NCBI RefSeq assembly: GCF_964204645.1
Contig: NC_134027.1
Span: forward strand, 11,148,485 to 11,212,484
From: Tubulanus polymorphus
Lineage: Eukaryota > Nemertea > Palaeonemertea > Tubulaniformes > Tubulanidae
DNA length: 64,000 bases
Direction: 5' to 3'
Made by a program: the position numbers and the translations under genes. Under the pieces are notes generated by a model. The model was not told where the DNA came from, ran no database searches, and saw only the letters and a program-made list of their open reading frames with translations. Of the stretch, positions 1 through 64,000 are shown in pieces (within the stretch, counting starts at the first letter, position 1; every line of letters starts with the position of its first letter).

Positions 1-458
1 CAACGGGCGCAGCAGGGCTGGCGAAAGCAGCCCCACTTTTTTGCTTAAAAAAAATGTTATGCTTTTTTGAAAAGAACCCTGTATCGCGTAGCAGCTCGTC
101 GTTCTCTGTGCTAGTTGATCGCGACTCATACTTCTGTGAATGAGACCATGAAATGACCCCAAAACGCATCTCCGGCGATTGAATTTTCAAAATTTTTCTG
201 CGGGAGGGCCCCCAGGACCCCCCCCCCCCCCACTTTCAGAAATAAGCCTCGCCACTGAAAAATCCCTTTCAACAGCTCTGTAGGTGGATAGTAATTGTTA
301 AAAGGATATTTAAGATTGGAGGTCTGTTGAGAAGTTGGATAACGATTTGTTAAAAGGATAAGTTTTAGGGTCTGGGGTGGGTGAGTAAATGTTCTGTTAA
401 AAGTGCTCCGATAATCATACCCGTTTATTTCATGTTTTGTTTATTGTTGATATTGCAG
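1..458. other. Upstream intron of CSNK2A with transposon relic
   Basis: This stretch precedes the first visible kinase exon and ends in a polypyrimidine tract and AG acceptor, so it is most likely intron sequence of the kinase gene. Positions about 150-250 hold a GC-rich piece with a 14-base C run (218-231) next to a motif reading gggcccccaggaccc. That composition is typical of DNA-transposon debris and unlike the AT-rich surroundings. No coding exon is visible here, although the missing N-terminal kinase exons must lie further upstream. Confidence 0.55.
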
Positions 459-5724
<5,266 letters not shown>

Positions 5725-6113
5725 ACGATATCATCCTCCTCAATCTCCTCCTATTCAATAATGAAATTACGACACCTAGACAGCGACGCGCGCATACGAA
5801 ATGAACACGGACTCCGTTGCGAGAATTCCAGCTAAATGCCACGTCGCCGCGTTATGCGTTGACAACCACGGACAAAGACGAAAGTTTGAATTCTCCGACT
5901 ATTGATTCGAAGTACCGGGTAATCGTTATTTTCGCGTGCGCGTCGTCCGATTAATTTTCCAGGTACAGACTATCTATCGTACACGGGGGGCTAAAATTCG
6001 TTGAAATGGGGGCCAATGAGAAACGCGGAGCGAAATCGCGGGAGCCGCCGCGCGAAATTTTCCCACGGACAATATTTAACGAATGAACAATGATGAATGA
6101 AAAAAAAAATGTC

Positions 6114-6149
<36 letters not shown>

Positions 6150-6155
6150 TAATAT
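6114..6155. repeat. (AAT)n microsatellite
   Basis: About 13 units of AAT/ATA with one interruption, in the putative CK2 3' UTR. Confidence 0.95.
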
Positions 6156-8188
6156 GTATGGTGTGTTTACATTGAATACAATTGCCGTCTTGAAAAATGA
6201 TTTTGCAGAAAATTTGTATCTATTTTGCCGTATTTGGTGATCTGTGTTAGCACCCTGTTTTGTCAGTACTCTTCAAAGTTGATAGCCGTTGTGCACGCGA
6301 TACATTTTTATCGCAGCACGCCTCCCCCCTCCCTAATCGATATGTCGTTATATATACTTAGAATAGTCTCTTGAAACCTTCATACCTACATTATACGGCC
6401 TAGTTCGGTTCACCTAGACGTAAAGATGTTTGTCCGTTTCAAAAATAATGGTACAAAATTTGTGTCTTTCCGATAAAGATTTCGATCGATACTATTTACT
6501 ATAATGAGTCAACGGTGGTGAATGTCATTTACGCGGTTTTGTTACGGTCGCCGAAATTGAATTATTTTTCTATTAATAGATCATTCAATCAAAGTCGAGG
6601 GATTCGTGCCATTGATCGTTAGCGACTAGTAATATATCACTTACTCATTCATGACGTACTTATGATCTGCAGCCTGGAACCGCCCCTCGAGACGGATTAA
6701 CCGTCATTAGTGTTGTCAAAGTATCGACGATCATTGTTTTGAATACGGGGTTTTTGTTTGGGGCGGGCACAGGAAAGCCATGCTAGCTTTACCGTGGTTA
6801 GTGGCTTAGGCTAACCAGCTTAAAAAAAGAGGCCGCACGAAGACAATGGATAGCTTACAGCGATTTCCTGCGCCCACTTATGCCTAACCACAGTTTACTT
6901 ACCGCGGTTAGCGCTAACACGGTTGTCCTGCACCCGCCCCTGATGATTTGTAGACTGATATTAATCTCGGTATTCAGAGATAATCAAAACCTGCGGTTGA
7001 TGGTTTAGATATTTATTTTCTGGCAGTTCCGACTAAACTTTATCGTCAGAGAAACAGAACTTTCCTTTACCCGATTTTAGTTTCTCTGATGATGGAAGTG
7101 AAGTAAAAACTTCGAGAAACTGTCGGAAAATAAATTGTTTAAATCATCAATCGTGGGTTTTGCCTATTTTTCTGATGTTTCTTGTCTTTTTCGTTACGGG
7201 TAGTTCATTTTCGAGTGCGAAGGGGGCGAGTTCCTGTGCAGACGCGAGGAAACCCGGATGATCAAAAATCGGACGTACGGCGACAACTTCATCGGTATCG
7301 AATGTCTGAGGTGGTGTGTGTCCAGGTAGCAGTTGTTCGGCTATGAATTTTTGCCCTGTTCAGAATTGAAAAAAATTGAGCCTTCCTCGCCGAATTCACA
7401 TCCAATAGATGTTATTGTAAATAAAACATGTTTCGCGCAATGGTAAATACTAAATGTATGAAGGCTATTGTATGATGATCATCATCCAAGTGAAATAATG
7501 AAACAAATGATTCCTTGTGTTTTTTTTTTCTAACCGGCATGTTGTCGTACGTCAAATCGAGGCGTTACGTAACATTAAAACATACGGAGCCGTTCGTAAA
7601 TGTGGGTACATGAGAAATTTCGCTGATTTTCAAAGCCCCTTCCTCATGTACGCGATTGATTGATAAGCATTTTATGTACATAGGAAGGAGTGGAAAATTT
7701 TCATGAATGGCCCCTTATATGTTATTTCTATTATCTGTGAACTACAATGAATTTTATTTTCTGTTTTGTAAAATGTCGTGCCGATCGAAATTTAAGAAGT
7801 CTCAAAATTATTAGCAGTATTTACAGTTCAATTCTGTGTTGCTTGAGGGTATCATTTGGATCGTAGACATATCGGATACCCCCGAGTTGAAAATTGTAGA
7901 AATTGTAAGCCTTTCTTCTGAAAAAGATCATAAATTCACCGCGTTGAGTGAGTTGTCCAGTTTATGTCGGGATTGCAACTGAAACTTTGTTCTTTCAAAA
8001 AAATATCTCTAAATTTTTATTCTGCTTCTTGAATTTGTACTGGGATAAAATGGAATCGCATAAAATTTAGGTTTTACTGGTCGAGAAGTGCGTCTGTCCG
8101 TATTGGGCATTCTATCGAACCATTTCGAGCTTCGTCTTATGTCGAGAAGACATTCTTTACTTGAACTGAAAATTCCTATTATTTTACC

Positions 8189-8323
8189 AGAGTCAGTTGC
8201 TCAAAAGTTTGTAAAGAGATAACCGGCGGATAATAACCATAGTAACAATGAACTTTTAATTGTCAGTGTGTTAACCATCTACTGCTTGACTTTAACTTTA
8301 ACCAACTTTTGAGCGGACTAATT
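8189..8323. repeat. Palindromic MITE, family B, copy 1 (diverged)
   Basis: The left end reads agtcagttgctcaaaagttt and the right end accaacttttgagcggact, which are imperfect inverted repeats. Internal blocks 'ataaccggcgga' and 'agtaacaatgaacttt' match the copies at 22140-22269 and 49364-49495. About 135 bp, with no coding capacity. Confidence 0.65.
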
Positions 8324-10490
8324 GCTGGATGTGGTGAATGTTTGCATATTATTGTAATAGATCCATTCGTGCAATTGCATGTGTTTTTTCACCCTAGGTC
8401 CATTCTTACGCAGAAGAAAATAGGGATGGAACTCTGTACTTTGTGTTACTTCTAACGTTTGACGAGCAAAATGTCCAGGCCATTTCCGTGTACATATATA
8501 GAAATACGGCCATTGTTCCCCCTTGAAATATGCATATATAAATATATATATTATTTAAGGAAAAATATTAATGAACAATGAAATTAATGTCATTTTATTT
8601 TGTATCCATCTGCGACTGTTAAGTGTATACTTACTTAGTGTATTGATTAGTCTGCTTGTAGTAAGTCACTGGATTTCTCTATACCGACTATTTAAGAATT
8701 TTTTCACTGCTTACGTCCGGCAGACTAGTATGAAGTCGCGTTCCGGATGTTCGAAGGGTGCTTTAAAAAAGATTAACGTGGGAAAGACCATTTTCTAAGC
8801 TACCGTATCCCCTGTTTTTAATTTGCAACGCGAATAATATGTCGATTCAGTGTGTTATGATGTTTAGTAAGATAGTTGAATAATAAATGATATTACATCC
8901 TTGCTCTACCAGTTACGAGGTATATTTTTTCCGTTTCTTAGTGCCACTTGAATAAATTATTATGGATATTATTACGTGGAGGAATAGCAAACTGCTATCA
9001 GAAAACTTAAATGATAAATAAATAAACATGTACAATTGTAAAATGGAAGTGATGTTGTAGTCGATTTCTTGAATGTTTCAATATGTTGGCAGCAGATACG
9101 TTCATGAGTCAGCAACTGGATTTCTTAAGCATTATCGGATCGTCAGCCCTAAACCAATGAAAAGCATATAACCAACGATTGAGGCTACACTACCCAACCT
9201 TCGCAACCTCTCTTATGCCTAACCTGAGAGTCCTGAATTTGGAATACAATGCTAGAAACTTTTGATCGAAATGACTTAGAAAAAAAGATGTCCCACATCC
9301 AGCGCTAGACCAGATATAAGTTGATCCCTGTTAAGCTGTGTTCATTATCAGCTTGTGGTTATCCTCCTCATTTCTGTTGCTAAGTTTCACGCCAGGCAGA
9401 CAGAGCTCCCTTTCTTGGCTTAATTTAGCTGGTTGATAAGTAAATGTTAGAGAGATGGTACGTTTGATTAGTAGTTGGTTATATAAATCCTCAATGATTA
9501 GATAAATCAGTATAGAACATTATTGGACAAATTTTTCTTCTATTGTTAATTTAACGAATTAGTTAGATTAGTTTATTTTCGTTGATTTGACGGAAATTAT
9601 TATCTAGTGTTAACTTGTGATTTAGATAAAAGCATCATACTAGAAGTATATCTTTTTTAACAAAATAATTATTCCAAACATTTTTAGAAAGACACCAGCA
9701 TTGTCGTCAATGTGGAATGATCACTAAATAGGGACTCTACATTAAAGTGTGGTTTCGCCCCCCCCCCCCCCCCCGGCTGCTTCAAATGATAACCAAGGTC
9801 AGATTTTCCACTTTTTTCTTATGTGGGGAAAATAGATTAGTGTTCATAAGGAAATTTGTTTATAATAAAACCGCTCGTTGTGACTGGTCACCGATTTGTT
9901 TCCAATAATAAACGCCTCATGGATTTAAGTCTTAAACGGTGTCCTTGGAATCAATTATAATTTCAAACAGCGCCATAAGTAATTAATTGTTAATTACGTA
10001 ACTCAAGGCGTTCGACTTTTACTACTACGACGCCGGATCGTAGTATTTCTCCATTGATAAAATATCGACCAATCAAATCGCTCGAAATATCGCCGCGGCA
10101 ACAGATCGAATTAGACCTGTTCACATAGCGAGCAATACACATGAGCGTGAAATAATCACGTATTTTCACTTTTTCGTAATTTGCGCTAATTCGAAGTTTT
10201 TTGATCGGATTTTTTGCCCGATTTCTATCTTAAAACGTCTACTGGGAATACGCGGCAAATGTTTTTCGGTAAGTATACGCCGCAAATAGACAGCGACGAA
10301 CCTAGCAACCTGGAATAAGTGCGCGGTGTGATGCGCCCTCCTGACAACGAATACTAAGGCATTTTATACACAACTAGTGCATTCACTTAGTGACTAGCGA
10401 GCAAGCGGTACACGCAGGACTATCGGTCTTCTCTCGATCTTCAATTCACAGCGATTCGTAGCGGTCAGCGGCGTTGACCAGTCTCCAGTC

Positions 10491-12361
10491 ATGTTTAAGA
10501 ACACTTTCCAGAGCGGTTTCTTGTCGATACTGTACAGCGTGGGGTCTAAACCTCTACAAATATGGGATAAAGTGGTAAGAAAACTTACTCTAGATTTCGA
10601 TCGCCGTTTATAAGAACAGAACATGGCTGCTGTCATGGCTCTGAACGTAATATGGAGTCTAGTGTTTGGGTTTGTTGCTATCTTATATTTCGTTAGTTAC
10701 CGGGTTTAGATCACTTAGTTTATAGCCTCATATTAATAAATCCGAGTAGAATTCGCGATTTCTAAATCATTTGTACTCGATATTCTGTTGTAAAGCGGTT
10801 TATTTTTGTTTGAATGGGCGGTTACCAAGCATGTGTCTGACTTTCCAAGTCCATGATGACTTGGAAGTTTGCTTTCTTGCTAATTACTCTTGTACCTGGA
10901 ATGGAATTGTATTTTATTTCAACTGTATTGTTTCATTTATCCTATTTAAAGCGATGTAGGCGTATTTTCGCACACCGGAAACTTTTGCGAGCAATTTGTT
11001 TATCCCATGACAACACTAATAACACAACATGATATGCCAGATTTCCAAGATGTATTGATTTCATTTATGTTGAATATGGTTGATCCTATCTTACATGGAG
11101 ACATTCTAAGTTTTTTTGGGTATTGTTGGACCAAACCTCCAAATCTGTGGAGCGAGACCTATCTACTTTATCATGGTAGCCCTATGGCCTGAGAAATGTC
11201 TAACATGGTTTCTTCGTTACATCTTTTCAGGTTAGAAATGGTCACATAAAACGTATTACGGATAATGACATTCAGTCTCTAGTTTTAGATATCAGTGGAA
11301 CTAATGTTAGGTAGGCATTTCTAATTAATGATTTCATGTCATTGTTATGAATATTTTCATCGACACAGCATCATTCGAAAGACGAAGAGAACTTTATGAT
11401 TATTTTTTTCTTTTCACAGCACAACATTCATCAAGTGTCCGGCAGATCCATGTTCTCATAAAAATCTTGGAATTAAGCTTCCGTTTTTAGTCATGATCAT
11501 CAAGAATTTGAAAAAATACTTCACATTCGAAGTAACGGTATGTATCTGGCCTTTAGGAATGGCTTTTCGAAATGGAAACCGCATTTTTGAGCGAGTAATC
11601 ACGATTCCTTTATCGGCTCTTTTTCAGGTATTAGATGACAAAAAAGTTAGGCGCCGATTTAGGGCGAGCAATTATCAAAGTACAACCCGTGTGAAACCGT
11701 TTATCTGCACGATGCCAATGAGATTAGACGATGGCTGGAATCAAATTCAATTCAATTTATCAGATTTCACTAGACGAGCATATGGTACAAATTACATAGA
11801 AACGCTTCAAGTACAGGTACGCATAATCAGACGAGTTTGATCTTATGTTCCTGGATTCCGTATAAATTTCTCTTAAGAGTCAAGATATATTTCTCTGATT
11901 CATAGTACTGGATAGTACTCAATGATCCAACTCATAGAGTTTATTTAAGAGTCAATTTTGATTTTTATCTGAGTAAAGATCGGCTAAAATCGAAAGTAGT
12001 AAGCTATTGAGAATGAACTGATTTGTCTACATTCATCAAAACAGTACATTGATTGCCAATTAAGAAAGCTCATAAGAGTCTTTACCTATAATCTTCAGAG
12101 TTAGCTCATTGAAAACAAGCTAATTCTACTCTTTTAAGAGATTGACTGTTACTCGATATTTTTCATTTGGTTCCGTAAATACGGAAGCCGATCCTCGTGA
12201 GAAGCGAGTTCATTTCAACACGTATCGCATTTTCTCCCGTTTTCCAGATTCACGCCAACTGCAGAATTCGACGTGTTTACTTCTCCGACCGATTATACTC
12301 GGAAGACGAACTTCCAGCCGAATTCAAATTATACCTCCCGCTTCAGAAGAACGTGAAATAA
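10491..12361 (+). CDS. CFAP20: Cilia- and flagella-associated protein 20
   Basis: A 194-residue protein from five exons: 10491-10574, 11231-11310, 11420-11537, 11628-11816 and 12248-12361 (TAA). Phases join cleanly and the total is 585 nt. The product starts [20 protein letters not shown], diagnostic of CFAP20 (also called BUG22/C16orf80). It continues with [45 protein letters not shown] and [19 protein letters not shown]. Family length is about 193 residues, so the gene is complete. CFAP20 is an axonemal and centriolar protein that stabilises the inner junction of doublet microtubules and is among the most conserved ciliary proteins. The start is fixed by N-terminal conservation. It lies 4.8 kb downstream of CK2 in the same orientation. 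No truncation or unusual residue was seen. Confidence 0.98.
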
Positions 12362-15300
12362 CGCGACCGGATCGTTTTAGACTGTTATATATTTATATAT
12401 ATACACACACACGTACACACGCATATGAAATTTACAAACTTTATTTGATAAGCCAACAACTTTATTACAACTGATGTTCTTTGATGAGATAAAAAGAAAT
12501 GATTAAAAAATTACATTTTTACTACCACTACAACTACTACTATTGCAATGGATTTTATTTGCTCGGATTATGGATACGTCCGGAGATATCCTCGGCTCGA
12601 ATCGGCGTGGTTTCTCGCGGCGAGCTTGTCAACGAGAGATAGGATTTCTTTCCCCCGAGAAGAGAGCGAGCCAAGACTTCATTAGTAGGATTCCGTAGTC
12701 GTACGATAAAAAATCAAGTGTTTCAAACCTCAGTATTGTTGACTATCGACTTTACATCTTCTGTTTAATATTACTCCGAGGTGCTTTAAACGTAACGCTA
12801 ATTGTAATGATTGATTAAATTTAACTCCGTTTTGATAAAAGAATTAAACCATCTATTTAACTTCACTCCATCTTGAATAAGTTTATAATGGAAAATAGAG
12901 TTTTCAGACGCCGAACCACGATGGTGATGTTATGAATATGACGTTTACTATTTATATGTTTCATTGCTTTTATTTTTAAGCGCGGAGTTGTTTTTAAGCC
13001 GGACCTCGATCAAGGGATTCTCATTCACATGTTTGGCTATAGATGTGGTTTTGTGCCCTGGGGTATGATGCAATCATTATATTATTATTATTATTACATT
13101 GTATAAATGTCATCGGTTAAAAAAAGTAGAGTTACTTACCTACTTTGATAACACTATGTACGATATATTATATACTCTGTACAATTTTTCATGTGAGGAA
13201 GTGAACTTAAAAAAAAAACGATGTTTCGCATTTGCGTTTATGATTAATTTTATGTTGTAAATAAGGTTATTAGGTTAAGAAAATAAAAAATCTTGTACAT
13301 TCAAATTTTGAATGAAAAAGTTTTGAATGTTTTTTAAATCGCAACTTCAATCTTATTTCGATGAGTATTCGTGGGTTTAGTTTCATTCAAACCTTTTTCA
13401 CTATCGGAGGAACCATAGGGAGAGATGATAAACGTGGATGGAGAAAGTGGCATTACTTCAATATGAGTGGTAGAAAAGTGTCTGTTGGAATTTCTTGGAC
13501 GACATAAGCCAGGGCCCCTACTCCTTATAAACTGGATATGCTTCCAAAGGTGCTTGAAGTACTCCCTTGATTTGAACAAAACGCCTTCAATTTTGAGATA
13601 AGGACAATTAGGAATGTTTGTGGTTGTACAGTAGACCACACTTATATTGTTGATACTGGGACCAGGATTACCCAATTAGGCATTTACCGAATTAGGACCA
13701 CTAATAAGTTAGTGTAAAGGATAATGATTGCTTACAAGACTCAAATTAATGATTTACCAAGATAAACACTACCAATTTAGCAGGAGTCTATCTAGGTATC
13801 TAGTGAGTAGTGATGTAGACAATTCCTTGATATTTGAAAATTTCTTCTCTAAAACTTTGTATCCGGGACCCTGTTAAAGCCTAATCATGAATTACTTCAT
13901 TAACTTAATAAGGCGGGCAAGAATAGGGCGTTTCATAATTCTTTTTAGTTCGGTATGTCACTTCCTGTTATAGGCAGTGTACGCTCTTACTTGTATGGCA
14001 TAGCGTTTTCACTGGAATTCATACTTTCGCTAAACGTCTGCGAAGCAACGAAGCGTGGTTTTTGGTTTGAAATACCCGGAAGGTCTTAGCGATAAAGTAA
14101 ACACCTTGTTGCTAGCGCCATGAATGCGTGCGATCGATCAAATAAAAGAAACGCATGTTAGACATGTCTCAATCTTAATTACAACCCCGTGTAGACTGTA
14201 GTGCATACTGTGGCGAATATTCAAGGGATGCACGGTGACTGATGGCTATTTACGATTTGTTAAGTTGAGTAGCCGATGATATGTTTGTTTTGAAGCGACG
14301 ACAAGTCCGAGGAACCAATTAACGAAACCAATCTTAAAAGTAATAGGAAATTTGGTAAAATAAGATGTGCGCACCAATGTGCATGCCATAAAGTTGTGAG
14401 AATATTTGTTGTCTATACTCTTTGATGAAAGACCGGAAAGTTAACCGGAAAACCGCCTTATGCCTTTACACTGCATTATGCCCGGGTGTATGTAGGTCTG
14501 CGGGAACACGGATGGAAGGACCTCTAGTTCCAGAATTAAGAGTTAAGAACTAACTTTTGAGTTCATTATTATAACATTATCAACTAATTCACCATATTTT
14601 TTAACTCTACAGTCGAAAGACATTCTCGTGGCTCGTCGGGTATTTCACTTACACCCGCTAAAAATGTCTAGATTAAAAAAATCACTTTTAGCCATTGTGT
14701 GTGTGATGCGATATCAACCACCAAAAATCCGCAGAAGAAAAAAACGATATTAAAATTTTTCGAGGTTTTTGATAGTCCAGTGTGTGATTCGTTCCTAAGT
14801 ATAATGAGGATGCCAATGAAAGAGTGGAAAACTTAGATTCTCGCGTTGCAAAGAATAGGATATAAGGACTACGAGAAGACCGAGTTGCATACGTTAAATG
14901 ATAAAAAGAAGACATGAAAAAATGCGTCAATGAAGACAGATTTCTAAAAAAGAACAATAAGGATATTAGTGAGATTCGTTCAAATTTGAAATCCTGACAT
15001 GTACGAAGAATATTGGAAATACCAAGCAGACAAGCACCAAGCTTTGTCGAGGATCGTCAATATCTAAAAAAGATGTTTGTTCCTCTTTTTGATAATATTC
15101 ATTGTAATGTCGTTTTTGGCGAAATTTGATTGAAATAAGTGATAAGTTCAACCACGCCCACGCTCGTAAAATTTTAGTTCCACTTCGGATAAACACTTTT
15201 GGCAAGCGGTTTAATCGGCAGTTTGAGCCCCTAATTATATTTTGGGTCTCTTTGGATACTTAAAACACCGTTCTGACGGTGATCTCTACCGAGAGTTCGA

Positions 15301-16524
15301 GATGGCGTGTCTTTTCTTTTTAATCTTTAATTCTTGAGTAATGGATTTCGTTTTTAAACTGTTAGATTTGTATATAGCGGATTTTTAAACTTTCCCTTAT
15401 CTTTTAATCAGTATACACCGGTTATTACATTTTTTGTGAAATTATTTTGCGCATTAGTTGGAGTACTTACCTGTAACATGAGTCTTGAAACGACCAGATC
15501 ATTTTCGGACACGGTCTTATACATCGATTTTAAACCAGTTCTCTACTGATTCGAAGGATTGCCAAAAGTCATCTTTAACTCAGGTTGCACGACAAATGTA
15601 ACGGTTTTGCGATGCTGTGGTACAAAAGTATTTGAAATATTCTAATATCATTTCGTATGTAAATGTGATGTTGATAATACATAAATAAATATGCACAGTT
15701 TTTGATGCTGAAAATGGGAAAAATTAGGAGAGATTCTGTTAGACGTTTTCGTTTTATATTTCGATTTTAGATTTCGCTTTTACATAAGCCAGCCGGTACA
15801 ACCACTCAATTGGTATCCAGTTTTTTTGTATTCAATTAGTACCAACTCATCTAAGTTTATCAACAGCTAGAGAAATCAATGCTACTCTAAAGTACATTTT
15901 GTTTCATGTTTCTTTAATTTACATTGGTATAAATGTAACATCGACGTTACACGTGAAAATGATGGTTTACTTATGAACACTGATGTGTGTAGGCCTACTA
16001 CAGGCACTGATTGCTGACAACGACAAATTTTGGTCAATTATATCTATTTCATGAATCAACGTCCTACATATGAATTATGTGTTGGTTTTAGTTCCTGAAA
16101 ATGTTTTATCAGACGAGTACACTACACCTACTATATATACACATCCCCTACTGCCATGCACAAATCAAAAACTTCACCGACAAAAATGATATCGCAGAAA
16201 CTTTCAATTCAGGATTGGCGCAGTCGACAAAAGTTTACTGTTTAGATTGAAAAACTGGTTTGTTTCTTTAAGCGTCGCCTGGTTAAATACGCAGACGTTC
16301 GTAGTGACATTCGCTGCGCTTTGGAATATATTCAGTAACAAACTGTGGTGATATATGGTCGGTAATGTATACATAATTTAACATTAAAAAGATTACGAAT
16401 GAAACGTCTGATTTCTTTCGAAGTTTTTCAAAATGCACTGATTAATTTACAGGTAATGTGGTTTGGCGCCAATCAGCCACCATAGATATCGGATTAGAGA
16501 AGTGAACGTAACTTATAATGTAAT
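12362..16524. other. CFAP20 3' UTR and spacer
   Basis: The CFAP20 UTR starts with an (AT)n/(AC)n tract around 12389-12425, and a possible poly(A) signal lies near 13281. The spacer carries a family F element (13510-13873) and a solo end of the family A element at about 16465-16484 (ccaatcagccaccata). Two minus-strand frames at 14688-14957 and 14966-15205 show no domain, conserved motif or splice-supported continuation and are not called. Nothing else is recognisable. Confidence 0.65.
13510..13873. repeat. hAT-like MITE, family F, copy 2
   Basis: Begins cagggcccctactcctt and ends atccgggaccctg. The internal 'gataaacactaccaatttag' near 13760 matches the copy at 3036-3368. Non-coding. Confidence 0.6.
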
Positions 16525-19500
16525 GTGACGATGAATCTCATGAGGTATCAAACGCTTCTACGGAGTTCAAAAACTTGTACCGATATGATAGCTGTTTGGA
16601 TATTTTGCGCGATGCTGTTCGTTCCGGCGTCGAACTCCTATGACATACCGAGTCTCGGGGCGACATGCAGAATGGTAGATATTGGTACGTCAGCGATCCG
16701 TTTCGCATAACGACTTACAGTTTCATGAGTATCAGTATTCGTTCATTGAAACTTAAGTCGTTCTGCGAAACGAGAAAATACATACGTGACTAATTCAATT
16801 GATTCTGAAAACATAATTTGTCAAAAACCGCGACCGCACGAGCGCAACCCGGGACAACTGTTCACATTGGTGCCGAATGGGCCAAATTTGACCCGAGCCA
16901 AAATTTAGCACGGGACAGATTGTGTTTGAATTGCAACTGGTTCAAGAAATGTCTCGCTTCGCTTTGTGTGAGCATTGTGAGTGATTTGCGTGTGACCGCG
17001 CTCTCTAGATTGTGCACGAGCCAAATTTGGCCCGTAACAACTTTGCCCGGGACACTTCACACAGATGCCAAATGGGCCCGTGCCTGTTTGGCCCGACCGA
17101 AAACGTCGGACCACGCCCGAGCCAAATTTCAGCACGCGACAAATTATTGCGTTTGTCAATTGCAACTGTTATGGAAGTGACTCATTTCGCTTTGTTTGAG
17201 GTTTAGTATCGAGTGAGCGGTTTGCGTGTGAACGCGCTCTCTAATTAGACACGGGCCAAATTTGTCTCAGCTTGATCCGTACCGAATCGCCTTCTTGTGA
17301 TCGCGGCATTATTTGATTTGAGGCCAAATTGCACAAAAAAGAAGCAAAATGTTCACCTCAGATATGCTAGAAATAGTGAAATTGCTTTGCAACGCTGCGC
17401 GTCCCCGGACCAGAAATCCACGTGGGCAACTTACACAACATCTGCTTTCATGTTTATAAATTCCATTTTCATGAAATCCTGCATCTCCAGTCCCACTTCG
17501 CGATAATCATTTACAATTCTATCGTTTTCCACGATGCCTCAGAATTTATGAATACGGCTATTTTTACTATGGCTGGATTTTCTTTTTAGGCGTGATCGCG
17601 TCCGACGAATCGTTATTTGGGAAAATGTTCGTCGAGTCGTTTTGGAATGAGAATCCACGAGTTTGCGAACCGAATACTGATTGTCTGCATTACAACCTGA
17701 CTGAGGTCACTGTGAAACCGCGAGATATACTCGATGAAAATCGTACGGAAATTAAATGGAATTATTCCATTTCATGTTTTTCTATATTCTACACATTTCA
17801 ATATGAAAAAATTATGCTTAATTGGTATTGATATCAAATGCGTGATTCCAATTTGGGTTCAGAAAAAAATATATGTTATATTGGTAATTATGGTGGCTGA
17901 TTCGGGCCATATAAAAAAAATTCACATTGGCCCGTTTTTTATTGTTTTTCTCGCGCGAGAAAACCAAAATGTTTTGTTCTCTCGTTCGAGAAAACCGAAA
18001 GTTTTGAATTCTCGCGCGAGAAAACTATAAAAACGGGCCAATGTGAAAAGTTTTTTATCGTGGCTTTAGCCGTACAGAAAAATTTTCTAGTACGGCCCGA
18101 ATCAGCCACCATAGGTAATTGATATCAAAATACGTGATTCCAATTTGGGCTCGAATCTCTGGACGATGTACCTATCCTGACTCAGTTCCATCCTGCTGCA
18201 CCACGAAGTAGTTTATGAAGGCGAGAACCATCCCCTTGTGGGACTCGAATCTGTCAAGTTTTATGATCGTACAGAATACCCCAGCACAGTCCTGACTTAA
18301 GTCTAAAAGTTGTCTTTAATCCAAAGATTGTTCTGGCTATCGACTGTGCAGCTTGCTCAATGGACTTAGTATATTTTCAATCTATTCATGATAGACCCAC
18401 AATACTTAATGATGAACTTCAGACTATTCAGTGAAAGAGACCACAGAGCATTGATAAAGCCAAAATCAACGCTACTTCAGGTCCAGTTTCACGATGTTGG
18501 TTAAGTTTGACTCGTAGAGTTGAAATAAATTGATTTTCAATGTTTTAAGTTTTGTAACCAATGGTGGAACTGAATCTATCTAAAACCCAACGCACGCGAT
18601 GCGGGGAAACGCAGAAACAACAGACGAAAAATATTTCCTTTTAATTGTATCAGTCGTGGGTGTTTACGGGAGACAAGAAATATGGTTTCGGGAACAACGT
18701 TTCCGAGATCAAACATTTTGTTCCCGTTTTACTGATCCCCTGCAGCTTCGTGCGCGTTGGGCTTGTTACTATTTCTTATCAATTCGCTACATCTATCATC
18801 TAAATTCTTTCAATTTCAGTGAATAATCGCCTGTACGATACGGATTACGATTTATTTGTCGGCTCGTTCTCCCGAGGTATCCTCGAGTTTGCTCTCCGTT
18901 CGAAGATCCCGTACCTCGTGACGACCTCTGTCGATTTGACGCTGGAAAATAGGCGAGAAAGTGCCGCATACTCGGATGACGTCATCAACATCGTTCCATT
19001 CTACGATGGTATATCGAGCGCGCTTGTGCACTTCATCCGAACCAAAGGATCGCGACGGATTTACCTTATGTATGACATCAACTATATCGAAGGTAAATTA
19101 CTTGATATTTTTTAGAGATACTGCCTATCGGTATTATACCAATGATGCGGGTAGGAATATTTCCAGAAATTCACAAAAACAGTCCGAACATATCATTTCA
19201 CAGAAAAATTATTCAAATGGAATTACATTACGGGAAAAACATTACAGAAAAATGACTTGGAAAAAGTCGATGCCAAAAAATCATCAAAGAGTCACCGAAA
19301 TGAAATGAAGCCATTAGTCTCAATCCCTGAAGCCGCTTCTGCATATACGACCCTATTTAGATTTGATTTGACTTATATTTATGTGACGCGCACACAGAAA
19401 ACGAGATTGTCAATAGAAACTTTTCAAAATAAAGAAGTTTCCAGTTTCTAGACGCCGTTTTGTGGCGGTAGCTAGAGGTCCCCATTGTAGCGATAATTTT

Positions 19501-22500
19501 CGCTCATTTTTGAAACAAAGGTTTTGATTGAATTTCACTTAGCTCTACAGTCCCTTGCGTGATAAACTTTATTCATATATCATTTCAAAGGAAATAGAAT
19601 ATGCAGACTTTTTGTTGATGATTATCAGGTTTTTCGATCCTGTTATAGCTATATTCACACAGTCATACAGTCATAGAAAACGAGATTGTCAACAGAAGTT
19701 CAAAATTGATAGATTTCGTATTTTTTCATAGAGGCCCAACTGGTTCTGAAAAAGCTGATGAAGCTCAGTTCGATTAGTTACACGGAACAGAATGCACTGA
19801 CCAGCGCTCTGACTTTACCTTCATCGAGCGTACTGATTAGCTATATAGCTGATCGTCTGATCAAAATCAAAGCTGATGCCGTTATATTCTTTCTGAAACC
19901 CGAATTTCGATGGAGCTCTCTTTACCACGTAAGTCGAGTCTTTGCTGCGAAAAGGTATCATGTCAAATAACCATTGGTGAAACACTATTCCGTGTCGTAA
20001 CGATATATAGAGAGTCCCACACTAAAAAAGCGAGAAAGATGAAGTCCGAAAAGTTACACATTAGTTTGAAGGAAACTTTTCGGACTTCATCTTTCTCGAT
20101 TTATTAGTGTGTGATTCTCTGTCTGATATCTCCCCCGAAAACCTATTTCAGCCAAAAAAGCCTAGAATAGTCAGAAATTAGTTTGATCCTTGCGATGAAT
20201 CGGTATTAGTTTTAACTTAAACCCGACCGTAAGTCAACTATTAGTTATTCCGGTAAGCCCATGAGCCAGTTGCACAGTTAATCGATTAAATCCACAAATC
20301 AAAAAATAATCCCTATTTCAAGGTCAAAAACATACGACCGATCAGTATAAAAAGAAGTGCTTCTAATGACCAAGGACTTCAGGCCAAACTTTTGAACATT
20401 TTTGGACTTAAGTTTAACTATGCAACTGAGCCCCTGGCTGATGTAAATCAAAACTGGTCTATAGGACTCATCGCCAAATCTAAAATTAGGTTGATACAGT
20501 CAAACCACGTTTAAAAGAAACGGCTGATAGACATTTTCCCATCGTCTTATTTTGACAGCTTTCATCGAAATTTCCCGAAAATTCAAGGAGTCCTCTGTGG
20601 ATATGCGGCAACTCGGTATGTGGGAAAAATTAGAAAATAGTTCATCATCATCATCATCATCTCTTTTTCGATAAACCAAAATTATTTCTTTCTCGAAAAG
20701 CAAGCGCTGATGACGACGCCGGACTCCGAACGGTCGTATCTTCAAAAGTCGTCGTTTCCCGTGATCGCGTTCGACTTATCCGAGCCCAGTTTATTGTGGA
20801 AGTTCGACGGAAATAAACGACTTTCTAGCGTCGAATCGAAAACAGCAGTTGCCGTTCTCCTGCCGGCTTTATCTTCATTCGCGGTGCAAAACTTCACGAA
20901 ATTACATCTCTCCCAACATCTAAAGAAGGTTGGTGGCGGTAAATCGTATAGAACCGTGGATTCGAAAATCTCTGATGGTTGATTCGGGATATCTATAAAA
21001 GAAATCAAATGGAACTTATCAGGCCTGCGACGAGCTTTTCTGAGGGGCAGTTCTATATCAAGAAAAAGGGCACTACTTTACCGAGAAAAGGGGCACTTTC
21101 CTATTAAAAAAGAACACATCTTGAATAATGAAGTGCCTGGGTACCTGGATAAATCATTTGAGAATGGATTTACTGCCCATTTAAAAAAAAAACCATAAAC
21201 ATTGTATCCAAATTTCGCAAAATCTTGACCCCAATTTTCTTGACACTGACTTTGAAGGGCACTTTTAGGGTGTTCGTTCGCTACCCCCGAACCCCCACTC
21301 GGTACGGACCTGTTTATATATTCATAGGCTATAAGTAATATTCAATTTCAATTGCAATTTCAATTTCAATTTATTCATCATAAACCAAAAGTACAAGATT
21401 GTGAATGAAGAAAAACAACAACAACAACAAACAAAAAACAAAAAAACAAAAACGATGCACAATAAAACAATAAAGGAGAGAGAGAATTATGATAATATAT
21501 TCATGATCTCTTGATTAATGAGTTTTCTTTTGCTATCTTCATCATTTCAAAGGTGACATTACCGCAGAGCGACATAGCCGGTAAAATCGGCTTCAACAAT
21601 TTCGGAATTCGCGATACATTCGCAATTCGAATTATAGACGCAACAAAACTGAAACAGGTTCGTGTAGAGGCACGTTCGCCGCCGAAAAACCTCAGAAAAG
21701 ATGTGGAATTTACTTGATTTTTTTTGCAGAATTAATAGGTGTATATTTGATTACAATGACTATTTTCTAGATATCTGAATGGAATACAGAAGTTGGTCCG
21801 TCGTACGCTAGCTTGATTGGTGTCGATCCAAATACCATACTAAAAGTTGCTATTGTGTTGGTAAGGCTAAAAATTGAAAAAATCGCATGTTTTTTTTAAA
21901 TCTTAAAATAGGGATTGACCCTGTCATTTATCTAATTGGTAGATTTCTTTTGATTTGATTTGATTTGAAATGATTGTTGTCCCTTACAAACCAACCACAC
22001 CTGCCCGGAACGGAACAGGGAGTTTGATTTTGAAATTGGAAATCGAAGTGCTGATATAGTTGGGTGATCAGAGCTACAACATTTTTTGAATAAATAGAAA
22101 TAGATAATTGGAAGCGCATGTTACCGATGTGGGATATCTGGGGCCCGTTGCTAAAAAGTTGGTTTAAGATAACCGATCGATAAATACCATCGCAACAATT
22201 GAGAATTCATTGTTACTATGTCATTTCCCCCATTGGTTAACTCTATCCAACTTTTGAGCCACCAGCCCCATAGTTGTTTAGTGCAAAAGAAATAAACTTT
22301 GCAATTCTGGTAAAAAATTTTTCTTTTGTAGGATAAGCCATTCGCTTTTACACGCGAAGGAGCGTTGCCAGTTGGAAACGGAAGGTTTTCCGGACTTGTT
22401 GTCGACATCTTCGAGAAAATCGTCGAATTTGTGAAATCAAAATACAACGTGCGAATACATTACCATTTCATACCGACTACTACGTACGGTAAACAACTAA

Positions 22501-25500
22501 CCAACGGAAAGTGGTCCGGAGCGATCGGACAATTGTCCAGTGGGGTTAGTATAATACGATTGAATATGCATATACGGGTGGCTGATTTAGGGCCGTGTAA
22601 AAAAAAAATCACACACGTTACAATTTTCTTTTACAAACGCCTGAAGCACGTTGTAACACGAAATCGAACGAAAATTACCCACGTTAAAACAAAAAATTAC
22701 CGCGATAAATTGACTCTTTTTCTGACTCGAGTCAGCCAGCATGCTATCTCTTTACAGTTTAACATTTATTGGTGCACACCATTATGGCTGCCTCATTAAT
22801 TCCATATGAAATCGATAATCAGATTTCCCACTCGTGATTGGATCTAGATTTTTTAACTGATGAAGTAGTTAGACATAATATCTTCATATTCATATTGCCT
22901 TTTAGAAAATGAATATATTTTGCTACTATTGATTGGAAACTGATTTCTAACTCATAGAGGCATTACGATACTATCAAGATACCAGCTTCCTAAATTGTCC
23001 ATGATGTCATCAGTTTGCCCAGTGATTTGAATCAAAACGCTTGATTTTTTCATTAAGACCCTTCCGTACTGCCTTCAAATCCGGAATCATAAAATCACCT
23101 ACTAGTGATTCGACCTTTCCGCAGCAATGTCTTCTGATAGACAACATCATTAGCGGGTTATTTGATCGCCACATAGGACATTTGTGAGGGCATTCATATT
23201 CTATGGAAGTACGTATTAAAAAAAACTCCATTCATAATTTTCAGACCGCTGATATCGCCATCGGGGGTATTTTGAAAACAGTGGATCGCTCTATCGCGGT
23301 TGACTTCACGACTGGATTTACGACTGATAGTCTAGCTTTGCTGTATCGACCTAAGACAATGTTGAGAGGACTGTTCTTTTTGCTGCGACCGTTTCATTAT
23401 TACGTATGGCTATTGATACTGGCTAGTATTTGGGTCGGCGGAATGTGGATATTCATTTTATTCAAATGCGACCCCATGCACCATGACGTCACACACGATA
23501 AGAGACTGACTATGAAGCAGAGTTTATGGTATTCGGTCAGCACGACCTTCCTCTTCAGTCAGCCGTTTCAGCCGCAAATGTTCTCCATAAAATCATTCGC
23601 CGCGTTGCTGATGGTTTTCGCTTTTCTGCTTTTCGTCATATATTTGTCGAATCTAACGGCTCTGTTGTCCGCGCCACCTACTTTGCAAACACGCGTAAGA
23701 AATCTGCAAGATTTATTGTCTCAAACCTATTACAATTACGGCTACATTAGAGATACCGCTACCGAAGAGTTGTTCGTAACGTCGCACGAGCAGACTCTGT
23801 CTCAGCTTCAACGACGTATTTCAGACGTCGAATCGACCTTTTCGAAGAGTAAAATGGCTCGCGATAAAGTAATAAATGAACAGTTCGTTTGTATTGGAAG
23901 CGCTTACAAACTGGGCCACATCGCAGGTACGTTTTCTCAGACCATACGCGTTCGCTTGTTGGCATACACATCTTAAAAGAAATGTATTTTTGGTCTAAAT
24001 CATATATATTCATTTTAGGTAATTTTGGAAATTGCTCGTTGCGGGTGGTGCCCACTGATATAATCCTTGGAGAATTAGCTTTTGCCCTGCAGTCGGGACT
24101 GTCTCATAAAACGGTCATCGACGAATCTTTAAATCATCTTCGATCTACCGGACAGATACAGGATCTTATAGAATAGTAAGTTGATTTGAAAAGGGAAAAA
24201 TTCGTCATTAACTAAAGTAAGAAATTTTACGGACGAGTACCGGAGGTGACGTGATGAAATTGGTTGGAACGAAATGACGTTTTCGTTCGATTGAAATTGT
24301 TTTTGTGGGAACGAAACGAAATAATTATTTTTTTCGTGGGAAAGAAAATGTGTTACATGGCGAAAAATATTGTTTTGAACTAAAAAATGTGGGTTAGGGT
24401 CAGAGGTAGAGTTTTGGGGGTTCTTGGCCATTAATAATACACCTAAATAAGGCAGAGACACCCCCACGTTTCGTTCCCACGGAAAACTCTCCGTTCGAAC
24501 GAAAAGATTATTTCGTGCCTACGAATTTTTCACCATGTCACCTCCGGGGCTCCGTAAAATTTTGATCACTCGAATACAGAATGATTGTATTATTTACAGT
24601 TGGTTTACATACTCAAATAACTGCTCAACCTCCGGATCGGGATGTGATGGCGAGATTCCACCGGCAAGTCTTACCCTGACAGAAATTGCCGGGCCTTGCA
24701 TCATCCTAGCTGCTGGAGTAGTTATATCTTTCATATGTCTGGCTGTTAAATCGATACACACTTGTCACGTCAGGCAAAAAAATAATTATACCGCCAATGT
24801 AAGTATGGAAATTGAAATAACTATTGTTCTAACAGCTACCTGTTAGCCTGGTTCATTGGGTTTAGAGTGTCCGCGAGTTAAGAAAAAGATGTTTTGTTGG
24901 ATGTATAATAAATCCAAAATTTATGGCATCCTCAAAACTATGACGAGAAAAAAGAATTTGGAATTTTTTAGGGTTTATTCTCACAAAAAAAATAATCTCT
25001 AATTTCCCTTCCGAGGAAGAAACGCGCAAAATATTTTCACCCGCGAAAAAAAGCCTGTCAAGAATATCCCGGAATCATATTCTCATGTTTGGTTGCAAGG
25101 ATGCCACAAATGTGGGTTTATGCAAAAAAAACCTTTCACTTTGATTTTCAATGGCTTGCAAAAATGTGAAAGATAATTTGCGCAAAAATACAAATCGGAA
25201 GTTAACCATCTGTGAGAAATAAAAGCCTGCAGAAATTTCCAAATTTTCTTTTTATCATGCCCTGTATTAAATATGCACACCTAGAACGTGTAAGAGATAG
25301 AAAGATATTTTTCTAAAATCTCCTGCACTTGAATTTTTGAAAAAAAATTGAATTATCCTTAAAACCGTACAAGAATATGAAGGAAAATACGAATTCAAGT
25401 AATTCTGTTGGAAATTTTGTCTAAGAGTAGAATATATTTTGGGGGTTTACTGGGAACTTGTTTTCAACTAATATATACGATTTAGTGACAAAATACCAAA

Positions 25501-26182
25501 GGTCATAAGTCAAGTGGGTAGCTGTCACCTTCGTATAAACCCCGGGTTCGAGTTTGTGCCTCGCCTCAATTAGTCACGCTATAATGCAGTATAAAATAAG
25601 GCGATTATCTCAGATTAAAGGGTCTATTGACCATTTGCTGACAAGGGAACCAGACAAACATTTTTGTTTTTTTTTTGTTGTCTTAGGGTCTACAGGTGCG
25701 GCAAAGAGTCGACTCGTATAGAAAACGACAATCAAATGAAGGAGTTCAGCTGAAGTATATAAGCGAAGAAAACTCAATCGGTAAAGTGCACTGTCTTACT
25801 GACTGTCTTAACGTTTAGAATACGACAACAAACTACACGTCAAAACATTCTTATAGTAATTGAACGTGTTGCCAGAAAGGCGGATGTGTAAATAAGTGTT
25901 TCTAAATAGACCGGTTCAATAAATTCATTGAACCTTAACTCATTTTTATACGGCATTTCGCTACGGCATTACGGCATTTCGCTATCTGTATAGAATTTCT
26001 CGTTCAAAAACAAACTCGACGTGTTCGCGCGGGACTGGTTTTTTATTTTGAAATATCGGTTCTGTATTGTGAATTTTTCAGATTTAGATGCGGAAATCAT
26101 GACCGAGACTACAGCAACAACAAATGAACGTCCGGTTTCTATTCACGAACAAAGCAGCGCTAAACCTATTGCAAAATTCTAA
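16525..26182 (+). CDS. Divergent ionotropic glutamate receptor-like subunit
   Basis: Thirteen exons: 16525-16684, 17590-17742, 18820-19092, 19732-19928, 20701-20928, 21553-21657, 21771-21860, 22332-22544, 23245-23926, 24019-24175, 24600-24798, 25687-25780 and 26082-26182 (TAA). All have GT-AG borders and compatible phases; the total is 883 aa. The order is signal peptide (MIAVWIFCAMLFVPASNS, residues ~21-38), amino-terminal periplasmic-binding-like domain (~40-390), S1 (~398-515), M1 (~524-546), pore loop (~565-585), M3 (~591-614), S2 (~620-755), M4 (~784-806) and a short cytoplasmic tail. Arg488 aligns with the conserved S1 arginine that binds ligand carboxylate. The M3 gate reads YLSNLTALLS instead of SYTANLAAF, the Q/R/N site is hydrophobic, and the usual S2 acidic ligand residue is not obvious (see findings). 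Upstream ATGs at 16531 and 16585 are alternative starts. An AATAAA lies at 26252. It is probably a lineage-specific receptor; its ligand cannot be inferred. Confidence 0.92.
16826..17308. repeat. Tandemly internal-repeated element, family G, copy 1
   Basis: GC-richer sequence in receptor intron 1. Two related ~200-bp halves each contain 'gagccaaattt', 'aattgcaactg', 'atttcgctttg' (or 'cttcgctttg') and 'cgcgctctcta'. Termini approximate cgcgaccgcacgagcgcaac and its inverse near 17295 (gtgatcgcggca). Related pieces occur at 54668-54845 and 46195-46262. Open frames here on both strands are by-products of the base composition. Confidence 0.6.
17889..18113. repeat. Palindromic MITE, family A, complete copy
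   Basis: A 225-bp element with 20-bp inverted termini (tatggtggctgattcgggcc). Inside are a second inverted pair (cacattggcccgtttttt against aaaaacgggccaatgtg) and two copies of a ctcgcgcgag palindrome. The sequence ggtaat sits directly outside both ends, a possible target-site duplication. It lies in receptor intron 2. Solo ends or diverged copies occur at 16465-16484, 22571-22743, 33787-33808 and 37213-37235. Confidence 0.8.
20011..20120. repeat. Near-perfect foldback MITE, 'CCCACA' family
   Basis: Two ~45-bp arms (agagtcccacactaaaaaag... and its inverse) enclose an 18-bp spacer. The block gagaaagatgaagtccgaaaa (21 bp) is exactly inverted on the other side. It lies in receptor intron 4. Its termini resemble the longer element at 56853-57141. 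A hairpin transcript of this size would be perfectly paired over most of its length. Confidence 0.8.
20256..20435. repeat. Palindromic MITE, family C, copy 2
   Basis: Starts gcccatgagccagttgcacag and ends ctatgcaactgagcccc, with imperfect inverted termini. Internal 'tggactta' blocks match the element at 5215-5340. Non-coding, receptor intron 4. Confidence 0.5.
21901..22046. repeat. Dispersed repeat (SINE-like family H), copy 1
   Basis: Contains aatagggattgaccctgt followed about 70 bp later by cccttacaaaccaaccacac and ctgcccggaacggaacaggg. The same ordered blocks recur at 37364-37502 and 40793-40911, and a reversed fragment lies at 53500-53527. Copies are similar along their length without obvious inverted termini, which suggests a SINE or retro-derived repeat. 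The class is not certain. Confidence 0.6.
22140..22269. repeat. Palindromic MITE, family B, copy 2
   Basis: Left end ggggcccgttgctaaaaagttgg and right end ccaacttttgagccaccagcccc form imperfect inverted termini. Internal 'gataaccgatcga' and 'ggttaactc' match the other family B copies. It sits just upstream of the receptor exon at 22332. Confidence 0.7.
22571..22743. repeat. MITE, family A, diverged copy
   Basis: The left end tatacgggtggctgatttagg and right end ctcgagtcagccagcat are diverged forms of the family A terminus. It directly follows the receptor exon 22332-22544 and lies inside intron 8. Confidence 0.5.
24222..24563. repeat. Foldback MITE abutting an exon
   Basis: Inverted ends aaattttacggacgagtac...ggaggtgacgtgatgaaa and tttttcaccatgtcacctcc...gtaaaattt enclose several 'gaacgaaa' repeats that are themselves inverted (ttcgttcgaacg). 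The right end lies only 37 bp upstream of the receptor exon at 24600, so the element provides part of the branch-point region of that intron. Confidence 0.75.
25497..25580 (+). repeat. tRNA-like SINE head (weak)
   Basis: The sequence aagtgggtagctgtcac followed by ccccgggttcgagtttgtg resembles A-box and B-box promoter elements spaced as in a tRNA. The acceptor stem does not pair, so it is not a functional tRNA. It could be the 5' head of a tRNA-derived SINE in receptor intron 11. Low confidence. Confidence 0.3.
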
Positions 26183-26318
26183 TATAATACCAATTATATA
26201 ATCGTAATTCAAGGCTGAAATACAGAAGGTTAAAAATGAGTAACACTACGCAATAAACAGAAAGCACTCATGAACGAATAGCTAGAAACGGATTCGACTT
26301 GAGTTTGATGTAAAAGTA

Positions 26319-26829
26319 CAGGGGCGGATATGAAGATGGTAAGGCGGGGTCCAAGAGAAAAGTAAAGACTATAGTTATTGAATGAACGCTCTAATCCGCG
26401 TACGCTGAAGATAATTGAAGAAATCCCACAATTCGAATTTTGTGTATTATCTTGAAACCACAACGCTTCGGCGGTTGACTGACAGCCATTATCAGGTGGA
26501 ATGACCAGAAATACAAGGGGAAATACAAATGGTGGCTGTTTAGTTAACAGCCGAAACGTTGTGGTTCCAAAATAATATATTTCATCAAATAAAATTCGAA
26601 TTGTGGGATTTCTTCAATTGAAAAGAAAAGACATTTCTCGAATAAAGCAGCAATGTCAAAGGTCACTAGTTGGGTCGCACTTCCGTGTTAAGATATATTT
26701 CAAGAAATACATTCTCAAAGATGCAGATTCCAAGGGGATGAGTGTCAAATTTATAGGCTTCAAAGGGGAACCTTTGAGGGAGGCAGGGGTCCGGAACCCC
26801 GCCGAGACCACTCCCTAAATCCACCCCTG
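26319..26829. mobile_element. hAT-like non-autonomous element, family E, with nested MITE
   Basis: The outer ends caggggcggatatgaag and ctaaatccacccctg are inverted. A palindromic element (26413-26619) interrupts it. Similar CAGGGGCGGATcCA-type ends bound elements at 40317-40781, 53830-53998 and 63006-63259. No transposase frame is present. It lies between the receptor gene and the SLC10 gene. Confidence 0.6.
26413..26619. repeat. MITE with 29-bp perfect inverted termini, nested
   Basis: The ends aattgaagaaatcccacaat...tttt are exactly inverted over about 29 bp, with further internal inverted blocks (gaaaccacaacgcttcgg against cagccgaaacgttgtggttc). It is nested in the element 26319-26829. 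Its terminal 'aatcccacaat' motif is shared with 56853-57141. Confidence 0.85.
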
Positions 26830-27252
26830 AAGAAAGCTCATTCCATAAAATAACACTATAAGCTTTATATCATGTCTCTATCGTAACCCGTTTTGTTTTC
26901 GAAATAGACAAATCATGTATATACAACAAAAGCTTGGTTTTGGTTTCATATTGTTACTTTATTGTAATAAACTAAAAATATAGTATGTATGATTCGCGAT
27001 ACCGTTTTCTAAGTATATCATTCGAATGAAAATAAATTTGCAAAAATGAATGTCCTAGTTATAGTTTATTTTCGGAACGCTCTATACTGACTTGAAAAGA
27101 CAACAAGCGTATAGTATAATTCGAATACAACTGAAAGCACGTGAGTTAAAATGTGGGATCCGACATATGAATGGACTAATGATGTTCTTGGGACGTCACT
27201 GTTACTAGGCTGACTTACAATTGCCACCTGCCGGATTATTTTCGGTATAGAC

Positions 27253-27270
27253 CTATATATATATATATAT
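27253..27270. repeat. (AT)n tract upstream of SLC10 gene
   Basis: An uninterrupted TA dinucleotide run about 170 bp 5' of the start codon. It could include or mimic a TATA box, but no initiator can be placed from sequence alone. Confidence 0.7.
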
Positions 27271-27441
27271 ACGATTAGGTGCGAGATTTTGTTGACATAT
27301 TACTCAAATGCTATTCTGTACGTATAATTAGAGCCGTATTGGTAACAGCGACAGCAAGTCGCACTCAATTCACACTCTCAACCTTTGATATGAGAAATTA
27401 CTGATTGCGATTTTGTTTCGAGAACTGTGTCAGAGGAGAAA

Positions 27442-30344
27442 ATGGTTCGGATAATTCACGACGCGAAAATGGTCGGAAAATTGTTATTATTTTCAGTACT
27501 ATGGTTTGGAGTTTCCGGTAAAAACGTAGTACCGTACAATTTTACTAGCGATGTTTTATTCCCGCTATATTTGAATTTCGAACCGCCGGCCGTTGGAAAT
27601 TTATCGATGTGGGATGGTGTCGAATCGATTCGAGTGGAATATAAGTTCGATAGTCCGCAGACGGCGACTCGATGGATGGTGAAGATTGTATCAGACGATA
27701 CAGATTTGACGACGTTAAAAGATAGCAATGGAACATTTTTCTTAGATCCAGTTTCGACCACGGACAATATGACAGGAGGAACATTCAATTTCTCGATCCA
27801 CGGCCACTTTCTGGGTTTTACGAAACTTAAGATTTACGTGGCGAACGATACATATTTCGCCGAAACGAATTTGAGCTACTGGCGCGAGGTAATGGAGTAC
27901 CCAGTTACAGTTATCCGGCCACAAAGAAAGGTTGACGTTGTTTTCATGGTAGCTATAGCAATATTAGTAGTTGTCGGCAATGTAATGATGGGATCGAAAA
28001 TTGATTTAACAATCGTGAAGGACGTTCTCAGAAGACCATATTCCCCGATTATTGGCTTCTGCACACAATTCTTAATAATGCCACCGGTGAGTTTTAAGTT
28101 TTCCAATTATCGAGAACCCAGTGAGTTTTAATGAGCAATATGCACCCGAAGGGTTTGAGGTTGGTATTGTATAGGGTGTGGCCTAAAGGCGCCCGCCGCA
28201 CGAGCGTATTTTACAAGTCCGTACGCATTTAGCGCAGAATAGGCCCCACATGGCTCAGCAAAGGGAGCTATGGCAAGCATGTATTTTCATCATCCTTGTC
28301 AAATCTATTTGAACATAAGGGAATTCTTCTATGTTAAATCCTCTTATATCTATATCGAGATTGAGGGTCTTGTGAGGGGAAAACTATTTTTTTTTGAATC
28401 CCCATCCCTAAGATCCTTGGCCACACCCAGTGCAAACCTCAAACATTTCGGGTGCAAATTGCAAATCAAAACTCACTCCCAGACTATATTTTTTTGAAAA
28501 TGTCGAATGGCAATGATTCGTTTGAAAAATACTTTCATCAAAATATTCCCCATATCGGATCAGCTATCATTAATGAATTATTTGCGACATCGATATCACG
28601 ATTTCACGCGATAATCTTTTATCAAACTACCATAAACATGTTCGGAGTTTCTTATCTTTTGATATAATGCCAACGTCCACGCATATCCGCAAACAACTAC
28701 TATTGTCTTTGCCGAGTTATGTTTATAATTGCCAATTTTTCAATTCCTTTTGCGTAGTCTAATGGTAAATTTCACTGTTAATAAGTGCATTGGATGTGAA
28801 ATAAAATTGTAAGAATTACATTTTTCAAATTTCTCCACATTTTTTTTCAGCTGGCGTTTGGTCTCTCGAGAGCGTTGGGTTTGAATCCGAGTCAATCGAT
28901 AGGTCTTTTTGCATCAGGTTGCGCCCCTGGCGGTGGAGCCAGTAATATGTATACTTATCTCCTGAAAGGGGATCTTTCTTTGAGTATCACAATGACCTTA
29001 ATTTCGACAATAGCTTCCCTTGGTAAGTAGAGATAAGAAAACCAACTTCAAAATTTGTTGACGCCTTGAAAAGTGAACCAGTCTAGCCCTAATATATTGA
29101 TCATCCTGTCATGATTTATCAAATTTAAAATATGAGTTATGAAAAATGTTTGATTACAAAAAGAATCGCAGAAATTCACAAATGTTATTCTGAAACGCCG
29201 AATATCGATGGCGTAGTGCACATCGCCTCATACAGAACCCCTTAAAACGGGGTGTCAATATAGATATAATAATGATGTAATGTAATAATGTAACGGTACA
29301 ATAACCACACTCAAACGTGGTGCAAACGGATAATAAGATAAAAACCCACTACGTACAAAGATCTCTAGGGTGGAATGAAACGTCGTGTCTTATTTTTGAA
29401 TAGATAAATTCTCCATTTTAAGATTATTTCAATTCGAACAATATAGTGGGTTATCTTATTATTTTAATGGTTTTTACGGCGTAAACACTTTTTTAGTCGA
29501 GCTAATCATGACATGCATAAATGAGAACTAGTGAGGCTCAGTTTTTTGCGAATACATTTTATGACAACAGTTTGATCATCGTTACTTCATTTTCTACCCG
29601 TTTCTTATCGATTAAAGACTAAGGTTCTTTCATCTTCTTATTGTTTCAGGCATGATACCGCTGTGGATGTTCACGTTGGGAAACGTTGTTATACGAGAAA
29701 TACCGAATATGCAAATTCCGTACGAAAACATTTGTATAACGCTCGTATCTATCATCGCACCGGTCGGCGTGGGCGTGCTCCTGCAAAAGAAAGCTCCCAA
29801 ATTCACCAAGAAACTCGGCAAATGCATCCGTCCCTTTCTCATAATATTGATTCTGTTCATGACCACTTTCGGGTCGTGGGTAAACATGTACATCTTCAGG
29901 TTGTTCACGCCGAAAGTTCTTGTCGCCGGAATGCTACTACCCTGGACCGGTTTTGCTCTGGGCGGGCTCATACCGACGATTTTTCGCCGGCCGAAAAATC
30001 GAATACTAACCATAGCTATCGAGACCGGCATACAGAACACCGGCGTACCTATAATGTTGTTATTGTTCTCGCTGGAATCGCCGCAAGGCGACCTCGCGAT
30101 CGTAGCGCCTATAGCGCAGTCGATGTTCACGCCGCTTCCGCTGTTGTTTGCCATTGCGGTTTTCGAAACTCATAAAAGGTGTTGTAAAAAACGTAGTAAA
30201 GAAACGAAAGACGACGAAGATGAAATCCACCCAGATCTCGAGGAGGATGACGCTACTACCCAGCAATATTCAGTAGACGGACGATACATACCCGCTTATA
30301 AGGCGGTTCCGATGAAAGATATAAGTACGAACCAAATAAATTAG
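27442..30344 (+). CDS. SLC10-family sodium/organic-anion symporter (P3/SLC10A3-A5 type)
   Basis: Three exons: 27442-28086, 28851-29022 and 29650-30344 (TAG); 503 aa. A signal peptide (VGKLLLFSVLWFGVSG) is followed by a ~130-residue extracellular region with several N-x-S/T sites, then a multi-pass membrane domain. This is the architecture of SLC10A3/A5-like proteins rather than the shorter NTCP/ASBT. The diagnostic SLC10 motif GCAPGGGASNMYTYLLKGD matches the CPGG...SN...KGD signature, and ETGIQNTGVP matches the E-T-G-x-Q-N sodium-site motif. The C-terminal tail is charged (KETKDDEDEIHPDLEEDD). The start ATG at 27442 is the first in frame; a second at 27469 sits closer to the hydrophobic core. 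Substrates of the P3-type branch are poorly known, so bile-acid transport should not be assumed. It converges with the GPCR gene, with 225 bp between stop codons. AATAAA overlaps the stop region. Confidence 0.94.
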
Positions 30345-30569
30345 CGTGTAAAAAGGTAGTAGATATTGCTAACGTTTGTGAGAATTCTAATGTCGTAAAT
30401 ATATGTAGTATATGTGATGGAAAAATCTTGTGAATTTTATTTTGATTGTTTTAATGAACAAACAATATACTCGTGCTTAATATTTCGTGCATGTTTCGTT
30501 CACTTTTTTCACGGTTTTCGTCACGCCGCGTAATATCGTTATTTCTACTCGTGTCAGAATCACAATTCA

Positions 30570-31694
30570 TTAACTTGAACGTCTTACGCGATGGAATGGC
30601 TTCGACAGAATTTCTCTGGCTGCGTTGCGAAAATTACCGTTTGTCAGACAATACACGAAGAAATTGGCGCACGAATCCATGACAGTTAGACCTATAGCCA
30701 TTTTTCTGTAGATCATCAGGGATTCCACTTCGTCGATTCCTTCGAGGTTCCACATCGGCAACGGTTTACCCATTGAGTAGTACAACTTTTCCAAAAACGT
30801 AAGAAATTCGAATACGATGTAAATGAAAACGACTGCCAGTGCCATGCGCGCAACCTTTTGTTCACGTGACGATTTCGCGTTGTCCTCGCTCGAAGTCGCG
30901 GTCAGTTTTTGTCGTCGATATTTATCGATTATTAGTGCTAAAACTAAAACGATGTTCATTCCGATCAACGTAGCCATCGGCGCGATTACGCTTAGTACGC
31001 TGGTTCCTACTCCATCTCTAAACCTGAACCAAACGCGCAAAACACATCCCATCATATCGTACCAAATAGAATATCCCCTCGTGACGTACGTAGGCAAACC
31101 CGTGTGTTTACATCGAAGCGGTTTCAGTTTGAACGTCGGAAAAAACGACGGCAAAAAAGTCACCAAAGATACGAAGTTGACGAATCCGATGAGGCGATTG
31201 ACGAGTTTACGCGTCCAGAAAACTCTCGCTTTCATCGGGAACACGACGATAACCAATCGTTCGAGCGACAAAAGAACGACGGACCAGTTTCTGACCAGCT
31301 GAAAATAGTAGTAAAACCCGATTGACGTGTAAATGAATTCCCAACCGTAGTGCCAGTCGTCGCGGCGGAGAACGATGTCGCCCAGCGTGCTAAACAAGTG
31401 AATTATTCGTAGCGGGTACAGAACGAAGACGCTGAGACAGTAGAGAATATCGAAAACGGCGAGTACTTTAATCAAGTAGTACACGGCGTTATTCAATTTC
31501 CGTAGAATCAATAACGTGAACAGATTGATGACGACGCCCATCACCGAAAACGGTCCGTAGAATCCGACGTACATGTAAACGCCGAATTTCAGCGTCCATT
31601 TGACCTTCAGATTTCTCCACGATTCACAGCGACTGTCAACGTCGGGTATCGCCGTTATCGCAGCTGCTGTACTCGGAGTCGAAAGATTTTCCAT
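30570..31694 (-). CDS. Intronless class A (rhodopsin-like) GPCR, copy 1
   Basis: A single exon of 374 aa with seven hydrophobic segments. Landmarks are Asn57 (1.50), Asp82 (2.50), an LER motif in place of DRY (Arg146 as 3.50), and DSCANFFVYC near 340-349 at the TM7 NPxxY position. The RNW motif at 135-137 occupies 3.39-3.41. Position 3.25, normally Cys, is Ile. A Cys in the N-terminus (Cys23) and one in ECL2 (Cys195) are instead conserved among the three receptors here. The TM7 pattern recalls invertebrate peptide receptors of the FMRFamide-receptor type, but the ligand is unknown. It is clearly paralogous to the gene at 34118-35239, 2.4 kb away in head-to-head orientation, and converges with the SLC10 gene. 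Confidence 0.93.
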   Translation of the reverse strand: MENLSTPSTAAAITAIPDVDSRCESWRNLKVKWTLKFGVYMYVGFYGPFSVMGVVINLFTLLILRKLNNAVYYLIKVLAVFDILYCLSVFVLYPLRIIHLFSTLGDIVLRRDDWHYGWEFIYTSIGFYYYFQLVRNWSVVLLSLERLVIVVFPMKARVFWTRKLVNRLIGFVNFVSLVTFLPSFFPTFKLKPLRCKHTGLPTYVTRGYSIWYDMMGCVLRVWFRFRDGVGTSVLSVIAPMATLIGMNIVLVLALIIDKYRRQKLTATSSEDNAKSSREQKVARMALAVVFIYIVFEFLTFLEKLYYSMGKPLPMWNLEGIDEVESLMIYRKMAIGLTVMDSCANFFVYCLTNGNFRNAAREILSKPFHRVRRSS

Positions 31695-32832
31695 ATCGTT
31701 GTTATTTTTAGAGCGGTTTTATCTTGCAAAATGCAACTCTGGTAATCATTTCGTCGATTTATATGAAGCAAAATTTGTATTGAATGTCTTCATTCGTCCA
31801 ATCAAAATCGACGACGGATTTCTTTTTTCTAAATATGCAAATGTGAGACGGACGGATACAAGTTTCTAAACTACGAATTTTGAAGCGAAAAAATATCTAC
31901 AATCTTACTGGATCCTCGATGAAGTTTGATTTTTAAAAAAATCAAATTTCATCGATTTCGTAATTATTATAATAGAATTTCAAGTTATATTTCAGTTCGC
32001 AATTTCGTGTGAATCTCGATGTTTTCGTTCTAAGCTGTTTACGACAACGATTTTCCCCTAATTTCAGTTCGTATCACGGACACATACTGAGATAAATACG
32101 CCTTCCAAATTGTACCGCGATGAGCTTGTCGATTCGAAAAATCAATTCGGATAGTTGAATATTTCGAAATATCCATCAATCCTGGATTGATTTTTAACTA
32201 TAAGGAAATTTGAAGTAAGGAGATCTGAAGTGTAAGAACGTATAGCCCCGGTTGAAAAATAAAAATTAAACTATGGCGATGGGCAATACATGTTCTTAAA
32301 GTTAAGCGAATTTTGAGACGTAAAAGAAATATATGTATATACTCATTATCCGAAGATTGGTGATAAAACTGGAACCTACAAGATTATGAAATATGTTTTA
32401 AATAATCAGATTTCATCAATTTTCCGTGTCGTATATCATAGAATTTGCAGTTATCTATTCTGTAATTTCGTAAATTCAGATGTTCTTATAGACTGTGCAA
32501 ATTGACATCTAAGGATTCGGCGAAGTAAAAATAGCCCCCACTGACCCAGTTGATTGGAAATATTGCATTATTATTTGTCAAATAACTCCCTCTCCGGTCC
32601 CTTTGGTGAAAGCTACGGAAGCATCATGGGGACATTGAAAATAAATTCAATGTGAACAGAAAATCTTATTTTTGTAAAGAAATTCCTATGTTTGAATGGA
32701 AAGTCATCGTAGCCTAGACAGCTCGTTGTATCTCATTAGAAAAATAAATTTGATGCTGCTGTTGTTTATTCGTTCATGCACACACTTTGATACTAGTCAC
32801 ATTCTGGGCCATATTCATATTCTGGGTTTATA

Positions 32833-32992
32833 GACCAGGTCCCAGTTCCACAGTTCCCGGTTACTATTTGACTATAAGAGTAATGAATTGAAAATGAACT
32901 AATTTTAACCATGGACTCTAAAACGTTTTAGAGTCCATGTTTTAACTCGTCCAAACTGAACCTAGAATATCTAATGGAACTGGGTCAAGGTC
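32833..32992. repeat. MITE with 30-bp central palindrome
   Basis: The outer ends gaccaggtcccagttcca and tggaactgggtcaaggtc are inverted. The centre holds a perfect 30-bp palindrome at 32910-32939 built on ggactctaaaac and its complement. Non-coding. Confidence 0.7.
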
Positions 32993-33146
32993 TCTGTTTC
33001 GCAGAAGGACTTTGAGGAATTCAAGTCGTTCTGTGAAAGTGGGGCGACCCGATGACGACGATTAAGATTCTACTTACATTCTAAACTGGTCCCAGCGATT
33101 TATGTTTACATGATATATAAGCACATTGTAAAGATCACATAGGCCA

Positions 33147-33280
33147 TCACATTCGACATCGAATTCGACATCGAGAGGCAATTCCTACGGCAGCCTCGTT
33201 CAATAGAGTTATTTCCAATCCAGGATAAATCGGATTCATTTGTTTGATGTATTCAATAAATACATCCGAGTCATGGTCAC
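33147..33280 (-). other. Second copy of the last 5'-nucleotidase exon
   Basis: On the minus strand, after a good acceptor (cttttctttcag pattern, as at 36818), a 134-nt frame encodes GDHDSDVFIEYIKQMNPIYP, then LEITLLNEAAVGIASRCRIRCRM and a TGA. It is a clear duplicate of the terminal exon 36643-36818, differing by substitutions and an in-frame 6-nt deletion. Homology continues through the 3' flank (to ~33033) and part of the intron (to ~33322, 'aaacactcgaga'). No copy of the preceding exon is visible, so it is either an alternative last exon of the gene or a non-functional relic. The frame is intact and ends without the hydrophobic tail. Confidence 0.75.
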
Positions 33281-34117
33281 CTGAAAGAAAATCTGATTTC
33301 AATTTTCTAAACACTCGAGATTCACAGTTAAAAGATATTCCAGTTCGAATTTTAAGATACTACAAATAAGAAGTTAACTATTCTTATCAATTCTAACAAC
33401 TTATTCAATTCTAAGAATTTACTTAAGAATTTATCAAAACGAAAGAGTCCATTGCACAGTTAAAATATATTGCAGTCTCATTGCGAATGAATAAAATTGG
33501 AGAAACATCTTGCTCTTCTTGAAAATCACCAAGCGGGGTTTTTTACCTGGACTTTTATCCAGGGGATATTTACCTACATTCCTTCGAACGATATTCCAAA
33601 GAAACCCTAATAAAAGTCGGTCAAATCATCGGTCGCCTTCTTTGAGGTGATTTTGCCCCACAGTTTTTATCAACTACATCAAGTTAGGTCTCATCGCCTC
33701 AGGGTTGGTTCCACCACATTTAGCTTTACATGACGCACCCGAGAATTCAAAAGTTTTGCTCTAGCCTCGCAGAAATTTTTTTTAGGATGGCCCGAATCAG
33801 CCACCATACTTTATCAACTACACATCAAGTTCTAATATATCAAGGTTTAATATATTATTTCGCCTCAGGTTGGTTCCACCACATTTAGCTTCACATGACT
33901 CACCCGATTCTGAAATAGCATGCTATAGCATGGTGTCAACTGCAAGGCTATAATTTAGACATTTCAACGAGAGATTTAGGACATTGAAGACGTCATCACA
34001 CTGAGGATCGGCATCAGAGCTGAATGGAATTCATTCTGTCTGATGCAGCCGAATAGGTAACTGAACACGCGCTTGTCTGATACAGACGCCATTGATTCGA
34101 TCATCAGACGATACGAT

Positions 34118-35239
34118 ATGGATGCAAGGAATATTTCAACGACTTTAGAACCTACTGCTAAAACCTGGTCTGGATTGTGTGAACGGGTAGTGAATACTAA
34201 ACCGTACCGCTGGGAACTGAAATTTAGTGTTTACATGTATATTTTCTGTTATGGACCCGTCACGATACTCGGCGTCGCTTTAAACTTTTTCACAATTATC
34301 GTATTGAAGAAGATGAAAAATGAAGTATATTATTTGCTCAAAGTTTTGGCTATTTATGATTTATCTTACTCTATATGTGTATTTATCATGTACCCTCTAC
34401 GCACTATTCATATCTATATACATTTGGGTAAACTTCTATTTTATCATGATGACTGGAATTACGGATGGGAATTTATACAAGTGATTTTAGGACCATATTA
34501 CATGTTTCAACAAATTCGAAACTGGTGCGTTATCCTTATAGCTTTAGAAAGACTTGTCATTACACTTTTCCCGTTGAAATCACGAATGTACTGGACTCGG
34601 AAAGTGGTTAACTTTCTCATATTCTTTATGACAGTTTATGGGTTTGTTTGCTTTTTCCCGTTGTTGTTGCCAAAGCGTACGCTTCGGTCAATCGCTTGTA
34701 TCGATGGGGATCCAGGGGCGACATTAGTACGAGGTCCGCGCCTCTCTTATCGCAACTCTATATCATTAACCGTAAGAAGACTATTATATAATTGGGAGCA
34801 TCATTCGACTAGTTGGGAAGGAACAATATCCAGTATGGTTGGACCCATGTGTTTACTGGTGCTTATAAATTTTATTTTGATTGTCAGTTTGATAGTTGCT
34901 AAACTATCAAGCGGTAAGAAATTGAATAAGAGCGCCACCAGCAGTAGGAATGTAAAAATGAGAGTTTTACGAATGACGTTTGCTGTAATCGCTGTTTACA
35001 TTACTTGTGAATCGTTGATTACAATCGAAAGAATTAACTACAAATTTCCGTTCATCAAACTTCATTTTCCGGGATTGAGCTTCGCCGAAGCATCAATATT
35101 TGCATACCGAAGAGTAGCCATTGCTTTGACGGTCGTCGATTCGTGTTTAAACTTTGTAGTTTATTGTTTTACTAATGATAAATTCAGACTGGCTTCTAAA
35201 CAAATTGGCGCCATATCTTTGATTCGTCTGAAATGTTAA
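34118..35239 (+). CDS. Intronless class A GPCR, copy 2
   Basis: A single exon; 373 aa from the first ATG at 34118. The frame extends 15 codons upstream without an ATG. Seven membrane segments are visible, with Asn56 (1.50), Asp81 (2.50), LER (Arg145) for DRY, RNW at 134-136 and DSCLNFVVYCFT in TM7. NIS near the N-terminus is a glycosylation sequon. Cys21 and Cys194 (ECL2) align with Cys23 and Cys195 of the receptor at 30570-31694, and both lack Cys at 3.25. The two share long identical stretches such as VYYLxKVLA, YPLRxIH and DDWxYGWEFI, so they arose by local duplication. ECL2 is longer here. A degraded LINE begins within about 25 bp of the stop, so the native 3' UTR may be replaced. Confidence 0.92.
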   Translation: MDARNISTTLEPTAKTWSGLCERVVNTKPYRWELKFSVYMYIFCYGPVTILGVALNFFTIIVLKKMKNEVYYLLKVLAIYDLSYSICVFIMYPLRTIHIYIHLGKLLFYHDDWNYGWEFIQVILGPYYMFQQIRNWCVILIALERLVITLFPLKSRMYWTRKVVNFLIFFMTVYGFVCFFPLLLPKRTLRSIACIDGDPGATLVRGPRLSYRNSISLTVRRLLYNWEHHSTSWEGTISSMVGPMCLLVLINFILIVSLIVAKLSSGKKLNKSATSSRNVKMRVLRMTFAVIAVYITCESLITIERINYKFPFIKLHFPGLSFAEASIFAYRRVAIALTVVDSCLNFVVYCFTNDKFRLASKQIGAISLIRLKC

Positions 35240-35261
35240 AATCCCTTCGTTTTCGAAAAAT

Positions 35262-36140
35262 ATTCCTTACTGTCCTCGTGCATCTGCTATCCTAAAGCTG
35301 ATTTCATTTGCTGATGACACGAATGCTTTCTATAGTGATCATCTCATTGACCGCCTAATAGATACAATCAATACTGAACTTTCGAAACTTGTTGTTTGGT
35401 TTTGTGCCAACAAGTTATCAATTAATATTAGTAAAACTTATTATATCATATCTAGTAAAACTGTTGTTGGTAATGCAAAGATTTATATCGATGATCATGA
35501 AATTGAACGTGTCCATACTACCAATTTTTTGGGGGTTTTAATAGATGAAAAACTGTCAAGGGATGATCACATAAGGGATGATCATTTTTATATGTAAAAA
35601 GGTGTCACGTTGTGTTGGCGTTCTACATCGTGTTAAACACAAGTTTTCTTCCAATTCTTCACGTACCTTGTACTTATCCTTAATAGAGCCATATCTTCAA
35701 TATTGTAACATTGTTTGGGAAAGAACTTCTGATTATAAACTGCATACATTAACAATCCTACAAAAACGTGCTGTCCGTTTGGTCAGCAAATCCCATTATT
35801 TAGAACATACTGATCCTATTTTTGCTCGGTTAAATAAACTAAAAATTAAGAATATTAACAAACTCCAACTAGCTATTTTTGTACATAAATTCGTCAATTC
35901 AAGATTGCCCAGGACCTTTAACAACATTGGATCTTCAATTATCAAATTCATGATAAACCAACGCGTAATAAATTTAGATTAAGATTGCTTTATTTTAGAA
36001 CTGTTACTAGAAAATCTTATTTCAAAATATCCGGTCTCCTATTATGGAATACTCCAGCAGAACAATACAAAGCGAACCTGCCTTTAAGCGTACCTACATT
36101 AAAACAATATTCAACACTTTGTAAATTTTCATTCTATAAA
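35262..36140 (+). mobile_element. Non-LTR retrotransposon (CR1/L2-like) 3' fragment, frameshifted
   Basis: Translates to the C-terminal half of a reverse transcriptase. It contains the catalytic FADDTN box (~35308), LSKLVVWFCANKLSINISKT and TNFLGVLIDEKLS. After a small duplication of 'gggatgatcacataagggatgatca' near 35560-35585 the frame shifts, and the thumb region continues as GVLHRVKHKFSSNS, YLSLIEPYLQYCNIVWE and LTILQKRAVRLVSKSHY to a stop at 35982. The 5' part, including the endonuclease, is missing, as is usual for 5'-truncated LINEs. Short 'caatttcaattt' repeats near 36262 may be the 3' tail. The element is dead: it is truncated and out of frame. Confidence 0.9.
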
Positions 36141-36642
36141 AACCTATGTTAATGTGTAAAATGTGAAAATTTTTTTTTGGTTTCTTTTTGCCTGTTTATT
36201 ACTTGTGTGCATGATGTGTGAGTGTGATGAATGTTATGTGGGATGTGGATGCTTCTGGCTTCAATTTCAATTTCAACTCATTTTCAAACATTTTCCCCAG
36301 TTCTTTCAATGCATTTTGCTAAACAACTCAACACGTAATTGTCAATCAAAATGAAACTCATCTCCCGATTCCACGAAAAGTAGTTCTTTACTTTTATACT
36401 GATATGTATAAATTTTGATAATGTTTACGCCTTTTATTTCAAAAATCCCGTTTGAAAATAATGACACAAAATAGGATCATCTCAACTCCGAGTAGAAAAG
36501 GAAGAAAGTAAAGCTTTTATCACCGTCAAATCCATCCCTCTCCGCCCCCGTGGTATTTCTGTGGAAGTGGGGCGACCCGATCACGACGGTTAAGATTCTA
36601 CTTATGTTCTAAACTGGTCACAGCGATATCTGTGATTTTTAT

Positions 36643-39600
36643 TTACACGATATATAACCACATAATTGTTAAGATCACATAAGTCGTTGCATAAATTCGA
36701 CATCGTGAGGCAATTCCTACGGCATCCTCGTTCAGTAGAGTTATTCGTCTTTCCAATCCAGGATAAATCGGACTCATTTGTTTGATGTATTCGATAAATA
36801 CATCAGAGTCAAGGTCACCTGAAAGAAAATCATAAGTTTTTTTATGGTTATCTAGTCCGATTTTACTTTTTTAAACACTCGAGATAAACAGAAGGTTTCT
36901 GGTTACCGAGAAGGTGAATCTTTCTCGCTTTTTTAGCGATCATTGAATAACCGTCGCCTCCTTTAACCATGTAATCACTGAGAAGAACTTTGTACGATCG
37001 GTTCAATTCCAGCGGCTGATAGCGTGGCACTAGACATTCGGAACACCTTACTTCCACGTTAACGACTCTATGACCGTTCAACTTCGCCAGGTCATATGTA
37101 ATCCAAATTCCTGTGAATAATTCTAGAAATTCTATTCGGAATTCTAATTGCACAATAAAACGATTTTAAGGCGTTTGTAAAAAAACAATTTGCAATTTGT
37201 GTGATTTTTTTTACATGGCCGGAATCAGCAACCATAAATTCCATATACATTTTCGGTTTATTTTTTTACACATTCAAGAAATGAAGAGAAAAGGGAAGTT
37301 TCCATTTACCAGGCGAAGGAAACGAACGCTATCGGAAAATAGAAATCACCGATTTTTCTATTATCTTGAAATAGGGATTGGCCCTATAATTTATTTGATT
37401 GAGATTTCGTTTGATTTGTTTGATTTGTCGTCCCTTACAAACCCGACACACCTGCCGGGATCGAAGCACGGGGTTTGATTCTAAAATTGAGAATGGAAGT
37501 ACGGACATGAAGTTGTGTGATCGACGTGCGAAATTATAAAATGTTTTTTTGTTTTGATCGAAGTACATGATTTGAAATTGTCACCTTTTTAACGATTTAT
37601 CACTTATACTTTTTTGGCAAAGGGCAGACGGAAAATACATAAATTGCGCTAAGGGTCTTAGTGTATGAAATGTTAAAAATCTCTCCAACAGCATAGTGCG
37701 GGACCGCCTCAAAATGGAGCCTGACAACGGAAACGTCCCTAGATTACCTGAATATTGTAAAAAACGACCACGCAATGCTTTAGGGTTATAATCCCGCACA
37801 GAATGTTCCAATACTTCCAGCAAATCCTCGCCTTTCAGTTGCACGATGTCTACAGTATTTCTAAATGGCAAAACTCGAAGAGCATCTTCGATGGATATAT
37901 CACCTGAAATTTAGAATAGATTTTGATTTTTTTCTCAAAATTATTTGACTAATTGATTTGATGCTAATTTGGAGTGGCCTTTAAAAATATAGATACATTT
38001 AATTTACATGAATCTTTTTGAGTTTTTAAACAAAAGTTTTCTGTTCAAGTTTTTAAGATATATAGTTCTATATACGATATATACCTTGAATTTTGTTTTT
38101 ATTTGTGCGTTTTTGAACTTTTTATCGAGGGATTTGTTACCGGCTGAATTGGATTGAGTTACTGAGTTACTGAGTTACTTAACCCTTATTTATGGAAGCT
38201 CTGATGCCACCTCCATTCCACATAGCTATAGATACGTTAGTCCACCGAGAGCCGTCCGAGTAGCGAATATTCTGATGAATCATTGCATCCGTTATCAGAT
38301 TACCTGAAATTAAACGATGACTTTTAAAGCACAACACTATTGCATCATTTCAAGTTTCAACAATTTATCGGGTGTATTGCCTGACTTTCTCGATCATGGA
38401 AAATTCAATGAATATTTCTTTCGCATAACTGAGGAAGCGTCTTAATACTAAGGAGTTCCGGGAACTTAGTGTTATATATTCGTTTACACTTATACTTCGT
38501 ATGTCACATAGAAAATATATTTTTCATTAACACATATTTTTCTGGTGATTGAGTACCTATGGTGAAATATAATTGAAAAAAAAACAAAATTTGGGAATTC
38601 TTGGCCTATTCTTTATCTGAAAGTCGCAGAAAATTCAACCGAAAAATTTTATGTGAGGAAAAAAATTACGCAGTCGGATTGACAATCCAATTGGCGTTTT
38701 CAGACATCTATGTAACAAGCTCAAATATCAAATATGAATCACATTACACATTGGAAATCCTTACCAGTATTGCACTCGTGCAGACGGCACTTTGACCTGC
38801 TCCCCTCGAGAAATACGTGCGTCTTTCCAATAATTTCCGCTCCAATATTCTTTAGAGGTTCGGCCCAATTTCGTATCTCACCGAGCACAAATTTGTCTTA
38901 CAAAAAGCCAAAAAAAAAGCAAATAGTTTTTCAGTTGGGTTAGGTTGCGCCGCGTGAAAATGCCAAATACTGACCTTCGGGTACCGAAGAATCCAATAGG
39001 ATCGGATTACCGGACCAGTCTTTCAAACGCCCTGCTTCGTCAAAAGTCACGTGCAAACAGCCGAGATACTTTCCAAAAGCGTAGTCCTGAACGATCAGTA
39101 CAATACTGCCATCTTTTCTAGCTACAACGTGTGGATAATCCCCCGCGGGAACTTCCTCTGAAGGTGCTTTCCCTTTAAAGAGGAACAGTTTAGAAGTATT
39201 CGAAATCAACAATGACTGATACTATAAGTAATGGAAATATGAATCTAATGACAAAAACCCAGTCCTAGAAATCTTTCTTACGAAAATCTTTACGGTAATA
39301 TAGCGGAGCCTCATCAACAAGGGTAATCACCCCAGTGAGCAGACTCGGACAAAAGGTTCACCGGGAACCGAATGGCTGATGGACTGGCTCACCGGGGTTC
39401 AAACTTTCGGCTGTGAGCCAAAGACCACCATGAGCCACGAATACAGGAGTAAACTTGACTCTAGGGTTGAGATATTGGAATTGAAATTAAATCTAGCATC
39501 AAAATTGAGATCAATCACTGCAGAATCAGTACGTGAAAGTTGGAAAGTTTATATAAGTGTATCAGGAAAATCAATTACGTTTATTCATTTCTAGAATTTG

Positions 39601-41559
39601 CATTCCTGCTTAAGCTATGGTGCCTGATAAGAGCCATATGCATTATTTTTGCATGATCTCGATCATGGAAAAACGCAAAGTAAAACTCTTAGAGCAAAAA
39701 CGAAAACTTCGCTTTTGCGCCGTAGCAAAAACTTAGCATTTTCCCTACCGCGAAAAACCGAAAAATTGTAGGGAATTCGTTTTTGCTCTAGTATGACTTT
39801 CTTTTTTCGCCATGATTTTCGTTTTTGCGCCGTAGCAAAAACCAATGTTCGCACTCGAATTCTATACAATCACTTTATGGAAAGACATCATCCGGTCAGT
39901 ATCCAGTTTACTTGGTTACTACGGTCCCAACGCTATAATCCGACTCTACTTGGTAAACATTTTGAGATTACGTCTAATCGCTCCCTTGATCATTTCCCGA
40001 CGCGTTTCTCCTATCAATAATTCATACCTGTATATAAGAATGTATTCGTATGCCCGCCAACAATCACGTCGATACCGGAGACTTTTTCGGCAATCTGTAA
40101 ATCAACGTCGATACCAGCGTGTCCGACAGCGATAATTTTATTCACACCTTCGGACAAAAGTTTGTTCACTTCTTCTTGAATGGTGGAAATTTCGTTTTCA
40201 AATATCAGCGTCGGACCTTAGTAAAATAGAGCAAAGCGTAGATTGGCTGGAGGGATACAACTTAGCTTAAATACCATGATGTCAACTGGTTAACTTTTGT
40301 CCACCTTGTGAATACTCAGGGGCGGATACAGGATTGTTGGGTTCACCCATCTATTTAGGGGAAACGTTCAGAGAAAGGACACAAAGACGAGGATCAAAGA
40401 CTGGAAGACTCGGTGTCCTTTTGATGAATTATGATAATTTAAGACATTTTCGGACTACCGTTACTTCAGTCAAATAAAAACAAATAGCATCGCCCAAACA
40501 GGATTTACATTTCCTTTCCAAATACTCCTTTAACTGGGTCATTATGATTCTAAATACAGTAAAAGCAACACTTTTGTGAAATAAGCACAGATTATTTCTT
40601 TTTTTTGGGTTTTTTCCTAGAATATACCAAACGCAGTACTGAACAAATGCTAATGCAAAGGTGTTTACAAAAAACTAACACAGTGGCAACAGGTTTTATT
40701 CACTTCACTGATGCCATCTGAAGGAAGCTTTTTAAAAAGGACACTTGACCAAAGGGTTCGAACTCCCTGTATCCGCCCATGATGTCCTTGATTATTTCTT
40801 GAAATAGGGATTGGCCCAGTTGTTTATTTGGTCGGTAGATTTAGTTTGATTTTTTGCTTAGTGCCCTTACAAATCCACCACACCTGCCGGGAGCGAAACA
40901 GGAGGTCCTTGATCGTTAACCTTACCTGGAGATGAGAGTTGTGGTGTATCACTAGTTGTATAACCTACTACACCTATCTTCTCCCCATCGATAAGAAAAT
41001 GCGTTGACTTTCTAAACGCCCCGTTTAACTTAGGTTCTTTCGATGCATCGATGTTGCAGCTGAGCAGTGGAAACGAAACGTTCCGAACAAGCGGTAAAAG
41101 CCCATCAACGCCAATATCGAATTCGTGATTTCCGAACGCCTAGTATAAAACGAAATGAAGGAAAGGAATCGAAATGAAATTTAACCAAGCGACAAGATAA
41201 TGTAGATAAGCTATACCACTTACCATAGCGTCGTATTTAAGAAGATTCATAAAGTGAGCCGTTGCCAAGCCTTTGTAGAGATAAAACCACAATGTTCCCT
41301 GATATTGGTCCCCGGCATCCAACAACAAGCTATTCGCATATCGAGACCGTAGTTCTCTGATTTTCGTCATCCGCCGAGCCACTCCTCCAAAACAAGGCTT
41401 CTGATCGGTGTCGTTGGTGCAGCTGCCTCCCGAGTCGTTGGTTTCTTCGAATCGAGCGTGAACATCATTCGTATGAATCAACGTCAAATTGAAACAGAAA
41501 AACGTTTCCTGAATAACAACGAATAACACTATCACGAGATATAGTCGACCATTTTGCAT
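36643..41559 (-). CDS. NT5E: Ecto-5'-nucleotidase (CD73-like)
   Basis: Nine exons on the minus strand: 41559-41224, 41139-40926, 40216-40028, 39172-38975, 38896-38765, 38303-38184, 37903-37748, 37110-36907 and 36818-36643 (TAA). Phases agree and the total is 574 aa, the same length as human CD73. It hydrolyses extracellular AMP to adenosine. A signal peptide (YLVIVLFVVIQETFFCF) precedes the metallophosphatase domain: HTNDVHARFEE, LLDAGDQYQGTLW, GNHEFD, VGHAG and GGHTNTFLYTG supply the metal ligands. The C-terminal substrate domain has CRLHECNTGNLITDAM, MWNGGGIR, VLPFRNTVDIVQLKG and KGGDGYSMI; the last carries Tyr where human CD73 has the stacking Phe500. The end, ASRCRIYATTYVILTIMWLYIV, fits a GPI-anchor signal. 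An AATAAA overlaps the stop. It diverges from the GPCR at 42430. A second last exon lies at 33147-33280. Confidence 0.95.
37364..37502. repeat. Dispersed repeat family H, copy 2
   Basis: Blocks aatagggattggccctata, cccttacaaacccgacacac and ctgccgggatcgaagcacgg occur in the same order as at 21901 and 40793. Lies in nucleotidase intron 7. A family A end (ggccggaatcagcaaccata) sits just before it at 37217-37236. Confidence 0.6.
39655..39845. repeat. Foldback element with repeated 'gcgccgtagcaaaaac' motif
   Basis: The motif tttttgcgccgtagcaaaaac (or cttttgcgccgtagcaaaaac) occurs at 39712-39732 and 39821-39841, each itself near-palindromic. Inverted blocks agagcaaaaacgaa and attcgtttttgctct lie between. 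The ends read gatcatggaaaaacg and cgccatgattttcg. Lies in nucleotidase intron 3. Confidence 0.6.
40317..40781. repeat. hAT-like non-autonomous element, family E
   Basis: Ends caggggcggatacaggatt and cctgtatccgcccatg are inverted repeats. Non-coding, in nucleotidase intron 2, immediately followed by a family H repeat. Confidence 0.6.
40793..40911. repeat. Dispersed repeat family H, copy 3
   Basis: Contains aatagggattggcccagtt, cccttacaaatccaccacac and ctgccgggagcgaaacagg, matching the other family H copies. It ends ~15 bp before the donor-side exon at 40926. Confidence 0.6.
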
Positions 41560-42429
41560 TTTTCACAATATCAACAGTCCACAGGTCGGTCACTATCAGG
41601 CGCTGATTGAACAAGGCTACCGCCAAGACGTTTTCAAATCAGTTCGCGGGAACAAAACATATTAGACCAAAACAACTGTACACCAGCACTAATACATATA
41701 AAGGCCTATCATCCTGGTGTAACACCACCAAAATTACATATCATGAAATATTCATTCTCAAGTATTGTTAACTTCCCTATCATAAATCATACTTTTGAGT
41801 ATCATTAACTTCCCTATCATACGTAAATCATTTCACAAAAATTCAGTTCTCTCGAAAATCGAGACTTTTATCCAAATTAGAGATACCAATCATAACTTCA
41901 CGACTTCCTGGTCCAGAGTCTTGGGAGAGCCTTGTACAGTCTTGCAGAGTTCTGAACAGGCTCACTTTCTGTTGGGTTACTTTGGGTTGGATGATGTTAC
42001 TTTCGTTCTTGAAAGAGTATTGTTGAAACTGCAACTAACCACCTGACTGCAGTTTAAGGCTGGTTTTCACGAGCGGTTTCCAGCTAGCTTTTTCCAGCTC
42101 GGGTCAATTTTTCGGTGTTTTCACGAGTGGTTTCCTGCGGCAGTTGGGATAACTAGCTGGAAAGCGCTCTTTAGTTGATATTCAATTTCCCCAAACGTGA
42201 CGTGCAGTGATATTATTTCATCGTAAATTTCATTTAGATTCTTACCAAACTTGAATGTGAAAATTTGATTAATTCAAAAGCATACAAACGAAAATGAGCA
42301 AATCAATGCTTTAATAACACAACGGGCGTATATGTATATGTGTAATTCTTTCTGAATCGCTTTTGAATACAAGATTCTGTTGTGTGTGATTGTGGCACTG
42401 TATTCAAATCTGCGTCAACGGAGGCAACT
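41560..42429. other. Divergent spacer between nucleotidase and GPCR 3
   Basis: An 870-bp region between two start codons on opposite strands, which must hold both promoters. It contains a direct repeat 'ttcacgagcggtttccagct' / 'ttcacgagtggtttcctgcg' around 42066-42140 and two copies of 'gttaacttccctatcata' (41767 and 41805). No other gene is seen. Confidence 0.65.
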
Positions 42430-43401
42430 ATGAATTATTCGCGATGCCCAATTGACGAACTTAACGTATTCAAACACTACGTGGTAGTTTACGGTATCGG
42501 TACGATCTGTGTTTTGGGTATTTGTTTGAACATCTTCGGAATTTTCGTATTTCGAAAAATGACCGAGAGCGGGCAAGCTATTTATCTGCTCACAATGTTG
42601 GCAATAGCCGACACAGTGTATCTGATAAATATATTTCTCGATAGTCCAGTTCGTCGACTTATTTTCCAAGCAATTTACGGCGATGACGTATTTCGTATCC
42701 GAGATTACGGCGTCTTTCCGATGTGGAACTGGCTCCGTATGGCCGGCTACAAGTCGACGGTGACCATTCGTAATTGGTTGGTCGTTCTGTCGGCGGTTGT
42801 TCGGTGTTCGCACGTTCTATTCCCGTTCTGGTCTCGTCGACACGTCGGTCGAAAGTTCGTCAATTTTAGCGTATCGATAATCGTGATCGTATCGGCGGGG
42901 ATTTATATTCCTCGTTATTTCGGTGGTCGCATTATCCCGTTTAAATGTTTAAAAACTTCGTCGTTGAGTCCGACTTATCTTAAATTTGCGAAAGGTAAAA
43001 AGATGGATTTGAGCTCCACCTGGATATATTTGATAGTAACAATTAACACGCCGATGATAATTCTGATGCTGGCGAACACGATTTTGCTGTGGTCCATCGG
43101 CCGTTCTATGAAAAATAGGAAATCTATGGCATCGTCATCGAATAGGGGAACGATTGCTAACGCGAAAGCCACACAACTCGTCATCATAGCTACAGTTATT
43201 TACCTAGTATGCGAATCACCGACGATCATCTCGAGAATATTCAACTATGTCATTACCTACGAAACCACACCGTCGATGTGGAAAATGTTTGTCCTCTTGG
43301 ACAATTTGACTCCAATCGATTCAGCGATTAATTTCATCATTAATATAATCGCGAGTAGAAGCTTCCGAGAAACTGCGCATACGATGCTATTTGCCAAGTA
43401 A
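42430..43401 (+). CDS. Intronless class A GPCR, copy 3 (diverged)
   Basis: A single exon, 323 aa from the first ATG at 42430. The frame is open 16 codons further upstream without an ATG. Seven membrane segments are present. Asn34 (1.50) and Asp61 (2.50) are conserved. The DRY position reads VRC (Arg125), and TM7 reads PIDSAINFIINII instead of NPxxY. It shares the RNW motif at 3.39-3.41 (residues 114-116), lacks Cys3.25, and keeps one N-terminal Cys (Cys6) and one ECL2 Cys (Cys173), as in the other two receptors of this window. It is a more distant member of the same local set. TM6 VCES corresponds to TCES in the 34118 copy. The C-terminal tail is very short. The ligand is unknown. Confidence 0.9.
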   Translation: MNYSRCPIDELNVFKHYVVVYGIGTICVLGICLNIFGIFVFRKMTESGQAIYLLTMLAIADTVYLINIFLDSPVRRLIFQAIYGDDVFRIRDYGVFPMWNWLRMAGYKSTVTIRNWLVVLSAVVRCSHVLFPFWSRRHVGRKFVNFSVSIIVIVSAGIYIPRYFGGRIIPFKCLKTSSLSPTYLKFAKGKKMDLSSTWIYLIVTINTPMIILMLANTILLWSIGRSMKNRKSMASSSNRGTIANAKATQLVIIATVIYLVCESPTIISRIFNYVITYETTPSMWKMFVLLDNLTPIDSAINFIINIIASRSFRETAHTMLFAK

Positions 43402-44211
43402 TAGAATGTTGATAGTGTTTTTGTTCCGGATATTGAGATTAATTCTGCAGAATGAATATATAATATGCGCGTATCCATTATCTGGGCCGTACGCAACACT
43501 TTCTGGTGCTAAGTGGAACTAACTTCTGCGCTCGCGGCACAACTGTCATGCCGCGAGGGCCGAAAGCGCGAAGCCATAGCATTCCCCAGAAAACATTTTC
43601 AATCAAGGTACTCTAAGGTGCATTCTGAGGTCTTTTCGGCTAGTTTTCTTTTCTGACATCTTCCATGAATACGGCGACAGAATCTGAAAAACTTTTATAA
43701 TCGAATCTGACGATTCAATTTAATTCTTTATCAATTATCAGTTTTAAAACAGTTTATTGTCAAAACCACAGAATACTAACCACATGAAATCTACGAAATA
43801 TATACAACACAACCCTCTTACTTCGGTAAGTTAATAAGAGTACATCCATAAAAAAATATCAAGTAAAATTTTTCGAGGACAGGAAATCAAGCGGTGCTCG
43901 GAACTTTGCGGTTAGATGTGTTTGGTTTGCACCCCCTGTATACGATCCTGCATATGTCTCCTGGAACCTGATAATTATTCTGCATCTTATCTTAATTGGT
44001 TGATAATGTATTTATTAAGGATTTGTCGGTGAATTGCTGATCATTTACATGGTTATCTCTGTCACCCTGATATAAGTCAAATATTTCATAATCATATATA
44101 TCTGCAATTTCATATCGAATGGTTCATAATATTTCATATATCTTACTATATGAAATGCTTAATAATAATAATAATAATAATACTAATAATTTAGATAAAT
44201 GGATATAGTAT

Positions 44212-44249
<38 letters not shown>

Positions 44250-45009
44250 TAATATATATCTTTATTAACGTGTCATCTCGATACACAAGCCAGCCTATAA
44301 TAAGGCTTACAAGACACATATGTGCTTTAATCGTAATCAACATGTGACATTACTCAATATGTTTTCATAGTAATTAGCTCTAGTCAGTGCTCATCAATAA
44401 TTAATTAATGTCTCTCAAATATGTCACCAGGTGTTAGTTTGTGAGTCCGCCGGTTTCATCTCCCAATGAACCGGGCACATTTGTATTCTGCAATCATCTG
44501 AAAATCCATTAAACAGGGCCATTGAGTGAAACAGCTATCACAAATGTATAGGCTATATATCAGCAAATTAGTTGGAAAATCTCTCGAAGTTTTGAACTCA
44601 TAATACTATCCAGAAGCTCAAGATAGGTAAATTTGTGTAGAATGGAGAAATCATCTTATATCATAGACCGAATAAGCTTAGAGAAAGAGCACACACATTT
44701 ACTCTACATACTTACCCCATGTAAACATCACATTCTAACAACATGCAGGGTACAGTCTGGCCCGTGCAGGTTCGAGCATTTGTCCATTTGTCAAGGAACG
44801 GCGAATAAAGTTGATTTGGATTTATTTGCAAAAAGGAAGCAAGCCTGCGTGTGTTGGTTGTGAAATAATCCCCACCTAGCTGTCATTGTCAACCCGGAAG
44901 TAAATAGACTATTTCGATATTTCGATCAATCATTTTCAAATTTTTTGGCTCGGCCTGAGGTCGGCATTTCCAATTTGTACCCGCAAAATTGCAATCCTCT
45001 CATCCATGC
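43402..45009. other. GPCR 3 to C12orf56-like gene spacer
   Basis: AT-rich, with an (AAT)n tract at 44158-44190 and a (TA)n tract at 44213-44248. No coding sequence with recognisable similarity was seen. The final few hundred bases should include the promoter of the gene beginning at 45010. Confidence 0.6.
44158..44248. repeat. (AAT)n and (TA)n microsatellites
   Basis: Two adjacent simple repeats, AAT units at 44158-44190 and TA units at 44213-44248. Confidence 0.95.
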
Positions 45010-48000
45010 ATGGATCGTAATGGAACGGAAAGTATCAGCAAGCGAAATAACAGTAAATTCGACACATTTCTGCGGCGTAAACTCGACAACGAAACGTTCG
45101 AAAGAATTCGTTATTACGAAGCCTGCGTTGTGTGCAGCGAATGGGAAGATAAACAATTTAAATATGTGGTGTTGGGACACGAATGGCTGTACCTGACCGA
45201 AAATCCACCCAGATCCATCAGAGATGCCGTGCATTTGAAAGACATCATTTCTATAGATTTGGTAAGTTGTAATTACCTCTGTTCTATATTTTATTTTACT
45301 GTTTCTAATTAGCGTAATGTTTGTTTTCAAAGGGTTCTCCCCTCTCTGAGTACAGCCTTGTTTGGCTTGGGATGAATTCTTGACACACTTCTGTATATTA
45401 ATGACTGATTTATATTTGTGTATTTGTATTCTGTGTACTGGTCTTTGGTGTCTAAATAAACTTCAATGCAATAAAGGAAAAAAATAGAATGTCAGCTCCG
45501 TTTTAGACATCAACTTTTTAATTATAGCCTCACTAGATCATACTTTTCGACACCGGATCATGCAAATCAAAATATTTTACGTACTATGTAGGCCTAGCAA
45601 ATGATACCCTGCTGATTTCGCCGATTAGGCCTAATCTAGAACAAACTGATATGATCAAATTAACCAGGTTTGACCGTAGTAATCGTAATAGTGAAGATAT
45701 TAAAATTTGTATGTCCATATCGAATTCTAATTTAGGTGACCACTCTTGCTATTTTAGGAAAAAATACAGCTTGTTCCCCTCCACTGGTTTGCATTCATTA
45801 TCCAAAGTCAAAAACGAGTACGGCATTTAGACAAACATTCTAGGTCTTAAATATCTTACTTATCTGGTTATTGCTTTCAATACCTAATACCTACTGATTA
45901 TGTTTGGAAAAATACCTATCCGGTCTATCTGATAAAATCTGGTATCTTGTCAACAATTTTTCGAAAATAAGAAAGGAAAAATTTAAACGATATATTTAAG
46001 TGGTCATGATAGGCTATAGGCCTAAATCTGGAAAATTAGGCCCATAGAAATTTATATAGAATGAATTGTTATCGAATAGATATCTTCATTCCAGACACTA
46101 GTGGGACAATAGCTAATAGAAACTTAGTTGAGAGAGGCTTTTGAATTTGCAGCGCCCGCACTGCTGAATGGGTTCTGCCTAGTCAAATAAGATCTAATTA
46201 GGCACCGGCCAAATTTGACTTGAGCCTGACCCGTGCCAATTGTCTCCGTGTGATCGCCGCTTCAGAGGATAGGAAAAGATTTCGTTTTTTGTCAGAATTA
46301 GTCAAAAGTCAGAGCTGACCATGTTTGAGTAAGGTGAGGTCTACTGGAATAGAATTTCCACTGTTAACAAGAAAATTAATTTAGTTTTCACTATACAGCT
46401 TCTCTCCGCTCTTTTGCGATAGCATTATCTCCATTGTGTTATCATTTTTCGTGCTGAATGTGAGTGTTTTATTAATGTGAGTATTATATCTTGTATTGAT
46501 TGAAATATGATTAAGTAAGTGTCCGATCTGTTCATTTTGGAAGAGCTGTCCTCGGGGTTTATTTTGCAACAAATAGTTTGTTCCAACACGTCAAAGAAGA
46601 ATTTTGTTCCTTTTGTTGTGAAGTTTTTTGAATTACCATGTTCGTGGTCACAGCTGGGACATTTTTTTCTGCGTTTCAGATTGGGACATATTTTCCTAGG
46701 ACGTAATTTATTTTTCAAAAATTTTAGGAAAAGCAATTGCCTGTAGTAGAAACAAAATACTAGGCTAGTGATTTATAGAGTGGAAAATTTTTTTACGACC
46801 AGGAGATTTATTTGACTCGAAATATACAGTCCGTATTAAGTGCCGAACAATTCACGCGTTCTAAAGCAAACGCCATGCAAATCAAAACAATCGAAAAACC
46901 TGATTGAATAAATGTCCCGAACTGGAATTCTTCAAAGGATAGTGGTTTCTATAAATAGTAATGTGTATAGTGATTTTATAGGCTCATTGCCTACAGGTGA
47001 ATCAGCGTAGAATGTAGGCTAGTCCTATTCGGGGGTCAATTACCTCGGAATATTTTGAAAGTGTCTTTAATCGGATTATCCAATAATTAGTTTAGCTTCT
47101 TACGCGAGAATTTATTCCGCGCGCAGTTCGAAGCATTCGACAGGCCTATACCCCTTCTTTAATTAAACTCGCAGGAGGCCATCATCGATCCGATTTCAGT
47201 GAAACCTAAGTACGAAGTTCATATATATGTAATCATTATCGTATAGTTTCTGGTTACGGTATTTGAAGAAGTTAATCATAATTTCACAGCGGTACAACGT
47301 GCCACTGCCTCTGACCGATATGTGCTAATCATTGCGGTATTGTCAGGTATTGTGTCGGAGAATTGTTCCAGTTCAGACGTGTTGTTGTCATCGGCGGTCT
47401 CTCGTCTCCACGGACGACACCTATTCCGATCGCCGTGGTGACAGATACGATTCCCGTGTCTGATCATAGATATATCGGAATTTTAAAAGCTATTCGCGCA
47501 CCACACTCCCTGTAGGCTATAGGCCTTTACGCCCACTGTCTAGACAATGTATCTATATTAATATTAATATCGATTATGTGAGGCTTATTATTCTATCCAA
47601 ACAATTACGAAAAGGTTCTATGGACATTCGTTGAAGAAGAATTCTATCAACACAATATCACATCATTTGCATCAGCCATGTTTTTAATTAACAACTCATA
47701 GAAAGGATGGGCGTATAAATGTCAACATTGACAAACATGATTTTGCTAGTTTGTATGAATGTTTACAGTGAATATTTGTGGAAAGTTCAAAATGCTAAAA
47801 CAACGTCCACTGAAAAGAAAAGAAAATATGATTACTTGTGGTTTTCACCAAAGTATCTGACTTGACTATCTGATTATAATCAGATACTTGTGTGAAAACC
47901 AAAATACAACTGCAAGCTATCGTTTTGCAGATAACCAAATTGATTTTACTGTAATTTCCAATAATCTAGAACTATCTTGCATCTGATGTCATCTAGTACA

Positions 48001-51000
48001 GACTATCATGTCCGTTGTTAACATATTGTTTAGATTGCCTAGGTCTTAGCTCTTTTTTTTTTATAAATTACAGATTCGCTTTTCAATTTCAATTATTCAG
48101 ATGGTATATTCAACTGTGCATTCAATATGTAAAATCTAGTTTACATAAGAGCATCATGTCCAATCTTAAAAAATTTTCATGTTTGCCAAATCATCTGCAT
48201 ATTTCCTTCTCTCTGGCATTTTACCTATGGTACGATTTTTCCTCTGGCATTTCTACCACTTTTACTGGCATTATTACCTATGGCATTTTTACCTCTGGCA
48301 TTGGTACTAGATTCCCTTTCTGTTACGCACTTGACTTTCGCGTTAAAATCCCATATTCTTCAAAATAGATAAAATCCCCTGCCAGTTGAATGGAGTGCAA
48401 ATAGAAACAATTTTTAGGTTGAATTGTTTCTGCATTATCCATTTTTTTCATGTAGGTGGACTTGCTTTTGGCATTTCAAATAAGAATGCCCGTTGTGGAA
48501 ACTTTGTTCCTTGTTTGTTTACCATAGCAGCAGTAATTTTCGACAATTTTTTTTGAATTAACATTTCTCGTTGCAGAAAAATGACTTCCCCGACTTTTTG
48601 TTGGGCGAAAATAAGAATAATACTCTCCACGTCGTCGTCAAATACAAATCGACGAATGCGAAATTACGAAAACCGCCGAAGAAAGACGCCCAATGCGGCA
48701 ACAACGCCGACTACGGCTTGGAACGCGCCAGTGCGACAACGACGTCATTGATGCTGCCGGCTCTCGGCGTCGGGTCGCTGTCGCCGATTCTGAAACAGAA
48801 GCATTTATCAGCATCCTCCGTTGAACAACAACAAAAACGTAGTTCCGATCAACATCGCCGGTCAGAAAGCTGGAATGACGAGTCATATCTGAAATTGTCG
48901 TCGAGCAGCCTTAGCTTCGACGATTCCTCCTCCGATGATGACGAACCGAGATTGTCTCGTTCGGTCGGCAACGACGGAGACGGCTCGCCGCGAGCGGGCG
49001 CGGCCGCGAATCGGAAACTGCAATCGTTGAAACATCTGAAATTGCCGGACGGGTTTGCCACGCCGCCGGCTAGTCCCGGTAGTCGCCGGCGAAAACCGGT
49101 CGTCAAAACGAAATTGTCCGTTCCGAATATAAAACTGAATCAGGGTAAATCGCTGGAGGATCTGACGGCGGCGGCCGCGAAATCCGAATCGTCGATTCAT
49201 CATTCGAAAAGTGAAGCGTTCCTTTCTCCGAGGTCGGACTACGATTCGTCGTATCATCGCGCTAGTTTCGATGATAGTAAGAGGTAATTTTCATGGTATC
49301 CTCCCCTGGATCATATATCATTCAAGGATTACAAGATGGATCCCTCCCAACAGTTACTATTCAGGGGCCAGTTGCTCAAAAGTTGGTTATAGATAACCCG
49401 GCGGACAAATAACTTAGTAACAATAATGAACTTTTGACTATCCTATGTCGACTATCCACTGGTTAACTCTAACCGACTTTTGAGCAACTGGCCCCAGGAT
49501 GGCCACTGACCTTGAAAACCTGGAAAACTCAGGAAATAAGAAAACTGTTTTGAAAAAAAATCAAGGAAATCAGGGAATTCGACAAATTAAACCAAAATCC
49601 TGGAAAATTCGAATAAAACTACTGACCATTTGTTTCTTTATCAATACGTGATTCATTGAAAAATGTTTAAATTGTAACATTTCAAACCTAGAAATCTGTC
49701 TGATTCACTCTGGGAATTTTGTGTAATCACACGGAAAAATCAAGGAAAATTCAGGGGATTTGTAAATGTGCGGAAAAGTGGTAACCCTGTTTGCACAAAA
49801 CCTGGAACACCCCCAATTAATAAACATGGTCAGTATCCACGACATGAGTAGATAGATTAGATGCCTTCTGGTGCATTTTGAGCACTTTTTGCTAAAAATC
49901 AAAAGATGATCATGACAGATTTTGTGTCAAAATGTTGACTGATGTATCTTTACATTGACATGATCGACTATGTTTTTGAATTGTTTGGTCGGCTAAAAAA
50001 GGGGGCACTGGCCACCGATTTTGACGGCCGATGTTTGAAAATTTTGATTGAAGATTTTTTTTATACTTCCGTATCTATTTGTAGCCATTGTTCGACTGAT
50101 TCTCAGCATTCTTATCGAGGAGGTGTTCCCGACATTCCGGAGATTTATAAGCCAGACGGGGAAGAAATCCACGATGAATTGTGTCTGCATCTTTACATGC
50201 TCAATCGCAATTCACCGATTCTTAATTTCACTCGCAGTGCTTGGAACAACTATATCATTGTAAGTATAGTTGATTACAACTTGTTTGCGCGGACATTATG
50301 GATTATCAATAATCTATAATCTATGTTTTATTTCCACTGCCCGTATGTACATGTACTCAGAAAACTGATTGAGCTATGGCAGGGTTCCTACAACTCCTTA
50401 TGAATGGAAAATGCTTTTAAATTGCTTTAAACTCCTTTGATTTCAGCAGAATTCCCAAGACTCCTTTAAAACTCCTTTTTTAGGATTTTTAGAAGTAGGC
50501 AATAAGAAATTCTTTATGAGACTACACCTAGATTGGTACGGTTAGGATCGGGATATTATCTATCCAATTAGACAGTTAGCCAATAAGAAAAAGTAGAGTA
50601 AAGGATATAAATTTGCTAACAAAATCATCGAATTAATAATACTTGACCGAGATGAACAGTACCGAATTTAGGAGTTTGCTGTAAAGGAAATAAAGTGATG
50701 CAGGCACTTCCTTGAAATTTGGAATTTTTTCCTTTGAAAATCCTTGAAAACTCCTTATATCCAGGAATGACCGATCTGTAGGGACCCTGCATGGGATCAT
50801 GGACGTATAAACTGAAGTATAAACTCAAATTGATACGTACATGATGGGTTCCAACATCAGTGCAAAAAATTGAATAAGTACGGAGTAATGGACATATAAG
50901 TAAAGGCTGTCATACTCTTTCCTGATTTTGCCAGTCCAATTCGTTAGTGTCGGGCTAGTGATTCAACTGCACTTAACAAAATGGGTGCTGGATCCCTACG

Positions 51001-54000
51001 GGACACAGCCTCCATTGGCTTTCCAAGCATCCAGCCATGTATGCATGTAAAATGTTTGTAATCTATCTATCATTTATACTGCATATGTACATGGCGAAAT
51101 AAATATCATTATAAATGGCATGAACTAGGATTAGGAAAGTTGGCAGCAGGCAATTATGTTTGAAATTAATTTTCATACCTGGTTGGACCTCACACTAAAA
51201 TGTCATAAAAAAGATCTTTTCTCAAATTAACTAATTGATTAAGTAGAGAAAACGTTTTGTTTCCAACGAACAAATATTTCCGTATGCATTTCAGAGAGCG
51301 ACGTTAATGCACGATGAAGAATTCGCCGAAAAAGAAGCGTTCAAATCAACTGCCCAAGTGTAAGTAATCCGTGCATTAAAAAAATGTGCCGTTGTCTCCT
51401 TAAATCTTAGGGAAAAAAATGCATGTATAAAATGCTTGATTGTTGTCGGTAATTGCCGTACTACAGAGCTGCCAACTGCTCCCCCTTCTTTTCGGTATTT
51501 CTTACTTTTTTCTTACTATTTTGGCATTAAAAAGATTCTTATGTTTCGATTGGTAATACGAAGGTTGTAACTAAGGGTTTTTACTACCGATCGAGTACCT
51601 AACGATTTGAACATTGAAGATATTTGAATTCTTTCCCGATTTGCAGTATGCCGATACAGATTTGTTACTCTTGCACTTGTGCCGGGTTTGATTTGTTTGA
51701 TGTATGTATAGTATACTACAGAGATCATCACCTAGGATCTTGGTGCTTGATTTGAACATTGAACGTATTTCAATTGTTCCCATTTTTCAGTAGGCCTATG
51801 TTAATTGCAAAACACTGATTTGATTAGTTTGATTTATTGATTGTACTACGGAAACAGGAAATCCATTATTGAGTGGGCTCCAACTGATTGTATATATCGA
51901 TGAAAATGTAACTGCAAAAATTCATCAGACTTTATACTGATAAAACTTGCCGGAGGTTGGCAGCCCTGGTCATACATGATATGACTTAAGAGAAAGGGTT
52001 GTAGGTTGTATGTTTCAATTATAGTTAAGTCCTGCGCCACAGCAATAGATAACACCAAAAATACATAAAGAATTATATATAATACATGCATACTCTATGT
52101 ATTTTTGATATCACACCTGTAGCCTACGATTGATTCGAATATTATTGAACAATGGATGCGTAGATTAAATTGAGCATGAAGTACTGCATCCTCTCTCGGC
52201 GCAGATTCGAACGCGACGGTACGAAACCCTGCCGCTCCATCCCGTTCGCGCAGGTACATGCTCAGCTTAGACGATGTCGTTATTGTATTAGCCAATCAGA
52301 GAAATCCCGTTTATATTTTAACCCGGCAAACTTGCGCCAAACCTGAGCACGTACCTGCGCACCCAGTCTAGTGCGGTAGGGTTTTGTGCCGTGACCGAGT
52401 CTAGCGATGCCATTAGGTTCGATTCCCTGCCGGCGGAGGATGCGAGTAATGTCCCTGTCAACTGCATGTTTTGCATGGTGTATACGGTACATCGTGGTGG
52501 TATGAGTTTTTAAATCGATTCATGTGAACTTTTCGAATCATGTATATATTTAGGAAAAATCGACACAGATCGTTGTCCGGGTGAGTGGCGTATATATTAT
52601 ATATATATATATGTATACATGTATTTACGATGTTGTACGTACGTTAAACATTTCGTTTATTTTTTCTTTTACCCAGTGATTTTTCGGGGAAGTTATTTTT
52701 ACAAGTCCGGGGAAGGTTGTTAGTCCCCCTAATCAAACTACTACCGATTATACGCAGAAGGGGAATGGGCTGCAGTTAGTTACCTGTTGAATGATATTAA
52801 GATCTGCTAATGCTTTAGGATATGTGTATGAAGTTCGTCCGCCTTATCTAATTTTAAAATCGACGGAATGTATGAGGAGGCGATCGGGTAGGGGGCAGCA
52901 GGATCGCGAAGGTTGTTAGTTACCTGTCGAACGATCAAAATTATATGCAGAATTCTTCATTGACGGAATACAACTACAGTTCATCTCTTGATTTTTTTTC
53001 GTTTACGATAAATAAGCTTTATCCAATCTGAAGAAGTGATTCTATTTTGATTTCGAGCATTATTCCATCGAAGAGAAATTGCAAAGTATCTATATTTAAT
53101 CATCAGAGGTTGTGTTGTTTTGATGCGGTCACATCGAGTGACTCTGAGAATATCAAAATTGTTGCATTTCAGAGATATCCGCCGTGTTCTCTGTATGCTA
53201 AAATTTCAAAGGGGCTACGTTATGACATTGTGGCTGCTGAAGTAGCAAGGCTTTCGATCCCCCAAAAAATACAGAAAATTAGGCTTAATTTTCGTGTAAT
53301 CTTCTATTTTTCATATCAGTTTAATGTATTTCAAAGCAATTATCACCAATGATAGAATATTAACATCTACTCTGGTAGGGACAGCAGATTTTTGATGAGG
53401 GGATGGCTGATTTTCAGAGTGGTGGATGTTAAAATGAAAGTGGTGGCCATGCCTCTAAAAACTGTTGTTGTGGACGAAATCTACCAATACTAAATAACAG
53501 GGTCAATCCCTATTTTAAGATTTTAACAAACTGTTGTGGAGAACAGTGATCGGTGGGTGGCCCCAAGTCAACTATGTTTCAGGTTTAAAGTAGGTTCATA
53601 ATAGAACTTTATGTCTGGTTTCCTGCAGTACTTTTACTAGCAGATGGAACATTAATTTTTCTGACATATTTTACATATTTCATTAAAATCGAGCGTTCAT
53701 TTCTATTTCATTTTATGATTTTAACTCGACGTATCTTTTAAGTTAAGTGAGCGTATGAATTATATATATATGATAATTACGATGTATTATGGCATATTTC
53801 GTTCTTTCATTGGTTACCATTTCGTTTGTCAGGGGCGGATCCAAGGGCAGGTTGCAAAGGGTGCGCGTCCGCTTAAGCTTAAAGTTTCCTAAAATGATGT
53901 TTTTTGATCAGCTTTCTTTCGGAGTGCCCTTTTAGTTATAGTAAATGCCCTTTTTTGGGGGACGCACCCTCTCTGAATCAGGCCTTAGATCCGCTCCGTT

Positions 54001-57000
54001 TATACCGTAAACCCTTCTTACTCCCGATCATTTCAGTCCAATAATCCGGATTAAAACTCATTTCCTATGAGTTTATTCGTAGGCCTTCTAGAATATCCAG
54101 ATTTAATCAAAATCTGGATTAAGCTGATCAGGATTCAAATGGTTTTACTGTCACCTTTCATATATTTTGTGTGTGAGTGTTCTATCGTTTATTTTATTTA
54201 CAGGTGTCGATTCCATTTCGAATACAAGATTACTCTTTTCTAAAACGTTTGGTTTTTTATGTAAATGTTTAAGTGGGGCGGATTCATACCGTCACAAAAA
54301 AGCTGTCTATGTGACGGTCACAAAAACTTCTGTTAATTTTTTTTTCCGTGTGTATAACTAGAGATACGAAAAACTTAGCCCGTGGCTCTGAAGTAAATCT
54401 CAACCACAGAACGAACAGAATGTAAGGATCAATTAAAACCTCCAGTTGGTTTTAATATCAAAGTTATGCTTATATCAAAAACATTCTTATTGGGACAGGA
54501 CTTGAAACCCCTCATAAGGGGCTAGATTTCGTCAATCCTCACTTCGTGCATTGATCTATCACATTGGGTGGAAAGTTACCGCTCAGCTGAGACCAATCAG
54601 GTGCGTTGTTTTTCACTGGCAGATTCGCTCTATCATTGGCCTACCACGCATCTGATTGGCTAGAAATATAAGCCGCGATCACATACGCGTTTTTGGGCCA
54701 TGCTAAATTTGGCCCTGAACAACTGTTTACACGGGTGCCAAAAACGGCTCGAGCCAAATTTAAGCACAGGACAAACGAATGCATTTGAATTGCAACTGGT
54801 ACGGGAAATGACCCACTTCTCTTTGTTTAAGCATTGTTACCGGTACGGCATAGTTCCAGGGGATGACTCGGGACCTTTATTGCTTAACGAATTTACATTG
54901 TGCACGGGTAATGAAAGTTCTCGCAAGTAATCAATTCCTTGTTTGATTTTTTCACCAAATAAATACAGGGAGAAATTAGACCTGCTGTTTGTGCAGTTGA
55001 AGCAAGAGATACTGAATCCGGAGAATAAAATGGAGGATGTGTTTTCACTAGTCAACGAATTGAAAATGGCGATGGAGAAGAATTTCGCGCTGAAAAAACT
55101 CTATTGGAAGGTATGGAATAAATGCCGATTGCAATAGTAGATGTTCGTCGGTCTATGGTTGCTTTATTATCCCTCTATCAAAGAGATATATGCCCTTTTT
55201 ATAGAGACAGTTCTAGGGGGGTCTAACAATACATTCACAACAAGACCCTTGGAATTTTCAATGCCTTTTTGATAATTATATATCGTTAAAAGGCCGCTTC
55301 CTCTATTACTATAATCTTTCTGCAATTTTTTTTTCGAAAATTGTGGCTTCCTCTTACATAAGAACAAAGGCACAATTTTGTTAAGAAAAATCCCGAAAAG
55401 GTTATTTTTCCACTGCCCTATTATAACTCATTTGCCTTACAAAATTCAGTAAGAATCTCAGATCTTGCCATTCGATCCACCACTGTTTTTTGTGGGAACT
55501 CGTGCATACTGGCATCTGACCACATGGTCATGTGTCAAAATCAAACGAACTTACATGAATGACAACTGTAGCAATATGGTTGACTAGCAAATATTTCCTT
55601 GTGTATCTGTTAAAATGGAGTATACTTTGATTTCAGAGTCCAGAGTTGTTCCAGTTTATGGTGAATCAAATTGATTTATATATGAAACCCCATGTAGCAG
55701 ATATCAACACAGATGAAGGTCGTACTCAGCGAGCTGATCAATTAGAGTTAGTTCTGCTTATCCACTGTTTCAACTAAACAAATGCGCTCGTGAAATATTC
55801 TGATTAAGATGACGATGCCTGTTAACATAACATCCAAAACATTTTTTGAAATTGATAATCTTTTCGAATATTTTTTTTGCTTAAAAGTTTTCATGAAATG
55901 TTCTAATCCTAATATATTCATATATTTCATATTTATTTTCTAGATAATTCAATTTAATTCTTATAATTTTGATTTCTAATAATGTAGTTTAATGGTTGTT
56001 AGGCCTAGCGCACGCAGTGTGAAATAAACAGGAAACAGAAACATGTTCTGTGACCGCCGGAAACATTGTTTCCATGCTATTTTGATATCATGTTATACCG
56101 TTACTACGTTTCTCATTGCAAGTGGCAATGTAGGTTTGTTTCAGTATGTCTTGTTTTAGTTTACGTGAACAAACATTGATTAAGGTTGCATAAACATACA
56201 AAATCTGTTTCTTTCTTGTTTTAAGGTTTTTCGTGCATGTGCTGGGCCGTAATCAACAATTCCTTTTTTCGGAATATTGTACAAGTTTAGATACAGAACT
56301 TTATCCGAATCTGTACTTTTTTCAGACTCGTCAATTTGTTATTGGAGTCGCTGTGTTTAGTTTTCCGCGAGACGGAAATATGTCCGTCGCGCGTCGCGGC
56401 GCTGAAAAACGGCGACGGAAAATATATCACTAAACTGCTGTGTAGCGTCACATGCCGTCCGCAAGTACCTGAAAAATATGTGCCATTAACGAATAAAGCC
56501 GCAAAATTACTGATGCAAACAGACATGAACAAAATGAGGTGTATAGCTGATGCCGAGGTAAACTACTTAGATATTCATAAATGGCACTTTTTCTAAGAAA
56601 TTAAACGAATATTTCGTGTCTACGTTCTCATTCCTGTTCCTCTTTTTTGGGACATTTTGCACAGTTTTTGCGTACCTCAAATAGGCTTTTGTAGTGTCCT
56701 GTGTTTGAGTATACGTCGATTATATCTATAAAAATCCATTCATTTGAAGTTTTAAAAGGGAAAGTTTTAATTGTTTTAGAATTAATGAATGCGAATTCAT
56801 TGGGTCCCCTTTTTCATTGAAATAGACATTCACTCAAGTGTAGGCTTAACTGTAATATAAAGAGAATCCCACAATAATTACGAAAAATTAATATTACGTG
56901 TGAAAATGTTTCCTTCAGCTAGTTGTTTATTCTACGTTTCGACTAGATCCTAATAGGCATCTTCAGGAATACTGAGTAACAACAGAATATATACGTTTCA

Positions 57001-59740
57001 TAATTTCTGTTGTAACTTTAGTATTCTGAAGATGACTACATGAGGATGTAATCGAAACGCTGAAATAAACTAATAGCTCAAGGAAACATTTGCAGGCTTT
57101 ATGTTATTTTTCGTTATTATTGTAGGATTCACTCTATATTATTGTCACAACAGGGATATTACTATAACCAGTGTCTTACTAGTGGTGAGGGATTTACTGT
57201 ACATTGAGAATTTGATGAAATGTCATGTTATGCAATCAACGTTAATGGGTTGTTATATAAGTTAGTAATTAGTCGATAATTGTCATATGATATGAAACAT
57301 AATGATTAACCATACTGATTATTTGTTTATTTATAGATAGCTCAGTTGTCGGCAGAATTTACGAATCATGTCACCAATGTCGTGTACGAATTAGTGTTAA
57401 TTGCCAAACAAGCGAATTGGGATCAGATACCGGGAAATTTCTTCACCGTTGGCTGGTTAGTGAAGAATATGACCGATACTGGCGCGATGGTAAGAATCTT
57501 AAGAATATCAAAGATGTAGTAAGATCCTATCGAATCCGAAATCCCTTTAGAAATATTCTAAACTGAGTATTCTCGAACAAGCAAACTTCTTATATTTCAT
57601 CTCGCGTTGAAAGGAAACATTCTTATTCAATTTCAACTTTTCACTTTATTTTCGTGCTATGAACTGTTGTTCATCTTGAGCCTCGAATAGCTGCTCAGAG
57701 CGCTTTACATTTTTTTGGCATTATTACCCCAGCCATTTGATACTCTAACATGTATCAGTCATCTCTCCCTGGGGAGGTAACACCGAGTGGCTAACAAGTG
57801 CTCAGGAGTCATCTATCAGGCCAGGTACCTATTTACTCCCGGGTTGAGAGAGGCGATGAGGATAAGTGTCTTGCCCAGTGACACTACGGTAATGTACGGG
57901 GTTCGAACCTATGACCTAGATTCCCAGTGTCGAACGCTCTAACCACTCGGCCACACCGCTCCACAAGTCATGTGCCACGGATCAAATATTAAAATTTCTT
58001 TTATACCGATTCAAGTGATGACAACTCCATGAATTTCCATCGGTCCTGCAATATCCGAGACAAGCAGAGTCTAATACAGACTCTAATATATGTACATAAT
58101 AATATAATATGTGTAATGACATATAATATATCTGTAATGATATATCTATATTAATAATATATCTATAAAGACTTTTTGTTTGTCTTGAAACAAACCCTCT
58201 TTTCTAACTCCTGATTGCGGTAATACAATCTGATTATTTATCTATCATTTTGTAGAATGAGTTCTTGAAGCCGATGCTATCACAGGCTATAAAACTGCTG
58301 TCTCCATCTCAGGACATCGAACTGAAACCGTTCGATGCCGTTCTTGTTTACCACCAGTTCTTTATTCTGCAGACGTTTATCGAATACCGTCCACAAGTTA
58401 TGCACTTCATTAAACAAAACTTCTTCGAAGAGTTCAAGTAAGTGCGAACGGCTACCTCGACGCGGTGTTAAGTGGTGAATAGATTACAAATAGGCGTAAA
58501 TCAATTTTTAGCCCTTTCAGTGCGTCTACACCACTACGCTAGTACACTGCACCGCAGTGTATTGATGTTATAAGTAATCATTAATGAAAAGATGGCAGCC
58601 CCTGTCAAACACAGTTACGTATTAGTACCTAACGATACACCGTGATGCGGTGTAAAGGCATAATAGCAAAGATTTTCAAATTATCTCAGTCCTTTTGGGT
58701 ATTAATTAGTCAGTACTGAAATGGTTTAAGTAATTAAATCATATCTGATTATCTCTGAAATACAGTGGAACTCTGCCATAATGAACTTACATATAGCAAA
58801 TTATCTTGTATAGAAAAGATTTTGAGCTGGATGCAAACTTTCAAAAATTTCTTTGCTGAATATGATTACGGTATGTTATAGACCATTCCATAAAAGGAAT
58901 AGGTAAGGCATCTTCAAATTGCCTACACTGTTGATTGAATCTATATTTTGGAGGAAATTATTTTTCATGGAAGTATCTATGGCTACCAAGACAAAATTGC
59001 GGCTTAGAATTTAGGGTTTAGGGCTTGCCAGGGTTTGATTGCCTCCTACCAAAGCTCACGCCAACACAACCTCTGTCTGCCCGAGATTTCTTGAGTTGAC
59101 AGGTTGCCGCTCAGTGGCTACCAGTCTATGTATCTAGCCAATCAGAAGTGTTTTCACCGGCAGTTTCAATACTACGCATCTGACTGGCTAGCCATATAGA
59201 CAAGTGGCAGCTGGGCGGCAACCTATCCAACCAAGAAATCTTGGGCAATGTGATTGACCAATGAAGGGTCTGCTGCCAGGGTTTGTGTTGGCGCGAGCTT
59301 CAGTGGGAGGCAATCAAGCCCTGGCAAGTAAGGATAGACTTGGGGTAAAGATTAGGTTATGCCTTATACCAGGGTAGATTGGAGTAAGGCTATATAAGTA
59401 GCAAAAACGTTTAGGACTTGGCATTTGGCCTGCACTACGTGGCTACTACCAGTACTAAATTTTCGTGGTGTTATTTCTTAGTACAGCACCTCACCCTGAA
59501 GTTCATTGTTGCTTGGTTCCACCGTATATTTATAATTGTAGTGTTTTAGTATGCTGGAATTTCATGTTCATTTCAGATTTCCCGTTTCTTTTCAGATATT
59601 TTATTCAAGCCCCTGTGATACGCGCTAAATTGCCACCTAGTTATCCGATCGGCTCCTTAGCACTGCCATCCATCGAAAAAGTGATATCCAAGGTGCTGCA
59701 GAAGGAGATCAAACTCAAACGAAAAACTGCTGGCATATAA
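45010..59740 (+). CDS. C12orf56-like conserved protein of unknown function
   Basis: Eleven exons: 45010-45261, 48577-49283, 50085-50259, 51295-51359, 52554-52580 (27-nt microexon), 54969-55110, 55637-55746, 56326-56557, 57337-57489, 58256-58437 and 59596-59740 (TAA). Phases agree; 729 aa. The N-terminus (FDTFLRRKLDNETFERIRYY, then YVVLGHEWLYLTENPP and DIISIDL) resembles vertebrate C12orf56, recognised from memory and not searched. Exon 2 encodes a ~200-residue Ser-rich, probably disordered region with SSDDDEPR (a CK2-type acidic serine cluster) and TPPASPGSRRRKP. The remaining exons encode a helical region (EKLDLLFVQLKQEI, LVNLLLESLCLVFRE, EFTNHVVNVVYELVLIAKQANW by exon joins). No enzyme motif or membrane segment was seen. 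AATAAA lies at 59870. The start ATG at 45010 is the last in-frame ATG before the conserved block. Function is unknown. Confidence 0.8.
46195..46262. repeat. Family G fragment
   Basis: The blocks caccggccaaatttgacttg and gtgtgatcgccgcttc match parts of the element at 16826-17308. A short relic in the first intron of the C12orf56-like gene. Confidence 0.45.
48209..48305. repeat. Imperfect tandem repeat (ctctggcatttntacc)
   Basis: About five degenerate units of tctggcattttacctatgg type lie in tandem. Simple low-complexity intronic repeat. Confidence 0.65.
49364..49495. repeat. Palindromic MITE, family B, best-preserved copy
   Basis: The ends ggggccagttgctcaaaagt and its exact inverse (acttttgagcaactggcccc) bound a 132-bp element. 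It directly abuts the hAT-like element 49495-49789. Confidence 0.85.
49495..49789. repeat. hAT-like non-autonomous element
   Basis: Starts caggatggccactgacctt and ends gcggaaaagtggtaaccctg. 'ctggaaaac' and 'caaggaaa' repeats fill the interior. The ends are short inverted repeats of CAGGnTnnCCAC type. Non-coding, in intron 2. Confidence 0.6.
50380..50789. repeat. hAT-like MITE, family F, copy 3
   Basis: Ends cagggttcctacaactcctt and ctgtagggaccctg. Internal 'actcctt' repeats and a 'gagatgaacagtaccgaattt' block match copies at 3036 and 13510. Lies in intron 3. Confidence 0.7.
52186..52443. repeat. Foldback element, family D, copy 1
   Basis: The left arm gcatcctctctcggcgcag...gacggtacgaaaccctgccg and right arm cggtagggttttgtgccgtg...cggcggaggatgc are inverted, about 100 bp each with gaps. 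The element at 62223-62520 is a second copy. It ends about 110 bp upstream of the 27-nt microexon. Confidence 0.75.
53830..53998. repeat. hAT-like MITE, family E
   Basis: Ends caggggcggatccaagggc and ggccttagatccgctccg are inverted. A second inverted pair (gggtgcgcgtcc against ggacgcaccct) lies inside. Non-coding, intron 5. Confidence 0.65.
54668..54845. repeat. Family G, copy 2
   Basis: Contains gccgcgatcacatacgcg, ctcgagccaaatttaagcac and tgaattgcaactggtacggg, matching the element at 16826-17308. The preceding 54560-54665 segment shares blocks with the foldback at 59024-59328 (ccgctcag..., gcatctgattggctag). Confidence 0.6.
56853..57141. repeat. MITE, 'CCCACA' family, long copy
   Basis: Inverted termini of about 35 bp (taatataaagagaatcccac...) bound a 289-bp element. 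An inner inverted pair (catcttcaggaatactgagt against the tattctgaagatg side) gives a double hairpin. Termini match the shorter palindrome at 20011-20120 and the core motif of 26413-26619. Lies in intron 8. Confidence 0.8.
57640..57963 (-). mobile_element. tRNA-derived SINE
   Basis: Read on the minus strand, the head is ggagcggtgtggccgagtgg (A box at plus 57942-57953) followed by a B box ggttcgaacccc (plus 57898-57910), spaced as in a Ser/Leu-type tRNA gene. The body contains gggcaagacacttatcctca and acccgggagtaaataggtac, resembling the conserved central domain seen in several invertebrate SINE families. It ends with gtaaagcgctctgagcagc. No intact tRNA cloverleaf is expected. Lies in intron 9. 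Confidence 0.85.
59024..59328. repeat. Long foldback element
   Basis: Two ~130-bp arms are inverted with mismatches. The left reads gggcttgccagggtttgatt...gcctccta, and further in ggttgccgctcag and gtctatgtatctagcc. The right mirrors these through ggctagccatatagac, gggcggcaacc and gaggcaatcaagccctggc. About 305 bp, in the last intron. Confidence 0.8.
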
Positions 59741-62222
59741 TAATCATTGTTGTTATTATTGTAGTTGTCTCTATTCTGTATACATGTATGAAATTTTTTT
59801 GATATTATATATATTAATATGATAGGACACTCAAAAGCGTCTGTCGCACTGAAAACATGGAGATAATTCAATAAAAAAGGAAACGTTCGTTAAGGTACCC
59901 GTACATTTACGAACCGTAGCTTCAAGCAGAAAGTCGAGTGAATGATAATTGTTGGATGTTTTTCCACGATATTTCGTTATCTTACGATTTCGGTAAATTC
60001 TCTAATCCCATTTCCGAGAACGGAATTCGTTTTGATTTGTGTTTCTCTCTCTCAAGATGGGATATAGAAAAATAACCGAAAAACGATAAAGGGGATAAAT
60101 AGATAACGCGTCAGTTGGAGAAAAAACAGTAAATGAAGAATAGGATTGTTTGTGCTTACGAACTAAAATGTATATCGGACATCTCGCTAAAATCTTGCCT
60201 GCCTCTCTTAATAGTTGATAGTCGTTGAGCACATTGGTCATAGCTTATGCATAAACCTGTTGAATTTAATATGGAAGATATATGTAGTTATAGTGGCCTT
60301 ATAAACTGAGCTTGAACTAGACGAATGATGCACGTGATATCAATTTATTCATTATTACGTCGTCGTTCGTTTGTACATATATTACAAAGTTGAAACGATA
60401 ATCGGCATAATTCTTGATTTCCTACTGTGATGATCGTTAACGTTTACATGGCTTGAATATTTTATGATAATCTGAATTGATCTTAACAGGAATAAGAGTT
60501 GTATTTTTTCTTTATATGTTGCATCCATATGAAAGTGAAATACGGTAGACTCTGCTTAAGTTAAGTTAGATACAATTTGAATGATATTTCTTGAAATATT
60601 TTTCTGACGTCATATGTGAAGTGCGATATACTGCCCACATCAATTATTGAGGATTTTAGCCATATAGAGTGTATGGGGCGGTATATCAGGGGTTAATTTT
60701 GACTATTTCCAAGACAAAATACAGAGAGAACCTGGTGTTCAGCAGGAGCATAGCTAGTCAACTGGTGGTCCGAACTGAAATAACCGAAGGCACAAACATT
60801 TCAGTGTCGGCCATCTTGGAATTAGGTCCGAACTACAGCGACCATGCTCAATCCCTTGGTCGATCTTTTCCATAGTTCTGACACTGACTGACATTCAGTT
60901 ACTTTTAGTTAAACTGCTCTGAAGTTCGCACTTTATTGAGGGTTGACTGTATATAACCGTCAAACTCGGTAGGACAAATTTTCATGGTCTAATCGGACTT
61001 GGGAAGAGTCTACTTTACAATTGTGAGTAATTTGATAAGACATACTTATCTGAAATAGGATTGTTGTATCGGAGTAGGCTAATTTCTAGCTAATACCTGT
61101 AATCTAGATCTGTTTAATGCAGATGTATTCATCTAATCCTGACATCATTTAGTGCACTGCGTAGAAAATTATACTTAATCCAAATTCCTGCATTAACTGG
61201 ATTACGGTAATTCCTCCATCCCAAGTGATCTGGATTACTGCAACTGTTTTACTGTACATTCCTCATTGCCTATCACTACAAGTATGGTCACACTTGATGA
61301 TGTACGTAGTGTTCCAACATTTTGAAATCAGTTCACTTCGGGAGTCTCTTCGAGCTTTATATGTGATCTCAACATGCAACCATTACCTTCTCGAGATTAT
61401 GATTAATTGTGTATGAATTGCGGAAATGATGTATAATCTTAGCTGAATATATGAAACCGTCCAGTGAGTCTGCTTGCAAAAACACTGTTCACTCGATGAT
61501 TGTATATTTGTATTTTATTCCGTAATTTCTGATATACACTGTATTCCTCAATATACTGCTATCATAACTACCATACTTATTTGCTGAATGTTTTTATCCT
61601 GAAATGCTGAACATATCTGCTATGGTTTATTTAATTTTGCTTATTTCATTACCTGTCGTATCGAAGACCTTTAACCGCTCGCTGGCAGTGGACTCTAGTT
61701 ATGAAGAACTTCACCTTAATTTCACCCAGATATAATGACTTGCTCGTCCCTAGAAGTTCGTTGTAACAAAGTTCTTATCTGTATATAGGCCAAAATTTCA
61801 TACTTGGGGTCCAGTTGCACAAAGCAATAGTTACATGGTTGAGTTTCTCGGAAATCTGGAAGTTTTCATCAGTAACTAATCTGATTGTAATTTCCTTTCG
61901 TGAAACCAGCTTTGTTAAACTTCAATAGTTTGCACCATAAATGTAATTTGTTATCATTTGTAATGTAGTAATGTGTAAATGCTATTTCTGAAGTAGCTTT
62001 CTACGAGATTTATCATAGCTTTTGTCAGTAATTAGTTCTTGATAACATGACACATATGATTTGTATATGCTGGTCATAACGCGAAATGCTTTCACTTATA
62101 TTCCTCATCAAAAATAGTTAATCTGGGCATTTTACTGATAACTTTAGTCCGATGTTTATTACCCGGTATATAATTGTATTATCTTTACTTACGCAGGAAT
62201 CAATCTGCAGCTTAAATCACAT

Positions 62223-62520
62223 TCTCCCCTAGCAGGGATTAGAACTTAATGGCATCACTAGACTCGGCTACGGCACAAAACCCTGCCACACTAGACCGGG
62301 TGTGCACCAATCAGATTGTTCATTGTATAATCGCTGAGACAAATTTCACGGATAAACTTTAAATGGAGAAACTTGAGTTTATAAAATAAAGCAGGATTCT
62401 AATAGGCTTATAATGACATCATCTAAGCCACAAATGTAGCTGTGCACTCGGGCTAGTGTGGCAGGGTTTCGTACCGTGGCGGGTCTGCAATGCCATCAGA
62501 TTCGAAACCTGCCCGGGGAA
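62223..62520. repeat. Foldback element, family D, copy 2
   Basis: The left arm starts ttctcccctagcagggatt, continues to ggcacaaaaccctgccacac, and is mirrored by ctagtgtggcagggtttcgt through cctgcccggggaa. The arms are about 90 bp. Homologous to 52186-52443. Confidence 0.8.
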
Positions 62521-63005
62521 AGATGTTTAGATCCATCCACACAACTAACAGATGGACATAAGTAATTTAATCACAAAAAGTGATCTTCAAAACTCACAAC
62601 TTCAGTGTTTTTGATGTCTGAAGGCTGTAGAGTGATTGCTGCTTTGCTGGCTTTAAATCACTCGTTTGAATGCCTCGGCTTACTTTAAATCGATAGTTAC
62701 ATTCATATCATATCGAAAAATTAGTAATAATCATACTACCTTGTTTGTTCAAGCATGCTATATAGATGTGATATTCAATCGCTCATTGTTACTGTTTTCA
62801 GAGACGACTGTATCTTGATGTATTGTAGAGAGCACATGAAACGATATGTAATGCATTGGAGCACTTTATTTTCTTAAAATAAACTAATAAAAATCAGTTT
62901 CTCTATCCTACAACTGATCATGGAACTGTATGTACAGTACAGTAGTCTCTTCCTAATTAAAATCAATTGGGACCAGATTTTTGTTATATTTCTTGGATAT
63001 TCAAG

Positions 63006-63259
63006 CAGGGATGGATCCAGAGGCCCATTTTGAATGCCTTGTCAATTTCCAAAAGGGCTTTGATGTCCAAAAAGGCAATATTATGAGTACTCCCCTGCAC
63101 TAAGGGGCCAATTTTGAAGAACTAGTCACATATCAAAAAGGCACTTTGATGTCCAAAAAGGCAATATGTGTACTACTGAAATACATCAATTTTCTTGGTT
63201 CGCATGATAGGAAAAGGCAAATTTGAAAGACTTGTACAGTCTCCCTGGATCCTCCCTTT
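63006..63259. repeat. hAT-like element, family E, with internal tandem units
   Basis: Ends cagggatggatccagagg and ccctggatcctcccttt are inverted. Inside, a ~90-bp unit with 'tttgatgtccaaaaaggcaat' is repeated twice (63060 and 63148). Non-coding. Confidence 0.6.
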
Positions 63260-63485
63260 ATGTAAGTGATATGCTATCTTGATGGTTCCAATTAGATTTG
63301 AGTTCAAGTGAAATTATAATTTGGCTCGAAAGGATTTGAATTAAGAAGATACATCAGCAATTATAGAAGATACAACAGCAGTTGCATCTACGAGAAGTTA
63401 CAAAGCGCTTACCTGTGCTAGTAGGATGAAAAATGTAACTGAACTCAAGTTAACTGAACTCAAGAGACTAAATAAATGTTTTACT

Positions 63486-63704
63486 TCAGTCAATTTTTGC
63501 TCGTGTTTTGTTTAAACGATACCTCTCAATGCGTACGGTATATGGCATCCACTTATCATCCTGGATCCAGTTTCCAAAGTATTTCGTAAAAATCATAGGT
63601 TTGGAAACAAAATAATTTACCTTAGTCTTAAAGAAACTCCGATTTATGTAGCAAACTTGGTCCTCGTCTGCTTTTACCCACTTAGTGTACCAGGTTTTTA
63701 TCAT
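63486..63704 (-). CDS. Uncertain short ORF, possible terminal exon of an unseen gene
   Basis: A 72-residue minus-strand frame rich in aromatic and basic residues (NYFVSKPMIFTKYFGNWIQD, then WMPYTVRIERYRL). Its composition looks more protein-like than most chance frames here. No family is recognised, and no clear acceptor or partner exon inside the window supports it. It could equally be chance or a transposon remnant. Confidence 0.2.
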   Translation of the reverse strand: MIKTWYTKWVKADEDQVCYINRSFFKTKVNYFVSKPMIFTKYFGNWIQDDKWMPYTVRIERYRLNKTRAKID

Positions 63705-64000
63705 CCTCTATTAGGCCATCACACAATATTTCTCCACTTGGAGCACTACTGGAGAAATTTGATTCAATATCGACTGAAAACTTGTGTGGACTGGTAGCTT
63801 TGAATGAGGAGACTTATTTTACTGCAATCGGTATGTCGGTAAGAACGAACCCTTTTATGCACCTACAGTGTTGCAGAGTTTTCGTGGCATCTGAGAGCGA
63901 TTCGTTTAGATATTGAGTGATAACTTAGGATTTGGACTGTTGGTGGAATGAGACTTTTTGACTGCAATCAGCAATTTCAGTAAGCACCCTTTGACGTGTG

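Follow-up and report, generated by a model that had tools for sequence, protein, structure and literature searches.

Does the ecto-5'-nucleotidase gene of Tubulanus polymorphus have two alternative last exons, one for a membrane-anchored enzyme and one for a soluble enzyme? A preliminary description of the window (the whole stretch of 64,000 nucleotides analysed here) proposed that it does, because the terminal exon of the gene occurs a second time, with a GPCR gene and a LINE in between. We find that the exon duplication is real, single and young, and that the copy is splice-competent but probably decaying. The likely explanation, in our judgement, is that the distal exon is a relic or barely used duplicate, copied at the DNA level and now drifting.

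A nucleotidase gene and a copy of its last exon

The window contains a complete CD73-like ecto-5'-nucleotidase gene on the minus strand (41559-36643), with nine exons that are all spanned by an open reading frame of 574 amino acids (Table 1). Its introns are all GT-AG, and all of them from intron 2 onward are in phase 1. The protein has the Metallophos (PF00149) and 5_nucleotid_C (PF02872) domains, both above the Pfam cut-off, and a phmmer search against CD73 structures gives an E-value of about 1e-169, with residues 8-544 matching vertebrate CD73. By this domain pair and near full-length similarity, the gene is an ecto-5'-nucleotidase. With its proximal last exon it shares with CD73 (NT5E) the full domain architecture, the signal peptide and the hydrophobic C-terminal tail. 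The contrast drawn earlier between a proximal form with such a tail and a distal form without one is borne out by mean hydropathy over the last 16 residues (1.64 for the proximal form vs 0.18 for the distal form). A hydrophobic C-terminus is thus predicted for the proximal form only, and this form is presumably the anchored one. At the proximal exon an AATAAA overlaps the stop codon, and further AATAAA signals lie 3' of it at 36438, 36200 and 35994. The donor of intron 8, GTAACC, is a weak match to the consensus, and if this intron were retained the frame would read GNQKPSVYLECLKK-stop (36907-36862), which is a second and simpler path to a tailless product.

Table 1. Coordinates of the main features in the window.
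Feature	Position	Strand	Remarks
Ecto-5'-nucleotidase, exons 1-8	36907..41559	-	Signal peptide and catalytic domains; GT-AG, ORF, Pfam, phmmer
Exons 1-4	41559-41224, 41139-40926, 40216-40028, 39172-38975	-	
Exons 5-8	38896-38765, 38303-38184, 37903-37748, 37110-36907	-	
Proximal last exon	36643..36818	-	Ends YATTYVILTIMWLYIV-stop; hydrophobic GPI-type tail
Source of duplicated unit	36557..36891	-	3' part of intron 8, exon 9, proximal 3'UTR; true homology limit near 36886
Full distal duplicated unit	33029..33327	-	Acceptor region, exon, 3'UTR; alignable part about 33322-33029
Distal last-exon copy	33147..33280	-	Ends ASRCRIRCRM-stop; without hydrophobic tail
Dispersed repeat, truncated copy	33328..33577	.	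Adjoins distal unit; junction inside repeat
Rhodopsin-type GPCR-like gene, single exon	34120..35239	+	Between exon copies; 7tm_1 E 8e-5, below Pfam cut-off
LINE fragment	35269..36260	+	Many copies in the genome at about 90% identity; insertion in 3' flank of GPCR gene

The last exon of this gene has been copied once. Sequence comparison agrees with the preliminary description that acceptor, phase and frame were kept in the copy. At about 300-335 bp, the duplicated unit extends beyond the exon to which that description confined it, into the 3' end of intron 8 on one side and about 85 nt into the 3'UTR on the other. The similarity between the exon copies is far above chance (E = 1.9e-53), and a genome-wide search finds the unit at two places only, proximal and distal. 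The exon 8/9 junction is in phase 1, with its donor GT at 36906 and acceptors ending at 36819 and 33281. The acceptor and the preceding 13 nt are identical in both copies and the polypyrimidine tract is intact in the distal one, which lacks one 26-nt piece of intron 8. When exon 8 is joined to the distal exon the frame continues through 42 open codons and ends ...GIASRCRIRCRM-stop (also given as ...IHLLGDHDSDVFIEYIKQMNPIYPGLEITLLNEAAVGIASRCRIRCRM-stop). The distal unit is therefore a duplicated terminal exon: it is homologous to the last exon, keeps its phase and brings adjoining intron and UTR sequence with it.

Besides the gene in the window, the genome (268 Mb in 77 contigs) contains three more nucleotidase genes, which we call A (C3:6.136 Mb), B (C3:20.747 Mb) and C (C9:14.83 Mb). 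Two are on the same contig as the window, millions of bases away, and one is on another contig. Each has its own last exon, so the distal exon is not part of another complete nucleotidase gene. The window gene and C have a hydrophobic tail; A and B stop at GLExRITMIK, are tailless (loci C3:6135600-6138700 and C3:20746700-20750000), and their products are presumably secreted. Since two of the four nucleotidase genes end without a tail, membrane-type and tailless enzymes are encoded in this species by separate genes.

Divergence of the distal exon

The copies were described as differing by substitutions and one in-frame 6-nt deletion, and this is what we find: there are seven coding substitutions, and two arginine codons have been lost from the distal copy. 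Over the 40 shared codons the substitutions comprise 3 nonsynonymous and 4 synonymous differences. The resulting dN/dS of 0.21, a comparison suggested in the preliminary description, is below 1 yet fits a neutral distal copy. In simulations with a constrained proximal copy and a neutral distal copy, 27-30% of runs had no more than 3 nonsynonymous differences among 7, although the point estimates fit a little better with an intermediate level of constraint on the distal copy than with none. These counts cannot decide the question, because 3 nonsynonymous and 4 synonymous differences are compatible with neutrality. Nor is the coding sequence clearly better conserved than the intron and UTR (7 differences in 119 sites vs 14 in 124; Fisher P = 0.17, or P = 0.05 if the tail region is counted as noncoding). 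We rejected the retention of frame and acceptor as proof of selection, because most neutral copies of such age stay open (56-76% of those simulated would hold all 42 codons).

Using the three other nucleotidase genes to polarise the changes, we found that the replacement of leucine by histidine, the replacement of serine by asparagine and the loss of the arginine pair are all derived in the distal copy, because the leucine (CTT), the serine (AGT) and the arginine of the LExRI motif are common to the proximal exon and to A, B and C, among which they are invariant. This arginine also occurs in vertebrate CD73. Three amino-acid-changing differences could be polarised and the rest could not; no polarisable change falls in the proximal copy. 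The numbers are small, but the pattern suggests that constraint on the distal copy has been relaxed.

The way in which the tail was lost differs from the earlier account, in which a repeated 12-nt unit brought in the early stop codon. The unit is in frame, and when it is removed in silico the distal exon still ends ASRCRM-stop, which rules it out as the cause. The early stop instead results from another change beyond the unit, in which a net 4 nt were lost and the frame was shifted. The homologue of the old hydrophobic tail (YVIFTMCLYIM) persists in the distal copy, but in another frame, which reads AYVIFTMCLYIM and reaches a stop at the corresponding site. Because this remnant is still legible, the distal tail region has the look of a recent frameshift.

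Origin and surroundings of the copy

On its upstream side the distal unit runs directly into the interior of a dispersed repeat, of which we scored at least 40 genomic copies that are about 80% identical. Other copies of the repeat extend for at least another 200 bp that the window lacks, so an insertion of the exon into a repeat with both halves kept does not account for the structure. Where the two meet, ACTCGAGATAAACAG of the proximal sequence and AACAAGAGTTCACAG of the repeat have only a few letters in common around GAG, which fits a random DNA rearrangement of the microhomology type. The intron sequence that the unit carries excludes simple retroposition of a spliced mRNA. That same intron sequence, which implies copying at the DNA level, would also suit an origin as the leftover of a tandem duplication that took in more of the nucleotidase gene and later lost the other exons, and a duplication followed by deletion would leave a piece of this kind. 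We regard this origin as unlikely, however, because there is no other nucleotidase exon fragment nearby, and the edge fused inside the repeat is explained equally well by a small direct copy.

The presence of a GPCR gene and a LINE between the exon copies, as previously described, was confirmed. The GPCR-like gene is intact and belongs to a dispersed family, with intact paralogues at C3:24.566 Mb and C3:25.46 Mb on the same contig (80-83% identity). At C3:24.566 Mb the paralogous gene comes with the same 3' flank but no LINE, which indicates that the LINE was inserted at the present locus; we looked for a target-site duplication around it and found none that was convincing. The 3' flank of the GPCR gene is 74% identical to that of its paralogue, compared with about 87-90% between the exon copies in intron and UTR, so the duplication of the GPCR family is probably older than that of the exon. 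A second, similar single-exon GPCR-like gene lies in the opposite orientation at 30570-31694 (minus strand), and a partial ORF of the sodium/bile-acid symporter family (SBF, PF01758) is at 29652-30344 (plus strand). Upstream of the plus-strand GPCR gene there is a 40-nt direct repeat (33703-33742 and 33868-33907; 95% identical, 165 nt apart).

Possible uses of the distal exon

Could the distal exon nevertheless be functional? The proposal that surface-bound versus secreted adenosine production is set by splicing is sound as regards the anatomy, and its functional part lacks positive support, with the polarisable amino acid changes derived and at conserved sites. It would require one recent terminal-exon duplication to have created a choice, controlled by splicing across a 3.6-kb intron with an antisense GPCR gene inside it, between a secreted form (36907 joined to 33280) and an anchored one (36907 joined to 36818). 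The acceptor, phase, frame and 42 codons have been kept, the 6-nt deletion is in frame and the hydrophobic tail is absent, all as such a switch would have it, and the low dN/dS and the slight preference of the simulations for intermediate constraint lean the same way. Downstream of the distal exon there is one AATAAA, at 32770, which is 377 nt beyond the exon's stop codon, and the tailless paralogues A and B suggest that tailless enzymes are viable. Against this, every polarisable amino acid change is in the distal copy and at a conserved site, the tail was lost through a frameshift, and transcription would need to continue past the proximal poly(A) signals and through both the LINE and the antisense GPCR gene. 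The tailless genes A and B would, moreover, already provide soluble enzyme. A genome search also found no second last exon in any of the three paralogues. On balance we consider a functional switch improbable.

Still more doubtful is transcription of the distal copy as a non-productive exon, in which a GTAAGT donor on the minus strand (33077-33072, 70 nt past the distal stop), made by one difference from the ATAAGT of the proximal copy, would be joined to downstream exons and might lead to nonsense-mediated decay or supply a 5'UTR for the minus-strand GPCR gene (31694-30570); a same-strand gene does lie downstream, but GTAAGT occurs in the window at about chance level (32 hexamers vs 28 expected).

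We therefore return to the relic or barely used duplicate as our preferred reading. A DNA-level segmental duplication would have placed a copy of about 300 bp, running from the last part of intron 8 through exon 9 into the 3'UTR, beyond the GPCR gene, with one breakpoint landing inside a dispersed repeat. Normal splicing would use the proximal exon and give the anchored ecto-5'-nucleotidase. The distal copy, still splice-competent, would be drifting, with amino acid changes at conserved sites and a frameshifted tail, and would be spliced in rarely at most.

Among the papers that we searched, we found none on alternative splicing of a nucleotidase between GPI-anchored and soluble forms by choice of last exon. 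In humans the splice form CD73S, which is inactive and cytoplasmic, is made without exon 7 (PMC7174602), and unlike the arrangement in the window it does not involve an alternative last exon. Among blood-feeding arthropods, enzymes and apyrases of the 5'-nucleotidase family have become secreted by losing the GPI-anchoring C-terminus (PMC5307786, PMC7396615); this occurred by whole-gene duplication, seemingly as in the tailless paralogues A and B, with no second last exon. In acetylcholinesterase the choice of C-terminal exon decides anchoring (PMC5943944), but there alternative exon use is established, whereas the exon described here is a recent, probably decayed duplicate. In uromodulin, splicing removes the exon that codes for the GPI signal and the resulting form is intracellular (PMC12165797), which advises caution in equating a lost GPI signal with secretion. 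Tandem duplications of terminal exons are used alternatively in some genes, sometimes in a mutually exclusive way (PMC9013439); the terminal exon is likewise duplicated here, but a GPCR gene and a LINE separate the copies.

An open frame and an intact acceptor are by themselves no proof of function. Were the distal exon used, the gene would have a switch for extracellular adenosine production that arose very recently by exon duplication. The likelier alternative is that the exon illustrates how splice-competent duplicate exons are born by random DNA rearrangement and then decay.
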